From Pediococcus acidilactici DSM 20284 (GTDB taxonomy: Bacteria; Bacillota; Bacilli; Lactobacillales; Lactobacillaceae), in contig NZ_GL397067.1 in the NCBI RefSeq assembly GCF_000146325.1, positions 1,696,860-1,760,859 on the forward strand: DNA of 64,000 bases, in the 5' to 3' direction. The notes below the pieces were generated by a model, which worked only from the letters and a program-made list of their open reading frames with translations, was not told where the DNA came from and made no database searches. The position numbers and the translations under genes were made by a program. Positions 1 to 64,000 of this stretch are shown piece by piece (the first letter of the stretch is position 1; the number at the start of each line of letters is the position of its first letter).

Positions 1-359
<359 letters not shown>

Positions 360-398
360 TTAGCAATCTCCGTGGATTTCCGACCCCATTCAAGTTAA

Positions 399-1601
399 TT
401 ATTTGTTAGAAATTGCAGCGATACCTGGAAGTTCTTTACCTTCAAGGTATTCAAGTGATGCGCCACCACCAGTTGAGATGTGTGTCAATTGGTCGCCAAC
501 GCCTAATTGCTTAACAGCGGCAGTTGAGTCACCACCACCAACGATGGTTGTTGCGTCTGATAGAGTTCCTAAGAACTTACCAACTTCAAGAGTACCCTTA
601 GCGTAGTTGCTCATTTCGAATACACCCATTGGTCCGTTCCATACAACGGTCTTAGCGTCTTTAAGAACGTCCTTGAATTCAGCAACTGACTTAGGTCCAA
701 TATCAAGGGCCATGTAACCGTCAGGAATGTCACCTTCAACAACTTTGTGAGGAACATCGTTGTCAAATTTTTCAGCAACAACACTGTCTACAGGAAGAAC
801 GATCTTGTCGCCACCCTTAGCAAGGATTTCTTTAGCAACGTCAATCTTGTCAGCTTCAACAAGGGAGTTACCAATGCTCATGCCTTTTGCAGCGTAGAAT
901 GTGTATGTCATACCACCGCCGATGATAACTTTGTCAGCTTTGTCAAGTAAGTGGTCGATAACACCAATCTTGTCAGAAACCTTAGCACCACCTAAGATTG
1001 CAACGAATGGGTGCTTAGGATCGTCAACAGCTTCACCTAAGAACTTGATTTCCTTTTCCATTAAGAAACCAGCAGCAACTTTCTTGCCTTCTGCCTTCAT
1101 TGCTGTAGCAACACCAACGTTTGATGCGTGTGAACGGTGTGCTGTACCAAATGCATCGTTAACGAACATGTCGCCAAGTGATGCCCAGTACTTACCTAAT
1201 TCAGGATCGTTGCCACTTTCCTTCTTGCCGTCAAGGTCTTCGAAACGAGTGTTTTCGAATAACAATACGTCGCCGTCGTTCAAGCCGTTAACTGCGTCTT
1301 CTAATTGTGCACCGCGAGTTACGGGAACAAAAGTAACTGGCTTGCCAAGCAAGTCTGAAAGACGTTGAGCAACTGGACGAAGAGTCAATTCTTTCTTGTC
1401 TTCTTCCTTCTTGATCCGACCTAAGTGAGAGAAGAGGATTGCCTTTCCACCATTTTCAATGATGTATTTGATGGTTGGTAGTGCGGCTACGATACGGTTA
1501 TCGTCACCGATCACACCATTTTTAACTGGCACGTTGAAGTCAACGCGCATCAAAACTTTCTTGCCTTTAACATCTAAATCTGAAACTGTTAATTTAGCCA
1601 A
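399..1601 (-). CDS. pgk: Phosphoglycerate kinase
   Basis: This 400-residue protein is phosphoglycerate kinase, which transfers phosphate from 1,3-bisphosphoglycerate to ADP in glycolysis. The N-terminus has the substrate-binding segment LMRVDFNVP, followed by SHLGR and FENTRFE; the C-terminal nucleotide domain has [10 protein letters not shown] and GGGDSTAA. Length is normal for the family. The start is TTG at 1599-1601, led by AAGGAGG seven bases upstream, so it shares an unusual start codon with the following tpiA. A strong terminator lies between gap and pgk, so pgk-tpiA may be expressed from its own promoter or by partial read-through. Confidence 0.97.
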
Positions 1602-1643
1602 GATAATTCCTCCTTTTAAGTGAGCAATAAATTATTTTTTCTT

Positions 1644-1680
1644 AAAAAAAGAGACGGAGGAAGTGACCTCCCTCCGTCTC
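1644..1680 (-). terminator. Rho-independent terminator after gap
   Basis: On the minus strand GAGACGGAGG pairs with CCTCCGTCTC and is followed by seven T residues. It lies just downstream of the gap stop codon and upstream of pgk, so it should reduce transcript passing from cggR-gap into pgk-tpiA. Confidence 0.9.
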
Positions 1681-1729
1681 CAAGACCGATTAGACGGTTT
1701 GAAATCTACAAATATTTAAGAATTTAATC

Positions 1730-2752
1730 TTAAAGAGTAGCAAATTTCAATAAAGTACGTACCATTTGGCAAGTGAAGCCGTATTCGTTGTCGTACCAAG
1801 CAACAGTCTTAACTAATTGCTTGTCGCCAGCCTTTGTAACTTCTGTTTGTGTTGGGTCGAAGATTGAACCGTAAGTTGTACCAATGATGTCGCTTGATAC
1901 AATTTCGTCTTCGTTCCAACCAAATGATTCGTTGCCTTCTGTATGCTTCTTGATTGCAGCATTAACTTCTTCAGCTGTAACATCCTTGTCAAGAATTGAA
2001 ACAAGTTCTGTTAATGAACCGTCAACAACAGGAACACGTTGTGCATGTCCTTGTAATTTACCGTTCAATTCTGGGATAACAAGGCCGATAGCCTTAGCAG
2101 CACCAGTTGAGTGAGGAATTGTGTTAGCAGCAGCAGTACGTGCAGCACGGAAGTTTCCACCACGAACAGGGCCGTCAAGGATCATTTGTGTACTTGTGTA
2201 AGCATGGATAGTTGTCATTGTACCAACTTCAACACCAAATTCTTTGTTCAAGAAGTATGCCATTGGTGCCAAGCAGTTTGTTGTACATGAACCAGCTGAA
2301 ACGATGCGGTCGTCAGCAGTTAAAACATCATCGTTTACGTTGTAAACAACTGTCTTAAGGTCTGAACCAGCAGGAGCTGAGATCAATACACGTTTTGCAC
2401 CAGCGTCTAAGTGAGCTTGTGACTTTTCTTTTGATGTGTAGAAACCTGTACATTCAAGTACGAAGTCTACGCCGTCTTCCTTAACCCAAGGAATGTTTTG
2501 AGCTTGAGGTTCTGCGTAAACGTGGTACTTCTTACCATCAACAACGATAGCGTCATCTGTTGCGCTAACTTCGCCAGGGAAAGTACCATGTGTTGAATCA
2601 TATTTGAGCAAGTGTGCTAATAATGCAGGACTTGTCAAATCGTTGATAGCAACTACTTCGATATCATTTGACTTTGCACCCAATTCGTGGATACGACGGA
2701 ATGCCAAACGACCGATACGTCCAAAACCATTAATACCAATCTTTACAGTCAT
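1730..2752 (-). CDS. gap: Glyceraldehyde-3-phosphate dehydrogenase, type I
   Basis: This 340-residue protein oxidises glyceraldehyde 3-phosphate to 1,3-bisphosphoglycerate with NAD+. It has the Rossmann start [14 protein letters not shown], the active-site motif [12 protein letters not shown] with the catalytic Cys, and the C-terminal WYDNEYGF. Length matches bacterial GapA. The ATG at 2752 has GGAGG a short distance upstream. It lies 67 bases downstream of cggR, the usual order in Firmicutes, and is followed by a terminator, so cggR-gap is probably the primary transcript. Confidence 0.97.
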
Positions 2753-2819
2753 ACTAAGATTTCCTCCTTTAGGAATCTAAAAAAATAATTTATTTTAAAA
2801 AGTTCAGTCACAATTGGCC

Positions 2820-3851
2820 TCACTTTTTTAAAATCACGTTTGCGGCACCTTCATCAGTAATTAAAATTGTCTGATGCGGTGCAATTTTCATGTACGACTC
2901 AATCGCTTGAGCCTTGTCATGACCACCGGCCACGGCAAATACATGATTGAAATGCTGGACATCCTGTAATTGGAGTCCAATGCGATGAACCTGATATAAG
3001 ATCCGACCTTCCTTATTATAGAAAGAGCCGAACGCTTCTCCCACGGCCCGCGCCTTCCGCAAATAACTCTTGATTTCGGAGTTAACTCCTCGTCTTTGAG
3101 CCATCGCATCTGCTCGGCCAATCCCGTGGATGGCAACCCCGGCATGCACGATTAGGTCCAACACCGGTCTCACCGTTGGTTCATTTAGTAGCGGGTGATA
3201 TGTGCTTTCACTGAGTTGCTCCGGAATATATAATGACTTAGCTTCCCCTGCGGTCTGCTTGGCCATCGTAGCGGCAACTGAATTAGCTTGCTTAGAAACT
3301 GATTCGCCAATGCCGCCCCTTCCAGGAACAAAAATCAACTGGCGGTGCTGTGAGAGCTCTGGTTTAAGCCTCGTCGCTACCGACGCCATCGTCGATCCGC
3401 CCATCACCACTATAGTATTATTACCCTCCGGCAATAATTTTGCAAGTGCGTCATTTAAGACAATTCCTAGTTGCTTGGAAACGACCGGGCTCTCCGCTTG
3501 ATCACCGCGAACAATGAAGCACCGTTCGATATTTAACCGTTCCGCTAATTGCTTTTCTTGGCTAGTTAAGCCCAAGAATCTATTAGCCACCGGTTCCAAT
3601 CCGTTCATAACCCGACGACCTTCATCCGATAACGACATCCCCGCTGGCGAAGTCTTTAGCAACCCTTGAGACTTTAACACGTCCGTCTGGGACCGTAAAA
3701 CCCGCTCGCTTAGATGTAGGTGTTCGGATAAAACTCGTCTACCAACTGGAGCCAACAAGTCGATTGATTTTAAAATATCAAATCTTTGTAGAAACTCGCT
3801 GATTAAACCCGGGACAACAGACTCTAATAAATCCATTTCATTATCATCCAT
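2820..3851 (-). CDS. cggR: Central glycolytic genes regulator CggR (SorC family)
   Basis: This 343-residue protein matches CggR, the SorC-family repressor of the gapA operon that responds to fructose-1,6-bisphosphate in Bacillus. The N-terminal ~90 residues form a winged-helix region (HLHLSERVLRSQTDVLKSQG), and the rest is the sugar-phosphate-binding domain, with VVMGGSTMASVA and FVPGRGGIGES. Its position directly before gap supports the name over other SorC regulators. A candidate operator lies 14 bases upstream of its start, which would make it autoregulated, as in other Firmicutes. Confidence 0.93.
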   Translation of the reverse strand: MDDNEMDLLESVVPGLISEFLQRFDILKSIDLLAPVGRRVLSEHLHLSERVLRSQTDVLKSQGLLKTSPAGMSLSDEGRRVMNGLEPVANRFLGLTSQEKQLAERLNIERCFIVRGDQAESPVVSKQLGIVLNDALAKLLPEGNNTIVVMGGSTMASVATRLKPELSQHRQLIFVPGRGGIGESVSKQANSVAATMAKQTAGEAKSLYIPEQLSESTYHPLLNEPTVRPVLDLIVHAGVAIHGIGRADAMAQRRGVNSEIKSYLRKARAVGEAFGSFYNKEGRILYQVHRIGLQLQDVQHFNHVFAVAGGHDKAQAIESYMKIAPHQTILITDEGAANVILKK

Positions 3852-3864
3852 GTTATCTCCTATA

Positions 3865-3900
3865 TGGGACCTTATTTGTCCAGCTGTGTCATAAAACGAC
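3865..3900. promoter_or_regulatory. Candidate CggR operator
   Basis: The plus strand reads TGGGAC-N6-TGTC-N4-TGTGTC-N6-CGAC. The spacing exactly matches the Bacillus CggR operator (CGGGAC-N6-TGTC twice, separated by N4), but only the first half-site is a good match. It lies between the cggR promoter and start codon, where a roadblock-type operator would be expected. Function is inferred. Confidence 0.5.
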
Positions 3901-3972
3901 CCAACAACTTAAAAATAAATGGCACACAACCATAAGAACTACTTCTTGTTGCATACCTCACTTACAAATCAA

Positions 3973-4001
3973 ATTATAACAAGCTCCCCATTATTTTGCA
4001 A
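3973..4001 (-). promoter_or_regulatory. Promoter of cggR-gap
   Basis: On the minus strand TTGCAA (3996-4001) is followed after exactly 17 bases by a perfect TATAAT (3973-3978). Transcription would begin near 3966, leaving a leader of about 115 bases that includes the candidate CggR operator. Confidence 0.75.
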
Positions 4002-4036
4002 ATTTGCCTGCCTAAATATTCTATTTAATTTTAAGC

Positions 4037-5362
4037 TTATTTTTCCAGATAGCGTTTTCGTTTTGATGACGACGGGATTCCCAACGCTTCCCGATACTTA
4101 GCGACCGTTCTGCGGGAGATCGTGACCCCCTGCGCCTTTAGCTGCTTTTCAATTTTAGCGTCTGAAATGGGTTTTTCCTTATCTTCTTGATCGATAATTT
4201 CCTTAATCTTTAGCTTGGCCGCATCGGCGGAGACGTCACTAGTCTGGTTAACCGCATTGCTGAAGAAAGAACGTAATTCGAAGGTTCCAAAGGGCGTTGC
4301 AATATACTTGCCATTAACTGCACGTGAAACCGTCGATTCGTGTAAATGTAATTTATTGGCCACGTCTCGTAGCATCAACGGACTTAATTCTTTACTCTTC
4401 TGAAGGAAAAAGTCTTGTTGCCGCTCAAAAATTATCTTGCCCACCCTTAAAATGGTATCTTGGCGTTGCGTCAAGCTTTTGGCAATCCAATCGTATTCGC
4501 GTTTTTTCTCATTTACGTAGCTGCTTACTTCATCGTCAGCCTTTTTACGTAATTGTTCAAAGTATTCCTGTGAAAAACTGACCCGTGGTCGCGAAGCTTT
4601 CGATTGGATTAGTCGGGGTTCGCCATTTTCCAACTTAAAAATTAAATCTGGCGTAATGTATCCGCGATCTTGCTTACCAAAGCCCGCTCCTGGATTCGGG
4701 GTTAAAGTGCGCACGTAGTCGAAAACTTCTTGAACCTCAGCCAATGTAATGTCGTACCGCTGAGCAATCTTTTCCCAATTACGGTCAACTAAGTCGTCAA
4801 ACGACTCTTCTAAGACCATATAAGCGATCTCAGGCGAACCCTCGTCATTTTCAGTTTGGAGCATTAATGATTCTTGCAGAGTTCGGGCACCGACCCCGGG
4901 CGGATCCAATTGCTGCAAAAGCGTGATCGCATCCATGATGGCAATGTCATCAGCCTGCGTTTTTTGCTTAATTTCGTCTTTCGTGATCCGTAAATAACCA
5001 TTCTGGTCAACGTAATCCAATAGGAAAAGAACCAACTTCCTTAGTGGCGTATCCCGCATGGTTAGATGGACTTGATCCAGTAAATAATCAAATAATGATT
5101 GTTCCGTATCGCTAGCAATTTGATTCATAAAGGTCTCATGCGTGTCGGAATTTTTCGATACCTTGCTTAAAGGCCGTTCTTCAGCTACTTCAACGGTAAT
5201 TAAGGGGTTGTCCATTTCCTTTTGTTTCAAGAAATTTTGCAACTCTTCAGCATTGTATTGCAGCATTTGAATTGACTGCTGTAGTGTTTGCGTCATTGCC
5301 AAACGTTGCACTTGCTTCTGCTGTTGCGTTTGGTTTTGCGTAAATCCTTGCTTCATTACCAT
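4037..5362 (-). CDS. rpoN: RNA polymerase sigma-54 factor
   Basis: This is the alternative sigma factor that works with AAA+ enhancer-binding activators; in lactobacilli these usually control PTS operons (LevR type). At 441 residues it carries the Gln-rich region I (QSIQMLQYNAEELQ), a core-binding middle, a helix-turn-helix region (LHLHESTVSRAVNGKY) and the C-terminal RpoN box (ISRRTVAKYREALG). I place the start at the ATG at 5362, with GGAG nine bases upstream. The longer open frame to 5461 would run antisense into a tRNA gene. No activator or PTS target is in this window. Confidence 0.93.
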   Translation of the reverse strand: MVMKQGFTQNQTQQQKQVQRLAMTQTLQQSIQMLQYNAEELQNFLKQKEMDNPLITVEVAEERPLSKVSKNSDTHETFMNQIASDTEQSLFDYLLDQVHLTMRDTPLRKLVLFLLDYVDQNGYLRITKDEIKQKTQADDIAIMDAITLLQQLDPPGVGARTLQESLMLQTENDEGSPEIAYMVLEESFDDLVDRNWEKIAQRYDITLAEVQEVFDYVRTLTPNPGAGFGKQDRGYITPDLIFKLENGEPRLIQSKASRPRVSFSQEYFEQLRKKADDEVSSYVNEKKREYDWIAKSLTQRQDTILRVGKIIFERQQDFFLQKSKELSPLMLRDVANKLHLHESTVSRAVNGKYIATPFGTFELRSFFSNAVNQTSDVSADAAKLKIKEIIDQEDKEKPISDAKIEKQLKAQGVTISRRTVAKYREALGIPSSSKRKRYLEK

Positions 5363-5436
5363 AAAATTTTTCTCCATAATTCTATTATTTTTAGCTTGTT
5401 TTTTTTGCCAACATAATGTAAAATTTATTTTGTTAA

Positions 5437-5508
5437 GCGCCGTTAGTGTAATGGATAGCACGTGAGATTCCGGTTCTCAAGATCGGGGTTCGACTCCCCG
5501 ATGGCGCA
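5437..5508 (+). tRNA. tRNA-Arg (anticodon CCG)
   Basis: The 72 bases fold as a full cloverleaf. The acceptor stem is GCGCCGT/ATGGCGC, the anticodon stem is TGAGA/TCTCA around loop TTCCGGT (anticodon CCG), and the T arm is CGGGG-TTCGACT-CCCCG. Discriminator is A; CCA is not encoded. It lies divergently from rpoN and is followed by a T-run and then the structured element at 5541-5618. Confidence 0.95.
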
Positions 5509-5540
5509 TTTTTTTATATTCTGAAACGTGAAAGTACTGA

Positions 5541-5618
5541 GATGGCGAGTAATCGTCATCATCAGTTCCTGATATCTGTTATTAGTAATTTAATAATTGC
5601 TGATGACAGATATTTTTT
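5541..5618 (+). ncRNA. Three consecutive hairpins ending in a terminator, downstream of tRNA-Arg
   Basis: Hairpin 1 is GATGGCGA-gtaa-TCGTCATC (5541-5560). Hairpin 2 is ATCAG-ttc-CTGAT (5561-5573). Hairpin 3 pairs 5572-5585 with 5600-5613 and is followed by seven T residues, so it is a good terminator. Hairpins 2 and 3 share bases, and CATCAG (5559-5564) can also pair with CTGATG (5600-5605), so alternative folds are possible. It may be the 3' end of the tRNA transcript or a small RNA. The rest of the stretch to clpP (5619-5819) holds nothing I recognise; short minus-strand frames there look like chance. Confidence 0.45.
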
Positions 5619-5819
5619 TATAAACAACTTACCATTTTGATAAGCCCTTCTTTAACGTCGATTATATACTAGTAATAGCGCTTTATCCATGATAAACCCG
5701 TATTTAGTGTTCCAGCACAGGTTTTAACAAGTATTTTAATTTCTTTCCCCCATCCTTCCTTCCCTATCAGAGCTAGATCGTGCTTTTGAAGCATTAATTT
5801 TAATGAATGAGCAAAAACA

Positions 5820-5849
5820 TTTGACCTTTTTTGACCAATGAGATAAACT
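5820..5849 (+). promoter_or_regulatory. CtsR operator and promoter of clpP
   Basis: TTTGACC-TTT-TTTGACC (5820-5836) is an exact inverse of the CtsR consensus GGTCAAA-N3-GGTCAAA. The first TTGACC (5821-5826) doubles as the -35, and TAAACT (5844-5849) is the -10 at 17 bases. CtsR bound here would cover the promoter, the standard heat-shock control of clpP in Firmicutes. Confidence 0.9.
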
Positions 5850-5906
5850 AAAGCCATGGTTAGTAATTAATACTAAATCTTTATCCGAAAAGGAGGCTAC
5901 TAAGTT

Positions 5907-6500
5907 ATGAACTTGGTTCCAACCGTTATTGAACAATCATCACGTGGCGAACGTGCTTATGATATTTACTCACGACTATTAAAAGATCGGATTATTATGT
6001 TATCAGGTCCAATTGACGATGATTTGGCTAACTCAATCATTTCTCAATTACTATTCCTTGATGCACAAGACTCTGAAAAAGACATTTACCTTTACATCAA
6101 CTCTCCAGGTGGCGTAGTTACTGCTGGATTGGCAATCTACGACACGATGAACTTTATTAAAGCTGACGTACAAACCATCGTAATGGGAATGGCTGCTTCG
6201 ATGGCCAGTGTTTTAGCTTCTTCTGGTACAAAGGGCAAACGTTTTGCATTGCCTCATTCAGAAGTTATGATTCATCAACCTTCTGGTGGTGCTCAAGGTC
6301 AACAAACCGAAATTGAAATTGCTGCTGAACAAATTTTGAAGACTCGGAAAGAGTTAAACAAAATTTTGGCAGAAAATTCTGGTCAACCGCTAGAAAAAAT
6401 CAATCTTGATACGGAACGGGATAACTACCTCTCTGCGCAAGACGCAGTTGATTATGGTTTGATCGACGGTATCATGGAAAAGAACGCAAGCCTTAAGTAA
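5907..6500 (+). CDS. clpP: ATP-dependent Clp protease proteolytic subunit
   Basis: ClpP is the self-compartmentalised serine protease that forms a double heptamer and degrades proteins fed by Clp ATPases. At 197 residues it has normal length. The catalytic triad is visible as Ser98 (GMAASMAS), His123 (MIHQP) and Asp172 (DTERD). The ATG at 5907 has AAAGGAGG nearby upstream. It stands alone on the plus strand between its own CtsR-controlled promoter and a strong terminator, so it is monocistronic. Confidence 0.98.
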
Positions 6501-6527
6501 GCAATCTTACTGATACTTGCAAAGCAA

Positions 6528-6567
6528 AAGAGCTTGGAAATCGTTTTTGATTTCCAAGCTCTTTTTT
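6528..6567 (+). terminator. Rho-independent terminator of clpP
   Basis: A perfect stem (GAGCTTGGAAATC with GATTTCCAAGCTC) is followed by six T residues. It ends the clpP transcript just before the convergent small gene at 6577. Confidence 0.95.
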
Positions 6568-6576
6568 ATCTATAGT

Positions 6577-6852
6577 TTAATTTCCTAAACCGCTAACCAT
6601 CACTTTGTACCGAAATTCATACCATTCTTCGGCCATTCGGGCTTCCCCTTCAATTTCTTCTTCCAAAGCAGAGAAGCGCCGTTCTACATCGGCATTTGGG
6701 AAAATGTAATGTTCGGGATCTTCCTTGCTTTTCATTTCTAGCCAACCCCAGAAATTATCTTCAATTAAATAGCCGCCACTGGACAGCGTCTTAATAATTG
6801 TACCCATCCGGCCATCCCATAGCTGAACAAATTGATATTCTTTATACTTCAC
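6577..6852 (-). CDS. Small acidic protein of unknown function
   Basis: This 91-residue frame starts with GTG and has GGGGG about ten bases upstream, and it is bounded by terminators on both sides. I do not recognise the family. The first half (FVQLWDGRMGTIIKTL, then GGYLIEDNFWGW) could be a small SH3-like beta barrel of the type seen in DUF4926-like proteins. The second half is helical and acidic (ALEEEIEGEARMAEEWYEFR). There is no signal peptide or membrane segment. It lies between clpP and the autolysin gene but shares a transcript with neither, as far as can be seen. The function is unknown. Confidence 0.6.
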   Translation of the reverse strand: MKYKEYQFVQLWDGRMGTIIKTLSSGGYLIEDNFWGWLEMKSKEDPEHYIFPNADVERRFSALEEEIEGEARMAEEWYEFRYKVMVSGLGN

Positions 6853-6884
6853 TTTTGCTCATCCCCCATCACTCACTTATTAAA

Positions 6885-6917
6885 GAAGAGACTGTAACAT
6901 TACGTTCCAGCCTCTTC
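6885..6917 (-). terminator. Rho-independent terminator of the autolysin gene
   Basis: On the minus strand GAAGAGGCTG pairs with CAGTCTCTTC (one G-T wobble) and is followed by TTTAATAA. It lies 37 bases after the autolysin stop codon. Confidence 0.7.
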
Positions 6918-6953
6918 TGCTTATACACCTATATTAAATTTTATCTACAGAAA

Positions 6954-9761
6954 TTACAACGAAATTGCTGAGTTCAAGCCATCTAATTTGTAGAATCCAT
7001 AGTTATTAATGCAATTAACAATGCTGCTTACGTAAGTAGGTGCCGTTGCGTAACCGCCAGCTTTGATTGCTTTAACTGATTCAACGTAGTTGTGCGCATG
7101 GTTAGAAAATGCATTTGCGTATTGTGGACGTGATTCTAATTTCTTAGCGTAGTCCGCAATCGAATCCTTGAATGAATCGTATTTTCTGAACGCAGCTGAA
7201 ATAGTTACTACCCGACCGTTAATAACTTCTTGAGTATTCTTGGTATAGGTTGCACCATGCCATGTGCTGTCTGCCTTAATTCCAAAGAGGTTGTGTGCTT
7301 CTTGAGCCAAAGTTGAAGCACCATAAGCACTTTCTACAACGGCTTGTGCCATTGCAACGGAAGCGTATAAATGATTGTTTTGGCAAACGTTCATTACGTC
7401 TGCTGCAATGCTGTTAACAAAGTTAGTTTGAGCAGCCGTCCAGTTTTGGTTGGTAAAGTGGTAATTGATACCGTTGTTGTTGTGGTTATTATTGCTGTTG
7501 CTATTGTTATTATTGGATGAACCTGGAACGTATACGTCACCCTTATTAATCCAACTAATAACCTTATCTAACAAGAGGCGGTTACCGTTCATTTGGATAA
7601 CTTTGTAAGTCTTACCCTTTACACCGTAGTAGATGTTTTGGCCGGTTGCCCAACGTTTAGCAGACGGCTTGATGGTTACGTTTGTACCAACCCGGATCGT
7701 ACCATCGTTATTATTAGCGTGGTTATTATTGTTGTTATTGTTATTTTGCGAACCGTTTGAACCAGGAAGGTGAACATCACCCTTGTTGATCCAGCTGATT
7801 ACCTTATCCAACAATAGCCGGCTACCGTTCATTTGAATAACCGTGTAAGTCTTACCCTTTACACCGCTATAAATATTTTGACCAGTTGCCCAACGCTTAG
7901 CATTGTTATTGATGGTAACTTTTGAGCCAACGTGGATTGATTCTGTATTACCGTTATTATTGTGGTTATTGCCATTATTATGGTTTTGGTTGCCAGAGTT
8001 ATTGTTATTCGAGTTCGAACCAGGAACGTGAACGTCGCCCTTGTTAATCCAGCTAATTACCTTATCCAATAAAAGACGATTTCCGTTAGTTTGGATAACC
8101 TTGTAGCTCTTGCCCTTTACACCACTGTAGATGCTTTGACCAGTTGCCCAGTGGCTAGCATTGTTGTTAATGGTAACCACGGTACCAACCTTAATGTCCG
8201 CATTGTTAGTAGTGTGATTATTATTATGATTGTTTGACGAACCGGAATTAGAACCCGCCTTGTAAACATCACCGTCGTTAATCCAGCTGATTACTTGATC
8301 TAACAACAACTTGTGACCATTAGTTTGGATAATCTTGTAAGTATGACCCTTAACCCCATTGTAAATGGATTGACCAGTTGCCCAGTGAGAAGCACTGTTC
8401 TTGATGGTAACCTTGTCGCCTACATGGTAGCTTTGGTTATTTTGGTTGCCATGGTTATTTGAAGAGTCATTTTGGTGGTTATTATTTTGGTTGTTTTGAT
8501 TATCATTTTGGTGATTATCATTTTGATTATTGTTTTGGTTGTCGTTAGCAGCATCATTATCGAAACCATATGCCAAATCATGCGCAAACTGTTCCTTGGT
8601 AATTCCATGAGTACCTAAGTAACCGTATGGGTCAACGTGATTTCCCCAAACATGTTCGGTAACCCAAACATGTGACTTGATTCCAGTGTATTCATCACTA
8701 TCCAAAGTTGTTGGAATATTCCACTTCTTTGCGGAATCACGGAGTAAGTTAACGTAAGTTTGGTAGTCCTTCTTGAATTGGCTATCCGAGTAAGTTTGTG
8801 CTAATTCAACTTGAACGGGAGCATTTTCGTTAGCCCATTTACCAGCACCCCAAGCAACGTACCCTTCTTCTCCAACGGCGTATACCCGTCCACCATCTCC
8901 AACGATGTATTGAACGTAGGTTTCACTACTATCCCATTCCCGCTTTTCGTAGATAGCAACGTCGCGAGCAGATGAGTATTGTCCAACGGCATGGGCAACG
9001 ATAATTTTATTGTTAGTCTTTTGATCGCTACCTTCGTTATCAGCTAACCGATATGTATTATCAATCGTGTAGTCCTTCGATGAGTTATCGGTCTTCTTTT
9101 CTGCAGTTTTTTCCGCTTTAGCGTCTTTTTGGGCAGCTTCAGAAACCGCACTTGAATTAACCGAAGTTTTAGCTGCGGCTGAACTTGATTTCACGTTAGC
9201 TGCTGAAGATACGGCTTCCTTAGCTACGCTGTCCTTAACGGCTGCTGAAGTAACCGTCTTGCTTGCTGCCGAGCTTGGAGCTGCAGGACTAGCTACACTA
9301 GTACTTACCTTTTTAGCTGCACTAGAAGCTGGGGCTGCTTTAACTGCATTAGCTGAAGCGGCTTCCTTAGCTGGTTTTACTGCTGAAGAAGTAGTTGCTT
9401 TGGTTCCAACTTTTGCTGCAGCAGAATGTTGGTCAGCCTTTGCAGTACTATCCGCGTTAACCTTTGCTGCAGATTGAGCAGCACTAGGAGCTGGGGCTGC
9501 AGATTGTGCTGTAACGGCAGCTGAACTAGCTTTGACAGTCGCTGGCTTAGCTAACGTAACTTGCTTTTCGTTAACCGGAGCCGTCTTGGTCTGTTGATCA
9601 AGTTGACTTGCAGAATTAGTGTTAGCTTGCGCATCGCTATCCGCATGTGCTTTTTCAGCATTAGTATTGAGTGCTACCAAACCCAAACTAGCTGTAGCGA
9701 TACTTGCGAATGCCCACTTCTTCCCTGACTTAAACATTTTGTAATGCTTTTTGATTTCCAT
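6954..9761 (-). CDS. Bifunctional autolysin: amidase, four SH3-like repeats, GH73 glucosaminidase
   Basis: This 935-residue exported protein probably cleaves peptidoglycan at two bonds. Residues 1-40 are a KxYKxGKxW-type signal peptide with cleavage after AHA. Residues ~45-228 are an Ala/Ser/Lys-rich linker. Residues ~231-400 are an Amidase_2-type N-acetylmuramoyl-L-alanine amidase; likely zinc ligands are His257, His364 and Asp377 (HVDPYGYL), by comparison with staphylococcal AmiE. Four ~57-residue SH3-like wall-binding repeats follow (about 445-500, 522-578, 608-665, 688-745), separated by Asn/His-rich linkers. Residues ~770-930 are a GH73 glucosaminidase with likely catalytic Glu810 (AQAVVESAYG). 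The plan resembles staphylococcal Atl. The repeats are very similar, implying recent duplication. Confidence 0.88.
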   Translation of the reverse strand: MEIKKHYKMFKSGKKWAFASIATASLGLVALNTNAEKAHADSDAQANTNSASQLDQQTKTAPVNEKQVTLAKPATVKASSAAVTAQSAAPAPSAAQSAAKVNADSTAKADQHSAAAKVGTKATTSSAVKPAKEAASANAVKAAPASSAAKKVSTSVASPAAPSSAASKTVTSAAVKDSVAKEAVSSAANVKSSSAAAKTSVNSSAVSEAAQKDAKAEKTAEKKTDNSSKDYTIDNTYRLADNEGSDQKTNNKIIVAHAVGQYSSARDVAIYEKREWDSSETYVQYIVGDGGRVYAVGEEGYVAWGAGKWANENAPVQVELAQTYSDSQFKKDYQTYVNLLRDSAKKWNIPTTLDSDEYTGIKSHVWVTEHVWGNHVDPYGYLGTHGITKEQFAHDLAYGFDNDAANDNQNNNQNDNHQNDNQNNQNNNHQNDSSNNHGNQNNQSYHVGDKVTIKNSASHWATGQSIYNGVKGHTYKIIQTNGHKLLLDQVISWINDGDVYKAGSNSGSSNNHNNNHTTNNADIKVGTVVTINNNASHWATGQSIYSGVKGKSYKVIQTNGNRLLLDKVISWINKGDVHVPGSNSNNNNSGNQNHNNGNNHNNNGNTESIHVGSKVTINNNAKRWATGQNIYSGVKGKTYTVIQMNGSRLLLDKVISWINKGDVHLPGSNGSQNNNNNNNNHANNNDGTIRVGTNVTIKPSAKRWATGQNIYYGVKGKTYKVIQMNGNRLLLDKVISWINKGDVYVPGSSNNNNSNSNNNHNNNGINYHFTNQNWTAAQTNFVNSIAADVMNVCQNNHLYASVAMAQAVVESAYGASTLAQEAHNLFGIKADSTWHGATYTKNTQEVINGRVVTISAAFRKYDSFKDSIADYAKKLESRPQYANAFSNHAHNYVESVKAIKAGGYATAPTYVSSIVNCINNYGFYKLDGLNSAISL

Positions 9762-9903
9762 ATATTAACTACTCTCCTATATCCAAACCTTTTCGGCGTT
9801 GATTTATATATCCCCTTAAGGATAGCACATCTGTTTATTAAAACGTTTTACATTATAGTTACAAAGTCCGTAGTGTAGCGCTTTTGGCACATTTTACTTG
9901 CAA

Positions 9904-9953
9904 AATAAAAATACGCGAAGTTAACAGCATTCCTGTCCATCCCCGCGTATTTT
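9904..9953 (-). terminator. Terminator downstream of whiA
   Basis: On the minus strand AAAATACGCG pairs with CGCGTATTTT around a long loop and is followed by further T-rich sequence. It would end the rapZ-yvcK-whiA transcript. The rest of 9762-10029 holds a TATAAT (9852-9857, minus) that may be the autolysin -10, but no convincing -35. Confidence 0.7.
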
Positions 9954-10029
9954 AGATAAATTTATATTCATTGCTCTTATATTAACTAATGCAAAAGTTT
10001 TTAAGAAATATTTTTTATCGTAAAAACCT

Positions 10030-10959
10030 TTAAGCGCGCAACTTCTCTGCATACTGATTAATCTTTCTTAACCGGTGGTTAACCCCCGATTTAGAAATTG
10101 GCCCACCCGGCACTAGTTCGCCAAGCTCTTTCAAACTAACTTCCCGGTGTGCTAACCGTGTCTTCGCGATGTCGCGTAGCTTAGGCGGCAACTCGTCGAG
10201 TCCCACCACTTCATCAATGTACTGGATGTTATTAATCTGCTTCATCGAAGCGTTGGCAACTTTATTCATATTAGCATTTTCGCAATTTACCAACCGATTA
10301 ACCGAATTACGCATATCCCGCATAATTCGAACATCTTCGAATTTTAACATTGAATTGGTTGCACCAATTAGTTGAAGAAAATCTGCGATGTGTTCGGCTT
10401 CCTTCAGGTAAACAATATAGCCGCTTCGGCGCTCCGTTGTCCGGGCGTTGAGGTGGTACTGATTGATCCAATCCGCAATCATTTGATTATGGGCTTCGTA
10501 AAGCGAATAGATTTCCAAATGATAGCGACTAGTTTCGGGATTATTAACTGAACCTCCCGCTAAGAAGGCCCCCCTTAAATACGAGCGTAGCTCCGATTCA
10601 GTTGATAGGAGCCCCTCCGGAACGGTTTCGTTAATTTGAAAATCGTCCTTTAAAATTGATAAATCGTTAAGTAGTTGCTGAGCGCCCGTCCGCAAACGCA
10701 CAATGTAAAGGTTGTTTTTCTTCAGCTTCATCTTACGACGCACACTTAACTCTGCTTCTAAGTGGTAGAAGTTTTTTAGTAGCGAGTAAATTCGCCGTGC
10801 AATCGCCGGATTTTCCGTCTGAGTATTTAACACTAACTGCCGATTATTAATTCCAATTGAACCGTTCATCCGGATCAACGCCATCAATTCGGCCTTTGCG
10901 TTATGTTCGTGGACTTCCAAGTTAGTCAGCTCTTTTTTTACTTCACTGGCATAAGACAC
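10030..10959 (-). CDS. whiA: DNA-binding protein WhiA
   Basis: WhiA combines a degenerate LAGLIDADG homing-endonuclease fold with a C-terminal helix-turn-helix; in Firmicutes it affects cell division and nucleoid behaviour, and in Streptomyces sporulation. The protein is about 309 residues. The LAGLIDADG-like part includes [14 protein letters not shown], and the C-terminal HTH is in [21 protein letters not shown] choose the GTG at 10959 (protein [11 protein letters not shown]) because AGGAGG sits seven bases upstream; an earlier GTG at 10965 is too close to it. It is the last gene of the conserved rapZ-yvcK-whiA block, eleven bases after yvcK. Confidence 0.95.
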
Positions 10960-10970
10960 GACCACACCTC

Positions 10971-11972
10971 CTATGCTTGTTTCTTAATTGGGTTGCTACA
11001 GATGTGCATTAGCTCATCGACCACTTTTTCACCATCATGGAAAGCACCGCCGTCACGCAGTTTCAAAAAGTTGTCCGAAATTACTCGTACCCCTTGCTCG
11101 CGGAGTCCTTTAAAATTATGAATTACTTGTTTGGAAACTTCGTCATAACGGTTAAAATCCATGTACGATTCAGGAACTTTTTCGGTATTAACCAGCACGG
11201 TATCCACAAAGTTCCGACCTAGATGTTGGTTTAAAACGTGCACGTGGTCGGCATCGGTAAAGCCGATTGTTTCGCCTTTTTGAGTCATAATGTTGCAAAT
11301 GTAAACAATTTCCGCTTGGGTCGCTAAAACGGCCTTGCGAATGTCTTCAATCATTAGGTTTGGCAAAATACTAGTGAATAGACTTCCTGGGCCTAAGATA
11401 ATTTCGTCAGCTGCTTCAATAGCTTCTAGGGCTTCTGGAACGGCCCGCGGCTTTTTATGCTCACTCCAGGGATTGTTTTCGACCCACACCTGTTTAACAT
11501 CCTTGTGGGCCGCGGTAATTTCTGATTCACCTGCTAAGCTCGTGCCATCCGTAAACTTAGCGTGCAACACTAGCGGTTCAGCACTTGCCGGATAAATATG
11601 TCCTTCAATTTGAAGCATTCGCGATAATTCTCGGATTGCAGGGTCAATTCCGCCCCGCATTTCAGAAAGTGCGGCGATAATTAAATTACCAATCGCATGT
11701 CCGGCAAGAAAGTTATCTTCACTTTTAAAGCGGTATTGGAAAATGTCCTTGAGTTCGGGCGGCATGTCCGACAAAGCCACCATGACGTTCCGAATATCCC
11801 CTGGCGGAACCACGTTAACGTAGTCTCGAATGATTCCCGAAGAACCTCCGTCATCTGCCACCGTAACGATGGCGGTCACGTCTGCATTGCGTTTGTGTAG
11901 CTCGTTTAAGATAACTGGAAGGCCGGTCCCGCCCCCGATTACCACAATTTTAGGTCCCTTGATTTTACTCAT
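10971..11972 (-). CDS. yvcK: YvcK/CofD-like gluconeogenesis factor
   Basis: This 333-residue cytoplasmic protein belongs to the YvcK family, related in fold to the CofD transferases. In Bacillus it is needed for growth on gluconeogenic carbon sources, binds UDP-sugars and affects cell-wall synthesis. The N-terminal Rossmann motif is [16 protein letters not shown], followed by VADDGGSSG and [10 protein letters not shown]. Its start ATG overlaps the rapZ stop (ATGA), indicating translational coupling; the visible Shine-Dalgarno is weak. Whether it has enzymatic activity is not known from sequence. Confidence 0.93.
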
Positions 11973-12856
11973 GAGCGATTTACCGTTTCCTTTCGCTTAT
12001 TTACATCTCGGTGAGAAATGTGAGTAACGTAGTGCTTAGCTAAATCATTTCCTAACCGCTCCGCAATCGCTACTGAACGATGTTGCCCACCGGTACAGCC
12101 AATCGCGATCGTCAAATTCGACTTTCCCTCTTGTTGGTACCCCGGCATAATATCCATCAACAGCTTTAAATAAGCTTGGTAAAATTTTTCCGTAGCCGGC
12201 TGGTTCATTACGTAATCGTACACCGGTTGATCGGTTCCCACCTGATTTTTTAGTTCCGGCACGTAGTATGGGTTAGGCAAAAAACGCACGTCCATAGTGA
12301 TGTCTGCGTCAATCGGTAACCCGTATTTGTAGCCAAACGAAACTACTTCAATATGGAATTTAGGAACCGTTTTGTTGGTTGAAAATTGGTTAAAAATTTT
12401 ACTTCTTAATTCGCGAGGCGTTAAATTGCTAGTGTCAATCACCAGCTGGGCCTCCGACTTGATTGGGGCAAGCAGTTCGCGTTCTTTGCGAATTCCGTCC
12501 GCTACCCGACCGTCCATCGCTAGCGGATGTGCCCGTCGAGTTTCCTTGTAACGCGCAATTAATTCCTCATTAGTTGCATCCAGGAACAAGATGTCACGAT
12601 TAATTCCCGAAAGTGCTTGGGTATCAGTCAGCATCGTGACGACTTGTTCGTAAAATGCATCCGAACGTAAATCAACTGCTAAGGCAACTTTGGTGATGTT
12701 GCCATTTTCTTTAATTAATTCCCAAAATTTTGGTAACAGTGCTAACGGCATGTTATCAACGCAAAAGAAGCCCATGTCTTCGAAACTTTGCATTGCGACA
12801 GTTTTTCCGGCACCGCTCATTCCCGTTACCACTACCAATTTCAATGATTCGTTCAT
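11969..12856 (-). CDS. rapZ: RapZ/YvcJ nucleotide-binding protein
   Basis: RapZ family P-loop proteins bind nucleotides; the E. coli member is an RNA-binding adaptor controlling GlmS sRNAs, and the Bacillus member YvcJ affects competence. The protein is 295 residues from the ATG at 12856, which has GGGGG seven bases upstream; the open frame extends further but lacks support. Walker A is GMSGAGKT near the start, and the C-terminal domain has [18 protein letters not shown], the family's signature. It leads the rapZ-yvcK-whiA cluster. The RNA-adaptor role in Firmicutes is unproven. Confidence 0.93.
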
Positions 12857-12982
12857 AATGATTCCCCCATTCCAAGGTAACAACTTCTCCAGTATAACAC
12901 ATCCGGGCGTGTCATTTTTTAAATGATACCACGAAAACTTGGCGACCACCAAAAGTCATCGCCAAAAATCCCCGCGGTACTA

Positions 12983-13028
12983 CAAAAAAGCGGAAATCTA
13001 ACCAATCTAATGGTCTAATTTCCGCTTA
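12983..13028 (-). terminator. Terminator of uvrBA
   Basis: On the minus strand AAGCGGAAATTAGACC pairs with GGTTAGATTTCCGCTT (one mismatch), followed by TTTTTT. It lies 14 bases after the uvrA stop codon and separates uvrBA from rapZ. Confidence 0.85.
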
Positions 13029-13041
13029 AGATTTGATAAAA

Positions 13042-15885
13042 TTACTTTTTCTGTAGCTTGCGATCTCGTTCTAAAACAGGTTTCAAATATTGACCCGTAT
13101 AGCTTTCGGCCACTTCCGCAATTTCTTCGGGGGTTCCGGTAGCCACGATTTGTCCGCCACCGTCGCCGCCTTCTGGTCCTAAATCAATTAGGTGATCTGC
13201 TGTTTTAATAACGTCTAAATTATGTTCAATTACCAAAACAGTGTTGCCATTATCCACTAGGCGTTGTAAAACATCTAACAACCGCTTAATGTCATCAGTA
13301 TGCAACCCGGTAGTTGGTTCGTCTAAAATATAGAAGTTTTTTCCGTTAGCTTTTTTATGCAATTCAGCAGCTAACTTCATCCGTTGCGCTTCGCCTCCGG
13401 ATAGGGTAGTTGCGGATTGCCCTAAATGCACGTATCCTAACCCAACGTCAATGATGGTTTGAAGCTTGCGGGCAATTTTAGGAATTGGCGCAAAGAACTT
13501 AGCAGCTTCTTCAACGGTCATATCCAAAACTTCCGCGATGTTCTTCCCCTTATACTTAACTTCTAAAGTTTCAGAATTGTACCGGGTGCCATGACACACT
13601 TCACAAGGAACGTAAACGTCCGGCAGGAAATTCATTTCAATCTTCAGAATTCCGTCACCCTTACATGCTTCACAACGACCGCCCTTTACGTTAAAGCTAA
13701 AGCGGCCCTTTGTGTATCCACGTAGCTTAGCTTCGTTAGTTTGCGCAAACAGTCCGCGAATATCATCAAACACGCTCGTGTAAGTTGCCGGATTACTCCG
13801 GGGGGTTCGTCCAATTGGGGTTTGGTCAATGTTAATAACCTTTTCAATGTTCTTGATTCCGCTGACCGACTTATACTTACCAGGCTTTTCCGAATTCCGG
13901 TTAAGCTTTTGTGCCAAAACTCGTTTCAACACCATGTTTACCAGGGTAGACTTGCCAGATCCCGAAACCCCGGTAACGGCAATAAACTTTCCTAATGGGA
14001 ACTTCACGTCAATGTTTTTCAAGTTGTTTTCTTGAACGCCCTTTAGTTGGATTGCCAAGCCGTTACCATCCCGCCGTTCAGTAGGGACTGGAATCGACTT
14101 CTTACCAGCTAAATATTGTCCGGTAAGCGATTTACGACTGCGTTCAACCTGTTTGGGAGTCCCCGCGGCCATTACTTCGCCACCATTTTCTCCGGCGCCT
14201 GGACCAATATCAATCAAATAGTCTGCTGCCCGCATGGTATCCTCGTCATGTTCTACGACAATCAAGGTGTTGCCGAGATCACGCATCTTTTTCAAGGAAC
14301 TAATCAAGCGATCGTTATCCCGTTGATGCAACCCAATCGAAGGTTCATCCAGGATATATAGTACTCCAGATAAGTTCGAACCAATTTGGGTAGCTAACCG
14401 AATCCGTTGCGCTTCGCCTCCGGAGAGGGTCCGTGCCGACCGACTTAAGGTCAGGTATTCCAACCCCACGTTCCGTAAGAAGTTCAACCGGTCCCGGATT
14501 TCCTTCAAAATTGGCGTTGCAATGACGGTGTCTTGTTCCGAAAAATTAAGTTTTTCAAAAAAGGCCGTACAACGATCGATCGGTAATTCAGAAACCTCAC
14601 CAATGTGTTGACCAGCAATCTTAACCGCCCGCGCCTTCCGATTAAGGCGATAACCGTGACAAGTTTGACAAGTTAACTCCCGCATGTATGACCGCATTTG
14701 GTCACGCGTGAAGTCACTGTTAGTTTCTTGATAACGGCGGTTGACATTATTAATGACCCCTTCAAATTCGGTATCGACATCCCGCACTCCTCCAAAGTCA
14801 TTTTCGTAATGAAAATGGAATTGCTTTCCCTTGGATCCGTATAAAATTAGTTGCCGTGCATCCTTCGATAGGTCCTTGAACGGCGTGTCCATATCGATGC
14901 CAAAACTTTCCGCCGCCTGTTCCAGTAATTTTGGATAATACTGGGAGCTAATTGGATTCCAAGGAGCCAAAGCCCCTTCCCGCAACGTTTTATCCTGATC
15001 AGGAACTACTAAGTCCATATCAACTTCCAGTTTAACCCCGAGCCCGTCACAATCTGGGCAGGCACCAAATGGAGCGTTAAATGAAAACAACCGGGGTTCC
15101 AACTCTCCCACCGTAAATCCACAAATTGGGCAAGCATAGTGTTCTGAAAATAGAATGGGGTCTCCGCCAATCACATCGGCGGTCGCGTATCCTTTACTTA
15201 ATCGTAAAGCCGCTTCAAATGAGTCAAAGAGTCGGGAATGAATCCCCTCCTTAACCACAATGCGGTCAATGACAACGTCGATGGAATGGGCCTTGCTCTT
15301 TTCTAATTCCGGAACTTCTTCAACATCCATGGTTTCACCATCAACCCGAACCCGCACAAAACCTTCCCGCTTGATGCTGGCAAACACCTTTTTATGTTGC
15401 CCTTTTTTAGCGCGCACGATTGGGGAGATAATTTGTACTTTAGTTCGTTCGGGAAGTTCCATAACCCGATCCACCATTTGTTCAACCGTTTGGCTAGTAA
15501 TGATCGTTCCATCGTTTGGACAGACGGGAGTTCCCACCCGCGCCCAGAGTAAGCGCAGGTAATCGTTAATTTCCGTAACGGTTCCCACCGTGGACCGGGG
15601 GTTCTTCGAAGTAGTTTTTTGGTCAATTGAAATTGCCGGGCTCAACCCGTCAATCGAGTCCACGTCGGGTTTGTCCATCTGGCCTAAAAATTGCCGAGCG
15701 TATGCCGATAAACTTTCCACGTAACGACGTTGCCCCTCCGCGTATAGCGTATCGAAAGCAAGCGAACTTTTCCCTGAACCAGATAAACCAGTTACCACCA
15801 CTAATTTATTTTTCGGAATGGTAACGTCAATATTTTTTAAGTTATGTGCTCGCGCACCGTGAATGATAATCTTATCATTTACCAA
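13042..15885 (-). CDS. uvrA: Excinuclease ABC subunit A
   Basis: UvrA is the damage-recognition ATPase of nucleotide excision repair and loads UvrB on DNA. At 947 residues it has normal length. The first ATPase domain starts [19 protein letters not shown], and zinc-binding Cys clusters appear at CPICGF and around CEACKGDG and CEVCHGTRY. Both ABC signatures ([16 protein letters not shown] and [16 protein letters not shown]) are present. It begins 12 bases after the uvrB stop codon, so both are cotranscribed. Confidence 0.98.
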
Positions 15886-15897
15886 ACGGAATTCCTC

Positions 15898-17901
15898 CTA
15901 ATCAATCTGGGCTTTTAATTCCAATACCGTATCACGCAGATTAGCAGCCCTTTCGAAATCAAGTTCTTTAGCTGCCGCGCGCATTTGGTCTTCCAGACTT
16001 TCAATCATTTCTTTTTGGTCTTTACGATCCATATCCGCGAAGTCCACATCCAAAAAGTCGTCCTTTTCACCAGTGTCTTCCGTCTCCGTGGTAGCTGAGA
16101 TTAGCGAACGGATATCTTTCTTAATCGTGTGCGGGGTAATCCCGTGTTCCTTATTGTATGCTTCCTGAATCGAGCGCCGCCGCGCGGTTTCATCGATGGT
16201 TTCCTTCATGGATTGGGTAACGTGGTCGGCATACATAATTACGTGTCCGTGTTCGTTACGCGCCGCCCGTCCAGCCACCTGAATCATGGAACGGGTGTTA
16301 CGTAAGAAGCCTTCCTTATCGGCATCTAAAATTGCCACCAGCGAAACTTCCGGAACGTCAATTCCTTCCCTAAGCAGGTTAATTCCGACCAAGACGTCGT
16401 ACTTGCCCAGTCGTAAATCACGAATAATGCGAGTTCGCTCCAGCGTCTTTACGTCACTATGCAGGTAGGCCACTTTAATCCCCATATCCTTTAGATAATC
16501 GGTTAAGTCTTCGGCCATCTTCTTCGTCAAGGTAGTTACAAAGACCCGTTCGTCTTTTTCTACCCGTTGGTTAATTTCGCCAAGCAAATCATCCATTTGG
16601 CCCATAATTGGCCGCACTTCAATAGTCGGATCCAATAATCCCGTTGGCCGAATGATTTGTTGTACCACGTGGTCCGTCCTAGCAGTCTCGTAGTCCCCGG
16701 GAGTTGCGGACATGTAAACCACTTGATGAACGTGTTTTTCAAACTCCTCAAGCTTCAACGGCCGGTTATCTAACGCACTTGGTAACCGGAACCCGTAGTC
16801 AATTAATTGTTGCTTCCGGGCCCGGTCCCCGTTATACATCCCGCGAACTTGCGGCATGGTAACGTGGGATTCGTCAACTACCAGTAGGAAATCGTCTGGG
16901 AAGAAGTCCAGCAGCGTGTACGGCGGTTCGCCGGGTTTGCGCCCGTCCATGTGCCGGGAATAGTTTTCAATTCCGTTGGTATAACCCATTTCTCGCAACA
17001 TTTCGATATCGTAAGTGGTCCGTTGCTTCAGTCGTTGGGCTTCCAATAACTTACCCTGGCCTTCTAACTCTGCAAGCCGGTCCTTTAATTCCGCTTCAAT
17101 TCCTTCGATAGCGTGTTCCATCCGGTCTTCGTTAGTCATAAAGTGGGTTGCCGGGAAAATGGTGATGTGATCGCGATCACCAATAATTTCTCCAGTTAAA
17201 GCGTCCATCTCACGCATCCGGTCAATCTCATCGCCAAAGAATTCCACCCGGATCGAGTGGGCTTCGTTAGCGGCCGGGAAGATTTCCACCACGTCGCCGT
17301 GCACTCGGAAACGCCCCCGTTGAAAATCAATGTCATTTCTTTCATATTGAATGTCGACTAATTCTCGGAGTAATTGATTACGGTCAATCTCTTGCCCCAC
17401 GCGTAGTGATAAGGCTTGGTCGCGATATTCGCGCGGGTCCCCTAAACCAAAGATACTCGAAACTGAGGCCACCACAATCACGTCGTTCCGTTCCAATAGC
17501 GAGCTCGTCGCCGAATGCCGCAGCTCATCGATTTCGTCGTTAATGGACGAATCTTTTTCAATATAAGTGTCACTAGAAGGCACGTATGCTTCGGGTTGGT
17601 AATAGTCGTAATAACTAACAAAATACTCAACTGCGTTATTTGGGAAAAATTGTTTGAATTCACCATACAATTGTCCAGCGAGCGTCTTGTTATGTGATAA
17701 AATCAGCGTCGGCTTGTTGACCTGCTGAATTACGTTTGAAATGGTAAAAGTCTTTCCAGTTCCGGTCGCACCCAAAAGAATCTGTTCTTTTTCACCCTTC
17801 TGGATCCCATCAACTAGTTGTTTAATCGCCGTCGGTTGGTCTCCGGTAGGCTGGTACTTAGAAACTAGTTCGAACTGCCGATTTTCCTCGCGTTCAATCA
17901 T
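15898..17901 (-). CDS. uvrB: Excinuclease ABC subunit B
   Basis: UvrB is the DNA helicase-like central subunit of nucleotide excision repair; it opens DNA at the lesion and recruits UvrC. The 667-residue protein has Walker [12 protein letters not shown], the DNA-inserting beta-hairpin [16 protein letters not shown] as motif II, helicase C-terminal motifs (QVAGRAARN) and a C-terminal UVR domain. I choose the ATG at 17901 ([11 protein letters not shown]), which has GGGGG eight bases upstream; the frame extends six codons further. A LexA-like box lies about 107 bases upstream, with a terminator hairpin in between. Confidence 0.97.
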
Positions 17902-17921
17902 TATTTTTCCCCCATTCACAC

Positions 17922-17961
17922 AAAAAAACTGAGATGAACCCCGTTAGGTTCTGGCTCTCAG
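17922..17961 (-). terminator. Intrinsic terminator in front of uvrB (end of HD gene or attenuator)
   Basis: On the minus strand CTGAGA pairs with TCTCAG, and inside this GAACC pairs with GGTTC; seven T residues follow directly. It ends only ~20 bases before the uvrB start. It could simply close the transcript of the upstream HD gene, but the LexA-like box lies upstream of it, which leaves almost no room for a uvrB promoter downstream. Confidence 0.8.
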
Positions 17962-18007
17962 CCATTTGATTATTAACGTTTGAGTTACTGCCACTATTCT
18001 ATCACAC

Positions 18008-18021
18008 CGAACATACTTTCG
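18008..18021. promoter_or_regulatory. LexA (DinR) box-like site upstream of uvrBA
   Basis: CGAACATACTTTCG differs from the Gram-positive LexA consensus CGAACRNRYGTTCG at one position. It lies in the intergenic region upstream of uvrBA, a usual SOS-regulated operon. On the minus strand TAGAAT lies ~15 bases downstream and may be a -10. Confidence 0.65.
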
Positions 18022-18032
18022 CTATTTTTTTG

Positions 18033-18662
18033 CTATTGAATAATTGTGCGACTAATTTTTTCTAATTTTAGTTGGTCCGTAAACTCTTCATTTAACAATT
18101 CGGGTAAAACTTTTTCGAGGAAGTATTGCACACTCGGCATGTCCTTATATTTAACAATCGTGGTTAAGCTCTCCTTATAAATGTCAGTATAAACGTCTTC
18201 CGGATTTCCCTTTTGGATTTCACCAAACGATTCGTAAAGCAAGTCAATCTTATCCGCTACCGCTAAAATTTGGCCTTCGATCGTGTCATCCTTGCCCTCT
18301 GACAAACGCCGTTCGTAAGCAGCTTGGAATTCAGCAGGAATTTCATTTTTAATGAAGTTATCCTTCATTGAATCTTCTACATTCGCCAGCATCTTCCGCA
18401 AGTCGGCCGTGGCATACTTAACCGGCGTCTTGATGTCGCCGATAAACCGTTCGTTATAGTCGTGATTAAGGGATTTTTCATAAAGTAAACGCCAATTAAT
18501 TTGGTTTCCTGCATGTTCTTCCACGTCGCCTAAAAATTGAGCGATTTCCGCCACTTTGAAGGAATGTTCCGCGACCGAGTGCTTTTGGTACTTAAAAAAG
18601 CCCGGTGCCCGATAGATCGTTTCTAAATTGCTTAAACTCTTAAAAAATTGATGCATCCCCAT
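18033..18662 (-). CDS. HD-domain phosphohydrolase, YfbR-like
   Basis: This 209-residue cytoplasmic protein belongs to the HD superfamily of metal-dependent phosphohydrolases. It most resembles YfbR-type 5'-deoxynucleotidases and related HD hydrolases. Likely metal ligands are His33 (HSVAEHS), His67-Asp68 (NHDYNERF) and Asp136 (AVADKIDLL), in the H...HD...D order of the family. The ATG at 18662 has GGGGG eight bases upstream. It is a single gene with its own terminator upstream at 18784 and probably the terminator at 17922 downstream. The substrate is not certain; dNMP removal is a family-based guess. Confidence 0.8.
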   Translation of the reverse strand: MGMHQFFKSLSNLETIYRAPGFFKYQKHSVAEHSFKVAEIAQFLGDVEEHAGNQINWRLLYEKSLNHDYNERFIGDIKTPVKYATADLRKMLANVEDSMKDNFIKNEIPAEFQAAYERRLSEGKDDTIEGQILAVADKIDLLYESFGEIQKGNPEDVYTDIYKESLTTIVKYKDMPSVQYFLEKVLPELLNEEFTDQLKLEKISRTIIQ

Positions 18663-18783
18663 AAAAAATTCCCCCTAAATAAATTTAAATTGTTAACATA
18701 CTATCACAAATAAACTGGAATGTGAAAGTTTTCCGCCGAGGAACAAACTTGGCTTAGCACCCCCTTTTAAAACAGCTGGAAAC

Positions 18784-18817
18784 TAAAAAAGATCCGGCCG
18801 TTAGCCGAATCTTTGCT
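18784..18817 (-). terminator. Terminator after the tandem RNA motif
   Basis: On the minus strand AAAGAT-TCGGC pairs with GCCGG-ATCTTT, followed by TTTTTT. It closes whatever transcript carries the tandem motif at 18848-19047, either the pgm 3' UTR or an independent small RNA. Confidence 0.85.
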
Positions 18818-18847
18818 TATTGAGTTATCAAATTGATGGATAAGTTT

Positions 18848-19047
18848 AAACGTGCTCCGGTACCTAGCTTTCTCCGGTTAACCAAATTTTAGGTTCGATC
18901 GCTCAAACCGCGATCAAACCTAACATCTAGTTAAACTTGCGCTTCACTGCTATATAGCCGAAACGTGCTCCGGTACCCAGTTTTCTCCGGTTAACCAAAT
19001 ATCGGGACCAATCGCTCAAACCGCGATTAGTCCCGATATTCAGTTAA
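18848..19047 (-). ncRNA. Unassigned tandem structured RNA (two 87-nt units)
   Basis: Two copies of exactly 87 bases (18848-18934 and 18961-19047) are nearly identical except in paired segments. In copy 1, 18889-18895 pairs with 18917-18923 and GATCG (18897) with CGATC (18911). In copy 2, ten bases at 18999-19008 pair with 19030-19039, and AATCG (19010) with CGATT (19024). The stem sequences differ but pairing is kept, which is covariation. An outer TTAAC/GTTAA pair closes each unit. Loop CGCTCAAACCGCG and flank CTCCGGTACC are conserved. The terminator at 18784 suggests minus-strand transcription. I cannot match it to a known riboswitch or sRNA family. Confidence 0.65.
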
Positions 19048-19078
19048 TCCTCAAAATCTACCCGGGTCCCTGCGCACT

Positions 19079-20803
19079 CTAGTTTATCAACCCATCAATT
19101 GCCTTTTCATAGTTTTCGATCTTCTTCAAGGTTGCTTCTTCACTTTCGCCTACCGCTCCGATATAGAACTTAATCTTTGGTTCCGTTCCGGATGGGCGGA
19201 TCGCAATCCATGAGCCATCTGCCAACTTAAACTTCAAAACGTCCGCCTTTGGCAATTCGATTGGCGAAGTTTCGCCATTATCTGCGTACTTAGTTTGACT
19301 TAAGAAGTCTTGGGTTTCAACCACCGCAACGTCGTCAAAATGGTCTGGGCGTTCTTCACGAACCTTTTCCATGATTGCTGCCATCTTCGCTTTACCATCC
19401 ACACCAGGGAAATCTTTTGAAATGGTTTTTTCTTCATGGTAGCCATACGTTGTGAAGAGGTTTTGCACCCCATCATAAAGGGTTTGACCCTTACTCCGGT
19501 AATAAGCGGCAATTTCCGCCAATAGTACAATCCCTTGAATGGCATCCTTATCCCGAACAAATGGCCGAACAAGGTAGCCGTAACTTTCTTCAAAGCCAAA
19601 CATAAAGGTGTGTTCGTTGGTTTCTTCATAATGTTTGATTTGATCGGCAATGTACTTGAATCCGGTCAAAACGTCAATCATTTCTACGCCGTGAGCTTCC
19701 GCAATCCGGGTTGCTAATTCACTAGAAACGATTGATTTTACGGCTGCAGCGTTCTTTGGTAAGTCTCCAGCTTCATCGTGGGCGGTTAAAATGTACTCTA
19801 ACATTACCGCCGCAATTTGGTTTCCGGTCAATAACTTGTAATCGCCATTTGGTAAACGAACGGCCGCACCTAGCCGATCCGCGTCAGGGTCCGTCGCAAT
19901 CAAGAGGTCTGCTTGCTGCTTTTTACCTAACTCAATCGCCAAATCAAAAGTTTGGGCAAATTCCGGATTGGGGAATGGTGTTGTGCCAAACTCAGGATCC
20001 GCAATGGCTTGCTTTGGTACCATCGTGTAATCTTTGAAACCGGCATTTTCAAGGGCACGGCCGCCGACTACCTTTCCGGTTCCGTGAAGTGGCGAATAGA
20101 TCAACTTCATATCTGCGCCATATTTTTTAATAAGGTCGTGGTTGATGGAAACCGTCTTTACTTGTGCAAGATATTTCTGGTCAATATCTTCGCCGATCAA
20201 GGTCATTAAGCCCTTTTCACGGAGTTGGCCTTGCGTCAAAGCTTTTACGCCAAAAATATCGGTGACCTTCCGAATGTATTCAGTAATCCGGTCCGATTCC
20301 ATTGGTGGCATTTGTCCGCCATCCGGACCGTAAATTTTATACCCGTTATATTGTTTAGGGTTGTGGCTAGCCGTAATCATAATACCAGCGTAGGTATCGA
20401 GTTCACGAACCGTAAAAGAAAGTTCGGGAGTAGGCCGCATACTATCAAACACGAACGTTGGAATGTTGTGGTTGCCTAAAACACCCGCAGCTTCTAAAGC
20501 AAATTCTTGCGAATGGTAACGGGAGTCAAAACTAATTGCTACTCCCCGTTGCTTGTCTTCGGGAGTTAGCGTGTCCATGAAGTTAGCTAAACCTTCCGTT
20601 GCCTGACGAACCGTGTAAATGTTCATCCGGTTGATTCCCGGACCCATTACCCCCCGCATTCCTGCAGTTCCAAATTCCATCGGTGCATAAAAAGCTTCTT
20701 TTAGCGCTTGTGGATCCTTTGCTAATTCTTTTAATTCTTGCTTTAAGTTAAAATCTAAATCGGCAAAATCTTGCCATTCTTTAACTGAATCTTCCCAGTT
20801 CAT
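19079..20803 (-). CDS. pgm: Phosphoglucomutase/phosphomannomutase
   Basis: This 574-residue enzyme interconverts glucose-1-phosphate and glucose-6-phosphate, linking glycolysis with UDP-glucose and cell-wall sugar synthesis. It has the alpha-D-phosphohexomutase domains in order, with active-site phosphoserine Ser146 in TASHNPKQYNG, the Mg2+ loop DPDADRLG, the sugar-binding FGFEESYGY and the phosphate-binding RPSGTEPKIKFY. The length suits the PgcA-type family. The ATG at 20803 has GAGGAGG upstream. It lies between trxB and the tandem RNA motif; galU, which uses its product, is 1.4 kb upstream on the same strand. Confidence 0.95.
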   Translation of the reverse strand: MNWEDSVKEWQDFADLDFNLKQELKELAKDPQALKEAFYAPMEFGTAGMRGVMGPGINRMNIYTVRQATEGLANFMDTLTPEDKQRGVAISFDSRYHSQEFALEAAGVLGNHNIPTFVFDSMRPTPELSFTVRELDTYAGIMITASHNPKQYNGYKIYGPDGGQMPPMESDRITEYIRKVTDIFGVKALTQGQLREKGLMTLIGEDIDQKYLAQVKTVSINHDLIKKYGADMKLIYSPLHGTGKVVGGRALENAGFKDYTMVPKQAIADPEFGTTPFPNPEFAQTFDLAIELGKKQQADLLIATDPDADRLGAAVRLPNGDYKLLTGNQIAAVMLEYILTAHDEAGDLPKNAAAVKSIVSSELATRIAEAHGVEMIDVLTGFKYIADQIKHYEETNEHTFMFGFEESYGYLVRPFVRDKDAIQGIVLLAEIAAYYRSKGQTLYDGVQNLFTTYGYHEEKTISKDFPGVDGKAKMAAIMEKVREERPDHFDDVAVVETQDFLSQTKYADNGETSPIELPKADVLKFKLADGSWIAIRPSGTEPKIKFYIGAVGESEEATLKKIENYEKAIDGLIN

Positions 20804-20967
20804 TAAAAAATTCCTCCTCGGTGTGAGTAACTTAATTTTTATTATACAATACGATTAGTCACTCAGAAAGCGTTTTACCCAAAAATCACACTCTGCCATT
20901 ACCTATAATTATAAAGTACAGCTAATCCATAAAAAAGTTTTTAATTATTAAACCACTCCAGTTCACC

Positions 20968-21013
20968 AAAAAAGCCTCCAGAAACCAAGGTCTTCCCTGG
21001 CTTCTGGAGGCTT
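20968..21013 (-). terminator. Terminator of trxB
   Basis: On the minus strand AGCCTCCAGAAGCCAGG pairs with CTTGGTTTCTGGAGGCT, followed by TTTTTT. It separates trxB from pgm. Confidence 0.92.
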
Positions 21014-21048
21014 CATAATTTTCTTAAATGGTTAATGACTTCACACTT

Positions 21049-21972
21049 TTAGGATAACGATTGAATGTACTCGTAAGCTTGTTGTCCCGCCGTGCCGCCT
21101 TCTCCAACTGCCGTAGCAACCTGGCGAAGGTTTTTCTTCCGTACGTCACCGACTGCAAAAATTCCCGGAACCTTGGTGTGCATTAGGTTATCGGTTGGAA
21201 TCCAGCCGTTTTCATCTAAAATGCCCAAGTCCTTAAACGGAGCGGTCATTGGCTTTACCCCAACGTAGATAAATACTCCCGCAGCTTCAATAAAAGAATC
21301 TTCGCCAGTTTGGTTATTTTTAACCTTTACGCCGGTAACTTTATCATCGCCCACAATCTCGGTTACGTTGCTGTTCCAAATAAATTCCATCTTGGGGTTA
21401 GCAAACGCCCGGTCTTGGCTGATTTTTTGTGCCCGAAGTTGGTCCCGCCGGTGAATAACAGTAACTTTCGATGCCAATTGAGTCAGGTAAATACCTTCTT
21501 CAATCGCTGAGTCACCACCGCCGACCACGATTAAGTGCATTCCCTTAAAGAAAGCACCATCACATACCGCACAGTAGGAAACTCCCCGGCCACTAAAGTC
21601 TTCTTCACCAGGCACGCCCAGCTTCTTGTATTCTGAGCCGGTCCCAATGATGATGGCCTTGCCGATAAATTCTTCACCCATATCGGTCTTCACTAACTTA
21701 GTGGTTCCATCGTCACGAATTGATTCGACGCTTCCGTAAGCGTACTCTGCGCCAAACTGAGTGGAGCTTTCATACATTTCTTTTGCTAAATCTGGTCCCA
21801 GGATGGACTTAAATCCCGGATAATTTTCGATGGCTGCCGTATTATTCATCTGACCGCCATAAATTCCGCGATCAAGCATCAGCACCGACAAATTAGCACG
21901 CGATGCATACAAAGCCGCAGTCATTCCAGCCGGCCCCGCACCGATTACTATCACATCATATTGCTTTGCCAT
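21049..21972 (-). CDS. trxB: Thioredoxin reductase
   Basis: This 307-residue flavoprotein transfers electrons from NADPH to thioredoxin. It has the N-terminal FAD-binding motif VIGAGPAGMTAALYASRA, the redox-active Cys134-Cys137 pair (YCAVCDG), the NADPH-binding VVGGGDSAIEEG, and the C-terminal FAD motif GIFAVGDV. Length is normal. The ATG at 21972 has GGAGG upstream. It is bounded by a terminator on the 3' side and by the galU terminator upstream, so it is monocistronic. It is the main thiol-redox enzyme visible here. Confidence 0.96.
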   Translation of the reverse strand: MAKQYDVIVIGAGPAGMTAALYASRANLSVLMLDRGIYGGQMNNTAAIENYPGFKSILGPDLAKEMYESSTQFGAEYAYGSVESIRDDGTTKLVKTDMGEEFIGKAIIIGTGSEYKKLGVPGEEDFSGRGVSYCAVCDGAFFKGMHLIVVGGGDSAIEEGIYLTQLASKVTVIHRRDQLRAQKISQDRAFANPKMEFIWNSNVTEIVGDDKVTGVKVKNNQTGEDSFIEAAGVFIYVGVKPMTAPFKDLGILDENGWIPTDNLMHTKVPGIFAVGDVRKKNLRQVATAVGEGGTAGQQAYEYIQSLS

Positions 21973-22109
21973 AATAATCCTCCATATCTGATAATGAATC
22001 CACTATACACTTACTTTTAATAACTGTCCATGATTCTGTATTATAATCACTAATTTAAAAATTGCATTTTTAATGCTTAGCAAGTTACCAAGTAACTTAG
22101 AAAATAAAT

Positions 22110-22146
22110 AAGGGAGCCCGGGACCAAAAGTCCGAGTCTCCCTTAA
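22110..22146 (-). terminator. Terminator of galU
   Basis: On the minus strand AAGGGAG pairs with CTCCCTT, with inner GGAC-tttt-GGTCC, followed by ATTTATTTTC. It lies 17 bases after the galU stop codon. Confidence 0.8.
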
Positions 22147-22163
22147 ATAGCTATCGTTAATTT

Positions 22164-23039
22164 TTATTTGAGCGTTTTAGCCAATTCCTTGATGTAGGCC
22201 TTAAGTTCATCCTTCGTTTCTGGATGTTTCAAACCATATTCAATGTTGGTCTTTAAGAAACCAAACTTGTTACCCACGTCGTAACGTTCACCGTTAAATA
22301 CTTTCGCAAACACCCGTTGCTTCTTGTTTAACGTATCGATTGCGTCAGTTAATTGGATTTCGTTACCTTCACCAGGTTTTTGATTTTCGAGAATGTTAAA
22401 GATTTCTGGAGTAAGTACGTAACGACCAATGATTGCTAAGTTACTTGGTGCTTCATCAACTGCTGGTTTTTCCACAAACTTAGAAACGTTGTACAAGCCT
22501 TTTTCCACTTCTTCAGATGGATCAATAACCCCGTACTTCGAAACTTCTTCGTGAGGAACCGGTAAAACAGCTAATGTAGAAGCACCAGTATCTTCGAACG
22601 AATCAACCAGTTGCTTAGTTAGGGGAACCTTGTCTTCCATCAAATCGTCACCTAACATAACGACAAATGGTTCGTTACCAACGAATGTCTTCGCAGTTAA
22701 AACCGCGTCCCCTAAACCACGGGGATGACTTTGCCGCTTGAAGTACATGTTCAGACCGGTGGTTTCTTCAACCATCTTTAACATTTGCTTCTTGCCCTTT
22801 GCCTTTAAGTTAGCTTCCAATTCAGGAACCGCGTCAAAATGGTCTTCAATTGCCCGCTTACCTTTTCCGGTAATGATCAAAATATCTTCAATTCCAGACT
22901 TCCGTGCTTCTTCGACGATATATTGAATCGTAGGCTTGTCCACGATTGGTAACATTTCCTTAGGCGAAGCCTTAGTTACTGGTAAGAATCGGGTTCCTAA
23001 TCCCGCTGCTGGTATGATTGCTTTACGTACTTTTGTCAT
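22164..23039 (-). CDS. galU: UTP-glucose-1-phosphate uridylyltransferase
   Basis: This 291-residue enzyme makes UDP-glucose from glucose-1-phosphate and UTP for teichoic acid, exopolysaccharide and glycolipid synthesis. The nucleotidyltransferase signature [20 protein letters not shown] is at the N-terminus, followed by [17 protein letters not shown] and FVEKP. Length is typical. It begins 22 bases after the gpsA stop codon, so gpsA-galU are cotranscribed, probably with the upstream hprK-lgt group. Confidence 0.96.
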
Positions 23040-23061
23040 AAAAACTCAAACCTCCAAATAT

Positions 23062-24078
23062 TTACTCTAATTCTGATTTTCCATCCCGGTGCATAAGGTC
23101 ATCAATGACTTCTTTAACACCTTTATCATTATACAACACATCGTAGATGGCTTCAGTAATTGGCATCTCGATATGTTTTTGTTGGGCTAATTCGTAAGCT
23201 GCCTTGGTAGAAGGAATCCCTTCGATGACCATCCCCATCGTATCGATAACTTCTTGCAGCTGCATCCCTTGGCCAAGTTCGTTACCAGCCCGCCAGTTTC
23301 GAGAATGAACACTAGTGGCCGTAACAATTAAATCACCAACCCCGGATAAACCAATAAAGGTCAGTGGTTTGGCGCCAAAGGCAACTCCTAAACGAGATAT
23401 TTCAGCTAATCCCCGGGTAATGAGGGCTGCTTTAGCATCGTCCCCGTATCCCAGGCCGTGTAAAGCACCGGCGCCAATCGCAATGACGTTCTTCAACGCC
23501 GCTCCCATCTCTACGCCGATGATGTCGTCATTGGTGTAAACGCGGAAATAGTGGTTCATAAATAATTTTTGGACCATTTCAGCACTTGCTAAATCCGTGC
23601 TTGCCGCCGTTACCAACGTCAAGTCTTGTTTAGCAACTTCTTCAGCATGACTTGGGCCAGACAAGACTACGATAGCCTTTCGGTACTGGCTTGGAATTTC
23701 TTCTTCCAATACTTCAGAAAGGCGTTTGTGCGTTCCTAACTCAAGTCCCTTACTTGCATGAATAATCACTGGTTGTTGCTTTGTTTTTTCTAAAACGGCA
23801 ACCATTTGTTGAGCAACTAAGCGCATTACCTTAGTAGGAACAACGAATAACACCGCATCAACGTCTTTCAACGCAAATTCTAGATCCGTCGTTGCTACTA
23901 AACGTTCATCATATTTGAAACCTGGCACGTAATGCTCGTTAGTGTGTTGGTCGTTAAGCTCTTGAGCTTGCGCCTCCATGTTTGTCCAAGCAACTACATC
24001 ATTGCCATTTTGAACCAACATGTTTGCTAAAATACTGCCCCATGAACCGGCTCCTAACACTGCAACTTTTTTTGCCAT
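23062..24078 (-). CDS. gpsA: Glycerol-3-phosphate dehydrogenase [NAD(P)+]
   Basis: This 338-residue enzyme reduces dihydroxyacetone phosphate to sn-glycerol-3-phosphate, the backbone precursor for phospholipids and lipoteichoic acid. The N-terminal Rossmann motif is [15 protein letters not shown]. Further family motifs include [30 protein letters not shown] and the C-terminal [14 protein letters not shown]. The ATG at 24078 has AGGGG upstream. It is in the order hprK-lgt-gpsA-galU, common in lactobacilli. Confidence 0.96.
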
Positions 24079-24154
24079 TATTAATCCCCTTACAATCTAT
24101 AAAATATAATTATTTAAAAATATGTACCCTCTCATTATCATATATAAAGGTACT

Positions 24155-25000
24155 TTACTCAAGGTCTTTTGGTGCGAACTGGTTTCCATCCAGGTAGTCG
24201 GGAACCGGATTTTGGACCCGTGTCCGGCGCCAAATCAACAGGCCAATCGCGCCCATAAATAACACTACCGACAACCATTGGGAGACCCGAATCCCCAATA
24301 ACATAAGGCTATCCGTTCGCATTCCTTCCACGAAGAACCGGCCGAAAGAATACCAAATCACGTAGCTCAAAAAGATTTCACCTTGTTTAAAAAGTTTCGG
24401 TACGTGACGTAAACTCATTAACACAATAAAGCCTAAAATGTCCCATACGGATTCATACAGGAAGGTTGGTTGACGAAATGCACCGTTGATCCACATCTGC
24501 TGAATAATAAAATGCGGCAGGTGTAAACTTTGCAGAAAAGCTAGGCTGGTCACCCGCCCAAAGGCTTCCTGATTCATAAAGTTACCCCACCGGCCAATTC
24601 CTTGAGCCATGATCAGCACCGGAGCAATGATATCCAACATCAACCAAACCGGAATCCAGTAGTATCGACAAAATAGGTAAACTACGATTCCTGCACCAAT
24701 CAACGCACCGTAAATCGCAATTCCACCGTCCCAAACCCGAATGATTTCGGAAAGGTGGTTTTGGTAGTAACCCCATTCAAAAATCACGTAGTAGGCGCGA
24801 GCACTAATAATGGCCACCGGCAGCGACCATAAAATCAAATCATAGATGCGATCGGGATCCACGCGCCGGCGTCGCGCTTCCCGAACCGCTAGAATGGTTG
24901 CCAGGACCACGGCAGAGGCAATGATAATTCCATACCAGTGCACCTGGAGGCTCCCCCACGAAAATGCAATCGGATTTAAAGCTCCGACACTAAAATTCAC
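24155..25000 (-). CDS. lgt: Prolipoprotein diacylglyceryl transferase
   Basis: Lgt is the membrane enzyme that attaches diacylglycerol to the lipobox Cys of prolipoproteins, such as PstS and the Ser-rich lipoprotein in this window. The ~281-residue protein has about seven membrane segments and the family motifs [21 protein letters not shown] and the signature [14 protein letters not shown] prefer the GTG at 25000, nine bases after AGGA; a GTG at 25009 is too close to it. It follows hprK by a few bases, so the two are coupled. Confidence 0.95.
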
Positions 25001-25012
25001 TAAATCCACTTC

Positions 25013-25951
25013 CTATGCTTGTGAGTTATCTTTAATCAACGCGTTAAGGTTTTGGTCAAAAACCTTTGTAGCGTCGTAACCCATATTTTTAGCCCTAAAG
25101 TTCATTGCGGCGGCTTCGATGATGTCCCCGAGGTTCCGTCCAACACGAACCGGAATTGTAATTTTGGGGATGTCTAAATCAAAGAAATGCCGGGTTTGTT
25201 CACCATTACCGAGCCGATCAAAATGGGTTTCCTTATCCCAATTTTGTAAGTGGACGATTAGGTTAATATCGGTACTGTTCTTAACCGAACTAGCCCCGAA
25301 TAAATTCATCACGTCGATAATTCCGACTCCCCGGATCTCTAACAAATGCCGGAGAATTTGGGGAGCTTCCCCAATTAAGGTCTGTTCATCTTGTTGGTAA
25401 ATATCGACTCGGTCATCCGCAATCAGCCGGTGCCCGCGTTTAATAAGGTCTAGAGCAGTTTCACTCTTCCCGATTCCGGAATCACCGGTGATCAGTACCC
25501 CTAGTCCGTAAATTTCCACAAGTTCCCCGTGAACCGAATCCCGTTCAGCTAAACGGTCTTCTAGGTAGTTAGTCATGTTACTTAATAACCGGGAAGTCGG
25601 GAGGGTCGACGTTAAAATCGGCACTCCGTTATCCTTTGCCGCCTTAATTAACTCCTTAGGCACCGGAAGTCCACGTGAAATTACGAAGGCGGGCGTTTGC
25701 TTATCTGCCATTTGACTGTAGACAACCGTGCGATCCGCGCTCGTCATGCTATCCTTTGCGTACGAAATTTCGGTTTGACCAAACAACTGAATTCGCTCGC
25801 GGGGGTAAAATTTAAAGTAATTGGTTAATTCTAATCCCGGCCGGGAAATGTCACTAACCGTAACCTGCTTTTTATCTAACAGGTCTTCCCCATAAAATAC
25901 GTCGAGCCTAATTTTTTTAACTAATTCTGTAATTGAAACACTATCGGCCAT
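25013..25951 (-). CDS. hprK: HPr kinase/phosphorylase
   Basis: This 312-residue bifunctional enzyme phosphorylates HPr on Ser46 in response to ATP and fructose-1,6-bisphosphate, and removes the phosphate when Pi is high. It controls carbon catabolite repression in Firmicutes. The N-terminal domain is followed by the P-loop ITGDSGIGKSETALDLIKRG and the HPrK signature segment around EIRGVGIIDVMNLFG. The ATG at 25951 has AAAGGAGG upstream. It heads the hprK-lgt-gpsA-galU group, together with the two small membrane protein genes upstream. Confidence 0.97.
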   Translation of the reverse strand: MADSVSITELVKKIRLDVFYGEDLLDKKQVTVSDISRPGLELTNYFKFYPRERIQLFGQTEISYAKDSMTSADRTVVYSQMADKQTPAFVISRGLPVPKELIKAAKDNGVPILTSTLPTSRLLSNMTNYLEDRLAERDSVHGELVEIYGLGVLITGDSGIGKSETALDLIKRGHRLIADDRVDIYQQDEQTLIGEAPQILRHLLEIRGVGIIDVMNLFGASSVKNSTDINLIVHLQNWDKETHFDRLGNGEQTRHFFDLDIPKITIPVRVGRNLGDIIEAAAMNFRAKNMGYDATKVFDQNLNALIKDNSQA

Positions 25952-25966
25952 TACGATGGGCCTCCT

Positions 25967-26326
25967 TTAATAACGATTGGAAAAATGATTCGAAATAATC
26001 ATGTTACAAATCGACAAAATCACCGAGATCAACATCGTCATCCCGAATGACGAAAAATAGAAGTTAGCGGGACCAACCAGCGCCGACGTGAACGTCAGCA
26101 TTAACGCGTTAATCACGATGCTGAAAAATCCTAAGGTCAATAACGTGATTGGTAGCGAAATAATTTGTAAAACTGGTCGCACGCTAGCATTTAAAATCGC
26201 CAAGACGAGGCTCGCCGCTAACGCAATCCAAATGTTAGAAACGTAGAAATTTCCGCTATTTTGGAAAAATCCCGTTAAAGCGACAAATAAAATTCCATTC
26301 ACTAATACTCGTTGCCAAAAGCGCAT
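25967..26326 (-). CDS. Small membrane protein, YvlD/phage holin IV-like
   Basis: This ~119-residue protein is almost entirely hydrophobic, with four predicted membrane segments. It matches the YvlD family (labelled phage holin family 4): NIWIALAASLVLAILN, then NASVRPVLQIISLPITLLTL. I choose the second ATG (26326), which has AGGAG seven bases upstream. In Bacillus, YvlD is encoded with PspC-like proteins in a cell-envelope stress operon; here too it lies directly between a PspC-domain gene and hprK. It is not evidence of a prophage. Confidence 0.75.
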   Translation of the reverse strand: MRFWQRVLVNGILFVALTGFFQNSGNFYVSNIWIALAASLVLAILNASVRPVLQIISLPITLLTLGFFSIVINALMLTFTSALVGPANFYFSSFGMTMLISVILSICNMIISNHFSNRY

Positions 26327-26344
26327 TTGCATTCTCCTAATCTT

Positions 26345-26668
26345 TTATTCATCGACGTCGTGTACTTCGGCGTCCTTAATTTCTTTTCTTTGCCGTGATT
26401 GCTTTTGTCCGGGAGCTTTTCCCGAAAAACCAGTCCAGTTGGCAAATTGCTGAAAGAATCCCGTATTTTGACTTGGCATGTACCAAGCTAAAATAAAATA
26501 TGGAATCAACAACAACCCGTGTGATAGTAAAATTAGTACTAACGCAATGATTCGGGTAAGGGACTTATCCCAGCCAAAATGTTCTGCAATGCCACCGCAT
26601 ACTCCAGCAACAAAACGGTCGTTAGACTTTGTAAACTTTGATTTGGAACCTGATTTCAAACATTTCAC
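26345..26668 (-). CDS. PspC-domain envelope stress protein
   Basis: This 107-residue protein has a PspC domain at residues ~15-70: KSNDRFVAGVCGGIAEHFG is the characteristic cytoplasmic segment, followed by a hydrophobic stretch (LILLSHGLLLIPYFILAWYM) and a basic, charged C-terminal tail. PspC proteins act in the phage-shock response to membrane damage. It precedes the YvlD-like gene by 18 bases. GAGG precedes the ATG at 26668. Without PspA nearby, its exact role is inferred from family only. Confidence 0.85.
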   Translation of the reverse strand: MKCLKSGSKSKFTKSNDRFVAGVCGGIAEHFGWDKSLTRIIALVLILLSHGLLLIPYFILAWYMPSQNTGFFQQFANWTGFSGKAPGQKQSRQRKEIKDAEVHDVDE

Positions 26669-26814
26669 CTCTAAGCTTTTTAATTATCTGTAATTTTACA
26701 GCTTTTCACTTTCGATTAGCAAACTTTATCCCCATAAAAAGTACGGGTATTACCAAAATTTTAAATTAATCCCCTAAAAGGCAGCAAACATTGCGCTATT
26801 TTCCATAATAAAAA

Positions 26815-26853
26815 TAAACGGGTGGAAATTCCTAGCGCAAAATTCCCCCCGTT
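26815..26853 (-). terminator. Terminator of the pst-phoU operon
   Basis: On the minus strand AAACGGGGGGAA pairs with AATTTCCACCCGTTT, followed by ATTTTTATT. It lies a few bases after the phoU stop codon. Confidence 0.85.
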
Positions 26854-26858
26854 TATTT

Positions 26859-27521
26859 TTAATTGTCTCCGGATAACTCCGTAATCTTTCCAGTCTGGTT
26901 GTACATGATCCACTCCACCACGTTAATTACGTGGTCGCCAATCCGTTCCAAATAGCTAGCAACCATTAAATATCCAGTTCCTCCAGTAACCACTTTGGCA
27001 TCGTTTTTCATTTTACTGGCAATGCTTTGTCGAATTTTTTTAAAACTGGTTTCGATTTGGTGGTTGGCATCGATAATTTCTTTTGCAAGCCGGCCGTCAT
27101 CCTTGACGTAAGCGTCAATCGTTGCGTCGAGCATTCCCCGAATCAAATGAGTCATTTCAGCAATTTCTGCTTCAATTATCGCATCCCGCTGGTGCCCCTT
27201 AATTCGGATCGTTTCCTTGGCAATCCCCACCGCGTGGTCACCGATCCGTTCCAGTTCCGAACTCGCCTTTAAAACTACGATCACCTGTCGAAAATCATTA
27301 GCCACTGGTTGTTGCAGCGCCATCAAATTAATTGCCTGATCTTCTAACCGCACTTCGGCAACGTTGACCTTTTCATCATGTTCGATCACGGACTGAGCTA
27401 GCTCACGATCGTGGTCAATAAAAGATTTGGTTGCCTGATAAATTTGTTCCCCCACGTCCAGTCCCATTTCCGTGAACCGTTCTAATAGCCGTTTAAGCTC
27501 TTCCTTAAAAATTCCTTGCAT
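26859..27521 (-). CDS. phoU: Phosphate transport regulator PhoU
   Basis: This 220-residue all-helical protein has two tandem PhoU domains. Metal-binding acidic motifs are visible as SSELERIGDHAVGIA and ASYLERIGDHVINVVE. PhoU links the Pst transporter with the PhoR kinase and limits phosphate uptake. It is the last gene of the pstSCAB1B2-phoU operon, the usual order, 12 bases after pstB2. Confidence 0.95.
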   Translation of the reverse strand: MQGIFKEELKRLLERFTEMGLDVGEQIYQATKSFIDHDRELAQSVIEHDEKVNVAEVRLEDQAINLMALQQPVANDFRQVIVVLKASSELERIGDHAVGIAKETIRIKGHQRDAIIEAEIAEMTHLIRGMLDATIDAYVKDDGRLAKEIIDANHQIETSFKKIRQSIASKMKNDAKVVTGGTGYLMVASYLERIGDHVINVVEWIMYNQTGKITELSGDN

Positions 27522-27533
27522 ACCAATTCCCCC

Positions 27534-28292
27534 TTAACCAAATTTACCATTCAAGTAATCACTCGTTGCCGTCTGATCCGGATTTAAAAATAGTTTAGCA
27601 GTTGGACCCGCTTCTATTAACTGACCATTTAAAAAGAACGCCGTCTGATCCGAAATTCGAGAGGCCTGTTGCATATTGTGAGTCACTACCGCTAATGTGT
27701 AATTCTCTTTCAAAGCCACCAAACTTTCTTCCACCTTCCCCGCCGAGATCGGGTCTAGCGCACTAGTTGGTTCATCTAAAAGAATAATTTCCGGTTGAAC
27801 CGCTAACACCCGGGCAATGCAGATCCGCTGTTGCTGCCCGCCCGAAAAAGAAAGGGCGTTGCTTTTTAAATGATCTTTAGTTTCTTGCCAAACCGCGGCC
27901 TGTTTCAGACTCGTTTCCACCCGTTCTGCTAAGACTTGGGGGTCGGTGATTCCCGCAAGGCGGAGTCCGTAGGTGACGTTGTCATAAACCGAAAACGGAA
28001 AGGGGTTGGGTTGTTGGAAAACCATGCCGACCCGCCGTCTTAAATCCGCTTCGTCAGTTTGAGCATCGTAAATGTCCTGCCCCGCAACCCGAATCGTTCC
28101 GGTCACCCGCACTTCCGGAATTAAATCGTTCATCCGGTTCAAACAACGCAAAAAGGTTGATTTACCACTACCCGAAGGTCCAATCAAAGCCGTAATTTGG
28201 TTTTGTGGCAAGTTAAGGTTAATCCCGTGTAAAGCCTCCGTTTCCCCATAAGATAAGCGCACGTCTTCTGCAGTTACCACGTTATTACTCAT
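27534..28292 (-). CDS. pstB2: Phosphate ABC transporter ATP-binding protein (second copy)
   Basis: This 252-residue ABC ATPase drives phosphate import with PstA and PstC. Walker A is [19 protein letters not shown], the signature is [17 protein letters not shown], and Walker B is [14 protein letters not shown]. It lies just after a second pstB gene; two adjacent PstB proteins are common in lactic acid bacteria. It is clearly paralogous to its neighbour but diverged, so the pair may form a heterodimer or be used under different conditions. Confidence 0.95.
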
Positions 28293-28304
28293 TACCCTTC
28301 TCCT

Positions 28305-29102
28305 TTAACCAAAGTTTCCTGAAATATAGTCTTCCGTCAATTTTTCACGGGGATTGGTAAAAATATTCTTGGTTGTATCAAATTCTACAATCTTCCCTAA
28401 ATGCATGAACGCCGTATAATCGCTTAATCGTGACGCCTGCTCCATACTATGCGTAACGATAATGATCGTATACCGTTTTTTTAATTCCCGCAGCGTGGTT
28501 TCAATCTTAGCAGTCGACACCGGATCCAACGCACTGGCCGGCTCATCTAACAGTAGAATGTCGGGATTCATCGCTAACGCCCGGGCAATGCACAAGCGCT
28601 GTTGCTGTCCGCCCGAAAGTGCTAAGGCACTCGCATTTAGGCGGTCATGCACTTCATCCCACAGGGCAGCTTGTCGTAAACTCGTCTCGGTCACTTCAGC
28701 TAGTTGCGCGGAATCCTTTACCCCATGCTCGCGTAATGGAAAGGTGATGTTACGTTCGATTGACTTAGCAAACGGGTTTGGGCGTTGAAAAACCATCCCG
28801 ATCCGGCGCCGCATTTGGTAAATATCAACGTTATTCGTATTAATATCTAACCCCCGGTACGTAATGCTACCGGTCACTCGCGCGATGCCATCGTTCATCC
28901 GGTTCAAGCTGCGTAAGTAGGTCGATTTCCCCGATCCCGAGGCACCAATTAACGCAGTAATTGAATACCGGGGAAACTGTAACGAGGCGTCAAAAAGGGC
29001 TTGCTTTTCCCCATAGAATACCTGTAAATCGTGAGTTTCCAGTGCAATTTCACGGTTAGTTGGAAACCTTAAGATTGAACTTTCATTAACGTTGGTTTGC
29101 AT
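28305..29102 (-). CDS. pstB1: Phosphate ABC transporter ATP-binding protein (first copy)
   Basis: This ~265-residue PstB-type ABC ATPase has Walker [20 protein letters not shown], signature [17 protein letters not shown], and Walker [15 protein letters not shown]. It couples ATP hydrolysis to phosphate entry through PstA-PstC. I prefer the ATG at 29102 because GGGGG lies nine bases upstream; an earlier in-frame ATG at 29111 directly touches that sequence. It follows pstA closely in the operon. Confidence 0.95.
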
Positions 29103-29115
29103 TGCATCCATCCCC

Positions 29116-30003
29116 CTATCGGCTCGCGGTAATTCGCCGGTATACCCAGTTACCTAAGCGCCGAGCGCTGAAATTAAATATTAAAATTACAATAATTAAA
29201 ACTGCGGAAGCCCCTGCAGATACCTGGCTAGCATCGGGCATGATTCCCTCCGTGTTAATCTTCCAAATGTGGACGGCAAGGGTTTCTGCCGGTCGAAAAA
29301 TATTCAGTGGACTAGTGCTGCTAAGCGGGTTCCAATCGGCGTAATTTAAACTTGGTGCGCTTTGTCCCGCGGTAAAAATCAGTGCAGCGGCTTCCCCGAA
29401 TACCCGTCCCGCACTCAGAATTACTCCGGTTAAAATTCCGGGCAAGGCAGCTGGCAGAATCACCTTGGTAATCGTGTGCCACCGGGAAATCCCTAACGCT
29501 AATCCCGCTTCTCGTTGTAAATTAGGCACCCCTGCCAGAGCGTTTTCAATGCTGCGGGTTAACAGTGGTAAATTGAACAGCGTTAGGGCAATTGCACCTG
29601 AAAGAATGGAAAATCCTAGTTGAAACTGCACCACGAAAAGTAAGAAGCCAAACAACCCGACCACTACCGAAGGCAACGAACTCAACACTTCAATCATGAT
29701 TCGCATAATTTCAGTAATTTTATTTTGGGGCGCATACTCGTTTAAATAAATTGCTGCTCCTAACGCAATCGGTAAGGATAGTATCAGGGTTAGCACCAAT
29801 AAATAAAACGAGTTAAACAATTGATCCCCAATGCCGCCCCCTGCACTAAAGGCGGCCGCCGAAGATGTCAGAAATCGCCACGACACGTGTGGTAATCCGG
29901 TCGCTAAGATAAAACCTAACAACCCAATTAGGATCAAAACGACCAATCCCACCATTGCGTAAATCACCCCGGTTGCAATCCGGTCAATTCGTTTCGCCTT
30001 CAT
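29116..30003 (-). CDS. pstA: Phosphate ABC transporter permease PstA
   Basis: This 295-residue integral membrane protein is one of the two permease subunits of the high-affinity phosphate importer. It has six predicted membrane segments and the EAA loop ([19 protein letters not shown]) that contacts PstB. Its start ATG overlaps the pstC stop codon (ATGA), so the two permeases are translationally coupled and made in equal amounts. Confidence 0.95.
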
Positions 30004-30914
30004 TTAAACGCCCCCTTTTTGCCAATCATCCGAATTAATAGGTTGAAAAATAGTGACATTATCAGCAGCACCAGAGCTAAGGACCACAGGGCGTTATTTG
30101 GTAAAGTGTCCAACACCGTATTCCCAATTCCAGTCGTTAAAACACTGGTCAACGTAGCCGCCGGAGTCAAAACGTCTTTTGGCAAAACCGCTGCGTTTCC
30201 GATTACCATTTGTACCGCGAGTGCTTCGCCAAAGGCACGGGCCATCCCAAAAATAATCGCCGTTAACAACCCGGGTAAGGAAGCACGCACCACTACTTTA
30301 GAAATTGTCTGCCAACGGGTTGCCCCTAACGCTAAGGAAGCTTCCCGATAGTGACGGGGAACTGCTTGTAAACTATCCACGTACATTGCGGTTACGGTTG
30401 GCAAAATCATTACCAATAGCACCAGGGCGCCGGCTAAGATTCCAAAACCGGTTCCACCGAAAATACTACGGAGAGCGGGGACCACCACCGTTAAGCCGAC
30501 GAACCCGTAAACTACCGATGGGATTCCCACTAGTAACTCAATTACCGCTTGAAGAAGGCCCCGACGCCGTTTGTTTGCAATTTCCACCATGAAGATGGCC
30601 GTTGCCATTGCCAAAGGCGCTGCCAAAAGTGCCGAGCCCAGGGTTACTGCAAAAGAACCGACAATCATCGGTAATGCGCCCACTAACGGGGTCGGTTTAG
30701 CGGTCGGATTCCAGATTGTTTTGGTGAAAAAATCGCCTGCACTGATTTTGTTTTCTGAAAAAGTTGCTAAGCCTTTGGAAGTAATCATGAATAAGATTGC
30801 TAGAACCACTAGCATAATTACTCCCACACAAATCCGGGCGATTAATTTGCCCAATTGATCTTGCCGCGCGGCTGGTGACTTTTGGGTTAATTCCTTTTGA
30901 ATTTCATCAATCAT
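30000..30914 (-). CDS. pstC: Phosphate ABC transporter permease PstC
   Basis: This 304-residue membrane protein is the second permease of the Pst system. It has a cytoplasmic N-terminus, about six membrane segments, and the EAA loop near VPRHYREASLALGATRW. Its start overlaps the end of pstS by eight bases, and its stop overlaps pstA, so pstS-pstC-pstA are a tight translational unit. Confidence 0.95.
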   Translation of the reverse strand: MIDEIQKELTQKSPAARQDQLGKLIARICVGVIMLVVLAILFMITSKGLATFSENKISAGDFFTKTIWNPTAKPTPLVGALPMIVGSFAVTLGSALLAAPLAMATAIFMVEIANKRRRGLLQAVIELLVGIPSVVYGFVGLTVVVPALRSIFGGTGFGILAGALVLLVMILPTVTAMYVDSLQAVPRHYREASLALGATRWQTISKVVVRASLPGLLTAIIFGMARAFGEALAVQMVIGNAAVLPKDVLTPAATLTSVLTTGIGNTVLDTLPNNALWSLALVLLIMSLFFNLLIRMIGKKGAFK

Positions 30915-31788
30915 TTTGCTCCCCCCTGATTGGAATCACTTTTCCGTTCATGGTCCGTTTCACTTGCATATCATGAATGGAAATGTATCCTAAATCACTC
31001 ACTAAATTTTTTTGTACCGTCTGGGACGTCATGTACTTAAGGAAGTCGCGGGTTGCTGAGTTAGTTTTCAGCTGGGTGTACATGTGCTCGTACGACCAAA
31101 TTTTCCACCGGTTAGTTTGCACGTTTTCCGCGGTGGGTTGTACTCCGTCGATTGCGATTGGCTGTAACTGCTTATTGAAGTATGAAAAGGATAGATAACT
31201 GATTGCTCCGGGAGTTGCCTGTACTACCTTTTGCACCGTTCCGTTAGCATCCTGTTCCTGAGCATTTACCGCCCCACCATGCGGTAAAACCGTCTGTTCA
31301 AACGTTTTCCGGATTCCGCTGCCTTGGGCCCGATTGATTATCACAATTTTTTCATCTGGGCCGCCCACCTGTTTCCAATTGGTGATCTTTCCCGTGAAAA
31401 TTTTTTGCAGCTCGGTCATGGACAAATTCTTAATCCCCACGTCTTTATTGATTACTGGTGCAATGCCGACTACCGCCACTTGATGATCCTTTAATTGGCT
31501 AGCTCGAATTCCATCTTGTTGCCCAGCATATACATCAGAGTTTCCGATTTGTACCGCTCCTTGTTGAACTTGACCAAGTCCGGTACCCGACCCGCCTCCC
31601 TGCACAGTGATCTGTGCTTGCGGGTGATTTACCTGATAATCTGCCGCCGCTTTTTCTACCAAGGGTTGCAATGCGGTCGAACCGACAATGGTTACTTTTT
31701 GGGTGGCGTCTTTATTCTGGCAACCCGCAAGTAACCCAATTCCCAAAATTAATCCGCAACTAAGCAGCAACTTAAGCCATTTATTCAT
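30907..31788 (-). CDS. pstS: Phosphate-binding lipoprotein PstS
   Basis: This 293-residue protein captures phosphate outside the cell and delivers it to PstC-PstA. Residues 1-23 form a lipoprotein signal ending in LLAGC, with Cys23 as the lipid anchor made by Lgt and the signal peptidase II. The mature part shows PBP family motifs: GSTALQPLVEKAA, GGGSGTGLGQVQQG (phosphate-binding) and NRAQGSGIRKTFE. It is the first gene of the operon and lies directly downstream of a Pho box. Confidence 0.95.
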   Translation of the reverse strand: MNKWLKLLLSCGLILGIGLLAGCQNKDATQKVTIVGSTALQPLVEKAAADYQVNHPQAQITVQGGGSGTGLGQVQQGAVQIGNSDVYAGQQDGIRASQLKDHQVAVVGIAPVINKDVGIKNLSMTELQKIFTGKITNWKQVGGPDEKIVIINRAQGSGIRKTFEQTVLPHGGAVNAQEQDANGTVQKVVQATPGAISYLSFSYFNKQLQPIAIDGVQPTAENVQTNRWKIWSYEHMYTQLKTNSATRDFLKYMTSQTVQKNLVSDLGYISIHDMQVKRTMNGKVIPIRGEQND

Positions 31789-31833
31789 TAGCGAACCTCC
31801 CGTTTTTCCTGTTCCTTACTTACATATTTAGCT

Positions 31834-31884
31834 TATGAAAGCTAGGTAAAGGTTCCATATGGGTAATGTAAAGATTATGTAAAG
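31834..31884 (-). promoter_or_regulatory. PhoP-binding box upstream of pstS
   Basis: The plus strand has ATGTAAAG at 31866 and 31877, and further GTAAAG-like copies at 31846 and TGAAAG at 31836. Read on the minus strand they are CTTTACAT direct repeats with an 11-bp period (one copy position skipped), the arrangement of Gram-positive PhoP sites. It lies 45-95 bases upstream of the pstS start. phoPR is just upstream on the same strand. Confidence 0.75.
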
Positions 31885-31967
31885 ATGTCGAAACTAACGC
31901 CAAGATTAGCTAAGTTATCCACATCCCCATGAGTAAAAACTTACTTTTACATCGTCAAAGTCAACAA

Positions 31968-31998
31968 AAAAAAGGCGTCGGAATTTTCCGACACCTTA
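31968..31998 (-). terminator. Terminator of phoR
   Basis: On the minus strand AAGGTGTCGGAA pairs with TTCCGACGCCTT, followed by eight T residues. It separates phoPR from the pst operon, so pst depends on its own PhoP-controlled promoter. Confidence 0.92.
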
Positions 31999-32016
31999 AT
32001 TATGTGAATTATTATT

Positions 32017-33405
32017 TTAAACCCGGCGCTTAAACCGAACTACGACGGTGGTTCCACTATCGTCATCGTCCGATTCAATCCGAACGCTACCGCCCATATC
32101 CACGACGGCTTCCTTAACAATGGCTAACCCCAGGCCGGTTCCGCCCTTCACCGCATTGTTAACCCGGTAAAAGCGCTCGAAAACTCGTTCAGACTGATCT
32201 AACGGAATTCCGATTCCAGTATCACTAACTGACAATTCCCAACTATCGTGATGCGAAGCGTATTCGACCTTAATCTTTCCACCATGGCGATTGTAACTAA
32301 TCGCGTTAGTAATCAAATTCTTAGTGATTTGGAAAAGGTCGTTTTCTACCACAGTTTCCATGGCCGTTTCCGGAATTTTATTTTCCACCGTCAACTGCAT
32401 TTCTTGTAAATTGTTTTGTAACATGTGAAATTGCTGTTCCACGTAAGCGTACAAGTTAACTTTCTTCCAATTCTTTGGTTCATTTTTGACCTGGGACATG
32501 GTCAAAATATCGTCCGCCAGGCGTACTAACTTGTCACTTTCTGACTTAATAATATTTAAAAAGTTATCCAGCGTTTCGGGATCGTCTTTGGCGCCCTCCA
32601 ACAATGTTTCCGCAAATCCAGCAATTGAAGTAATCGGGGTTCGCAACTCATGAGAGGCATTGTTAACAAAATCCTGTTCAATTCGTTTCGACCGTACGCT
32701 TTCAGTTACGTCGTAAAGCAACACGATAATTTCAAACTTGTGGTGCACTTTGGGACTGTAAACTACGTTGGTTTCAAAAATATGAGATTGCCCGCCGTCT
32801 TCCAGTTCGAGTGTTTTAGTGACACTTTGGCGACTTTGGAAAACTTGGTCAACTAAGTTCCTGAGCTCCTGATTTCGCACGTCTAACGTGTAAGGGTGCG
32901 GAATATCGAGCGCCGTGATTCCTAACCGGTTAATGGCGTAAGTATTCGCCACCTGTAACTCCCGGTGTCGATTGATTACTAATACTCCCACCGGTAAGTT
33001 ATCCATAATCGCTTTTAATTCATTTTGTTGGTTGGTCAACTCGTGAATTTGGTGACGCTCGTGTTTACTAATTTCATTAACGGCCTTAGATAATTTATAA
33101 AAGGGGTCGTCTGGATCCAGGTAAATTTTAGGAACCTTATTCCCTTTAATGGTCTCTTCCAGGTTAATTCGGAACTGGTGTTGCCGCTCAATGATGTTCT
33201 TTTGGTTACTCCAAAAAACAATCACTTCAATCACGGTAATCAATAAAATTACCGCAATCATTAAGGTCATGTCGACCCGGGTGACCCGCGGGTTTTCCTT
33301 AACAATTAATTTATAAACCAGAAAGGCCATAAACGCGTTCCCAATCAAACTTGCTAGTCCAAACTGGATGGTTTTTCTAATGCCCTTCTTTTGTGAAGAA
33401 CTCAT
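32017..33405 (-). CDS. phoR: Phosphate-responsive sensor histidine kinase
   Basis: This 462-residue kinase pairs with PhoP. Two membrane segments lie at residues ~14-34 and ~47-65 with only a ~12-residue outside loop, so there is little room for an external sensor. A linker and a PAS domain (~125-235) follow, then HisKA with phosphoacceptor His252 (NNASHELRTPITS) and the ATPase domain with N box (NLITNAISYNR), G1 (DTGIGI) and G2 (GGTGLGLAIV). Its start overlaps the end of phoP by 29 bases. Such kinases are thought to sense phosphate through Pst-PhoU. Confidence 0.92.
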   Translation of the reverse strand: MSSSQKKGIRKTIQFGLASLIGNAFMAFLVYKLIVKENPRVTRVDMTLMIAVILLITVIEVIVFWSNQKNIIERQHQFRINLEETIKGNKVPKIYLDPDDPFYKLSKAVNEISKHERHQIHELTNQQNELKAIMDNLPVGVLVINRHRELQVANTYAINRLGITALDIPHPYTLDVRNQELRNLVDQVFQSRQSVTKTLELEDGGQSHIFETNVVYSPKVHHKFEIIVLLYDVTESVRSKRIEQDFVNNASHELRTPITSIAGFAETLLEGAKDDPETLDNFLNIIKSESDKLVRLADDILTMSQVKNEPKNWKKVNLYAYVEQQFHMLQNNLQEMQLTVENKIPETAMETVVENDLFQITKNLITNAISYNRHGGKIKVEYASHHDSWELSVSDTGIGIPLDQSERVFERFYRVNNAVKGGTGLGLAIVKEAVVDMGGSVRIESDDDDSGTTVVVRFKRRV

Positions 33406-34081
33406 AACCGAACCCCCTAATAGTTTTAATCAACCGTGGATGTTTTGGATCGTCTTCCAGCTTGTCGCGTAAATGGCTGATGTGCATATCCACAATGCGC
33501 GTCTGCCCGCCATACTCGTATCCCCAAACCTGTTCGAGGATTTGATCCCGTGATAAAACTTGGTTACTATTTTGAAACAAAAACTTTAGCAGCCGAAATT
33601 CATTTGGTGTTAAAGCCACCGGTTGCCCATTTTTTTGTACCGTTAGCCGCTTAAAGTCAATCGTAACCCCCGTAACAGGTAATTCAGGGACAATCTTCTT
33701 TAAGTCGACCACTCGGTTAGTCCGCCGCAAAATGGCCTTAATCCGTGAAATTAATTCTTGTGGGCTAAACGGTTTGGTTAAGTAATCGTCCGCCCCTAAT
33801 TCTAGTCCTAAAATCTTATCCACTTCGCTAGATTTAGCCGTCAACATAATAATCGGAATTTGCTCGTTGAACTTACGGATTTGTTTCGTAGCTTCCACCC
33901 CGTCAAGCTGGGGCAGCATCAAGTCCATAATCACAAAATCGACTCTCCCGCGTTGCACTTCTTTAACGGCGTCCACCCCGTTGTCTACGCTAATCACTTG
34001 GTAATTAGCTTGTTTTAAATTGTACGTTAAGAGTGTAACGATTGCCGGTTCATCATCGACCACTAAAATTGTCATTGCCAT
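33377..34081 (-). CDS. phoP: Response regulator PhoP (OmpR family)
   Basis: This 234-residue response regulator has a receiver domain (phosphoacceptor Asp53 in FVIMDLMLPQLDG, with acidic DDE near residue 10 and Lys in YLTKPFSPQEL) and a C-terminal winged-helix DNA-binding domain (LTPNEFRLLKFLFQN to LIKTIRGFGYEF). Context with phoR, pstSCAB and phoU supports PhoP rather than other OmpR regulators, and a matching Pho box is upstream of pstS. It begins 11 bases after prfB and is probably read from the secA-prfB-phoPR transcript as well as any promoter inside prfB. Confidence 0.93.
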   Translation of the reverse strand: MAMTILVVDDEPAIVTLLTYNLKQANYQVISVDNGVDAVKEVQRGRVDFVIMDLMLPQLDGVEATKQIRKFNEQIPIIMLTAKSSEVDKILGLELGADDYLTKPFSPQELISRIKAILRRTNRVVDLKKIVPELPVTGVTIDFKRLTVQKNGQPVALTPNEFRLLKFLFQNSNQVLSRDQILEQVWGYEYGGQTRIVDMHISHLRDKLEDDPKHPRLIKTIRGFGYEFFTKEGH

Positions 34082-34092
34082 GAAAAAATCTC

Positions 34093-35209
34093 CTATTTAG
34101 GATTACGTTTCTGCAACTTCCATTGTAAATAAGCGTTAATAAAGTCATCTAGATCGCCATCCATCACACCTTGCACATTCGCAGTTTCTAGATTAGTCCG
34201 GTGATCCTTGACCATTGAATACGGATGAAAAACGTAAGAGCGAATTTGGGATCCCCAGCCGATTTCTAGCTGGGTTCCCTCTAACTTAGCCTTTTCTTCA
34301 GCCTTTTTCTGCTCTTCTAACTCGAACAACTTAGCCTTTAACATATTCATCGCGGTAACCCGATTTTGCAATTGGGACCGTTCCGCTTGGCTAGCAACTA
34401 CGATTCCGGTTGGCAAATGGGTAATCCGAACGGCCGAAGAAGTTTTGTTAATATGCTGCCCGCCGGCCCCGCTAGAGCGGTAAACGTCCACCCGTAAATC
34501 GTCCGGGTTAATGTTAACTTCTACCGAGTCGTCTAATTCCGGCATTACGTCTACCGAAGCAAACGAGGTGTGCCGCCGGCCGGCTGAATCGAAAGGCGAT
34601 AACCGCACGAGGCGGTGAACCCCTTTTTCCGAACGTAGGTATCCGTAGGCGTTATGGCCCATCACCCGTATTGTAACACTACTAATTCCGGCAACTTCGC
34701 CGGCTTGGTAATCTTCAATTTGGACTTTGAATTGGTGCTGCTCCGCCCAGCGGGTATACATCCGCAATAACATCGAGCCCCAGTCTTGGGATTCGGTTCC
34801 GCCAGCCCCCGGGTGAATTTCCAAAATGGCGTTATTGGCATCGTACTTGCCGTTCAGCAACAGTCCTAACCGGTAGTCACGCAGCAGTTTGGCCGTTTGG
34901 GAAAGTTCGTCTTCAAACTCCGCCTGCACGTCGGGGTCTGCTTCCATTTCTAAGAGTTCTAGGGTGACCTCTAAGTTTTCCACATGGTCAGTTAAATTTT
35001 TAAAATTGTCATATTTAGCTTTTAATACATTAGTTTCGTTAATTATTTTTTGGGCTTTTTCCTGATCATTCCAGAAATCAGGTTCCGCCATCTTAGCCTC
35101 GTTAACACTGATGCTTTCATTCAACGCATCTAAGTCAAAGAGACCTCCCGAAGTCAGCGACCTCTTTTTGCATATCTTCAATTTGATGTTTTGCGTCCGT
35201 TAGCTCCAT
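34093..35209 (-). CDS. prfB: Peptide chain release factor 2, with programmed +1 frameshift
   Basis: RF2 recognises UGA and UAA and releases the finished peptide at the ribosome; the GGQ motif ([13 protein letters not shown]) is present. The coding sequence is in two frames. It starts at the ATG at 35209 (AAGGAG upstream) and reads 24 codons to CTT-TGA at 35140-35135, where the ribosome must shift +1 (CTT TGA C). The internal Shine-Dalgarno-like GGGAGG is three bases before the CTT codon, as in other prfB genes. The product would be 371 residues. The in-frame UGA makes RF2 regulate its own synthesis. A plain ORF call misses the first 24 residues. Confidence 0.95.
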
Positions 35210-35239
35210 TTCATCTACTCCTTTTTTCTTTTAACTAAA

Positions 35240-35276
35240 AAAACTGGGTCAGCTTTGCCGCCTCCCCAGTTTATAT
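35240..35276 (-). terminator. Terminator of secA
   Basis: On the minus strand AAACTGGG pairs with CCCAGTTT around a long loop and is followed by TTTTAG. It lies just after the secA stop, before prfB, so part of the transcription should stop here. Confidence 0.75.
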
Positions 35277-35286
35277 TATAAAGCTA

Positions 35287-37650
35287 CTAACGTTCAAGGT
35301 TTTGTCGAATTTCCGACTTCATGAAGAGTCGGGTAGTTTCGTACTCAATGTCCGTAACCATTTCGTTGAACATCCGGTAGCCTTCTTGTTGGTATTCAAC
35401 TAGTGGGTTTAATTGACCATAACCCCGTAGCCCAACTGATTGACGTAATTGATCCATCGCGTCAATGTGGTCAGTCCAGTGTTGGTCAACCACTCGTAAG
35501 ATAACTACTTTTTCAAATTCGAGAATTTGTTCAGGCGCGTACAACGCATCTTCCTTTTGCTTGTACATTTGGTCTGCTAGCTGCTTCAAGTAATCCTTGA
35601 TTTCGTTAGCCGACTTGCCTTCTAAGTCCTCAATGTTAATATCATTTTCGTTTACCAAGGTGGTCCGGGCAAATTCCACAATCGTATCTAGATCGTAACT
35701 CTTCTTCGTCTTGGCTGTATGCGCGTCTACCACCCGGTCAATCGTCCGGTAAACCATCGGCATTAGCACATCTTTTAGACTGTGTTCTTCCATAATTACT
35801 TGTTGCCGTTCCGCGTAGATAACTTCCCGTTGCGCCCGCATTACGTCATCGTATTGTAAGACGTTCTTCCGCGCGTCGTAGTTGTTACCTTCAACCCTTT
35901 TTTGGGCAGATTCCACTTGGCGGCTAATCAAACGGCTTTGGATTACCGCGTCTTCATCCGCAACCTTCATCCGGGAAAGCAAGTCCTTAATTCGTTCGGA
36001 ACCAAAGCGAATCATCAAGTCGTCTTCTAGTGAAAGGTAGAATTGCGACATCCCGACGTCACCTTGCCGTCCAGAGCGTCCCCGCAACTGGTTATCAATC
36101 CGCCGAGATTCGTGACGTTCGGTACCGATTACGGCTAACCCGCCTAGTTCGACTACGCCAGGTCCCAATTTAATATCGGTTCCCCGTCCAGCCATGTTAG
36201 TCGCGATGGTTACGGCACCCTTTTGGCCTGCGTTAGCAACAATTTCAGCTTCGCGAGCGTGGTTTTTCGCGTTCAAAACTACGTGCGGAATCCGTTCACG
36301 GTCTAATAACCGGGATAGGTATTCGGAAGTTTCAACCGCCACGGTACCAACCAGCACCGGTTGTCCCTTAGTATGCAACTTTTTAATTTCCTTAACTACC
36401 GCTTTAAACTTACTTTCCAAAGTTGGGTATAGTAAATCAGGGCGGTCGTCCCGGACTACTGGCCGATTAGTTGGTACACTAACCACTTCCATGTTATAAA
36501 TTTCGCGGAATTCTTCCGCTTCCGTTTGCGCCGTACCGGTCATCCCGGATAATTTCTTATACATCCGGAACAAGTTTTGGTAGGTGATATTAGCCATGGT
36601 CTTGGAACCATCTTGAATTTCAACGTGTTCCTTAGCTTCAATTGCTTGGTGAAGACCGTCAGAAAAACGCCGACCTTCCATGACCCGTCCGGTAAACGAA
36701 TCAACAATTAGTACTTCACCATCATCAGAAACTACGTAGTCCTTATCCTTAGTCATGATGTAGTTGGCCCGGAGTGCTTGGTCAATATGGTGATTCAAGG
36801 CACTGTTTTCTACATCGTATAAATTATCCGTGTTGAAATACTTTTCACCACGCCGAATTCCGTTTTCGGTCAACGAAATTGACTTAGATTCCCAATCAAT
36901 CGTGTAATCGCCATCGGTAAGGGTCTTCACAAAGCGGTCCGCACGTTGGTATAAGGTAACCGAGGGTTCAGTTTGTCCAGAAATAATCAACGGAGTCCGG
37001 GCTTCATCAATTAATACCGAGTCAACCTCATCAATTAACGCGAAGTTCAATGGTCGTTGTACCATATCTTCCTTGTACACAACCATGTTATCCCGCAAAT
37101 AATCGAACCCGATTTCACTATTGGTGGAGTAGGTAATGTCACAATTGTAGGCTTCCCGTTTTTCGTCAGGCGACATTTCTGCCGTGTTAACCCCAACCGT
37201 CAAACCGAGCCACTTGTATAACTCACCCATTTCAGTAGAGTCTCGTTCCGCTAAGTATTCGTTAACGGTAACTACGTGAACCCCTTCGCCGCCTAGGGCG
37301 TTAAGGTACACTGGTAGCGTAGCGGTCAAAGTCTTTCCTTCACCAGTCTTCATTTCGGCAATATTTCCGCCATGAAGAACCATTCCACCAATTAATTGCA
37401 CCCGAAAAGGGAATAGTCCTAACACGCGCTTAGCACCTTCCCGGGCAACCGCGAAGGCTTCAATTAAAATATCATCGAGGGTTTCCCCATTCTTTAAACG
37501 TTCCTTAAATTCTGGCGTTTTTGCCTTTAATTCTTCGTCACTTAATTGTGCCATCTCATCCTTAAGGGCATCAATTTTGTCGGCTTTTTTTCCTAGCCGT
37601 TTAATTTCACGGGCATCACTTTCAACCCATTTTTTTAAAATGTTTGCCAT
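35287..37650 (-). CDS. secA: Preprotein translocase ATPase SecA
   Basis: SecA is the motor that pushes signal-peptide proteins through SecYEG, such as the autolysin and the lipoproteins in this window. At 787 residues it has Walker A ([20 protein letters not shown]), Walker B region ([17 protein letters not shown]), the cross-linking domain, and the helicase C motif ([18 protein letters not shown]). It lacks the C-terminal Cys-rich zinc-binding tail of many SecA proteins, as is common in lactobacilli. It is 150 bases downstream of hpf. Confidence 0.97.
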
Positions 37651-37738
37651 GTATAATTCCTTCCGTACTCTTCTAAATCGTGTCCACGATAAACTTGTCT
37701 AAGTTTATCATTTTTTTCTATATTATCAAAGTTCATCA

Positions 37739-37775
37739 AAAAAAGCTTAACAAACCTTGTGTGGTTTATTAAGCA
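37739..37775 (-). terminator. Terminator of hpf
   Basis: On the minus strand GCTTAATAAACC pairs with GGTTTGTTAAGC, followed by TTTTTTT. It separates hpf from secA. Confidence 0.9.
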
Positions 37776-37798
37776 ATCCTTATTTTTTACATTTACAA

Positions 37799-38353
37799 TT
37801 ATTCGTTAGCGGATTCAATTAAACCATAGCGACCGTCGTGACGCCGATAAACAATATCAACCGATCCCGTATCAGCGTCTTCGTAAATAAAGAAGTTATG
37901 GCCTAACATGTCCATCTGCAAGATTGCTTCTTCAGCTCCCATCGGCTTCAAGGATACTTGCTTAGTCCGCACAATATCAAATTCACTGGCTTCTTCTTCG
38001 TCTTCACGGGCGTCTTCTTGTGGGATTTCAACTCCCTTATAACCCGTTTCCCGTGATTTACGATTAATTTTAGTTTTGTATTTACGAATTTGTCGTTCTA
38101 ATTTGTCCGTTACTAAATCCACGCTTGCGTACAAATCAGGCGATGTCTCTTCTGCTCGTAATACCAAGTATGGTAATGGTATGGTAACTTCTACTTTAGC
38201 TGTCCGATCTTGGTATACCTTCAAATTTACGTGTGCCTTTGGGTTAGCACCTTGATCAAAGTACTTTTCGATTTTACCAATTCTTTTTTCAACGTAATCT
38301 CGAATTGATTCTGTTACTTCAATATTTTCACCACGTACATTAAAATCAAGCAT
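37799..38353 (-). CDS. hpf: Long-form ribosome hibernation promoting factor
   Basis: This 184-residue protein binds the ribosome and its C-terminal domain dimerises ribosomes into inactive 100S particles in stationary phase. The N-terminal domain begins LDFNVRGENIEVTESIRDYV; the C-terminal domain has EEAILQMDMLGHNFFIYEDA and YRRHDGRYGLI, so it is the long form. I choose the ATG at 38353 with AAAGGAG upstream; the open frame starts 13 codons earlier without support. The 5' leader contains a possible stem around 38390-38430. Confidence 0.93.
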   Translation of the reverse strand: MLDFNVRGENIEVTESIRDYVEKRIGKIEKYFDQGANPKAHVNLKVYQDRTAKVEVTIPLPYLVLRAEETSPDLYASVDLVTDKLERQIRKYKTKINRKSRETGYKGVEIPQEDAREDEEEASEFDIVRTKQVSLKPMGAEEAILQMDMLGHNFFIYEDADTGSVDIVYRRHDGRYGLIESANE

Positions 38354-38481
38354 AAGACTCTCTCCTTTCAACTGTGAACAAAGTGCGTCCACGTGCAGAA
38401 ATATAAGTTTTACTTCATGTATTTCTGTACACTTATATTATAAATGAAAACGCTATAATAAACAATTAATACACTCAAAAA

Positions 38482-39156
38482 CTATCGGCAAAGCGTAATT
38501 GAACGAACTTGACGCGCACCATGCTTGCTAAGCTCCCGTCCGGCTTGGCGAACGGTTACCCCAGTGGTGTAAATATCATCAATAATTACCCATTTGGCTC
38601 CGGCGACTTTATTAGGTTCAACAACCCGGAAAGGATTTTCACGTTGCAACCGTTCCCGACGGCTACGTTGAAACTGATGGCGAGCTTGTTTAGAGCGTTG
38701 GCTAATTAAAACGGGCTCAAATTCCAAACCTTCTATTAACCCCGCCACCTGATTAAATCCTCGTACCTTTATTGTACCTTGATCGACCGGAATTGGAACT
38801 AAATGTTCATCTTCTTTAACTAAACTTTGAATAAAATTGATAAAATCGTTGCAAAAAGCTTTACGCAACCAGTAGTCTCCTTGAAATTTATAGCGCTGAA
38901 AAAATTCCTTCATGAACGCGTTGTATTGGAAAAGTGCTTGATTGTTAAATTGGTCATTCCATTTTTGGCAGTCTGGGCATTGTAACTGGTTAACTAGTCG
39001 TCCGCAGCTTACACAAACTTTACGCTCCTGCAAATTAACTAACTGGTTTCGACAATGGTGACAAAGCAGCTGCGGTTGTGCCCGCTGAAAGCTAAGGATA
39101 AAGGATAGGTCAACTCGTCTATTCAGCATTCGATTGCATAATAAACAGCGGTTCAT
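38482..39156 (-). CDS. comFC: Competence protein ComFC-like phosphoribosyltransferase
   Basis: ComFC/ComF is needed for DNA uptake in naturally competent Firmicutes. The 224-residue protein has an N-terminal zinc finger (CLLC, LLCHHC, VCVSCGRL, QCPDC) and a C-terminal phosphoribosyltransferase motif WVIIDDIYTTGVT. Its start overlaps the end of comFA by four bases, so both are one operon. ComFC helps ssDNA entry together with ComFA. Other late competence genes are not in this window, so actual competence cannot be judged. Confidence 0.92.
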   Translation of the reverse strand: MNRCLLCNRMLNRRVDLSFILSFQRAQPQLLCHHCRNQLVNLQERKVCVSCGRLVNQLQCPDCQKWNDQFNNQALFQYNAFMKEFFQRYKFQGDYWLRKAFCNDFINFIQSLVKEDEHLVPIPVDQGTIKVRGFNQVAGLIEGLEFEPVLISQRSKQARHQFQRSRRERLQRENPFRVVEPNKVAGAKWVIIDDIYTTGVTVRQAGRELSKHGARQVRSITLCR

Positions 39157-40472
39157 TGCTTAAAGGCCTGCTGGTTCATAAATTTAATCTGGCGTTGGGC
39201 CCTTTTAATCCGGCGGGTTAACATTTGGCCAATAAATAAAACGGTTCCGGTTGGTCGTTTAGGACTGCGCCCGACCCTTCCAGCAATTTGTACGAGGGCA
39301 GCCATGGAAAAGATTTCATCATCCGCACCTAAAACTGCTACGTCAATTCCCGGAAAGGTAACCCCGCGTTCCAGAATGGTGGTCGTAATTAAACCGGTAA
39401 GCTGACCTTCCCGCATTGCTGAAACCTTCTCAATCCGGTCCGGGTCTTCCGCGTACACCGTTGCTAAATTAAGCTCCGGAAATTGCTTTTGAATGGCCTG
39501 CAAAACCGAAGACAACTGATCAATTCGCGGAACAAAGACTAAAAACTGCCGCTGGGCCTTTACTTGAGCCATTAGAAATTGGCGTAGTCGTTCCGGAAGC
39601 CGCTGGCGGTGAATTAATTTTTGCCAATTGCACCCACTGACCACTTTAATTTCTGGTAGCGGGTACCCGTGAAATCGGCGGGTTAAATAGCTAGTAGACA
39701 GCCGGTGCGCCCGACTCTCCTTTAACAATTGACCGTCTGGCGTGGCCGTCAAGTAAATGGTCGTACCGCACTCCTTACGCGCCTGGTGCGCCGCGTAGTG
39801 TAATGCCGAATTCATTGCAAAGGGAAACGAATCCACTTCGTCAATGATTAAAACGTCAAAGGCGTGGTAAAATCGAAGTAGCTGGTGCGTAGTGCACAAA
39901 ACTAACTGCGTATACGTATAGGGAGTGGAAGTGTGTCCATGTAATAATGCGATCGCAATTTCCGGAAACGCCGCTTGAATCCGGGGGTGCAGTTCTAAAA
40001 CCACGTCAATTCGCGGAGAGGCAATTGCAACCCGGAGCGCCTTTTTTAACGCAAAGTTAATTCCCGGAAAAAGCATTTCGGTTTTTCCCGCTCCCGTAAC
40101 GGCCCACAATAGCCGGTCCGTTTGCTGTTTAATTGACGAAATAATTTCGTTGGCGCAACGCTGTTGGTCCGGGGTTAGTTGCCCTTGCCATTTTAAATAT
40201 GAACGGCCCACAGGAAAGTGATTCGGTTCAGGCAAGTTTCCTAACTTAACCAATGTGGACATTCGACCGAGATTTATACAGTGTCGACAATAATACTGCT
40301 GGTTGGGTAAGCTGCCCTCCTTTAATTTGGTAGTCGCTCCGCAGCGCTGACATTGGATCCGCCGTTTTTTTACGATAACGGCTGGAAAATAATTAACCGT
40401 TGGATCAGTAGCTTCCGCCTGATTAACCGGTACTAGCCGGCCGTAATATTTTTCTTTAACCTTTGCTTCCAT
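39153..40472 (-). CDS. comFA: Competence helicase ComFA
   Basis: This 439-residue protein is a superfamily-2 DNA translocase proposed to pull transforming ssDNA into the cell. A zinc-binding Cys4 motif (CQRCGATT and YYCRHC) is followed by Walker A (WAVTGAGKTEM), DEAD-type box (LIIDEVDSFPF) and C-terminal helicase motifs (TTILERGVTFP, QIAGRVGR). It is a little short but complete. The ATG at 40472 has no clear Shine-Dalgarno in the 32 bases shared with the divergent yigZ gene. That gap has no recognisable ComX (TACGAATA) box. Confidence 0.9.
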   Translation of the reverse strand: MEAKVKEKYYGRLVPVNQAEATDPTVNYFPAVIVKKRRIQCQRCGATTKLKEGSLPNQQYYCRHCINLGRMSTLVKLGNLPEPNHFPVGRSYLKWQGQLTPDQQRCANEIISSIKQQTDRLLWAVTGAGKTEMLFPGINFALKKALRVAIASPRIDVVLELHPRIQAAFPEIAIALLHGHTSTPYTYTQLVLCTTHQLLRFYHAFDVLIIDEVDSFPFAMNSALHYAAHQARKECGTTIYLTATPDGQLLKESRAHRLSTSYLTRRFHGYPLPEIKVVSGCNWQKLIHRQRLPERLRQFLMAQVKAQRQFLVFVPRIDQLSSVLQAIQKQFPELNLATVYAEDPDRIEKVSAMREGQLTGLITTTILERGVTFPGIDVAVLGADDEIFSMAALVQIAGRVGRSPKRPTGTVLFIGQMLTRRIKRAQRQIKFMNQQAFKQ

Positions 40473-40504
40473 ACTAATAAGATACTTAAAAAGGAGACCT
40501 TTTC

Positions 40505-41143
40505 TTGAAATTAATTTTATCCGTCAAAGAACCGGTTACCACTGAACAAGACATTAAGAAATCCCGTTTCATTAGCCGGATTATTCCGGTACAAACCGAA
40601 GAAGAAGCCCAAACTAAACTGCAAGATATCCGTGAAATCGAAGTTAAAGCTACCCATAATTGTTTTGCTTACGTGCTTGGAGACCACCAAGATATTCAAC
40701 GCGCTTCGGACGATGGCGAACCTTCTGGCACGGCGGGCGCGCCCATCCTTGAAGTTTTAAAACGCGAAAATCTCACAAACGTTTTAGTAGTGGTCACCCG
40801 GTACTTCGGCGGCATCAAATTAGGTGCCGGCGGGTTGATCCGGGCTTACGGATCGAGTACTTCCCTTGCTGTGCAATCTGCTACCCTAATGGAATCGGTA
40901 GACCAAGAATTGCTAGCAATCACCATTGATTACCAAAATAACGATCAGTTAACCTACTACCTCGAACAACACCAAATCACCCAGGTGAATCACGAGTATA
41001 CCACCCAGGTAATCACCACCGTGGCCGTTGACCAAGACCAAGTGGCCGATTTAAAGGCAGAACTAACCGGACTTTTTAGTGGCAACGTTAGCTTTAAAGA
41101 CGGCGGACAACAACGCGTTCAAGTTCCGTACCACCCTCAGTAA
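40505..41143 (+). CDS. yigZ: YigZ/IMPACT family protein
   Basis: This 212-residue protein belongs to the IMPACT/YigZ family, named for similarity to the eukaryotic Gcn2 inhibitor IMPACT. The N-terminal UPF0029 domain has KKSRFISRIIPV, ATHNCFAYVLG and the conserved SDDGEPSGTAGAPILEVL and RYFGGIKLGAGGLIRAY; a C-terminal DUF1949-type domain follows. The biochemical role is not established. The start is TTG at 40505, with AAGGAG eight bases upstream. It is transcribed divergently from comFA. Confidence 0.9.
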   Translation: MKLILSVKEPVTTEQDIKKSRFISRIIPVQTEEEAQTKLQDIREIEVKATHNCFAYVLGDHQDIQRASDDGEPSGTAGAPILEVLKRENLTNVLVVVTRYFGGIKLGAGGLIRAYGSSTSLAVQSATLMESVDQELLAITIDYQNNDQLTYYLEQHQITQVNHEYTTQVITTVAVDQDQVADLKAELTGLFSGNVSFKDGGQQRVQVPYHPQ

Positions 41144-41154
41144 TTATTTAACAA

Positions 41155-41228
41155 AAAAGCATCGCGCCTTACATAGTATCTCCAAAATCTAACTTTTAGG
41201 GATTACTACATCAGTCGTGATGCTTTTT
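41155..41228. terminator. Shared terminator between yigZ and tagO
   Basis: AAGCATCGCG pairs with CGTGATGCTT over a ~50-base loop and is followed by TTTTTTT on the plus strand. It can stop yigZ. It overlaps the last codons of tagO on the other strand. Confidence 0.65.
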
Positions 41229-42386
41229 TTGTTGGTGCCGTTCACTACGCGAACGCACCCGATCTTTTAAAGTATCTTCTTCTTTAAATTCATTGCTAGC
41301 AGTTTTAGAAGTAGTGGTCCGAACTAATCGTTTAATCCAGCTTAGCATCGGGGTCCGATTTTCCCCTACTAGCCCGATTGCTTCCACAAACAACTCAATT
41401 CCCACTAAAATTCCGATCGTCAACAATACCGAGCCCCACAATGTAGAAAGCGGGTAGAGCAACGCGATAAAGGAAAAAATCATTGAAATACCATAAATTA
41501 CCAACACGGTTTGTCGATGCGTCAATCCCATCTGCATTAAACGGTGGTGCAAATGGCGCTTATCGGCGTGCGCAATTGATTGTTTATTTAGCAGTCGTCT
41601 CAAAATGGCGTAAATTGTGTCGGTTAACGGCACTCCTAAAATCATTACCGGGATCAAGACGGAAATGAAGGTGGCGTTTTTCAATCCTGAAAGCGAAAAG
41701 ACCGCAATCATAAATCCAATAAATAACGCCCCGGTATCCCCCAAATAAATGCGGGCCGGGAAGAAATTATATGGCAAAAAGCCCACTTCTGCAGCCACTA
41801 ACGTAAAAATCATAATTACAATGTAAATATTAGTGGACGGTAAAAAGAACAATCCGGTAAACCCGGTCGTAAATAGCGCAATGATGGTGACCCCGGTAGC
41901 CAACCCGTCTAGACCGTCCAATAGGTTAATCGCGTTAGTAATCGCGGCAATCCATAGCAAGGTAATTGGAAGCGACAACCATCCTAAATGGACAATCCCG
42001 ATAAATGGTAAGGTTAAGGTCGTCATTTGCACTTCCGCAAACCAATACACCGCTAAAGCCGCAAGTAAGATTCCAATCATTTTCTGCGAAGGTTTTAATT
42101 CAAAAATATCATCAATAATTCCGGTTAACATAATTATACATTCGCCGAAGAAGATTCCGTAAAATTGCGGGTTAGGAATTTGATTTCTTAATAAGAAAAA
42201 AAGTGAGAAATTAAATGCCAAGAAGATTGCTAACCCGCCCATCGTCGGCATCGGCACCTTATTAACCCGCCGAGCGTTCGGCTTATCAACCGCTCCAATT
42301 TTAAAAGCAATTCTTCGGACAAATGGTGTTAAAATCGCCGAAATGATCATGGTTGCAAATAAACTGACAACTATTTCAAATCGCAT
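41211..42386 (-). CDS. tagO: Undecaprenyl-phosphate GlcNAc-1-phosphate transferase
   Basis: This 391-residue membrane enzyme (MraY/WecA/TagO family) moves GlcNAc-1-phosphate from UDP-GlcNAc to undecaprenyl phosphate, the first step of wall teichoic acid or related polymer synthesis. It has about ten membrane segments, the conserved cytoplasmic PNARRVNKVPMPTMGGL, the Asp motif ITNAINLLDGLDGLATG, and YLGDTGALFIGF. The C-terminal tail is charged. TagO is preferred over MraY because the muropeptide-specific motif is absent. Confidence 0.9.
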   Translation of the reverse strand: MRFEIVVSLFATMIISAILTPFVRRIAFKIGAVDKPNARRVNKVPMPTMGGLAIFLAFNFSLFFLLRNQIPNPQFYGIFFGECIIMLTGIIDDIFELKPSQKMIGILLAALAVYWFAEVQMTTLTLPFIGIVHLGWLSLPITLLWIAAITNAINLLDGLDGLATGVTIIALFTTGFTGLFFLPSTNIYIVIMIFTLVAAEVGFLPYNFFPARIYLGDTGALFIGFMIAVFSLSGLKNATFISVLIPVMILGVPLTDTIYAILRRLLNKQSIAHADKRHLHHRLMQMGLTHRQTVLVIYGISMIFSFIALLYPLSTLWGSVLLTIGILVGIELFVEAIGLVGENRTPMLSWIKRLVRTTTSKTASNEFKEEDTLKDRVRSRSERHQQKKHHD

Positions 42387-42566
42387 AATTTGTCCTCTTT
42401 TATGTTTATAATAAGCTCATTATACCGAAATTTGCATGCCTTATACAGTAACTTCAACGAAAACTCACATAATTTAACGATAATTTTCATTTTAAAACGA
42501 CAACGTTTCCACAGAAAAATAACATCTATTCACTTCAACGAAGCTTTTCCCGGAGTCTTTGCACAA

Positions 42567-42604
42567 AAAACGGGTTAAGGAAGCTCACTTCCTTAACCCG
42601 TTTA
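42567..42604 (-). terminator. Terminator of the KimA-like gene
   Basis: On the minus strand AACGGGTTAAGGAAG pairs perfectly with CTTCCTTAACCCGTT, followed by TTTT. It lies four bases after the stop codon of the transporter gene. Confidence 0.93.
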
Positions 42605-42607
42605 CTT

Positions 42608-44440
42608 TTATTTCAAATGATAATTATACGTGGAAACAATAATGTTTTCGCGTGAATTTAATGCCGCCCGTAATCGTAAACCAGTTTGGTTATGCAAAAT
42701 GTTTTGCCATGGTTTGCGGGGAACGAATTGCGGAACCAATACCGTCGTGGTGTAATTCCGTTCTGCCGCCCGTTTAGCAATTACGTCACAGAACCGAAGC
42801 GTCGGATTGGTAATCGAACGGTACGACGAGTGAATGTCGATAAACCGTACGTCCGGATATTCCGCTTTAAATTCCATCGCCGTCTTATGCTCTTTTTCTG
42901 GGTTAGCATCAAACGAAACGTGCATGGCGATTACGTAGTCCCCGATTGACCGAGCGTAGTTAATCGCACCAGAAGTTACTTGGGTAACGTTGCTAACCAA
43001 CACAATTACGGTTGAACCGTCATAGTCGTGCAAGTTAACCTTGCCCTTTTCCACAACCCGCAGTTGGTCAGCGACTTCGTCATAGTGCTTACGAATCTTG
43101 TAGAACATCCGCAATAACAGTGGCATGACCACAAAGTATGGCCAAACGTTGCTAAAGTGTAGGAATAGCAAGCAGACTACTAAGACTGCCGACAGTAACG
43201 CTCCTAGTAAGTTAGCAGAAGCATTTATCCACCAATGAGCGCCGCCCTCTCGTTTCCAATGCACGATCATTCCGGATTGTGACAACGTGAACGGTACGAA
43301 AACCCCAATAGCATAAAGCGGGATTAAGAGACCGGTTTGTCCACCGAAAATCAAAATCAGCACGATTGCGCCCGCAGCTAACGAAATAATTCCGTTAGAG
43401 TAGCCGAGTCGGTCGCCCCGATCCATGTAAGCATGGGGCATGAACTTATCCTTGGCCAAGTTGTAGGCCAACATTGGAAAGGCTGAGAACCCGGTGTTTG
43501 CGGCTACCGCCAAAATCAACGCGGTTGACAATTGTAGGATATAGTAGAAAATCCCGTGGCCGAAGACCGTAACCCCGATTTGGGAAAGCACGGTCTGCGA
43601 ACTCATCGGCGTAATTCCACTGTAGTAAGCTAAGAACGTGATTCCCGCGAAGAACGAAGCCAAAATCAACGACATGATTGCCAAAGTAGCTGCCGCATTT
43701 TTCCGCCGCGGTTTCTTGAAATTAGGCACCGCGTTACTAATCGCTTCTACCCCAGTTAGGGAAGAAGATCCAGAAGATAACGCCCGCATGAAGAGCACGA
43801 AGGTCATTCCCGGCACGGTCGAGCCAATTGCTGCCGCCGCATGATAAGTAACTTGTCCGGTAACGATGTTATATAACCCTACAATAATCATTATCGAGAT
43901 TACCACTACGAACAGGTAAACCGGGATGGTAAGGAAACTTGCCGATTCCCGCAACCCTCGCAAGTTCAGGGCCATAATTCCGAGCACAATCAGCACCGCA
44001 ATGGCCACGTGATACTTCTGTAACGCCGGAATCGCCGAGGTAATCGCTTCGGTCCCGGAAGTCACACTTACGGCCACCGTCAGCATGTAATCAACTAACA
44101 GCGACCCCCCGGCAACTAGCCCGGCCGAAGTCCCCCAGTTCTTGCTAGCAACTACGTAAGCACCGCCTCCTGAAGGATACGCCTTAATAATCTGACGATA
44201 TGACACCGTAATTGCAAATAATAGCACTAACACGATTACTGCGATCGGGATCGAATACCAAGTTGCCGCAGCTGATAAAACAATTAAAACCGAAAGAATT
44301 TCTTCGGTACCATATGCGATAGATGATAAAGCATCTGAAGATAGCAGAGCGAGCGCCTTAAATTTCGTTAACGCTTGGCCACTTTCGTCTAACGTCTTCA
44401 GTGGTTTACCAATTAAAATACGTTTCAAATACGAAAACAT
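42608..44440 (-). CDS. kimA: APC-family potassium transporter, KimA-like
   Basis: This 610-residue protein closely follows the plan of Bacillus KimA (formerly YdaO), a high-affinity H+/K+ symporter of the APC superfamily that is inhibited by c-di-AMP. About twelve membrane segments occupy residues ~30-440, with family motifs LALLSSDALSSIAYGTEEIL and YPSGGGAYVVA. The cytoplasmic C-terminal domain (~455-610) is UspA-like, where c-di-AMP binds in KimA. An amino-acid permease is the alternative. I see no c-di-AMP riboswitch upstream. Confidence 0.82.
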   Translation of the reverse strand: MFSYLKRILIGKPLKTLDESGQALTKFKALALLSSDALSSIAYGTEEILSVLIVLSAAATWYSIPIAVIVLVLLFAITVSYRQIIKAYPSGGGAYVVASKNWGTSAGLVAGGSLLVDYMLTVAVSVTSGTEAITSAIPALQKYHVAIAVLIVLGIMALNLRGLRESASFLTIPVYLFVVVISIMIIVGLYNIVTGQVTYHAAAAIGSTVPGMTFVLFMRALSSGSSSLTGVEAISNAVPNFKKPRRKNAAATLAIMSLILASFFAGITFLAYYSGITPMSSQTVLSQIGVTVFGHGIFYYILQLSTALILAVAANTGFSAFPMLAYNLAKDKFMPHAYMDRGDRLGYSNGIISLAAGAIVLILIFGGQTGLLIPLYAIGVFVPFTLSQSGMIVHWKREGGAHWWINASANLLGALLSAVLVVCLLFLHFSNVWPYFVVMPLLLRMFYKIRKHYDEVADQLRVVEKGKVNLHDYDGSTVIVLVSNVTQVTSGAINYARSIGDYVIAMHVSFDANPEKEHKTAMEFKAEYPDVRFIDIHSSYRSITNPTLRFCDVIAKRAAERNYTTTVLVPQFVPRKPWQNILHNQTGLRLRAALNSRENIIVSTYNYHLK

Positions 44441-44628
44441 TTTTTACTCTCCGTTTTTAAAAATATGCAAGTGAAATTCTACTCCAAAACCAGTAAATTA
44501 GCTAGCATATTTTTGGATTCTCACTCATATACTGATAATAACAGAATTTAGGCAAATAAAACAAAATTCCTGATTAACTTTTAAAGAGATTTTGCGATAA
44601 CCCTTTGCCCCGGCATTTGGACACAAAA

Positions 44629-44650
44629 AAAGACGCGCAATGCGCGTCTT
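44629..44650 (-). terminator. Terminator of groESL
   Basis: GACGCGC-aat-GCGCGTC with flanking A/T runs makes a strong hairpin, followed on the minus strand by TTTTTTT. It is ~90 bases after the groEL stop. The rest of 44441-44739 holds the presumed kimA leader; I see no riboswitch in it. Confidence 0.88.
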
Positions 44651-44739
44651 TTCCTGGATTATTCAGTTGCCTTCAGTGATTAATTGCGGGGGTGGTTTAC
44701 CATTTTCGGTAAGCATCTCCATCAGTCACGAAAGTTTGA

Positions 44740-46380
<1,641 letters not shown>

Positions 46381-46384
46381 TTAA

Positions 46385-46669
46385 TTATTCAACAACTGCA
46401 ACTAAGTCCTTTTCATGGACAACTAAATATTTTTGATCTTCGTATGTTACTTCTGTTCCTGCATATTTATCGTAAACTACTGTGTCGCCTACTTTAACGT
46501 TCATTGGTAACGTCTTTCCGTCATCTAAAACGCGACCATTACCTACAGCGACAACTTTACCGGTTTGGGACTTTTCTTTAGCATTACTTGCCAGAACGAT
46601 GCCTCCGACAGTTTGTTCTTCTTCGTCTTTAGCTTCTAAAATAACGCGATCTCCTAAAGGTTTTAACAC
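46385..46669 (-). CDS. groES: Co-chaperonin GroES
   Basis: This 94-residue protein is the lid of the GroEL cage. It begins [17 protein letters not shown], contains the mobile loop [16 protein letters not shown], and ends DLVAVVE. The start codon is GTG at 46667-46669 with GAGGG six bases upstream. It is the first gene of groESL, under the CIRCE element. Confidence 0.97.
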
Positions 46670-46711
46670 GTGAATCCCTCCAAATTTCTGATAATTAAAT
46701 GCATGATTTAT

Positions 46712-46738
46712 TTAGCACTCGTTATACCTAAGTGCTAA
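46712..46738. promoter_or_regulatory. CIRCE element (HrcA operator)
   Basis: TTAGCACTC-N9-AAGTGCTAA differs from the CIRCE consensus (TTAGCACTC-N9-GAGTGCTAA) at one base. It lies between the groES promoter and start codon and should bind the heat-shock repressor HrcA. Confidence 0.95.
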
Positions 46739-46749
46739 CTACACTGATA

Positions 46750-46777
46750 ACTATATCATGTTTTTAATAGAATGCAA
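46750..46777 (-). promoter_or_regulatory. Promoter of groESL
   Basis: On the minus strand TTGCAT (46772-46777) is followed after 16 bases by TATAGT (46750-46755). Transcription would begin just upstream of the CIRCE element. Confidence 0.75.
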
Positions 46778-46782
46778 GTGTT

Positions 46783-46799
46783 TTTGACCAATATTAACC
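46783..46799. promoter_or_regulatory. Possible CtsR box upstream of groESL
   Basis: TTTGACC-AAT-ATTAACC: the first heptad is perfect and the second has two mismatches. It lies just upstream of the groESL -35. Dual HrcA and CtsR control of groESL is known in some Firmicutes. Confidence 0.4.
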
Positions 46800-46855
46800 A
46801 ATCAAATATAACAACCGTTCAAATATGCTATACTTACAGGAAATAAAGGAGTGTC

Positions 46856-47506
46856 ATGATGAAAATTAGTAAAAGTTCTTTATTAACTTTAATCACTTAT
46901 TTAGCAATTTTCTTGCTACCGAGCGTTATCAACCTTTTCGTTCGGTTGGGTGCATCATTTATCTGGGTGGAAACTATCGATTACCTAGTCGGAGCTGCCC
47001 TGCTGGTGGTTATTAACCTGAAAAATAACGAAATCAACCAAATTGAAACTCGGCGAATCCCCTTCTTCCGAGCAATTGCGTGGGGGATTATTGGAACCGC
47101 GTTAGTAATCGTGCTCCAGTTTGTGGTTAGCTACGTCACTTTTATTCTGGGGCAAAACCCTGCTTCCGCGAACACGGCTACGTTAGTTACCCTAGCGAAA
47201 ATCAACCCGTTTTTTGTGTTGGCAATCACCGTTGGGGCGCCCATTATGGAAGAATTAGTTTTTCGAAAAGTTTTGTTTGGCAATTTAAGCACGCTGTTCG
47301 GGATGCGCTCGAACTTAGGTTTGACGATCATGGCGATCATTTCCAGCTTAGCGTTCGCCTTTATGCATAACGACAGCCACATCTTTTTATACGCCGCAAT
47401 TGGGCTGCTATTTTGCTGGCTGTACCATAAAACGGGACGCATCCAAACTTCAATGATTGCGCACATTTTGATGAACGGCCTGGTGGTATTGCCGCTGGTG
47501 ATGTAG
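46856..47506 (+). CDS. CPBP-family intramembrane metalloprotease
   Basis: This 216-residue integral membrane protein has about six membrane segments and the CPBP (CAAX protease and bacteriocin-processing) motifs: EELVFRKVLFGNL (EExxxR), FAFMHND (FxxxH) and AHILMNGL (HxxxN), so the active-site residues are intact. Substrates are unknown; in lactic acid bacteria such proteins are sometimes linked with bacteriocin immunity, but no bacteriocin gene is adjacent. ATGATG at 46856 follows AAAGGAG; the second ATG has better spacing. It is a monocistronic gene divergent from groESL. Confidence 0.88.
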   Translation: MMKISKSSLLTLITYLAIFLLPSVINLFVRLGASFIWVETIDYLVGAALLVVINLKNNEINQIETRRIPFFRAIAWGIIGTALVIVLQFVVSYVTFILGQNPASANTATLVTLAKINPFFVLAITVGAPIMEELVFRKVLFGNLSTLFGMRSNLGLTIMAIISSLAFAFMHNDSHIFLYAAIGLLFCWLYHKTGRIQTSMIAHILMNGLVVLPLVM

Positions 47507-47512
47507 GTAATT

Positions 47513-47556
47513 TAAGACAGTCTGACTGGATTGGGATTCGGTTGGGCTGTTTTTAT
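47513..47556 (+). terminator. Terminator of the CPBP protease gene
   Basis: ACAGTC pairs with GGCTGT, with further G-T-rich pairing inside (TGACTG/CGGTTG), followed by TTTTTATT. It lies a few bases after the stop codon. Confidence 0.75.
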
Positions 47557-47561
47557 TACTA

Positions 47562-47613
47562 AAAAACAACAAGCTGCTTAAAAGTTGTCACACTTTATCA
47601 AGTAGCTCGTTGC
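47562..47613 (-). terminator. Minus-strand terminator in the gene-poor region
   Basis: On the minus strand CAACGAGCTACTT pairs with AAGCAGCTTGTTG (one mismatch, one wobble), followed by TTTTTT. It implies minus-strand transcription through 47614-48300. Confidence 0.8.
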
Positions 47614-47662
47614 TTTGCTAGCGGGAATTTAAGGATTGCAATATTAAAATAAATAATCGTAT

Positions 47663-47944
47663 CTATTTTTGATTATCCTTATTGATTTGGCATTCTTTTG
47701 AAACTCTTTTGATTACAATGAGATTCTTTAAATGACTTTTTAACCATTTAATAAATGGTATAAAAAATGTGGGGCATTCCCAAAATACCTCTGCGGTTCC
47801 AATAAAAAAGAGGTAGTACCGACTAAAATTAGACAAAATAAAACCGTTCGATTGATTTCGAACGGTTTTATTTTGCAAAACATCTAATTTCTGTGCAACT
47901 TGTTCAACTGTTTTTCCATTGAGCAGGCTAGAGATCTTATCAAT
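47663..47944 (-). pseudogene. Possible decayed small gene, no valid start
   Basis: A 94-codon open frame without a proper start codon reads DKISSLLNGKTVEQVAQKLD near its beginning, which looks like a natural helical protein. It is preceded by stops in frame; the upstream segment in another frame reads SNEGLDSLSFRLI, as if a frameshift had split one gene. It runs through the bidirectional terminator hairpin, which a working gene would not do. The remaining stretch 48212-48526 holds no gene I can support. Confidence 0.25.
47840..47872. terminator. Bidirectional terminator
   Basis: A perfect 12-bp stem AAAACCGTTCGA/TCGAACGGTTTT around a six-base loop has T-rich sequence on both sides. It can stop transcripts from either strand, as seen at loci with convergent toxin and antisense RNAs. 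Confidence 0.85.
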
Positions 47945-47995
47945 CTAAAGGACAGAGAATCAAGGCCTTCGTTAGAAAACGTCAATTTCACCACC

Positions 47996-48082
47996 CTACT
48001 TTAGTAAATTTATTAGCGACAATATCAGAGCAACGACACTGATAGTCAAAGTTAAATATTGTAGTTTTTCTATGTTTTTCAT
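47996..48082 (-). CDS. 28-residue hydrophobic peptide, possible holin-like toxin
   Basis: This very small frame (ATG at 48080-48082, stop TAG at 47996) has a strong GGAGG seven bases before the start. The peptide begins MKNIEKLQYL, then has a single hydrophobic helix (LTISVVALILSLINLL) and ends with Lys. This pattern is like the small 'putative holin-like toxin' peptides of lactobacilli, often part of type I toxin-antitoxin pairs. A bidirectional terminator 124 bases downstream fits that. Toxicity and antisense RNA are inferred, not shown. Confidence 0.5.
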   Translation of the reverse strand: MKNIEKLQYLTLTISVVALILSLINLLK

Positions 48083-48139
48083 TTTAATGCCTCCATTTTA
48101 AAATTGATGAACAGAAGAGAGACGTATCGCCTCTTTTAC

Positions 48140-48211
48140 CTATTTTTTAAGCATTGTGATGAGTTGTACAATAGCTGTAATCGTCTGAATGATTAGTGTC
48201 ACTATTGTCAT
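48140..48211 (-). CDS. 23-residue hydrophobic peptide upstream of the 28-residue one
   Basis: This frame codes for a 23-residue peptide, MTIVTLIIQTITAI followed by VQLITMLKK, again one hydrophobic helix with a basic end. It resembles the adjacent 28-residue peptide in pattern (TLxIxxxxxIxxLIxxLK), and lies 57 bases upstream in the same direction with a small perfect hairpin between. No good Shine-Dalgarno is visible, so it may be an inactive copy. Confidence 0.3.
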   Translation of the reverse strand: MTIVTLIIQTITAIVQLITMLKK

Positions 48212-48314
48212 TTGCTTATTGCGATGCCTTTTTATTCTTCATCATCCAGTTTTTATCACTTTCTTAACTTTATGCATTTACTATATCAATATATTGGTAT
48301 ACTTTTACAAACTG

Positions 48315-48344
48315 AAAACCACCCGATCATTTCGAGCGGATTTT
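48315..48344 (-). terminator. Likely terminator of the CRISPR array transcript
   Basis: On the minus strand TCCGCTCGA pairs with TCGGGTGG (two G-U wobbles) with TTTT after it. It is the first hairpin met after the array in its direction of transcription, ~180 bases beyond the terminal repeat. Its sequence resembles the terminator at 47840. Confidence 0.55.
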
Positions 48345-48526
48345 ATTTCCAACCACCACTAAAACGTCGTCTTCGAGTAATAATGCTAAACCTATAAATT
48401 CATTTGAACCTTAGTAGTTTATCATTCTCCGTAACTAGTAGTTTCATTAAAATTCCATTCTTCAAAGTTCACTACTAATACTATTGATAACTTCCTTAAA
48501 ACGTTAACTCTTATTAATTTCAGTCA

Positions 48527-49288
48527 GTTCTTAACCTTATTGATCTAACATCCTTCTGAAACCATGGTTGTAGGCTTTTTGTCTCTTTGCAAGATCTTAA
48601 CCTTATTGATTTAACATCCTTCTGAAACAGTATTGCAGTAGGGATGCAGTGAATAGTAGATCTTAACCTTATTGATTTAACATCCTTCTGAAACTCTGGT
48701 TTAAAAATATGGCTGCGTCAACAAGATCTTAACCTTATTGATTTAACATCCTTCTGAAACAGAAATTCTGAAAACATAGCCAAACGAATGGATCTTAACC
48801 TTATTGATTTAACATCCTTCTGAAACAAATAACGCTACTAACATCAGTTACCCTACGATCTTAACCTTATTGATTTAACATCCTTCTGAAACGACTGGTT
48901 AGCTCAGTATCGTGCTTATCGAGATCTTAACCTTATTGATTTAACATCCTTCTGAAACGTTGGAATTAGATAACACTGAAAGTGATTAGATCTTAACCTT
49001 ATTGATTTAACATCCTTCTGAAACGAATCGGAGATATTTCGTTCGCATTAGTCCGATCTTAACCTTATTGATTTAACATCCTTCTGAAACATTCCCATGC
49101 CAAGACATCAGCGTCGCTGGGATCTTAACCTTATTGATTTAACATCCTTCTGAAACAATTTCTTCAACAGTAACTTTCTTAATTAAGATCTTAACCTTAT
49201 TGATTTAACATCCTTCTGAAACAAGCGACAGGGGACATACCATATTTATTAAGATCTTAACCTTATTGATTTAACATCCTTCTGAAAC
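48527..49288 (-). CRISPR. Type II-A CRISPR array: 12 repeats of 36 nt, 11 spacers of 30 nt
   Basis: Repeats start at 48527, 48593, 48659, 48725, 48791, 48857, 48923, 48989, 49055, 49121, 49187 and 49253, each 36 bases. On the plus strand they begin GATCTTAACC and end TTCTGAAAC; as transcribed (minus) they begin GTTTCAGAAGG. All eleven spacers are exactly 30 bases and differ. The repeat at 48527-48562 has two changes (second base A to T, and T to C at position 19), marking the old, trailer end. The newest end is therefore next to csn2, and the array is read on the minus strand. The tracrRNA anti-repeat agrees with that direction. Confidence 0.98.
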
Positions 49289-49300
49289 CGTTATTTTCTA

Positions 49301-49329
49301 ACTAAAATTTCATCAATTACTGATGCCAA
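49301..49329 (-). promoter_or_regulatory. Proposed array promoter, overlapping the end of csn2
   Basis: On the minus strand TTGGCA (49324-49329) lies inside the last codons of csn2 and TTTAGT (49301-49306) follows after 17 bases. Transcription would begin about 6-8 bases before the first repeat. The csn2 stop codon lies in the promoter spacer. The hexamers match consensus at 5/6 and 4/6. Confidence 0.5.
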
Positions 49330-49988
49330 TCAACAAAGTCATTGTCAATGTAGTAGAATTCGCTATTTCCATAGGCCTCCTGATTACCTATTTCTGTGAA
49401 TTCGATTAGTAAGAGTGCTTGATTCGTTTGACTTACTAGCTGGGTAAGCTCTTCAATTTGGGTCGCTGTCAAATAATGTGCAACATTAGTTAACACGACA
49501 CACGAATTAATCGCGCACTCCTCGTGAATCTTCAAAACCGCTTCAATTATACCATACGGGTTACCCACACTTAGCGGATCAAAGTGCACTCCACAATACT
49601 TCAATAACTTTTTCAAATCAAAATCATAATTGACGCTAATCGGTAAATCTAGCATAAATAATTGTTCAGCAATCGTATTAAATAGTTGGTTGACCTGATC
49701 GTGAATTTGGTTACGCTGCTCATCCACCAATCCTTCGGCAAAAACCCGTTCAATCTTAGTTAAATACTTTTGAATAACTAAATCTTGGGTTCCTACGTCA
49801 CCAATCCAATCGAAAACTTTACTAATTTCGAGTTCTTTGTAGTTTTCATCAAAAGCTAAAATCAATTCGTTACGTTCCTGCATACCATTTACTAAATCGG
49901 TATAAACCGTAGAATTATTGGTTCCCAAAACCGTAATTGCGTGAGGTTTAATTTCCACCGGTTCATGAGTTCGATACGTTAGTTTCAT
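49317..49988 (-). CDS. csn2: CRISPR-associated protein Csn2
   Basis: Csn2 is the type II-A-specific adaptation protein that forms a tetrameric ring sliding on DNA ends and works with Cas1, Cas2 and Cas9 in acquiring spacers. At 223 residues it is of the short Csn2 type; it begins KLTYRTHEPVEIKPHAITVL and has the degenerate ATPase-like fold. Its start overlaps the cas2 stop (ATGA). Only 28 bases separate its stop from the first repeat, so the array leader overlaps the gene. Confidence 0.92.
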   Translation of the reverse strand: MKLTYRTHEPVEIKPHAITVLGTNNSTVYTDLVNGMQERNELILAFDENYKELEISKVFDWIGDVGTQDLVIQKYLTKIERVFAEGLVDEQRNQIHDQVNQLFNTIAEQLFMLDLPISVNYDFDLKKLLKYCGVHFDPLSVGNPYGIIEAVLKIHEECAINSCVVLTNVAHYLTATQIEELTQLVSQTNQALLLIEFTEIGNQEAYGNSEFYYIDNDFVDWHQ

Positions 49989-50290
49989 AGGATCACCGTC
50001 CGATCAGAGGTGTTGCGCACGTCTTTTACCCGTTCACCAACCAAAAAATGCATGTCGTTATACTGCTTCTCAGTTAACGTAAGGGCCTGAATTGTACCAT
50101 TTTCGGGTAAATAAGTTTTAATGCGGTTTTCCATGAACGTCGGCGATTTTTTATTCACGCATACGCGAACATAAACAGAATATTGAATCATCAAAAAGCC
50201 TTCGTTAATTAGCGCTTTTCTAAATTGTCGGTACTGTTTTCTTTGTACCGCCGTCTCAACTGGTAAATCAAACATTATCATTAATCGCAT
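49985..50290 (-). CDS. cas2: CRISPR-associated endoribonuclease Cas2
   Basis: Cas2 bridges two Cas1 dimers in the spacer integration complex. The 101-residue protein begins MRLMIMFDLPVETAVQRKQY, with the conserved Asp of the ferredoxin-fold first strand. I choose the ATG at 50290, nine bases after GAGG; the open frame starts five codons earlier. It overlaps the end of cas1 by 23 bases and csn2 by four. Confidence 0.95.
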   Translation of the reverse strand: MRLMIMFDLPVETAVQRKQYRQFRKALINEGFLMIQYSVYVRVCVNKKSPTFMENRIKTYLPENGTIQALTLTEKQYNDMHFLVGERVKDVRNTSDRTVIL

Positions 50291-51173
50291 TATTCGGTAC
50301 CTCATCGCTTAACTCCATTTCAATCGTAAAACTATTAGCTTTCCCCGCTAAATACTTCAAACAATTCCGTACGTGATCAGTAATCGCGTTACGTAAAATC
50401 GTCTTCTTGCCGTTATACTTAAGTTCCAAACTCAAGAGTTCCACCAGCCCGTACTTAATGTCAGGCGTAAGTTGATTAAATTTTTGATTTGCCACCCAGC
50501 AATCCACAACCGGCCGAAAGGGTTCCATCAAGTCTGAAGCCAAGTTAAACTGGTTTTCCTCGCTATCATGATGAATCCCTAAATATGTAACGTAGCCATT
50601 CGCCACGATTTCTTGGTTTACGGCCGACAACAAAATTGAGTAACCATAGTTCAACGCCGCGTTAATTACCGAACCATCCCTCCTTGTAAAACCGTTTTCA
50701 AACAATAACGGAAAATATTTGTGCGCTACCACCGCTTCCCGATTGGTTAAATCATTCAATTCCAATTTTTCCAATTCCAATACAAGTTCATCAGTCGAAT
50801 GATCTAGTAAATTCAAAACGTTAATTTGATTGATGATTTTATTAGCCACTAATTTCGTCCACAATATTTGTTGTAACTGTAAGTCCCAATTAACTTGCTC
50901 TCGCAGCAGCTGGGCGGTCCGGTTAGCGGGATAATAGCCGTAAATTTCGCTAATCGGTTCACGCGCTTCATCGGTAAATACAATTTTGACGTTTTTCTTT
51001 GATAGCTCACTAATTAACGCCGTCGTAATTACCGCTTGCGTCGTCGAAATTAGCAACAAACTAATGTCATCAACCGGAATTTGATTAATTCCGTCATTGG
51101 TCAGCACAATCATCGCATGTGCCGAATACGATAATTTAGCGTGCTGGGTGATGATTACTGATCTCCATCCCAT
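50268..51173 (-). CDS. cas1: CRISPR-associated integrase Cas1
   Basis: Cas1 is the integrase that inserts new spacers at the leader end. The 301-residue protein begins GWRSVIITQHAKLSYSAHAM, as in type II Cas1, and the metal-binding Glu/His/Asp residues lie in the C-terminal helical domain (NAALNYGYSILLSAV, LGIHHDSEENQFNLASDLME, FRPVVD). The ATG at 51173 has AAGGAGG upstream. It is separated from cas9 by the tracrRNA gene on the other strand. Confidence 0.96.
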   Translation of the reverse strand: MGWRSVIITQHAKLSYSAHAMIVLTNDGINQIPVDDISLLLISTTQAVITTALISELSKKNVKIVFTDEAREPISEIYGYYPANRTAQLLREQVNWDLQLQQILWTKLVANKIINQINVLNLLDHSTDELVLELEKLELNDLTNREAVVAHKYFPLLFENGFTRRDGSVINAALNYGYSILLSAVNQEIVANGYVTYLGIHHDSEENQFNLASDLMEPFRPVVDCWVANQKFNQLTPDIKYGLVELLSLELKYNGKKTILRNAITDHVRNCLKYLAGKANSFTIEMELSDEVPNNAINDNV

Positions 51174-51188
51174 ATTTTTAAAACCTCC

Positions 51189-51217
51189 TTGATTTTACCA
51201 GTGTACTGGTTTATATT
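51189..51217 (+). promoter_or_regulatory. tracrRNA promoter with an inverted repeat in its spacer
   Basis: TTGATT (51189-51194) and TATATT (51212-51217) are exactly 17 bases apart. The spacer holds the inverted repeat ACCAGT-gt-ACTGGT (51197-51210). A transcript would start near 51224 and run into the anti-repeat. Confidence 0.7.
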
Positions 51218-51224
51218 AATGGTG

Positions 51225-51378
51225 TTGGGTAGCTCCCAACTTTTAACCTTATTGATTTAACATCCTGATTTGAAATCAAACAATGCACTTTGTGCGGAGT
51301 TTATCCACTTGTCCCAGCTATCTGGGCAATACATAGTGAAAGAGGAACCGACCCTTAATGGGACGGCTCCTCTTTTTT
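51225..51378 (+). ncRNA. tracrRNA
   Basis: The RNA starts with a hairpin (GTTGGG-tagct-CCCAAC), then the anti-repeat at 51243-51275. GATTTAACATCCT pairs with AGGATGTTAAATC of the repeat, then a bulge (GATT against GA), and TGAAAT pairs with GTTTCA: the usual type II-A upper and lower stems. Next come a nexus hairpin GCAC-ttt-GTGC, a longer stem with CCCAG-ctat-CTGGG, and a terminator (AGAGGAACCGACCC with GGGACGGCTCCTCT, then TTTTTT). It is transcribed opposite to the cas genes, between cas1 and cas9. Confidence 0.92.
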
Positions 51379-51388
51379 GATGCTCTCA

Positions 51389-54300
51389 TTAAAGATCGCT
51401 TAATTTAATTTTACGTTCGAATAATCCTGATGGCGATTGGTGGATTAAGATTGCGTTTTTAGATAAAATAATTCCATTTGGTACTTGTAATTGTCCAAAT
51501 GCTGTTGAAAAACCAATTGGTTTCAAATTTCCAAAAGCCGCATTAGCATGCAATCCCTTCAAAATCTCTAAAATCATTTCACGCTTACCGTGGGCAACTA
51601 CTTTTCGTCCTTCATACTTGGTTTCAGCTGGCAAATCAATAAATTGATCCCGATTATCATTTAATTTCTTCCGGAAACCGTTGATATCGTATAAATCAAA
51701 AGATTGATTAACAATTGATAAGATTTCATCGTAAACTGCGATTAAATTATCGTCTTTCTGCGTCTCATCAAATTTTCGGTCATCCGCAATTACTTGTAGA
51801 GCTTTTTCTGACAAAACTAGTTGCTTAGCATTATATTTATATGTCGAACTGCCTAGCATCATTTTAACGGGACCATCTTGAACTAATTGCCGGTAGTGCA
51901 CTTTATCTAGAACAATCTCGAATTCTGTTTTCTTGATTCCCTTTTTAGTGCTCTTTGTAAATTGTGGCGCGATAACTTTATGAAGCGCCTGTAAATACTG
52001 CTGTGAATCTTGTTGCTTTAACTTCTCTAATTTGGCAGCCACCCGAGTTGGAATTCCGACCACCTTGAAATATTTGCCCTTCTTTTTATCTTCTAAGGCA
52101 ACGATTGCAAGATAGGCGTCCGTATTTCCACTATAACCACCATATAAATCCGTAGGCCGATCTTCTTTAATCGGAATTAGTTTCCCATGATAATTCTTTG
52201 GATAAACAGTTTGGTTAAATAGTTCCGCTCTTCGAGTGGTGATTTCCCGAGAAACAATCATAAATTTATAATCATAAACCTTCTTAATCTGCTTGATGGT
52301 CTCATTCGGCGCCACGTTTGACCACAAGATTTCACCAGTTTCGGGAGCAACCACTTTCTTTTCTCGCTCAATTTTTCCTAAAAAGTTAAAACGTTTATGT
52401 CCTATGTCTTCCTTGTTACCAAACTTTTTAAAATTATCATAAACAAAGTATGGCTGTAATTTTGGATAACATTTATACAAATAGTTTCCAATAAAGATGG
52501 TTAAATAAGCGTCAAAGGCATGGTGGTAGTCGTTAACTTCCCGCACCTTAACCAAATCAAACATTTTCCGCATTTGAGAATTCATTTTCGCTGGAACTTC
52601 GATAATTTCGGTGTCCTTATCGTAAATTCCATTTAAAATGTTAGCTGTCAGTTTGATGACTTGACTGGTCTCCACGAGTTGCCGGTTAATAAATCCCTTT
52701 TGGGCGTATTTACTGATATTATCCGGATCGGTAATTAAGTTATTATATTTTCGTTTGGAAATCATTCCGTTATCCAGCAAGTACCGCCAAAATGAGCCCA
52801 TTTTTTTGCCAAACATTTTAGCCGGTACATTATCACTTTTTCCGTTGTTAACCGCCCGAATCGTCAATACCCGGTTGTCCAAACTATCATCCTTAATAAA
52901 GGATTGTGGCAAAATGTGGTCAACATCGTAATCGTTCAACTTATCTAGACTAATAGTGTCGCCAGTATAAACATCCCGGCCTAATTGGGTAAAGTACAGG
53001 TAGTACTTATCCGATAAAACGTGCTTATTTTCCTTGAATTCAGCTAGTTCAGCAGTTAACCCCGCGTCTACAACTTCTTCGGCGCTTTCATAAAGTTTTT
53101 CCAAGGTCCGCAAACGGCTTTGCGTCCGTTGGGGGTTCGCCGCGGCTTCACGGGTAAACTCAATCGCAATTTTTTCAGGTGGGTTACCCACTGCTTTTTC
53201 AATATCTTGGACAACCTTCACCACTTGACGGATTGCCTTCTTATTTTGTGGTGAAGTGTACGCATCCCCCAAAATGTTTTCAATATTCTCCCAAACATTA
53301 TCCGGGTCGTTGCCCTCAAATTGCTTTTCGTTGGCCTGTTGAATCAGTGCCGCAAATTCTGGACGACTTTGAATTTGCATGAAGTTTCCGGTCGAACGCC
53401 ACATTTCGTCTAAAATTGAGTATCCTTCCGCGTTCTTTAGCCCAGTTAAGAGCTTCTTGGAAAGCCGACCCCATCCTTTGTAACGTTTAGCCACCAGTTG
53501 TTGAATCTGCTTTTCAGATAGCCAACCCAGGGCTTGTAATTTTGCCTTGAAGATTCCCCGATCCTCAAAAATTGTCGACCATTCCACGATTTGTTCTAAG
53601 TCCTCTTGAAATTGCGGATCATTTACCCGCTCCCCAAACATATTTTTGAAATCAATATAAGTTGATAGACTTGATAAAAATTTCTTTGGATCGGCTAATC
53701 CGCCCACGGTAGGCGCGGTTGCGGCTTTCTTCTTGGTAACGTAGTAATTTTGGAGCGCTTTAATGGAAACCGTTTTTTGTTGCTTAAACAAGTCATTATA
53801 AACGTCTTGCTTATCCTTAAGTGACAAATGCCGCCCATTAATTTTCAAATTGTTCAGTTCATTAAGCACCACAAATTTTTGATAAATCATACTTTCCGCA
53901 GGTAAGACATCTTCGCCAAAAAGATACGTATCTTTGGTAGTCATCCGCCGAATAAATCGGTTTGCGGATTCCATCCGGTCAACTTTTTCATCAAAATTCC
54001 ATGGTGTAATTGGACCGGCAGCCTTTCGCTTCATCCACGCAAACACGTTTTCTCCGTTTTGTGCTTGTTCTTCCGGCGTTACCAACGGGCCCACGTAATA
54101 CGGGATCTTAAAGGCAATCAATTCGTCTAGTTTGTAAGGAGCATCTTTACGGCGCTTAACGTTTGGATTCGGCTCCGCCAAAAATGGATAGTATTTAGAT
54201 TGCTTTTCAATAATTTGGTCGAGCTCCTGTTGATGCAGTTGATGAGGGATTGCCCCATTTTGCCCAGTCCGTTGCTTAGGCATGAACTGGTCTAGCTGAA

Positions 54301-55483
54301 TTAAACGTTTAATTTCTTTTGCATCCGGCGAATCATCTAAGTTCTTTTCCACAGCCTTATAGAAATCATCTTGGTTCTGGGTCTTATCGTCCGTTTTACC
54401 GACGTAGGCCGTGTACGTTTCCTTCAGTGCTTTTGCTTTCTTAGCATCCGGATGATTCTCAATCACCTTTTTCAATAATCCTAAATGGTGATGGTGGTTT
54501 TCATATTTTTCAACCATCGCCGCGGACAACGAATTACCATCCTTCGTAATTTCATTTAGTGAAAACCAGTTATGTAGTCTTTGCAAAAGATCAATAATTT
54601 CCAAACGATTTTCATCTAAATCACCCGTGAATTCTTCTAATTTATCATCCGCCCCCTCGTCGTTTAACTTCAAGGACCAGTCCGCGTCCGTTTCAACTTG
54701 GAGGAGCACGTCAAGCTTGAACTTATAGTTCAAAATCGCGTTAACAAACTGCGTAACGATCTTCTTGTTTTCGCTCTGTAACGCCTTGTTGCTTGCGGGA
54801 AGCAGCATCATCTTCACTAGTTGCTTTTTCTTATCCATTTTATAGATGGTTGTGCTGCTAAGAACATCCTTAACATCCGCCACTTGTGCTAAATCAAAGG
54901 CCAGCTCATTATCAGGAACAATTTCCGCGTAAAGTTGGTTTAACTGGTCAAACAAAGTATCCAGTTCGATGTTTTCTACTTTAAACGACCGCATCGGCGT
55001 TCCGTTTAAGAAGTTTCCACGGTATTTAATAATGTGATGGACTGCTAAATAAATTTCCCGAAAATCAAACTTCCGATCTTTCTCCATCAATGCTTTTCGC
55101 AAATGGTAAATCGTGGGATATTCCTCATAGAATTGATAATCTTTCCGTTCTGGGAATAAAAGTGAGCCTTGAAAAGACTTCTTTGGATCCAAATTTGACC
55201 GGTTCGATTCTTTTAACCGGGCCAAAAAGGTGGGGTCCACCTCGGCAAGGTGCGCATCAAAAATTTCATTTAATAAATTGATCCGCCACCGGCGCCGGGA
55301 TAACCTCCGCCGCGTAGTCCGAAAACCACGCCGATCCGCCGCCGTTTTGCCCTCTTCAAAGAGGCGTACCCCAATTGCCGTCTTTCCTTTAACTCGAATG
55401 GGTTGGTTATTTTCGTCAACTGCCGCAAAGCCAATTGATGACGTCCCGATATCGAGACCAAGGTTATACTTTCTGTCACCCAT
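51389..55483 (-). CDS. cas9: CRISPR-associated endonuclease Cas9 (type II-A)
   Basis: This 1364-residue protein is the RNA-guided nuclease of the locus. RuvC-I has Asp11 (YNLGLDIGTSSIGFAAV). The Arg-rich bridge helix is at ~51-75 (RRGFRTTRRRLSRRRWR). RuvC-II has Glu775 (IAIEFTREA). The HNH domain has His856 (DYDVDHILPQSF), and RuvC-III has His988 and Asp991 (YHHAFDAYL). All catalytic residues are kept, so both DNA strands should be cut. The size is close to that of S. pyogenes Cas9. The PAM cannot be predicted from sequence alone. The ATG at 55483 has GAGGAGG upstream. Confidence 0.98.
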   Translation of the reverse strand: MGDRKYNLGLDIGTSSIGFAAVDENNQPIRVKGKTAIGVRLFEEGKTAADRRGFRTTRRRLSRRRWRINLLNEIFDAHLAEVDPTFLARLKESNRSNLDPKKSFQGSLLFPERKDYQFYEEYPTIYHLRKALMEKDRKFDFREIYLAVHHIIKYRGNFLNGTPMRSFKVENIELDTLFDQLNQLYAEIVPDNELAFDLAQVADVKDVLSSTTIYKMDKKKQLVKMMLLPASNKALQSENKKIVTQFVNAILNYKFKLDVLLQVETDADWSLKLNDEGADDKLEEFTGDLDENRLEIIDLLQRLHNWFSLNEITKDGNSLSAAMVEKYENHHHHLGLLKKVIENHPDAKKAKALKETYTAYVGKTDDKTQNQDDFYKAVEKNLDDSPDAKEIKRLIQLDQFMPKQRTGQNGAIPHQLHQQELDQIIEKQSKYYPFLAEPNPNVKRRKDAPYKLDELIAFKIPYYVGPLVTPEEQAQNGENVFAWMKRKAAGPITPWNFDEKVDRMESANRFIRRMTTKDTYLFGEDVLPAESMIYQKFVVLNELNNLKINGRHLSLKDKQDVYNDLFKQQKTVSIKALQNYYVTKKKAATAPTVGGLADPKKFLSSLSTYIDFKNMFGERVNDPQFQEDLEQIVEWSTIFEDRGIFKAKLQALGWLSEKQIQQLVAKRYKGWGRLSKKLLTGLKNAEGYSILDEMWRSTGNFMQIQSRPEFAALIQQANEKQFEGNDPDNVWENIENILGDAYTSPQNKKAIRQVVKVVQDIEKAVGNPPEKIAIEFTREAAANPQRTQSRLRTLEKLYESAEEVVDAGLTAELAEFKENKHVLSDKYYLYFTQLGRDVYTGDTISLDKLNDYDVDHILPQSFIKDDSLDNRVLTIRAVNNGKSDNVPAKMFGKKMGSFWRYLLDNGMISKRKYNNLITDPDNISKYAQKGFINRQLVETSQVIKLTANILNGIYDKDTEIIEVPAKMNSQMRKMFDLVKVREVNDYHHAFDAYLTIFIGNYLYKCYPKLQPYFVYDNFKKFGNKEDIGHKRFNFLGKIEREKKVVAPETGEILWSNVAPNETIKQIKKVYDYKFMIVSREITTRRAELFNQTVYPKNYHGKLIPIKEDRPTDLYGGYSGNTDAYLAIVALEDKKKGKYFKVVGIPTRVAAKLEKLKQQDSQQYLQALHKVIAPQFTKSTKKGIKKTEFEIVLDKVHYRQLVQDGPVKMMLGSSTYKYNAKQLVLSEKALQVIADDRKFDETQKDDNLIAVYDEILSIVNQSFDLYDINGFRKKLNDNRDQFIDLPAETKYEGRKVVAHGKREMILEILKGLHANAAFGNLKPIGFSTAFGQLQVPNGIILSKNAILIHQSPSGLFERKIKLSDL

Positions 55484-55513
55484 GTAAAATTCCTCCTCAA
55501 CGTTATTAATCTC

Positions 55514-55542
55514 ACTATATCGTTTTTCCCCCGATTACTCAA
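55514..55542 (-). promoter_or_regulatory. Promoter of cas9
   Basis: On the minus strand TTGAGT (55537-55542) and TATAGT (55514-55519) are separated by 17 bases. The 13-base sequence TCAACGTTATTAA occurs on both sides (55497-55509 and 55559-55571) as a direct repeat. Confidence 0.7.
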
Positions 55543-55589
55543 CGCATTTTAAGCGGTTTCAACGTTATTAAATTAAACTTTTGCGTACC

Positions 55590-55617
55590 TTGCAGTTTTG
55601 CTTGAGTATGCTAGAAT
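55590..55617 (+). promoter_or_regulatory. Promoter of the lipoprotein gene
   Basis: TTGCAG (55590-55595) and TAGAAT (55612-55617) lie 16 bases apart on the plus strand, 50 bases before the lipoprotein start. Confidence 0.55.
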
Positions 55618-55667
55618 TAACTAAATTATTAGCACTAAATTCATCAATCCGGGGGGAGGATTTTACC

Positions 55668-56249
55668 ATGAAAAAAATTGCGTCAATCGCTATCTTAGCA
55701 GTCTTACCATTAACCTTGGCAAGTTGTGGCAACCATTCTACTTCTAACTCTGATACATCTTCTAATTCTAGCAAGACCGAAAAGGTGGCCAAGTCATCAA
55801 GTAAGTCGTCTGCTAGCAAGGACGCTAAATCAAGTTCAGCTGATAAAGCAACTAGCTCATCAGCTAGCGCAAACTCTTCAAAAGACTCGACTAACTCTAA
55901 CTCTAGCTCTAATTCTAATTCCGCTTCTTCTTCAACAAGTTCGGCTACCGACTCAAGTAGTTCTGCAGATAATCAAATGTCCCGCAGCGACTTAACGAAG
56001 GCAGAAAAGAAGAATGGCAACCGGCCCCTTGCTGACGAGAAAATTCAAAACGAACAAGCAGCAGTTGCCCTTCTAACTGAAAAATATGGTAATCAAAATT
56101 GGAAAGTGGCCTTTAGTTCCATTGGCAAGTCTTCACCAATTTATTTCCACATTACCTCCCCTAAACACGGTTCTTACTACGTTTACGCAAATGGTGACGT
56201 GCAAAGCGCGGACGGGGACCTTTCCAACCACCAAATCGTTAACAAATAA
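55668..56249 (+). CDS. Serine-rich lipoprotein of unknown function
   Basis: This 193-residue protein has a lipoprotein signal with lipobox LASC (Cys20). Residues ~22-125 are a low-complexity Ser/Ala/Asn/Lys linker, probably spanning the wall. Residues ~126-193 form a compact domain (EKIQNEQAAVALLTEKYG, then WKVAFSS, YYVYANGDVQSADG) found at the C-terminus of other lactobacillus lipoproteins; I do not know its function. I choose the ATG at 55668 with GGGGGGAGG upstream; the open frame starts earlier. It is divergent from cas9 but is unlikely to be part of the CRISPR system. Confidence 0.8.
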   Translation: MKKIASIAILAVLPLTLASCGNHSTSNSDTSSNSSKTEKVAKSSSKSSASKDAKSSSADKATSSSASANSSKDSTNSNSSSNSNSASSSTSSATDSSSSADNQMSRSDLTKAEKKNGNRPLADEKIQNEQAAVALLTEKYGNQNWKVAFSSIGKSSPIYFHITSPKHGSYYVYANGDVQSADGDLSNHQIVNK

Positions 56250-56290
56250 CTAACACCGCACTTTAGGCAAATTAAAAACGAGCGCATTGG

Positions 56291-56399
56291 CCAAAAGTTG
56301 GGGAGTTTGCAAGCACTAACCTAAAAGCGACCATTATTATGTCTAAATTTGGCATAATAATGGTCGCTTTTAGGTTAAGCGGGACAAACTAGCTTTTGG
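56291..56399. repeat. Long inverted repeat with perfect 24-bp core
   Basis: The core arms 56318-56341 and 56353-56376 are perfect reverse complements over 24 bases around an 11-base loop. Pairing continues outward with AGTTTG/CAAACT and CCAAAAG/CTTTTGG, so the whole is ~109 bases. It lies between the convergent lipoprotein and pepN genes. Neither outer side has a T-run, so it is not a normal terminator. Confidence 0.85.
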
Positions 56400-56475
56400 T
56401 GTGTCGACCCTAGTAGAATCAACCCGCCAAAAGGAGCTTTCCGTTTTTTCGCAGTCTCTCGCTTTATTTATCACG

Positions 56476-59010
56476 TTACTTAATTGCTTGGGCTACCGCA
56501 GCTTGTACAGCATCCCTTTCTATTTCAATTAGTGCGACCCGGGTTTCAATTACCTTAATATCCATCGTAATTTCCCGAGTTAATCCTGGAGTTGCTAGTT
56601 TTGGTTCAAAGAATGCTTTGAATTCGGCTAGGCGCGTCGAGGTTTGGAAAATCCCCGCAATCACCGTAATGTAGGTGGCAAATTCCATGTCACCGCCCAC
56701 CGTGTCTTCGAGCCATTGCCATTCGTCACGAATCCAGTTCCATGCCGAGCCTTGCCCTTGAGGGTTAGCCAATACGCCACGGAACCACGCTCGCAAGTCT
56801 TGCGGCTTAATTACTTGCGCATTTTCAAACTGTTGAACTAGTTGTTGAATCAATGGTAAGGATGGTGTGGCCGTAAGCGCCTGGCAAAGGTCACTCTTGT
56901 AGCTCGCATCGCTTGTCCGTTGATATTCTTTAAGCAACCGGGCAAAAAGCTCAGGGCTACCGAAATGTTCGACTTCATTCCGAATTACTAAGGAACGAAT
57001 TGCGGCCGGTAGTTTTGGCAGCTGTGCTTCGTTTTCTTCAAATAGCTGATGGGCTTGTGCGGTAACTGCTGGATTTTCAGCGTACAAAGCCGCCTTCAAT
57101 ACCATCGGACGCATCAACTGGTCGTCGTTGGTTTCACTAGCCGCCGCTTGCCAGCCTAACCGTTGGGCCGGTGCTTGACTTAATTCACCAAAGAACTTCT
57201 TAAGTTGCTTTTCTGCTGAGCTTTGCGGAGCAACGAACTTCTTTAAATCATTTGCCACCCGGTATAACATTTCCGTTACGAGCGCAGAATCGGTTTTCGC
57301 AAATCGTGGTAATAAGGGCACAATCTCCGCGTAGGAAATTTGCTTGCCTTCCGCCAACAAACGCAGGTCTTGCAATAGTTGAAGCTGGTCGATCGCGGTC
57401 AATTGCTCCCAATCAGCTAAAATATCATCTAATAACCGTTGGTCGTAGCGCACGATGAAATGCGAACTGTTGCCCACGTTCAAACGGAACGGTTGTTGGT
57501 TTCGATCCCGTAAGTCTTGGTAATTTCCTAAATTCAAGGTCTTCGTCTGTAGTAAGGCCGGAACCTCTGCGTAGTTCCCGTTCAACGGAATCTGCCATTG
57601 GCGTTGTTGAGCTTGTCCTTCACCAATGAAGAATTGTTGTTGTTCAAGTACCAGGTCACCATTTTCAACTTGGACGGTCACCACTGGGTATCCCGGTTGA
57701 TCTAGCCACGTATGCATGATGTCACCAATTGGCATGTTCGCAGCTTCCCCGAGGGCTTGCCACAAATCGTTTCCGATAGCATTTCCGTACTGGTGGCTTG
57801 CAAAGTATTTTTGCAAGCCTTGACGGAGAGCGTCGTCGCCAATCAAAGCGCGGACCATTACCAGCATCCGGGCTCCCTTTGCATAAACGATGGCTCCGTC
57901 AAAGAGGGCGTCAATTTCGGCTGGATCGTTAACTTGGACGTGCACGGATTGCACTCCGTCCGTAGCATCCCGTTGTAAAGCTGCGCCTGCTTCAGAATTT
58001 TGGAACAATTCCCAAATTTGCCAATCGGGTTCCAAAGCGTCAACGGCCACGTATTCCATCATGTTGGCAAAACTTTCGTTTAACCAAAGGTCGTCCCACC
58101 ATTGCATGGTTACTAAGTCACCAAACCACTGGTGCGCTAATTCGTGAGCAATTACCGTAGCCACCACCTGTTTAGTACGTAGAGTGGTGTTCTTTGGATC
58201 GAGCAAAAGGTAAGCTTCCCGGTAAGTTACCAAGCCCCAGTTTTCCATTGCTCCGGCTGAAAAGTCTGGCAAGGCTAGTTGCCATGAATGCGGTAATGGA
58301 TACGGAGTTTGGTAGAAGTCTTCGTAAAATTCAATCGCTCGTTTGGCAATATCCAAAGCAAAATCTAACTCTTGCGGCTGATGAGCCTTGGTGGCGAAAA
58401 CGCCCACTTGGACGCCGCTCTTAGTTTTAGTTTGCTTACTTTGCAAATCACCAAAGGCAAACGCGATTAAGTACGTAGACATTTTTACCGTACGTTCAAA
58501 ATAATGATAGCCATCCTCGACCTTAGTTTCTGGCATGTTGCTCAATACCACTTCGCCAGGATGTTCGTCGAACTTAATGGCTAAATCAAAGGTGGCCTTG
58601 GCTTCCGGCTCGTCCACGCACGGAAAGGCTTGCCGCGCAAAGGTGGTCTCAAACTGGGTGCCCACTAAATGCTTGGTTTCCCCATTCACTTCGTAATATG
58701 ACGGATAAATCCCCATCATCGTGTCGGTTAACTTGGTGGTGTATTTGATTTCCAAAGTTACCGTTCCGGTGTGCGGTAATTTAACGTGAATTGCTTCCGC
58801 GGCTTGATCAATGGTAAAATCGCCTGCCGTACCATCTACCCGTAGTTCTTCGATTTGTAGATCCTTTTGATGGATGTCAATTTGGGAACTTAACGCCTCC
58901 CCGGTAATAGTGGTCGTTCCCTTAATTTCCTTTGTTTCCCGACTAATTGCTAATTTAATTTGGTAATTAGTTGGGTGAAATTTAGTGTAAAATCGTTCAA
59001 TATTCGCCAT
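56476..59010 (-). CDS. pepN: Aminopeptidase N (M1 family)
   Basis: This 844-residue cytoplasmic zinc aminopeptidase removes N-terminal residues from peptides and is a main peptidase of lactic acid bacteria during growth on protein. The exopeptidase motif GAMENWG is followed by the zinc site HELAHQWFGD (HExxH) and the third ligand Glu in WLNESFA. The C-terminal half is the helical M1 domain. There is no signal peptide. GGAGGAG precedes the ATG at 59010. It follows the MFS gene by 26 bases. Confidence 0.96.
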   Translation of the reverse strand: MANIERFYTKFHPTNYQIKLAISRETKEIKGTTTITGEALSSQIDIHQKDLQIEELRVDGTAGDFTIDQAAEAIHVKLPHTGTVTLEIKYTTKLTDTMMGIYPSYYEVNGETKHLVGTQFETTFARQAFPCVDEPEAKATFDLAIKFDEHPGEVVLSNMPETKVEDGYHYFERTVKMSTYLIAFAFGDLQSKQTKTKSGVQVGVFATKAHQPQELDFALDIAKRAIEFYEDFYQTPYPLPHSWQLALPDFSAGAMENWGLVTYREAYLLLDPKNTTLRTKQVVATVIAHELAHQWFGDLVTMQWWDDLWLNESFANMMEYVAVDALEPDWQIWELFQNSEAGAALQRDATDGVQSVHVQVNDPAEIDALFDGAIVYAKGARMLVMVRALIGDDALRQGLQKYFASHQYGNAIGNDLWQALGEAANMPIGDIMHTWLDQPGYPVVTVQVENGDLVLEQQQFFIGEGQAQQRQWQIPLNGNYAEVPALLQTKTLNLGNYQDLRDRNQQPFRLNVGNSSHFIVRYDQRLLDDILADWEQLTAIDQLQLLQDLRLLAEGKQISYAEIVPLLPRFAKTDSALVTEMLYRVANDLKKFVAPQSSAEKQLKKFFGELSQAPAQRLGWQAAASETNDDQLMRPMVLKAALYAENPAVTAQAHQLFEENEAQLPKLPAAIRSLVIRNEVEHFGSPELFARLLKEYQRTSDASYKSDLCQALTATPSLPLIQQLVQQFENAQVIKPQDLRAWFRGVLANPQGQGSAWNWIRDEWQWLEDTVGGDMEFATYITVIAGIFQTSTRLAEFKAFFEPKLATPGLTREITMDIKVIETRVALIEIERDAVQAAVAQAIK

Positions 59011-59036
59011 GCTGCTCCTCCTATTTTGCCCAGCGC

Positions 59037-60446
59037 TTATAAATCAACGCCCTTATCTTCTGGCAAATTCTTTAAATTAACCAAATGGTGGAAAAACACA
59101 AAGATTACGCAACCGAAAATTACTAGCAAAATAAATGCTAACTGACTCCCCGCACTTACGTTTTGCGCGTGGGTGTAGCCTGGGCGTTTAACCGATCCCA
59201 TCAATAGCGCTAAGACAGTCGTTCCGATTGCTCCGGTAACCTGTTGTCCCGTATTATACAACGCGTTAGCATCGTTTTGAAATTCTTTGTCAATATGTTT
59301 TAGCCCGTATGCGACCGAATTTCCAAACGCCATCGAGCGGCCAATCGCGAAAATTAAGTAAGCAATCGTGATTCCAACCACTCCTAATTGAGGTCCCCAG
59401 CACATTAAGCCAACCAACGCCAACGTAAACAAAATGTCTCCGATATACAAGGGCACTTTTCCGCCAAACCGATCCAACAGCCAGCCGTACAATGGTTGTC
59501 CAAATCCGTTAAATAAACTCCCCGGCAGTAAGATTAGCCCACCAACTAGCGAAGTCGCTTGAAAAACATCCTGCACGTAATTAGGTAACAGGAAGTTAAT
59601 CCCTACGTTTGCAAATTGCAACATTATATATGGTAGAAAACTGTATAAAAAGGCTGGTTGCTTAAAAACTTGTAGTGAAAATAAAGCTTTCGTTGCAGTG
59701 TGCGAGCGTTTAACAAATAGTATAGTTAAGCCAATGCTGACGATCAGCAACCCTACAAAAGTACCCAATTGCATTTCTCCGAGGGCGTTCAATCCAACAA
59801 TTAAACTAACTAACGCTATCCCCAACAAAAGAAACCGGGTCCAGTCAAATGCGTAGTGCTGGTCAGTAGGCGCGTACTGCTTGATGACTTTCATGCCAAG
59901 CAACATCAGCACTAACGCAACGGGTAAAGTTGACCAAAAAATCATTCGCCAACTATTAAAAGCAACTACCGCCCCGCCAAACGTGGGCCCGAGTGCCGGT
60001 GCAATCAAAATAATCAAGTTTGCCATTCCAATGTAAGTCCCCAATTTATGCTGGGGCACTACGTCTAGAATAATGTTGACCATCAGGGGCGTGCATAGTC
60101 CCACACATCCTGCCTGAATTAACCGCCCGGCTAACAAAACCCAAAAGTTAGTCGCTAGCCCACAAATCAAGTCACCGCTGCTAAATAAGATTGCCGCGGC
60201 GGTAAACAACTGCCGGTTGGTAAACCGACGTTTCATGTAAGCCGACGTTAACATTACTAAGGCAGCCATCAATAAGTATCCGGCGGTCACCCACTGAACC
60301 GTGTTGAGGGGGACGTGAAACTCCTTCATTAAAGCTGGGAAAGTTACGTTCATTGAGGTTTCCGTCAAAATTCCCATAAAGGACATCAACGCCACTACCG
60401 CCACCACAATCATCGGGTTGGTGTGCCGCGTATTTTGTGCTTCCAT
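59037..60446 (-). CDS. MFS drug transporter, DHA2 (EmrB/QacA) family
   Basis: This 469-residue membrane protein has about 14 predicted membrane segments, as in DHA2 drug:H+ antiporters. Family features include QWVTAGYLLMAALVMLTSAY, the motif A-like YMKRRFTNRQLF, and motif C-like APALGPTFGGAVV. The substrate cannot be told from sequence. It could be cotranscribed with pepN, 26 bases downstream. No regulator is adjacent. Confidence 0.85.
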   Translation of the reverse strand: MEAQNTRHTNPMIVVAVVALMSFMGILTETSMNVTFPALMKEFHVPLNTVQWVTAGYLLMAALVMLTSAYMKRRFTNRQLFTAAAILFSSGDLICGLATNFWVLLAGRLIQAGCVGLCTPLMVNIILDVVPQHKLGTYIGMANLIILIAPALGPTFGGAVVAFNSWRMIFWSTLPVALVLMLLGMKVIKQYAPTDQHYAFDWTRFLLLGIALVSLIVGLNALGEMQLGTFVGLLIVSIGLTILFVKRSHTATKALFSLQVFKQPAFLYSFLPYIMLQFANVGINFLLPNYVQDVFQATSLVGGLILLPGSLFNGFGQPLYGWLLDRFGGKVPLYIGDILFTLALVGLMCWGPQLGVVGITIAYLIFAIGRSMAFGNSVAYGLKHIDKEFQNDANALYNTGQQVTGAIGTTVLALLMGSVKRPGYTHAQNVSAGSQLAFILLVIFGCVIFVFFHHLVNLKNLPEDKGVDL

Positions 60447-60561
60447 ATTTTTCTTCCTCTCTTATTTTCATCAAACGTGCTTCTACCATAATGAAAATAA
60501 TTCAGGAAAATGTCAAATCCGTAATGAAAAATCCAGTTCGTTTTCACAAACAAAATATTTT

Positions 60562-60610
60562 ACTCATAAAATATAAAACGCCAAGAATCATGTTAATGAA
60601 TTCTTGGCGT
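60562..60610 (-). terminator. Terminator of the NAD(P)-binding protein gene
   Basis: On the minus strand ACGCCAAGAAT pairs with ATTCTTGGCGT, followed by TTTATATTTT. It lies ~30 bases after the stop codon. Confidence 0.88.
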
Positions 60611-60638
60611 ACTGGGGGACATTCTAGTTGGTTAAAAT

Positions 60639-61283
60639 TTATACGTTAGCCAACGCTTGGTCGATTGCTTGACTACCGCTGCTCATCATAAATACTTTTT
60701 TAACAGTATTCGGCTGTTTCAAAACGTCTGCTAGAACCCTTGCCACGTCTGGAATTGGGTTAGTCTTTTGTGGGAGCTCTTTTCCGATGTAAATTTGGCC
60801 GGTTCCCGCTTCTTCAGTCAAACTAGTTGGCTGAACAATGGTGTAATCCAAATCGGTGTCATGAACGAGGTAGTTGTCCGCAAAGAACTTAGCGGTTGTG
60901 TAATCCAAGAGGTCTGCCAAACCGCCTTCGTGCCACTTACGTTCCGATTCCAATGTGTATAGCGAACTCAGCATGACGTAACGCTTAATGCCTAATTTTT
61001 CGGCCGCTTGCATAGTTTTAACCGCGCCCATCGCATCAGTTTGCAACAAGTCGGCGCCTCGCGAACCAGCAGTGAAGTAAACGGCGTCGCTCCCCTTCAT
61101 TAAGTCGGCGATCGCGTCTACCCCGTCATGCAAATCAAGCTTTACCGCGTTCACGTGATCCATCTCAACAACGTTTTCAGGATGCCGCGCTCCAGCAACC
61201 ACTTCGTTACCATCCGCAACTAAATTCTTAATTAAGGCGGTAGCAACCCGTCCAGAGCCGCCCGCAATAAATATCTTTGCCAT
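60639..61283 (-). CDS. NAD(P)-binding SDR-like protein
   Basis: This 214-residue protein is an atypical short-chain dehydrogenase-type Rossmann protein (NAD(P)H-binding, NmrA-like). The N-terminal FIAGGSGRVATALIKNL is the dinucleotide motif, followed by the typical AVYFTAGSRG and YVMLSSLYTLE. It lacks a clear Tyr-x-x-x-Lys active site, so it may be a redox sensor or an enzyme on an unknown substrate. It resembles Bacillus YhfK-type proteins. The gene stands alone, with two palindromes in its upstream region. Confidence 0.8.
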   Translation of the reverse strand: MAKIFIAGGSGRVATALIKNLVADGNEVVAGARHPENVVEMDHVNAVKLDLHDGVDAIADLMKGSDAVYFTAGSRGADLLQTDAMGAVKTMQAAEKLGIKRYVMLSSLYTLESERKWHEGGLADLLDYTTAKFFADNYLVHDTDLDYTIVQPTSLTEEAGTGQIYIGKELPQKTNPIPDVARVLADVLKQPNTVKKVFMMSSGSQAIDQALANV

Positions 61284-61404
61284 TCTCCGTTCCTCCTAGC
61301 TAATGTAAATAAACTTTTTGGCCCTTAGCCCTATACTAACTGACTTTTTGTAAGCGTTCAAGAGTTATCACTTATCTATTAATTTCCTTTGTAATATTTT
61401 TGCA

Positions 61405-61469
61405 CGGTAAATATTGAGGAATTTATTACCGAACTAGCATAGAAATATTATTTCGGTGGTACATGTACC
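61405..61469. promoter_or_regulatory. Two palindromes upstream of the NAD(P)-binding protein gene
   Basis: CGGTAAATA and TTTATTACCG form an imperfect inverted repeat (61405-61431), and GGTACATGTACC (61458-61469) is a perfect 12-bp palindrome. Both lie within 190 bases upstream of the gene at 60639 and may be operators. No regulator can be named. Confidence 0.35.
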
Positions 61470-61520
61470 GCATTCGTATCAATTCAATAATCCACCTTAT
61501 CTCCTTTTAAAAAATACAAA

Positions 61521-61563
61521 AAAACCACCTATCATCCGGATTAACCGGGATAAGGTGGTTTTC
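61521..61563 (-). terminator. Terminator of guaA
   Basis: On the minus strand AAAACCACCTTATCCCGG pairs with CCGGATGATAGGTGGTTTT, followed by TTTGTATTTTTT. It lies 14 bases after the guaA stop. Confidence 0.93.
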
Positions 61564-61576
61564 GTTTATATTCAGT

Positions 61577-63130
61577 TTATTCCCATTCCACAGTTGCCGG
61601 CGGCTTGGACGTAATGTCGTACACTACACGGTTAACGTGGTCAACTTCGTTTACGATTCGCACCGAAATTTTTTGGAGTACATCCCATGGGATCCGCGCG
61701 AAGTCGGCGGTCATTCCATCAATTGAGTTAACTGCACGAATTCCGACTGTATAGTCGTAAGTCCGGCCGTCACCCATTACCCCAACGCTGCGAATTCCTG
61801 GTAAGACGGTGAAGTATTGCCAAATGTCACGATCTAAGCCAGCGTTTTTGATTTCTTCACGTAAAATCAAGTCACTATCGCGAACGATTTGCAATTTATC
61901 TTCGGTAATTTCACCTAGCACCCGAATTCCTAGACCAGGGCCAGGGAAAGGTTGCCGCCAAACTAAATCTTCTGGCATTCCCAACTTTTCACCTAAGTCA
62001 CGCGCTTCATCCTTGAACAAGGTCCGAAGTGGTTCGATTAGTTCAAAGTGCATGTCTTCTGGCAATCCACCCACGTTATGATGGGATTTGATTGTTTGCG
62101 CAGTATCCGTTCCACTTTCGATTACGTCAGTGTAAAGGGTACCTTGAGCCAAGAAATCAATCCCCTTAAGTTTTTGAGCTTCGTCATTGAAGACTTCGAT
62201 AAATTCGTTACCGATGATCTTCCGTTTTTGTTCAGGATCAGTAACTCCGGCTAACTTGCTCAAGAAGCGGTCTTGTGCGTCAACCTTGATAATGTTCAAG
62301 CCGAATTTGCCTTCTAGGCTATCCATAACTTGCTTTGCTTCACCTTTACGTAACAAACCATGATCCACAAAGATACATACTAGTTGATCACCAATTGCTT
62401 TGTTCAGCAATACGCCGACAACGCTTGAGTCGACCCCACCAGAAAGTCCTAAGAGTACTTTACGGTCGCCAACTTCTTCGCGAATCTTTTCCACTTGCAT
62501 GTCAATGAAGTCGTTCATTGACCAATTTGCTTGAGCTTGACAAACATCAAAGGCAAAGTGCCGTAAAATATCGTTACCATATTGCGTATTCCGCACTTCC
62601 GCGTGGAATTGAACGCCGTAAAATTTCCGGTCGTCATCCGCCATGGAAGCGATTGGGCAATTTGCGCTAGTAGCTACCGTCTTAAAACCGGCTGGAACTT
62701 CACGAACCAAGTCACCGTGGCTCATCCAAACCGTTTGAGTAGCTGGCAAGCCTTTAAACAATGCCGCCTGGTCATCAGTTACGTTAATGTCTGCGTGGCC
62801 GTATTCCCGGTTATCCGCAGATTCAACCCGACCGCCCAAATTGTAGGCCATCAATTGCATTCCGTAACAAATCCCCAAAATTGGAATTCCTAATTGATAA
62901 ATTTCAGGATCAACTCGAAAAGCATCGTCATCATAAACACTGTTCGGTCCCCCGGAGAAAATAATTCCCTTAGGATTAATCTGCTTAATTTCTTCCGCAG
63001 TGATTTTATGAGAAAGAAGCTCTGAGTAAACCCCAAATTCACGGATTCTGCGCGTAATCAATTGGTTGTATTGACTACCAAAATCCAAAACAATGATTTT
63101 ATCAAAATTTGATAAATCTGTGTTCGCCAA
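61577..63130 (-). CDS. guaA: GMP synthase (glutamine-hydrolysing)
   Basis: This 517-residue enzyme makes GMP from XMP, ATP and glutamine. The N-terminal class I amidotransferase has Cys in [11 protein letters not shown] and His-Glu in VQFHAEV; the ATP pyrophosphatase domain has the P-loop [16 protein letters not shown], and the C-terminal dimerisation domain follows. I choose the TTG at 63130 (protein [11 protein letters not shown]), eight bases after GAGG; a GTG three codons earlier is too close to it. No guanine riboswitch is visible in the short upstream gap. Confidence 0.95.
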
Positions 63131-63202
63131 GTCCTTCACCTCATCTTTTCATTCTTATCCTCTATCATACAGGAAAATTGTGAAAAACCATAGCCCTATC
63201 AC

Positions 63203-64000
63203 TTAGATAGTTTTACTGGAAGGGCTCTCACCGCCAGTTTTTGTGGAAAAATTTTCCCAGGCGGGACGTTTTAGTTTCAGTAATCGCATGGCGTTAAAAA
63301 TCACCACCAGGATACTAACTTCGTGGAAAAACATCCCGCTTGCCATATTTACCCAGCCTAAACTAACTCCTAACATCAGCAGCGCCACCGTACCAACCGC
63401 AATTCCCACGTTTTCCATCATGTTACGCAGCGTTGCTTGAGCAATTTGCCGCGCAAAAACGACGTTCTTAAAATCAGGATTAATCAGCACCACGTCCGAA
63501 GTTTCAATCGCGACGTCGGTGCCGCTCCCCATCGCGATTCCAACCGCTGCTTGGGCGATTGCGGGACTATCGTTAATTCCATCGCCAACGAATAGCACTG
63601 GTTGACCGCTTGCTTGGAGTTCCTTCAAAAACTGGGCCTTTTCGTTAGGCAACTGACCTGCTTTAACCTGGGTGATTCCCACGGTATGCGCAACGGACTG
63701 GGCAACCTTTAGTTGATCACCGGTCACCATCCACTGGTTCGTCACTCCGGTTTGGCGAAGTTGTTTAAGTGCGCTAGCTACGCCGGGTCGGACTTGGTCG
63801 GATAAGCCCATTGTCAACACTAAAGCACCGTCTACGATCATTAAAATTACCGATTGCCCATTTTCCCGCAGTTTTTGTAAATCAGCAGTCTGTTTATTAG
63901 AAAGTTTTTGGGCACTTGGTTCTAAAATCCGCGGGCTTCCCAATTTCACTTGGTGACCATGCCAAGTGGCGGTAACCCCGATTCCTTTAACGGTGGTGAT
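63203..64000 (-). CDS. Heavy-metal P1B-type ATPase, C-terminal part (cut by window edge)
   Basis: The last ~265 residues of a metal-exporting P-type ATPase are visible; the frame continues beyond the window. The nucleotide-binding domain motif MVTGDQ and the hinge GDGINDSPAIAQA are present, followed by two C-terminal membrane segments. The final helix carries MFFHEVSILVVIFNAMRLL, with a His-Glu pair. The metal-binding loop of TM6 is not in the window, so specificity is open; the HE motif in the last helix fits the P1B-4-like or divergent Zn/Cd/Co group better than CopA. Confidence 0.88.
   Translation of the reverse strand: MTTVKGIGVTATWHGHQVKLGSPRILEPSAQKLSNKQTADLQKLRENGQSVILMIVDGALVLTMGLSDQVRPGVASALKQLRQTGVTNQWMVTGDQLKVAQSVAHTVGITQVKAGQLPNEKAQFLKELQASGQPVLFVGDGINDSPAIAQAAVGIAMGSGTDVAIETSDVVLINPDFKNVVFARQIAQATLRNMMENVGIAVGTVALLMLGVSLGWVNMASGMFFHEVSILVVIFNAMRLLKLKRPAWENFSTKTGGESPSSKTI

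Follow-up and report, generated by a model that had tools for sequence, protein, structure and literature searches.

A dispersed hairpin repeat enriched at gene 3' ends in Lactobacillaceae, seen as a tandem array behind a pgm-like gene of Pediococcus acidilactici

Between a gene resembling pgm and one resembling the 5'-deoxynucleotidase gene yfbR, the genome of Pediococcus acidilactici DSM 20284 carries two tandem copies of a sequence able to fold as RNA, and the locus raises the question of whether these copies are a regulatory device of the neighboring gene or belong to something more general. They lie in a stretch of 64,000 nucleotides of contig NZ_GL397067.1 (positions 1,696,860 to 1,760,859), here called the window, and a first-pass annotation had described them as a structured RNA motif of no known family, possibly a tandem riboswitch, a protein-binding RNA or a small RNA. 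The copies are two units of a large and apparently undescribed family of dispersed hairpins. The repeat is real, widespread, constrained in structure and enriched at gene 3' ends.

The array behind pgm

Two direct copies of exactly 87 nt occupy positions 18848-18934 and 18961-19047 of the minus strand (82% identical, 113 nt from start to start), just as the first-pass annotation had reported. Its account of the stems also holds: altered letters are matched across the arms, save for one mismatched stem position in 18848-18934, one copy has a ten-base stem of entirely different sequence, and the loop and flanks are conserved in both units. Each copy gives a minus-strand hairpin that beats all 200 of its dinucleotide shuffles (z = -4.8 and -7.2), and the 301-nt stretch from the end of pgm to the terminator (18785-19085) folds with z = -11.6. 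This intrinsic terminator, a hairpin with a T run at about 18785-18814 (minus strand), was recognized by eye, forms a separate hairpin in the fold and lies some 34 nt past the last copy, where 30 bases had been given. The flanking genes are those named earlier, a pgm-like phosphohexomutase gene (19079-20803, minus strand), with the array at its 3' end, and a YfbR-like 5'-deoxynucleotidase gene (18033-18662, minus strand), the NCBI model matches of both being under the equivalog cut-offs.

The real repeat unit is larger than 87 nt, about 113-124 nt, and the TAG stop codon of pgm (19081-19079) is part of the element's 5' end. The first (5') unit extends over 18958-19081 (minus strand; match to the covariance model R1, described below, at 18958-19072 with 125 bits), opens with TAGAGTG, whose TAG is the in-frame pgm stop, and continues with a leader arm, a variable stem with the conserved loop and a trailing arm ending in CACGTTT. 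The second unit, at 18845-18957 (minus strand; R1 match 18845-18956, 66.5 bits), differs in stem sequence and is alike in loop and flanks. A further family member occurs in the window at 56291-56407 on the plus strand (58.8 bits); its outer arms, CCAAAAG..CTTTTGG as read by eye, resemble a second subtype of the element that has extra 3' hairpins.

A cis-regulatory RNA of pgm or of sugar metabolism, of the riboswitch or leader type, would be in keeping with a tandem structured RNA of strong covariation, but the array starts at the pgm stop codon, behind the gene and not in a 5' leader, which speaks against the tandem riboswitch first proposed. A tie to pgm, which the first-pass annotation had proposed to check, is not supported either. 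Among 12 genomes of the genus, in which pgm ends at the same or the next C-terminal residue, ten have a TAA stop and no R1 match behind the gene; the array is confined to the other two, the own genome (G000) and an element-rich genome of the same genus (G009), in which pgm uses the element's TAG and is followed by two and four units, respectively. Other copies of the element follow varied and unrelated gene families, and a switch of this kind is very improbable. In the simplest reading of the sequences, the element would have reached the pgm stop codon in the common ancestor of G000 and G009 and left the protein end unchanged.

A Latilactobacillus curvatus record and the window share the gene order uvrA-uvrB-yfbR-phospho-sugar mutase-trxB-gpsA; in the record the mutase is followed by a transposase gene and gpsA is preceded by a hypothetical gene, and in the window it is galU that precedes gpsA. 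UvrA of the window has 81% identity with its counterpart in an L. curvatus record and 80% with the one in an Enterococcus faecalis record.

Spread of the family

From G000 and G009, 87 units were gathered through sequence search alone, and 42 of them, first in their arrays and hand-picked for presence of the leader arm, were aligned (alignment A2) and used to build R1, a model of 115 positions and 40 pairs. A second, sequence-only alignment (A4) consists of 41 units hand-picked among R1 matches; it includes L. curvatus and a second family, f5, and excludes G000 and G009. The rows of A4 were thus found by a model that rewards pairing and G-U, whereas those of A2 were found by sequence only, and the pairs in both were chosen by RNAalifold on those very alignments.

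A covariance-model search, suggested as a check by the first-pass annotation, recovers homologs with preserved pairing in related genomes. In the own genome a 221-nt query returned 55 blast matches (E<=10, mostly far under 0.001), G009 being comparably rich, and R1 gave 137 matches at E<=0.1, a rough figure that includes opposite-strand doubles and comes from scoring 150 of 1277 first-look candidates. Every one of the 12 genus genomes contains R1 matches, 1 to 131 apiece. Within the family sample R1 matches occur in at least 175 of 397 genomes and in 21 of 40 genera, the genome count being a lower bound since at most nine candidates were scored per genome. The order sample has matches in 22 of 295 genomes, six of them outside the own family (four in genus g67 of f5, one in another f5 genus and one, weak, in family f9), and the class sample in two of 398, the own genome and one at 36 bits, for which reason the element is counted as specific to its group. 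Family f5 altogether has matches in 15 of 76 genomes and three of 21 genera: 13 of 13 genomes in g67 and one genome in each of the two other genera. The presence of the element throughout g67 and its near-absence elsewhere in f5 may reflect a vertical relic or a transfer.

In L. curvatus, R1 finds the element at four places in 50 kb. Two of them are on the strand of hprK between this gene and lgt, a third is directly 3' of yfbR, and the fourth faces the third. A blastn search of plasmids with three stretches (L102, the window copies and L131) gave no matches, and a pattern scan of contigs gave a single stretch, in a metagenome-assembled genome labelled Tangfeifania diversioriginum, which was taken as chance.

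That the motif belongs to no known Rfam family was borne out, as no copy reaches a gathering threshold in Rfam 15: the sole match in the window is a tRNA (5437-5508), seven loci with copies have none, and the best sub-threshold match of the element scores 18.8 bits against a threshold of 104. Among the open-licence papers searched, none was recognized as describing such a repeat family in lactobacilli. Lactobacillaceae are among the best-studied bacteria of food and gut, yet a repeat that numbers some 100 copies in either of the two richest genomes of this analysis is missing from Rfam.

Base pairing and the G-U excess

In A2, 33 of 40 pairs show changes on both sides, 94.8% of cells are paired and none of 500 shuffles attains any of five measures. 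Across genera (A4) two-sided changes occur in 40 of 43 pairs, and 96.8% of cells are paired versus 35-43% for slid structures. Conserved features of A4 include a 5' AGAG.G, a one-sided GGUU bulge, an invariant bulged A, a GA/GNA internal loop adjoining an invariant G-C pair, and pairs of the type UUAAC/GUUAA beneath the variable stem; a second pair covaries (C-G in 29 units, G-C in seven, U-A in five). Orthologous copies (12 of 20 copy pairs, identity >=0.75) show 10 two-sided and 29 one-sided changes with pairing kept, counts given no weight here because the two-sequence fold by construction omits broken pairs. For the second subtype, RNAalifold on 16 copies gives the inner stem only, and the outer fold is drawn from single-sequence folds and reading by eye. 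The maintenance of the shape while the letters change suggests that the folded RNA itself matters.

A palindrome maintained at the DNA level should show equal numbers of G-U and A-C appositions on the sense strand. Among the sense-predicted pairs of A2 the ratio GU:AC is 159:31, and among the 32 pairs predicted from both strands it is 52:26 (bootstrap 2.5% ratio, 1.28); the 34 antisense-predicted pairs give 53 GU to 66 AC, a result due to two pairs found only in the antisense prediction. At one pair of A2, 33 of the 42 units have U-G. Across genera (A4) the sense-strand ratio is 128:10, with 52:7 for antisense-predicted pairs and 101:10 for pairs selected by a rule neutral to GU and AC. When the G000 elements are divided by direction of replication, the ratios are 78:11 for co-directional and 52:17 for head-on copies; exclusion of three wobble-dominated columns leaves 43:11 and a weak 20:14, respectively. 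Strand-biased C-to-T mutation could add to the excess. As read from the alignments, the G-U excess supports, without proving, a fold kept at the RNA rather than the DNA level, and the own-genome set is less clear in this respect. The antisense figure in A2, the head-on figure of 20:14, the choice of A4 rows through R1 and the possible C-to-T bias weigh against this interpretation.

Placement, turnover and possible roles

For 72 of 138 units, the distance between the model start and the stop codon of a same-strand ORF falls in the range -29 to +21 nt; 52 are farther from a stop, many of them inner units of arrays, and 14 lack such a stop up to 400 nt away. Where the distance is 6, the stop is TAG in 20 of 20 cases and is followed by AG in 19 of 20, as in the TAGAG start of the element. 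In two syntenic stretches of 300 kb, 22 of 35 arrays of G000 and 14 of 24 of G009 fall in the interval from -40 to +25 nt around a same-strand stop; for noncoding positions drawn at random the proportions are 7.0% and 6.4%. The upstream neighbor shares the element's strand in 30 of the 35 G000 arrays and 18 of the 24 G009 arrays, against about 50%; 13 and 10 arrays, respectively, are outside the stop-codon window. These stop-codon and strand counts use simple ORF calls rather than curated genes. Convergent gene pairs may have one element per strand (L073, L083, L100; G000 947953 on the plus and 948201 on the minus strand). At L040, L041, L049 and L051, copies stand between two opposite-strand ORFs, as exceptions to the gene-strand rule.

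Ten genes 5' of elements belong to as many Pfam families (tRNA synthetase, IMPDH/GMP reductase, response regulator, fumarase-type lyase, membrane transporter, cyclopropane synthetase-like, aldo/keto reductase, zinc dehydrogenase, YibE/F-like and DUF1836). When upstream ORFs of other genomes were compared with the own genes examined, eight of 35 showed some similarity; two, which come from the same genus, are clear orthologs (90% and 86%), and two aldo/keto-reductase-like ORFs match at 37-40%. This comparison (35 of 44 loci against 58 own entries, which cover the own arrays in part and hold some genes twice) understates sharing. The ori-proximal half of G000 holds 58 of 83 element places, these being R1 matches merged by hand into arrays and the origin being set from dnaA at 1332.7 kb; weaker copies occur elsewhere. 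Replication-directed insertion was considered and is unsupported, both orientations being found (19 co-directional and 15 head-on G000 rows of A2).

Counterpart arrays were compared using 43 of 58 matches of G000 (five others are in the window) and 45 of 66 of G009, the 15 and 21 dropped being the opposite strand of the same copies. Of the 35 G000 arrays, 23 have a G009 counterpart, 10 have none and two are unmappable, and 23 of 24 G009 arrays have one in G000; unit number varies between counterparts (1 versus 3, 2 versus 5). Three of the 10 unshared sites show clean replacement of a hairpin, all by the second subtype with extra 3' hairpins, several copies of which have complementary ends as read by eye. 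At 948201 in G000, about 217 nt of element stand in for a 34-nt terminator hairpin of G009 between the same A and T tracts, at 1197021 the element likewise lies between the A tract and the T tract of the G009 terminator, and at 1110053 the element replaces the terminator hairpin but leaves the T run. At 1173972-1174084 (L163) the element is inserted in the 3' part of an ORF that seems uninterrupted in G009; a 17-nt near-duplicate flanks it on either side, the target is itself an inverted repeat, and the G009 counterpart of 1143358 is apparently a decayed remnant. At the other five unshared sites (974055, 1108195, 1139431, 1145981 and 1181079) the element ends are not fixed. For the window subtype the pgm comparison is the one clean empty site obtained.

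We consider it moderately probable that the window array is a two-unit example of a non-coding hairpin repeat of mobile origin, which occurs in 3' UTRs of Lactobacillaceae and whose fold is maintained as sense-strand RNA. Judging from its distribution, the repeat would be a non-autonomous element of mobile type that has spread through the family and lands at gene 3' ends, either on a stop codon or in place of a terminator hairpin, its arrays changing through gain and loss of units. The array would presumably be transcribed as the 3' UTR of the upstream gene, with each hairpin comprising about 40 pairs, irregular in form and marked by conserved bulges (GGUU, GA/GNA and one bulged A). Either 3'-end nucleases or a trans-acting factor common to the copies would most likely read this folded 3' UTR; the element may thus bind a protein. 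The outcome might be that mRNA 3' ends are stabilized or defined, as is thought for REP/BIME hairpins. Against this reading stand the 14 of 138 units without a nearby stop, the arrays outside the stop-codon window and the restriction of clean replacement to three of 10 unshared sites. A wider proposal, which we hold as tentative and doubtful, is that the folded sense-strand RNA is the functional unit throughout the family and that many unrelated mRNAs of one cell share a protein-read 3' hairpin at the stop codon and so form a hidden post-transcriptional regulon. The element might then also move via its RNA or single strand and, with no known transposase, take over stop codons and terminators.

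The same element could be purely selfish, a miniature palindrome kept at the DNA level by template-switch correction or as a cruciform read by a transposase, with no role as RNA. Its dispersed and patchy occurrence, with presence and absence at corresponding sites of two related species, the variable unit number, the near-duplicate flanks of the ORF insertion, the finding that just two of the 35 foreign upstream genes, both of the same genus, count as clear orthologs within the own set, and the antisense count in A2 would all fit such an element. We judge it rather unlikely in view of the cross-genus G-U excess, which persists on antisense-predicted pairs where equality is predicted, the pair kept as U-G in most A2 units, the conserved one-sided bulges and the placement on the gene strand. 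Independent or processed small RNAs released from 3' UTRs would account for the 3'-end position, the hairpins of the element itself and the terminator behind the window array, but the stems vary from copy to copy, so that a common seed could reside only in loops or flanks, no observation made here speaks for such an RNA in particular, and this explanation appears improbable. If the RNA fold acts, the mRNA 3' ends of many genes would be affected together, and the family would be a workable system for testing how dispersed repeats turn into regulatory RNA. Should the element be selfish, it would be an unusually clean case of a hairpin arriving at stop codons and terminators.

In placement the repeat is BIME/EFAR-like, and none of the families tested gave a match. 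BOX elements of Streptococcus pneumoniae, a member of the same order (Lactobacillales), are built of boxA, boxB and boxC modules, have inner units in tandem and fold in an RNA-like way; compared by description only, the present repeat resembles them in its tandem modular units, RNA-like fold and Lactobacillales host. For EFAR, which De Gregorio is said to have described in 2009, the empty sites are reportedly short hairpins replaced by the element. The three clean sites found here, all of the second subtype, would match this target mode, and EFAR and the Efa-1 repeats of E. faecalis (for Efa-1, PMC2267715, which also lists BOX) are likewise intergenic palindromic repeats of similar size; unlike EFAR, window-type units begin at a stop codon. 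REP/BIME sequences (PMC3733652) share with the present repeat the many copies, the position behind genes, the arrays of alternating units and hairpins thought to protect mRNA, but the unit is about 115-124 nt as against 20-40 for REP, which bears a GTAG or CGTC tag at one end, and the arrays are direct. A REP/BIME system with a RAYT was considered and rejected: a search for the Y1 transposase (Y1_Tnp, PF01797), the one transposase family looked for, found none in G000 or G009 and a partial match in one of 12 genus genomes (G010), and the model has 115 positions and 40 pairs versus a short palindrome of 20-40 nt. With regard to MITEs, whose marks are terminal inverted repeats and a target-site duplication, the observations are the complementary ends seen by eye in several second-subtype copies and the single 17-nt near-duplicate. 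An integron attC site, which would call for R''/R' core boxes and an integrase, came into consideration on account of the location at gene ends and of conservation confined to structure. The L17 downstream element (RF01708; PMC2864571) is also a structured RNA of Lactobacillales 3' UTRs for which the same kind of G-U strand argument was used, but it is tied to a single gene, and the present repeat has no Rfam match.

In a 147-kb part of the E. faecalis record NZ_CP143580, a small part of a genome, R1 has no match at E<=1. The same 147 kb contains short palindromic repeats, one with GAGCGTGGGACAAAAATC, which by eye looks like the 5' end of the second subtype and is a lead rather than an established EFAR copy. 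The records NZ_CP143580.1 (747 kb, E. faecalis; L204-L206) and NZ_CP016468.1 (220 kb, L. curvatus; L207) are labelled as plasmids and look like pieces of chromosome; among the housekeeping genes on them are uvrAB, gatCAB and ligA, or hprK and secA.
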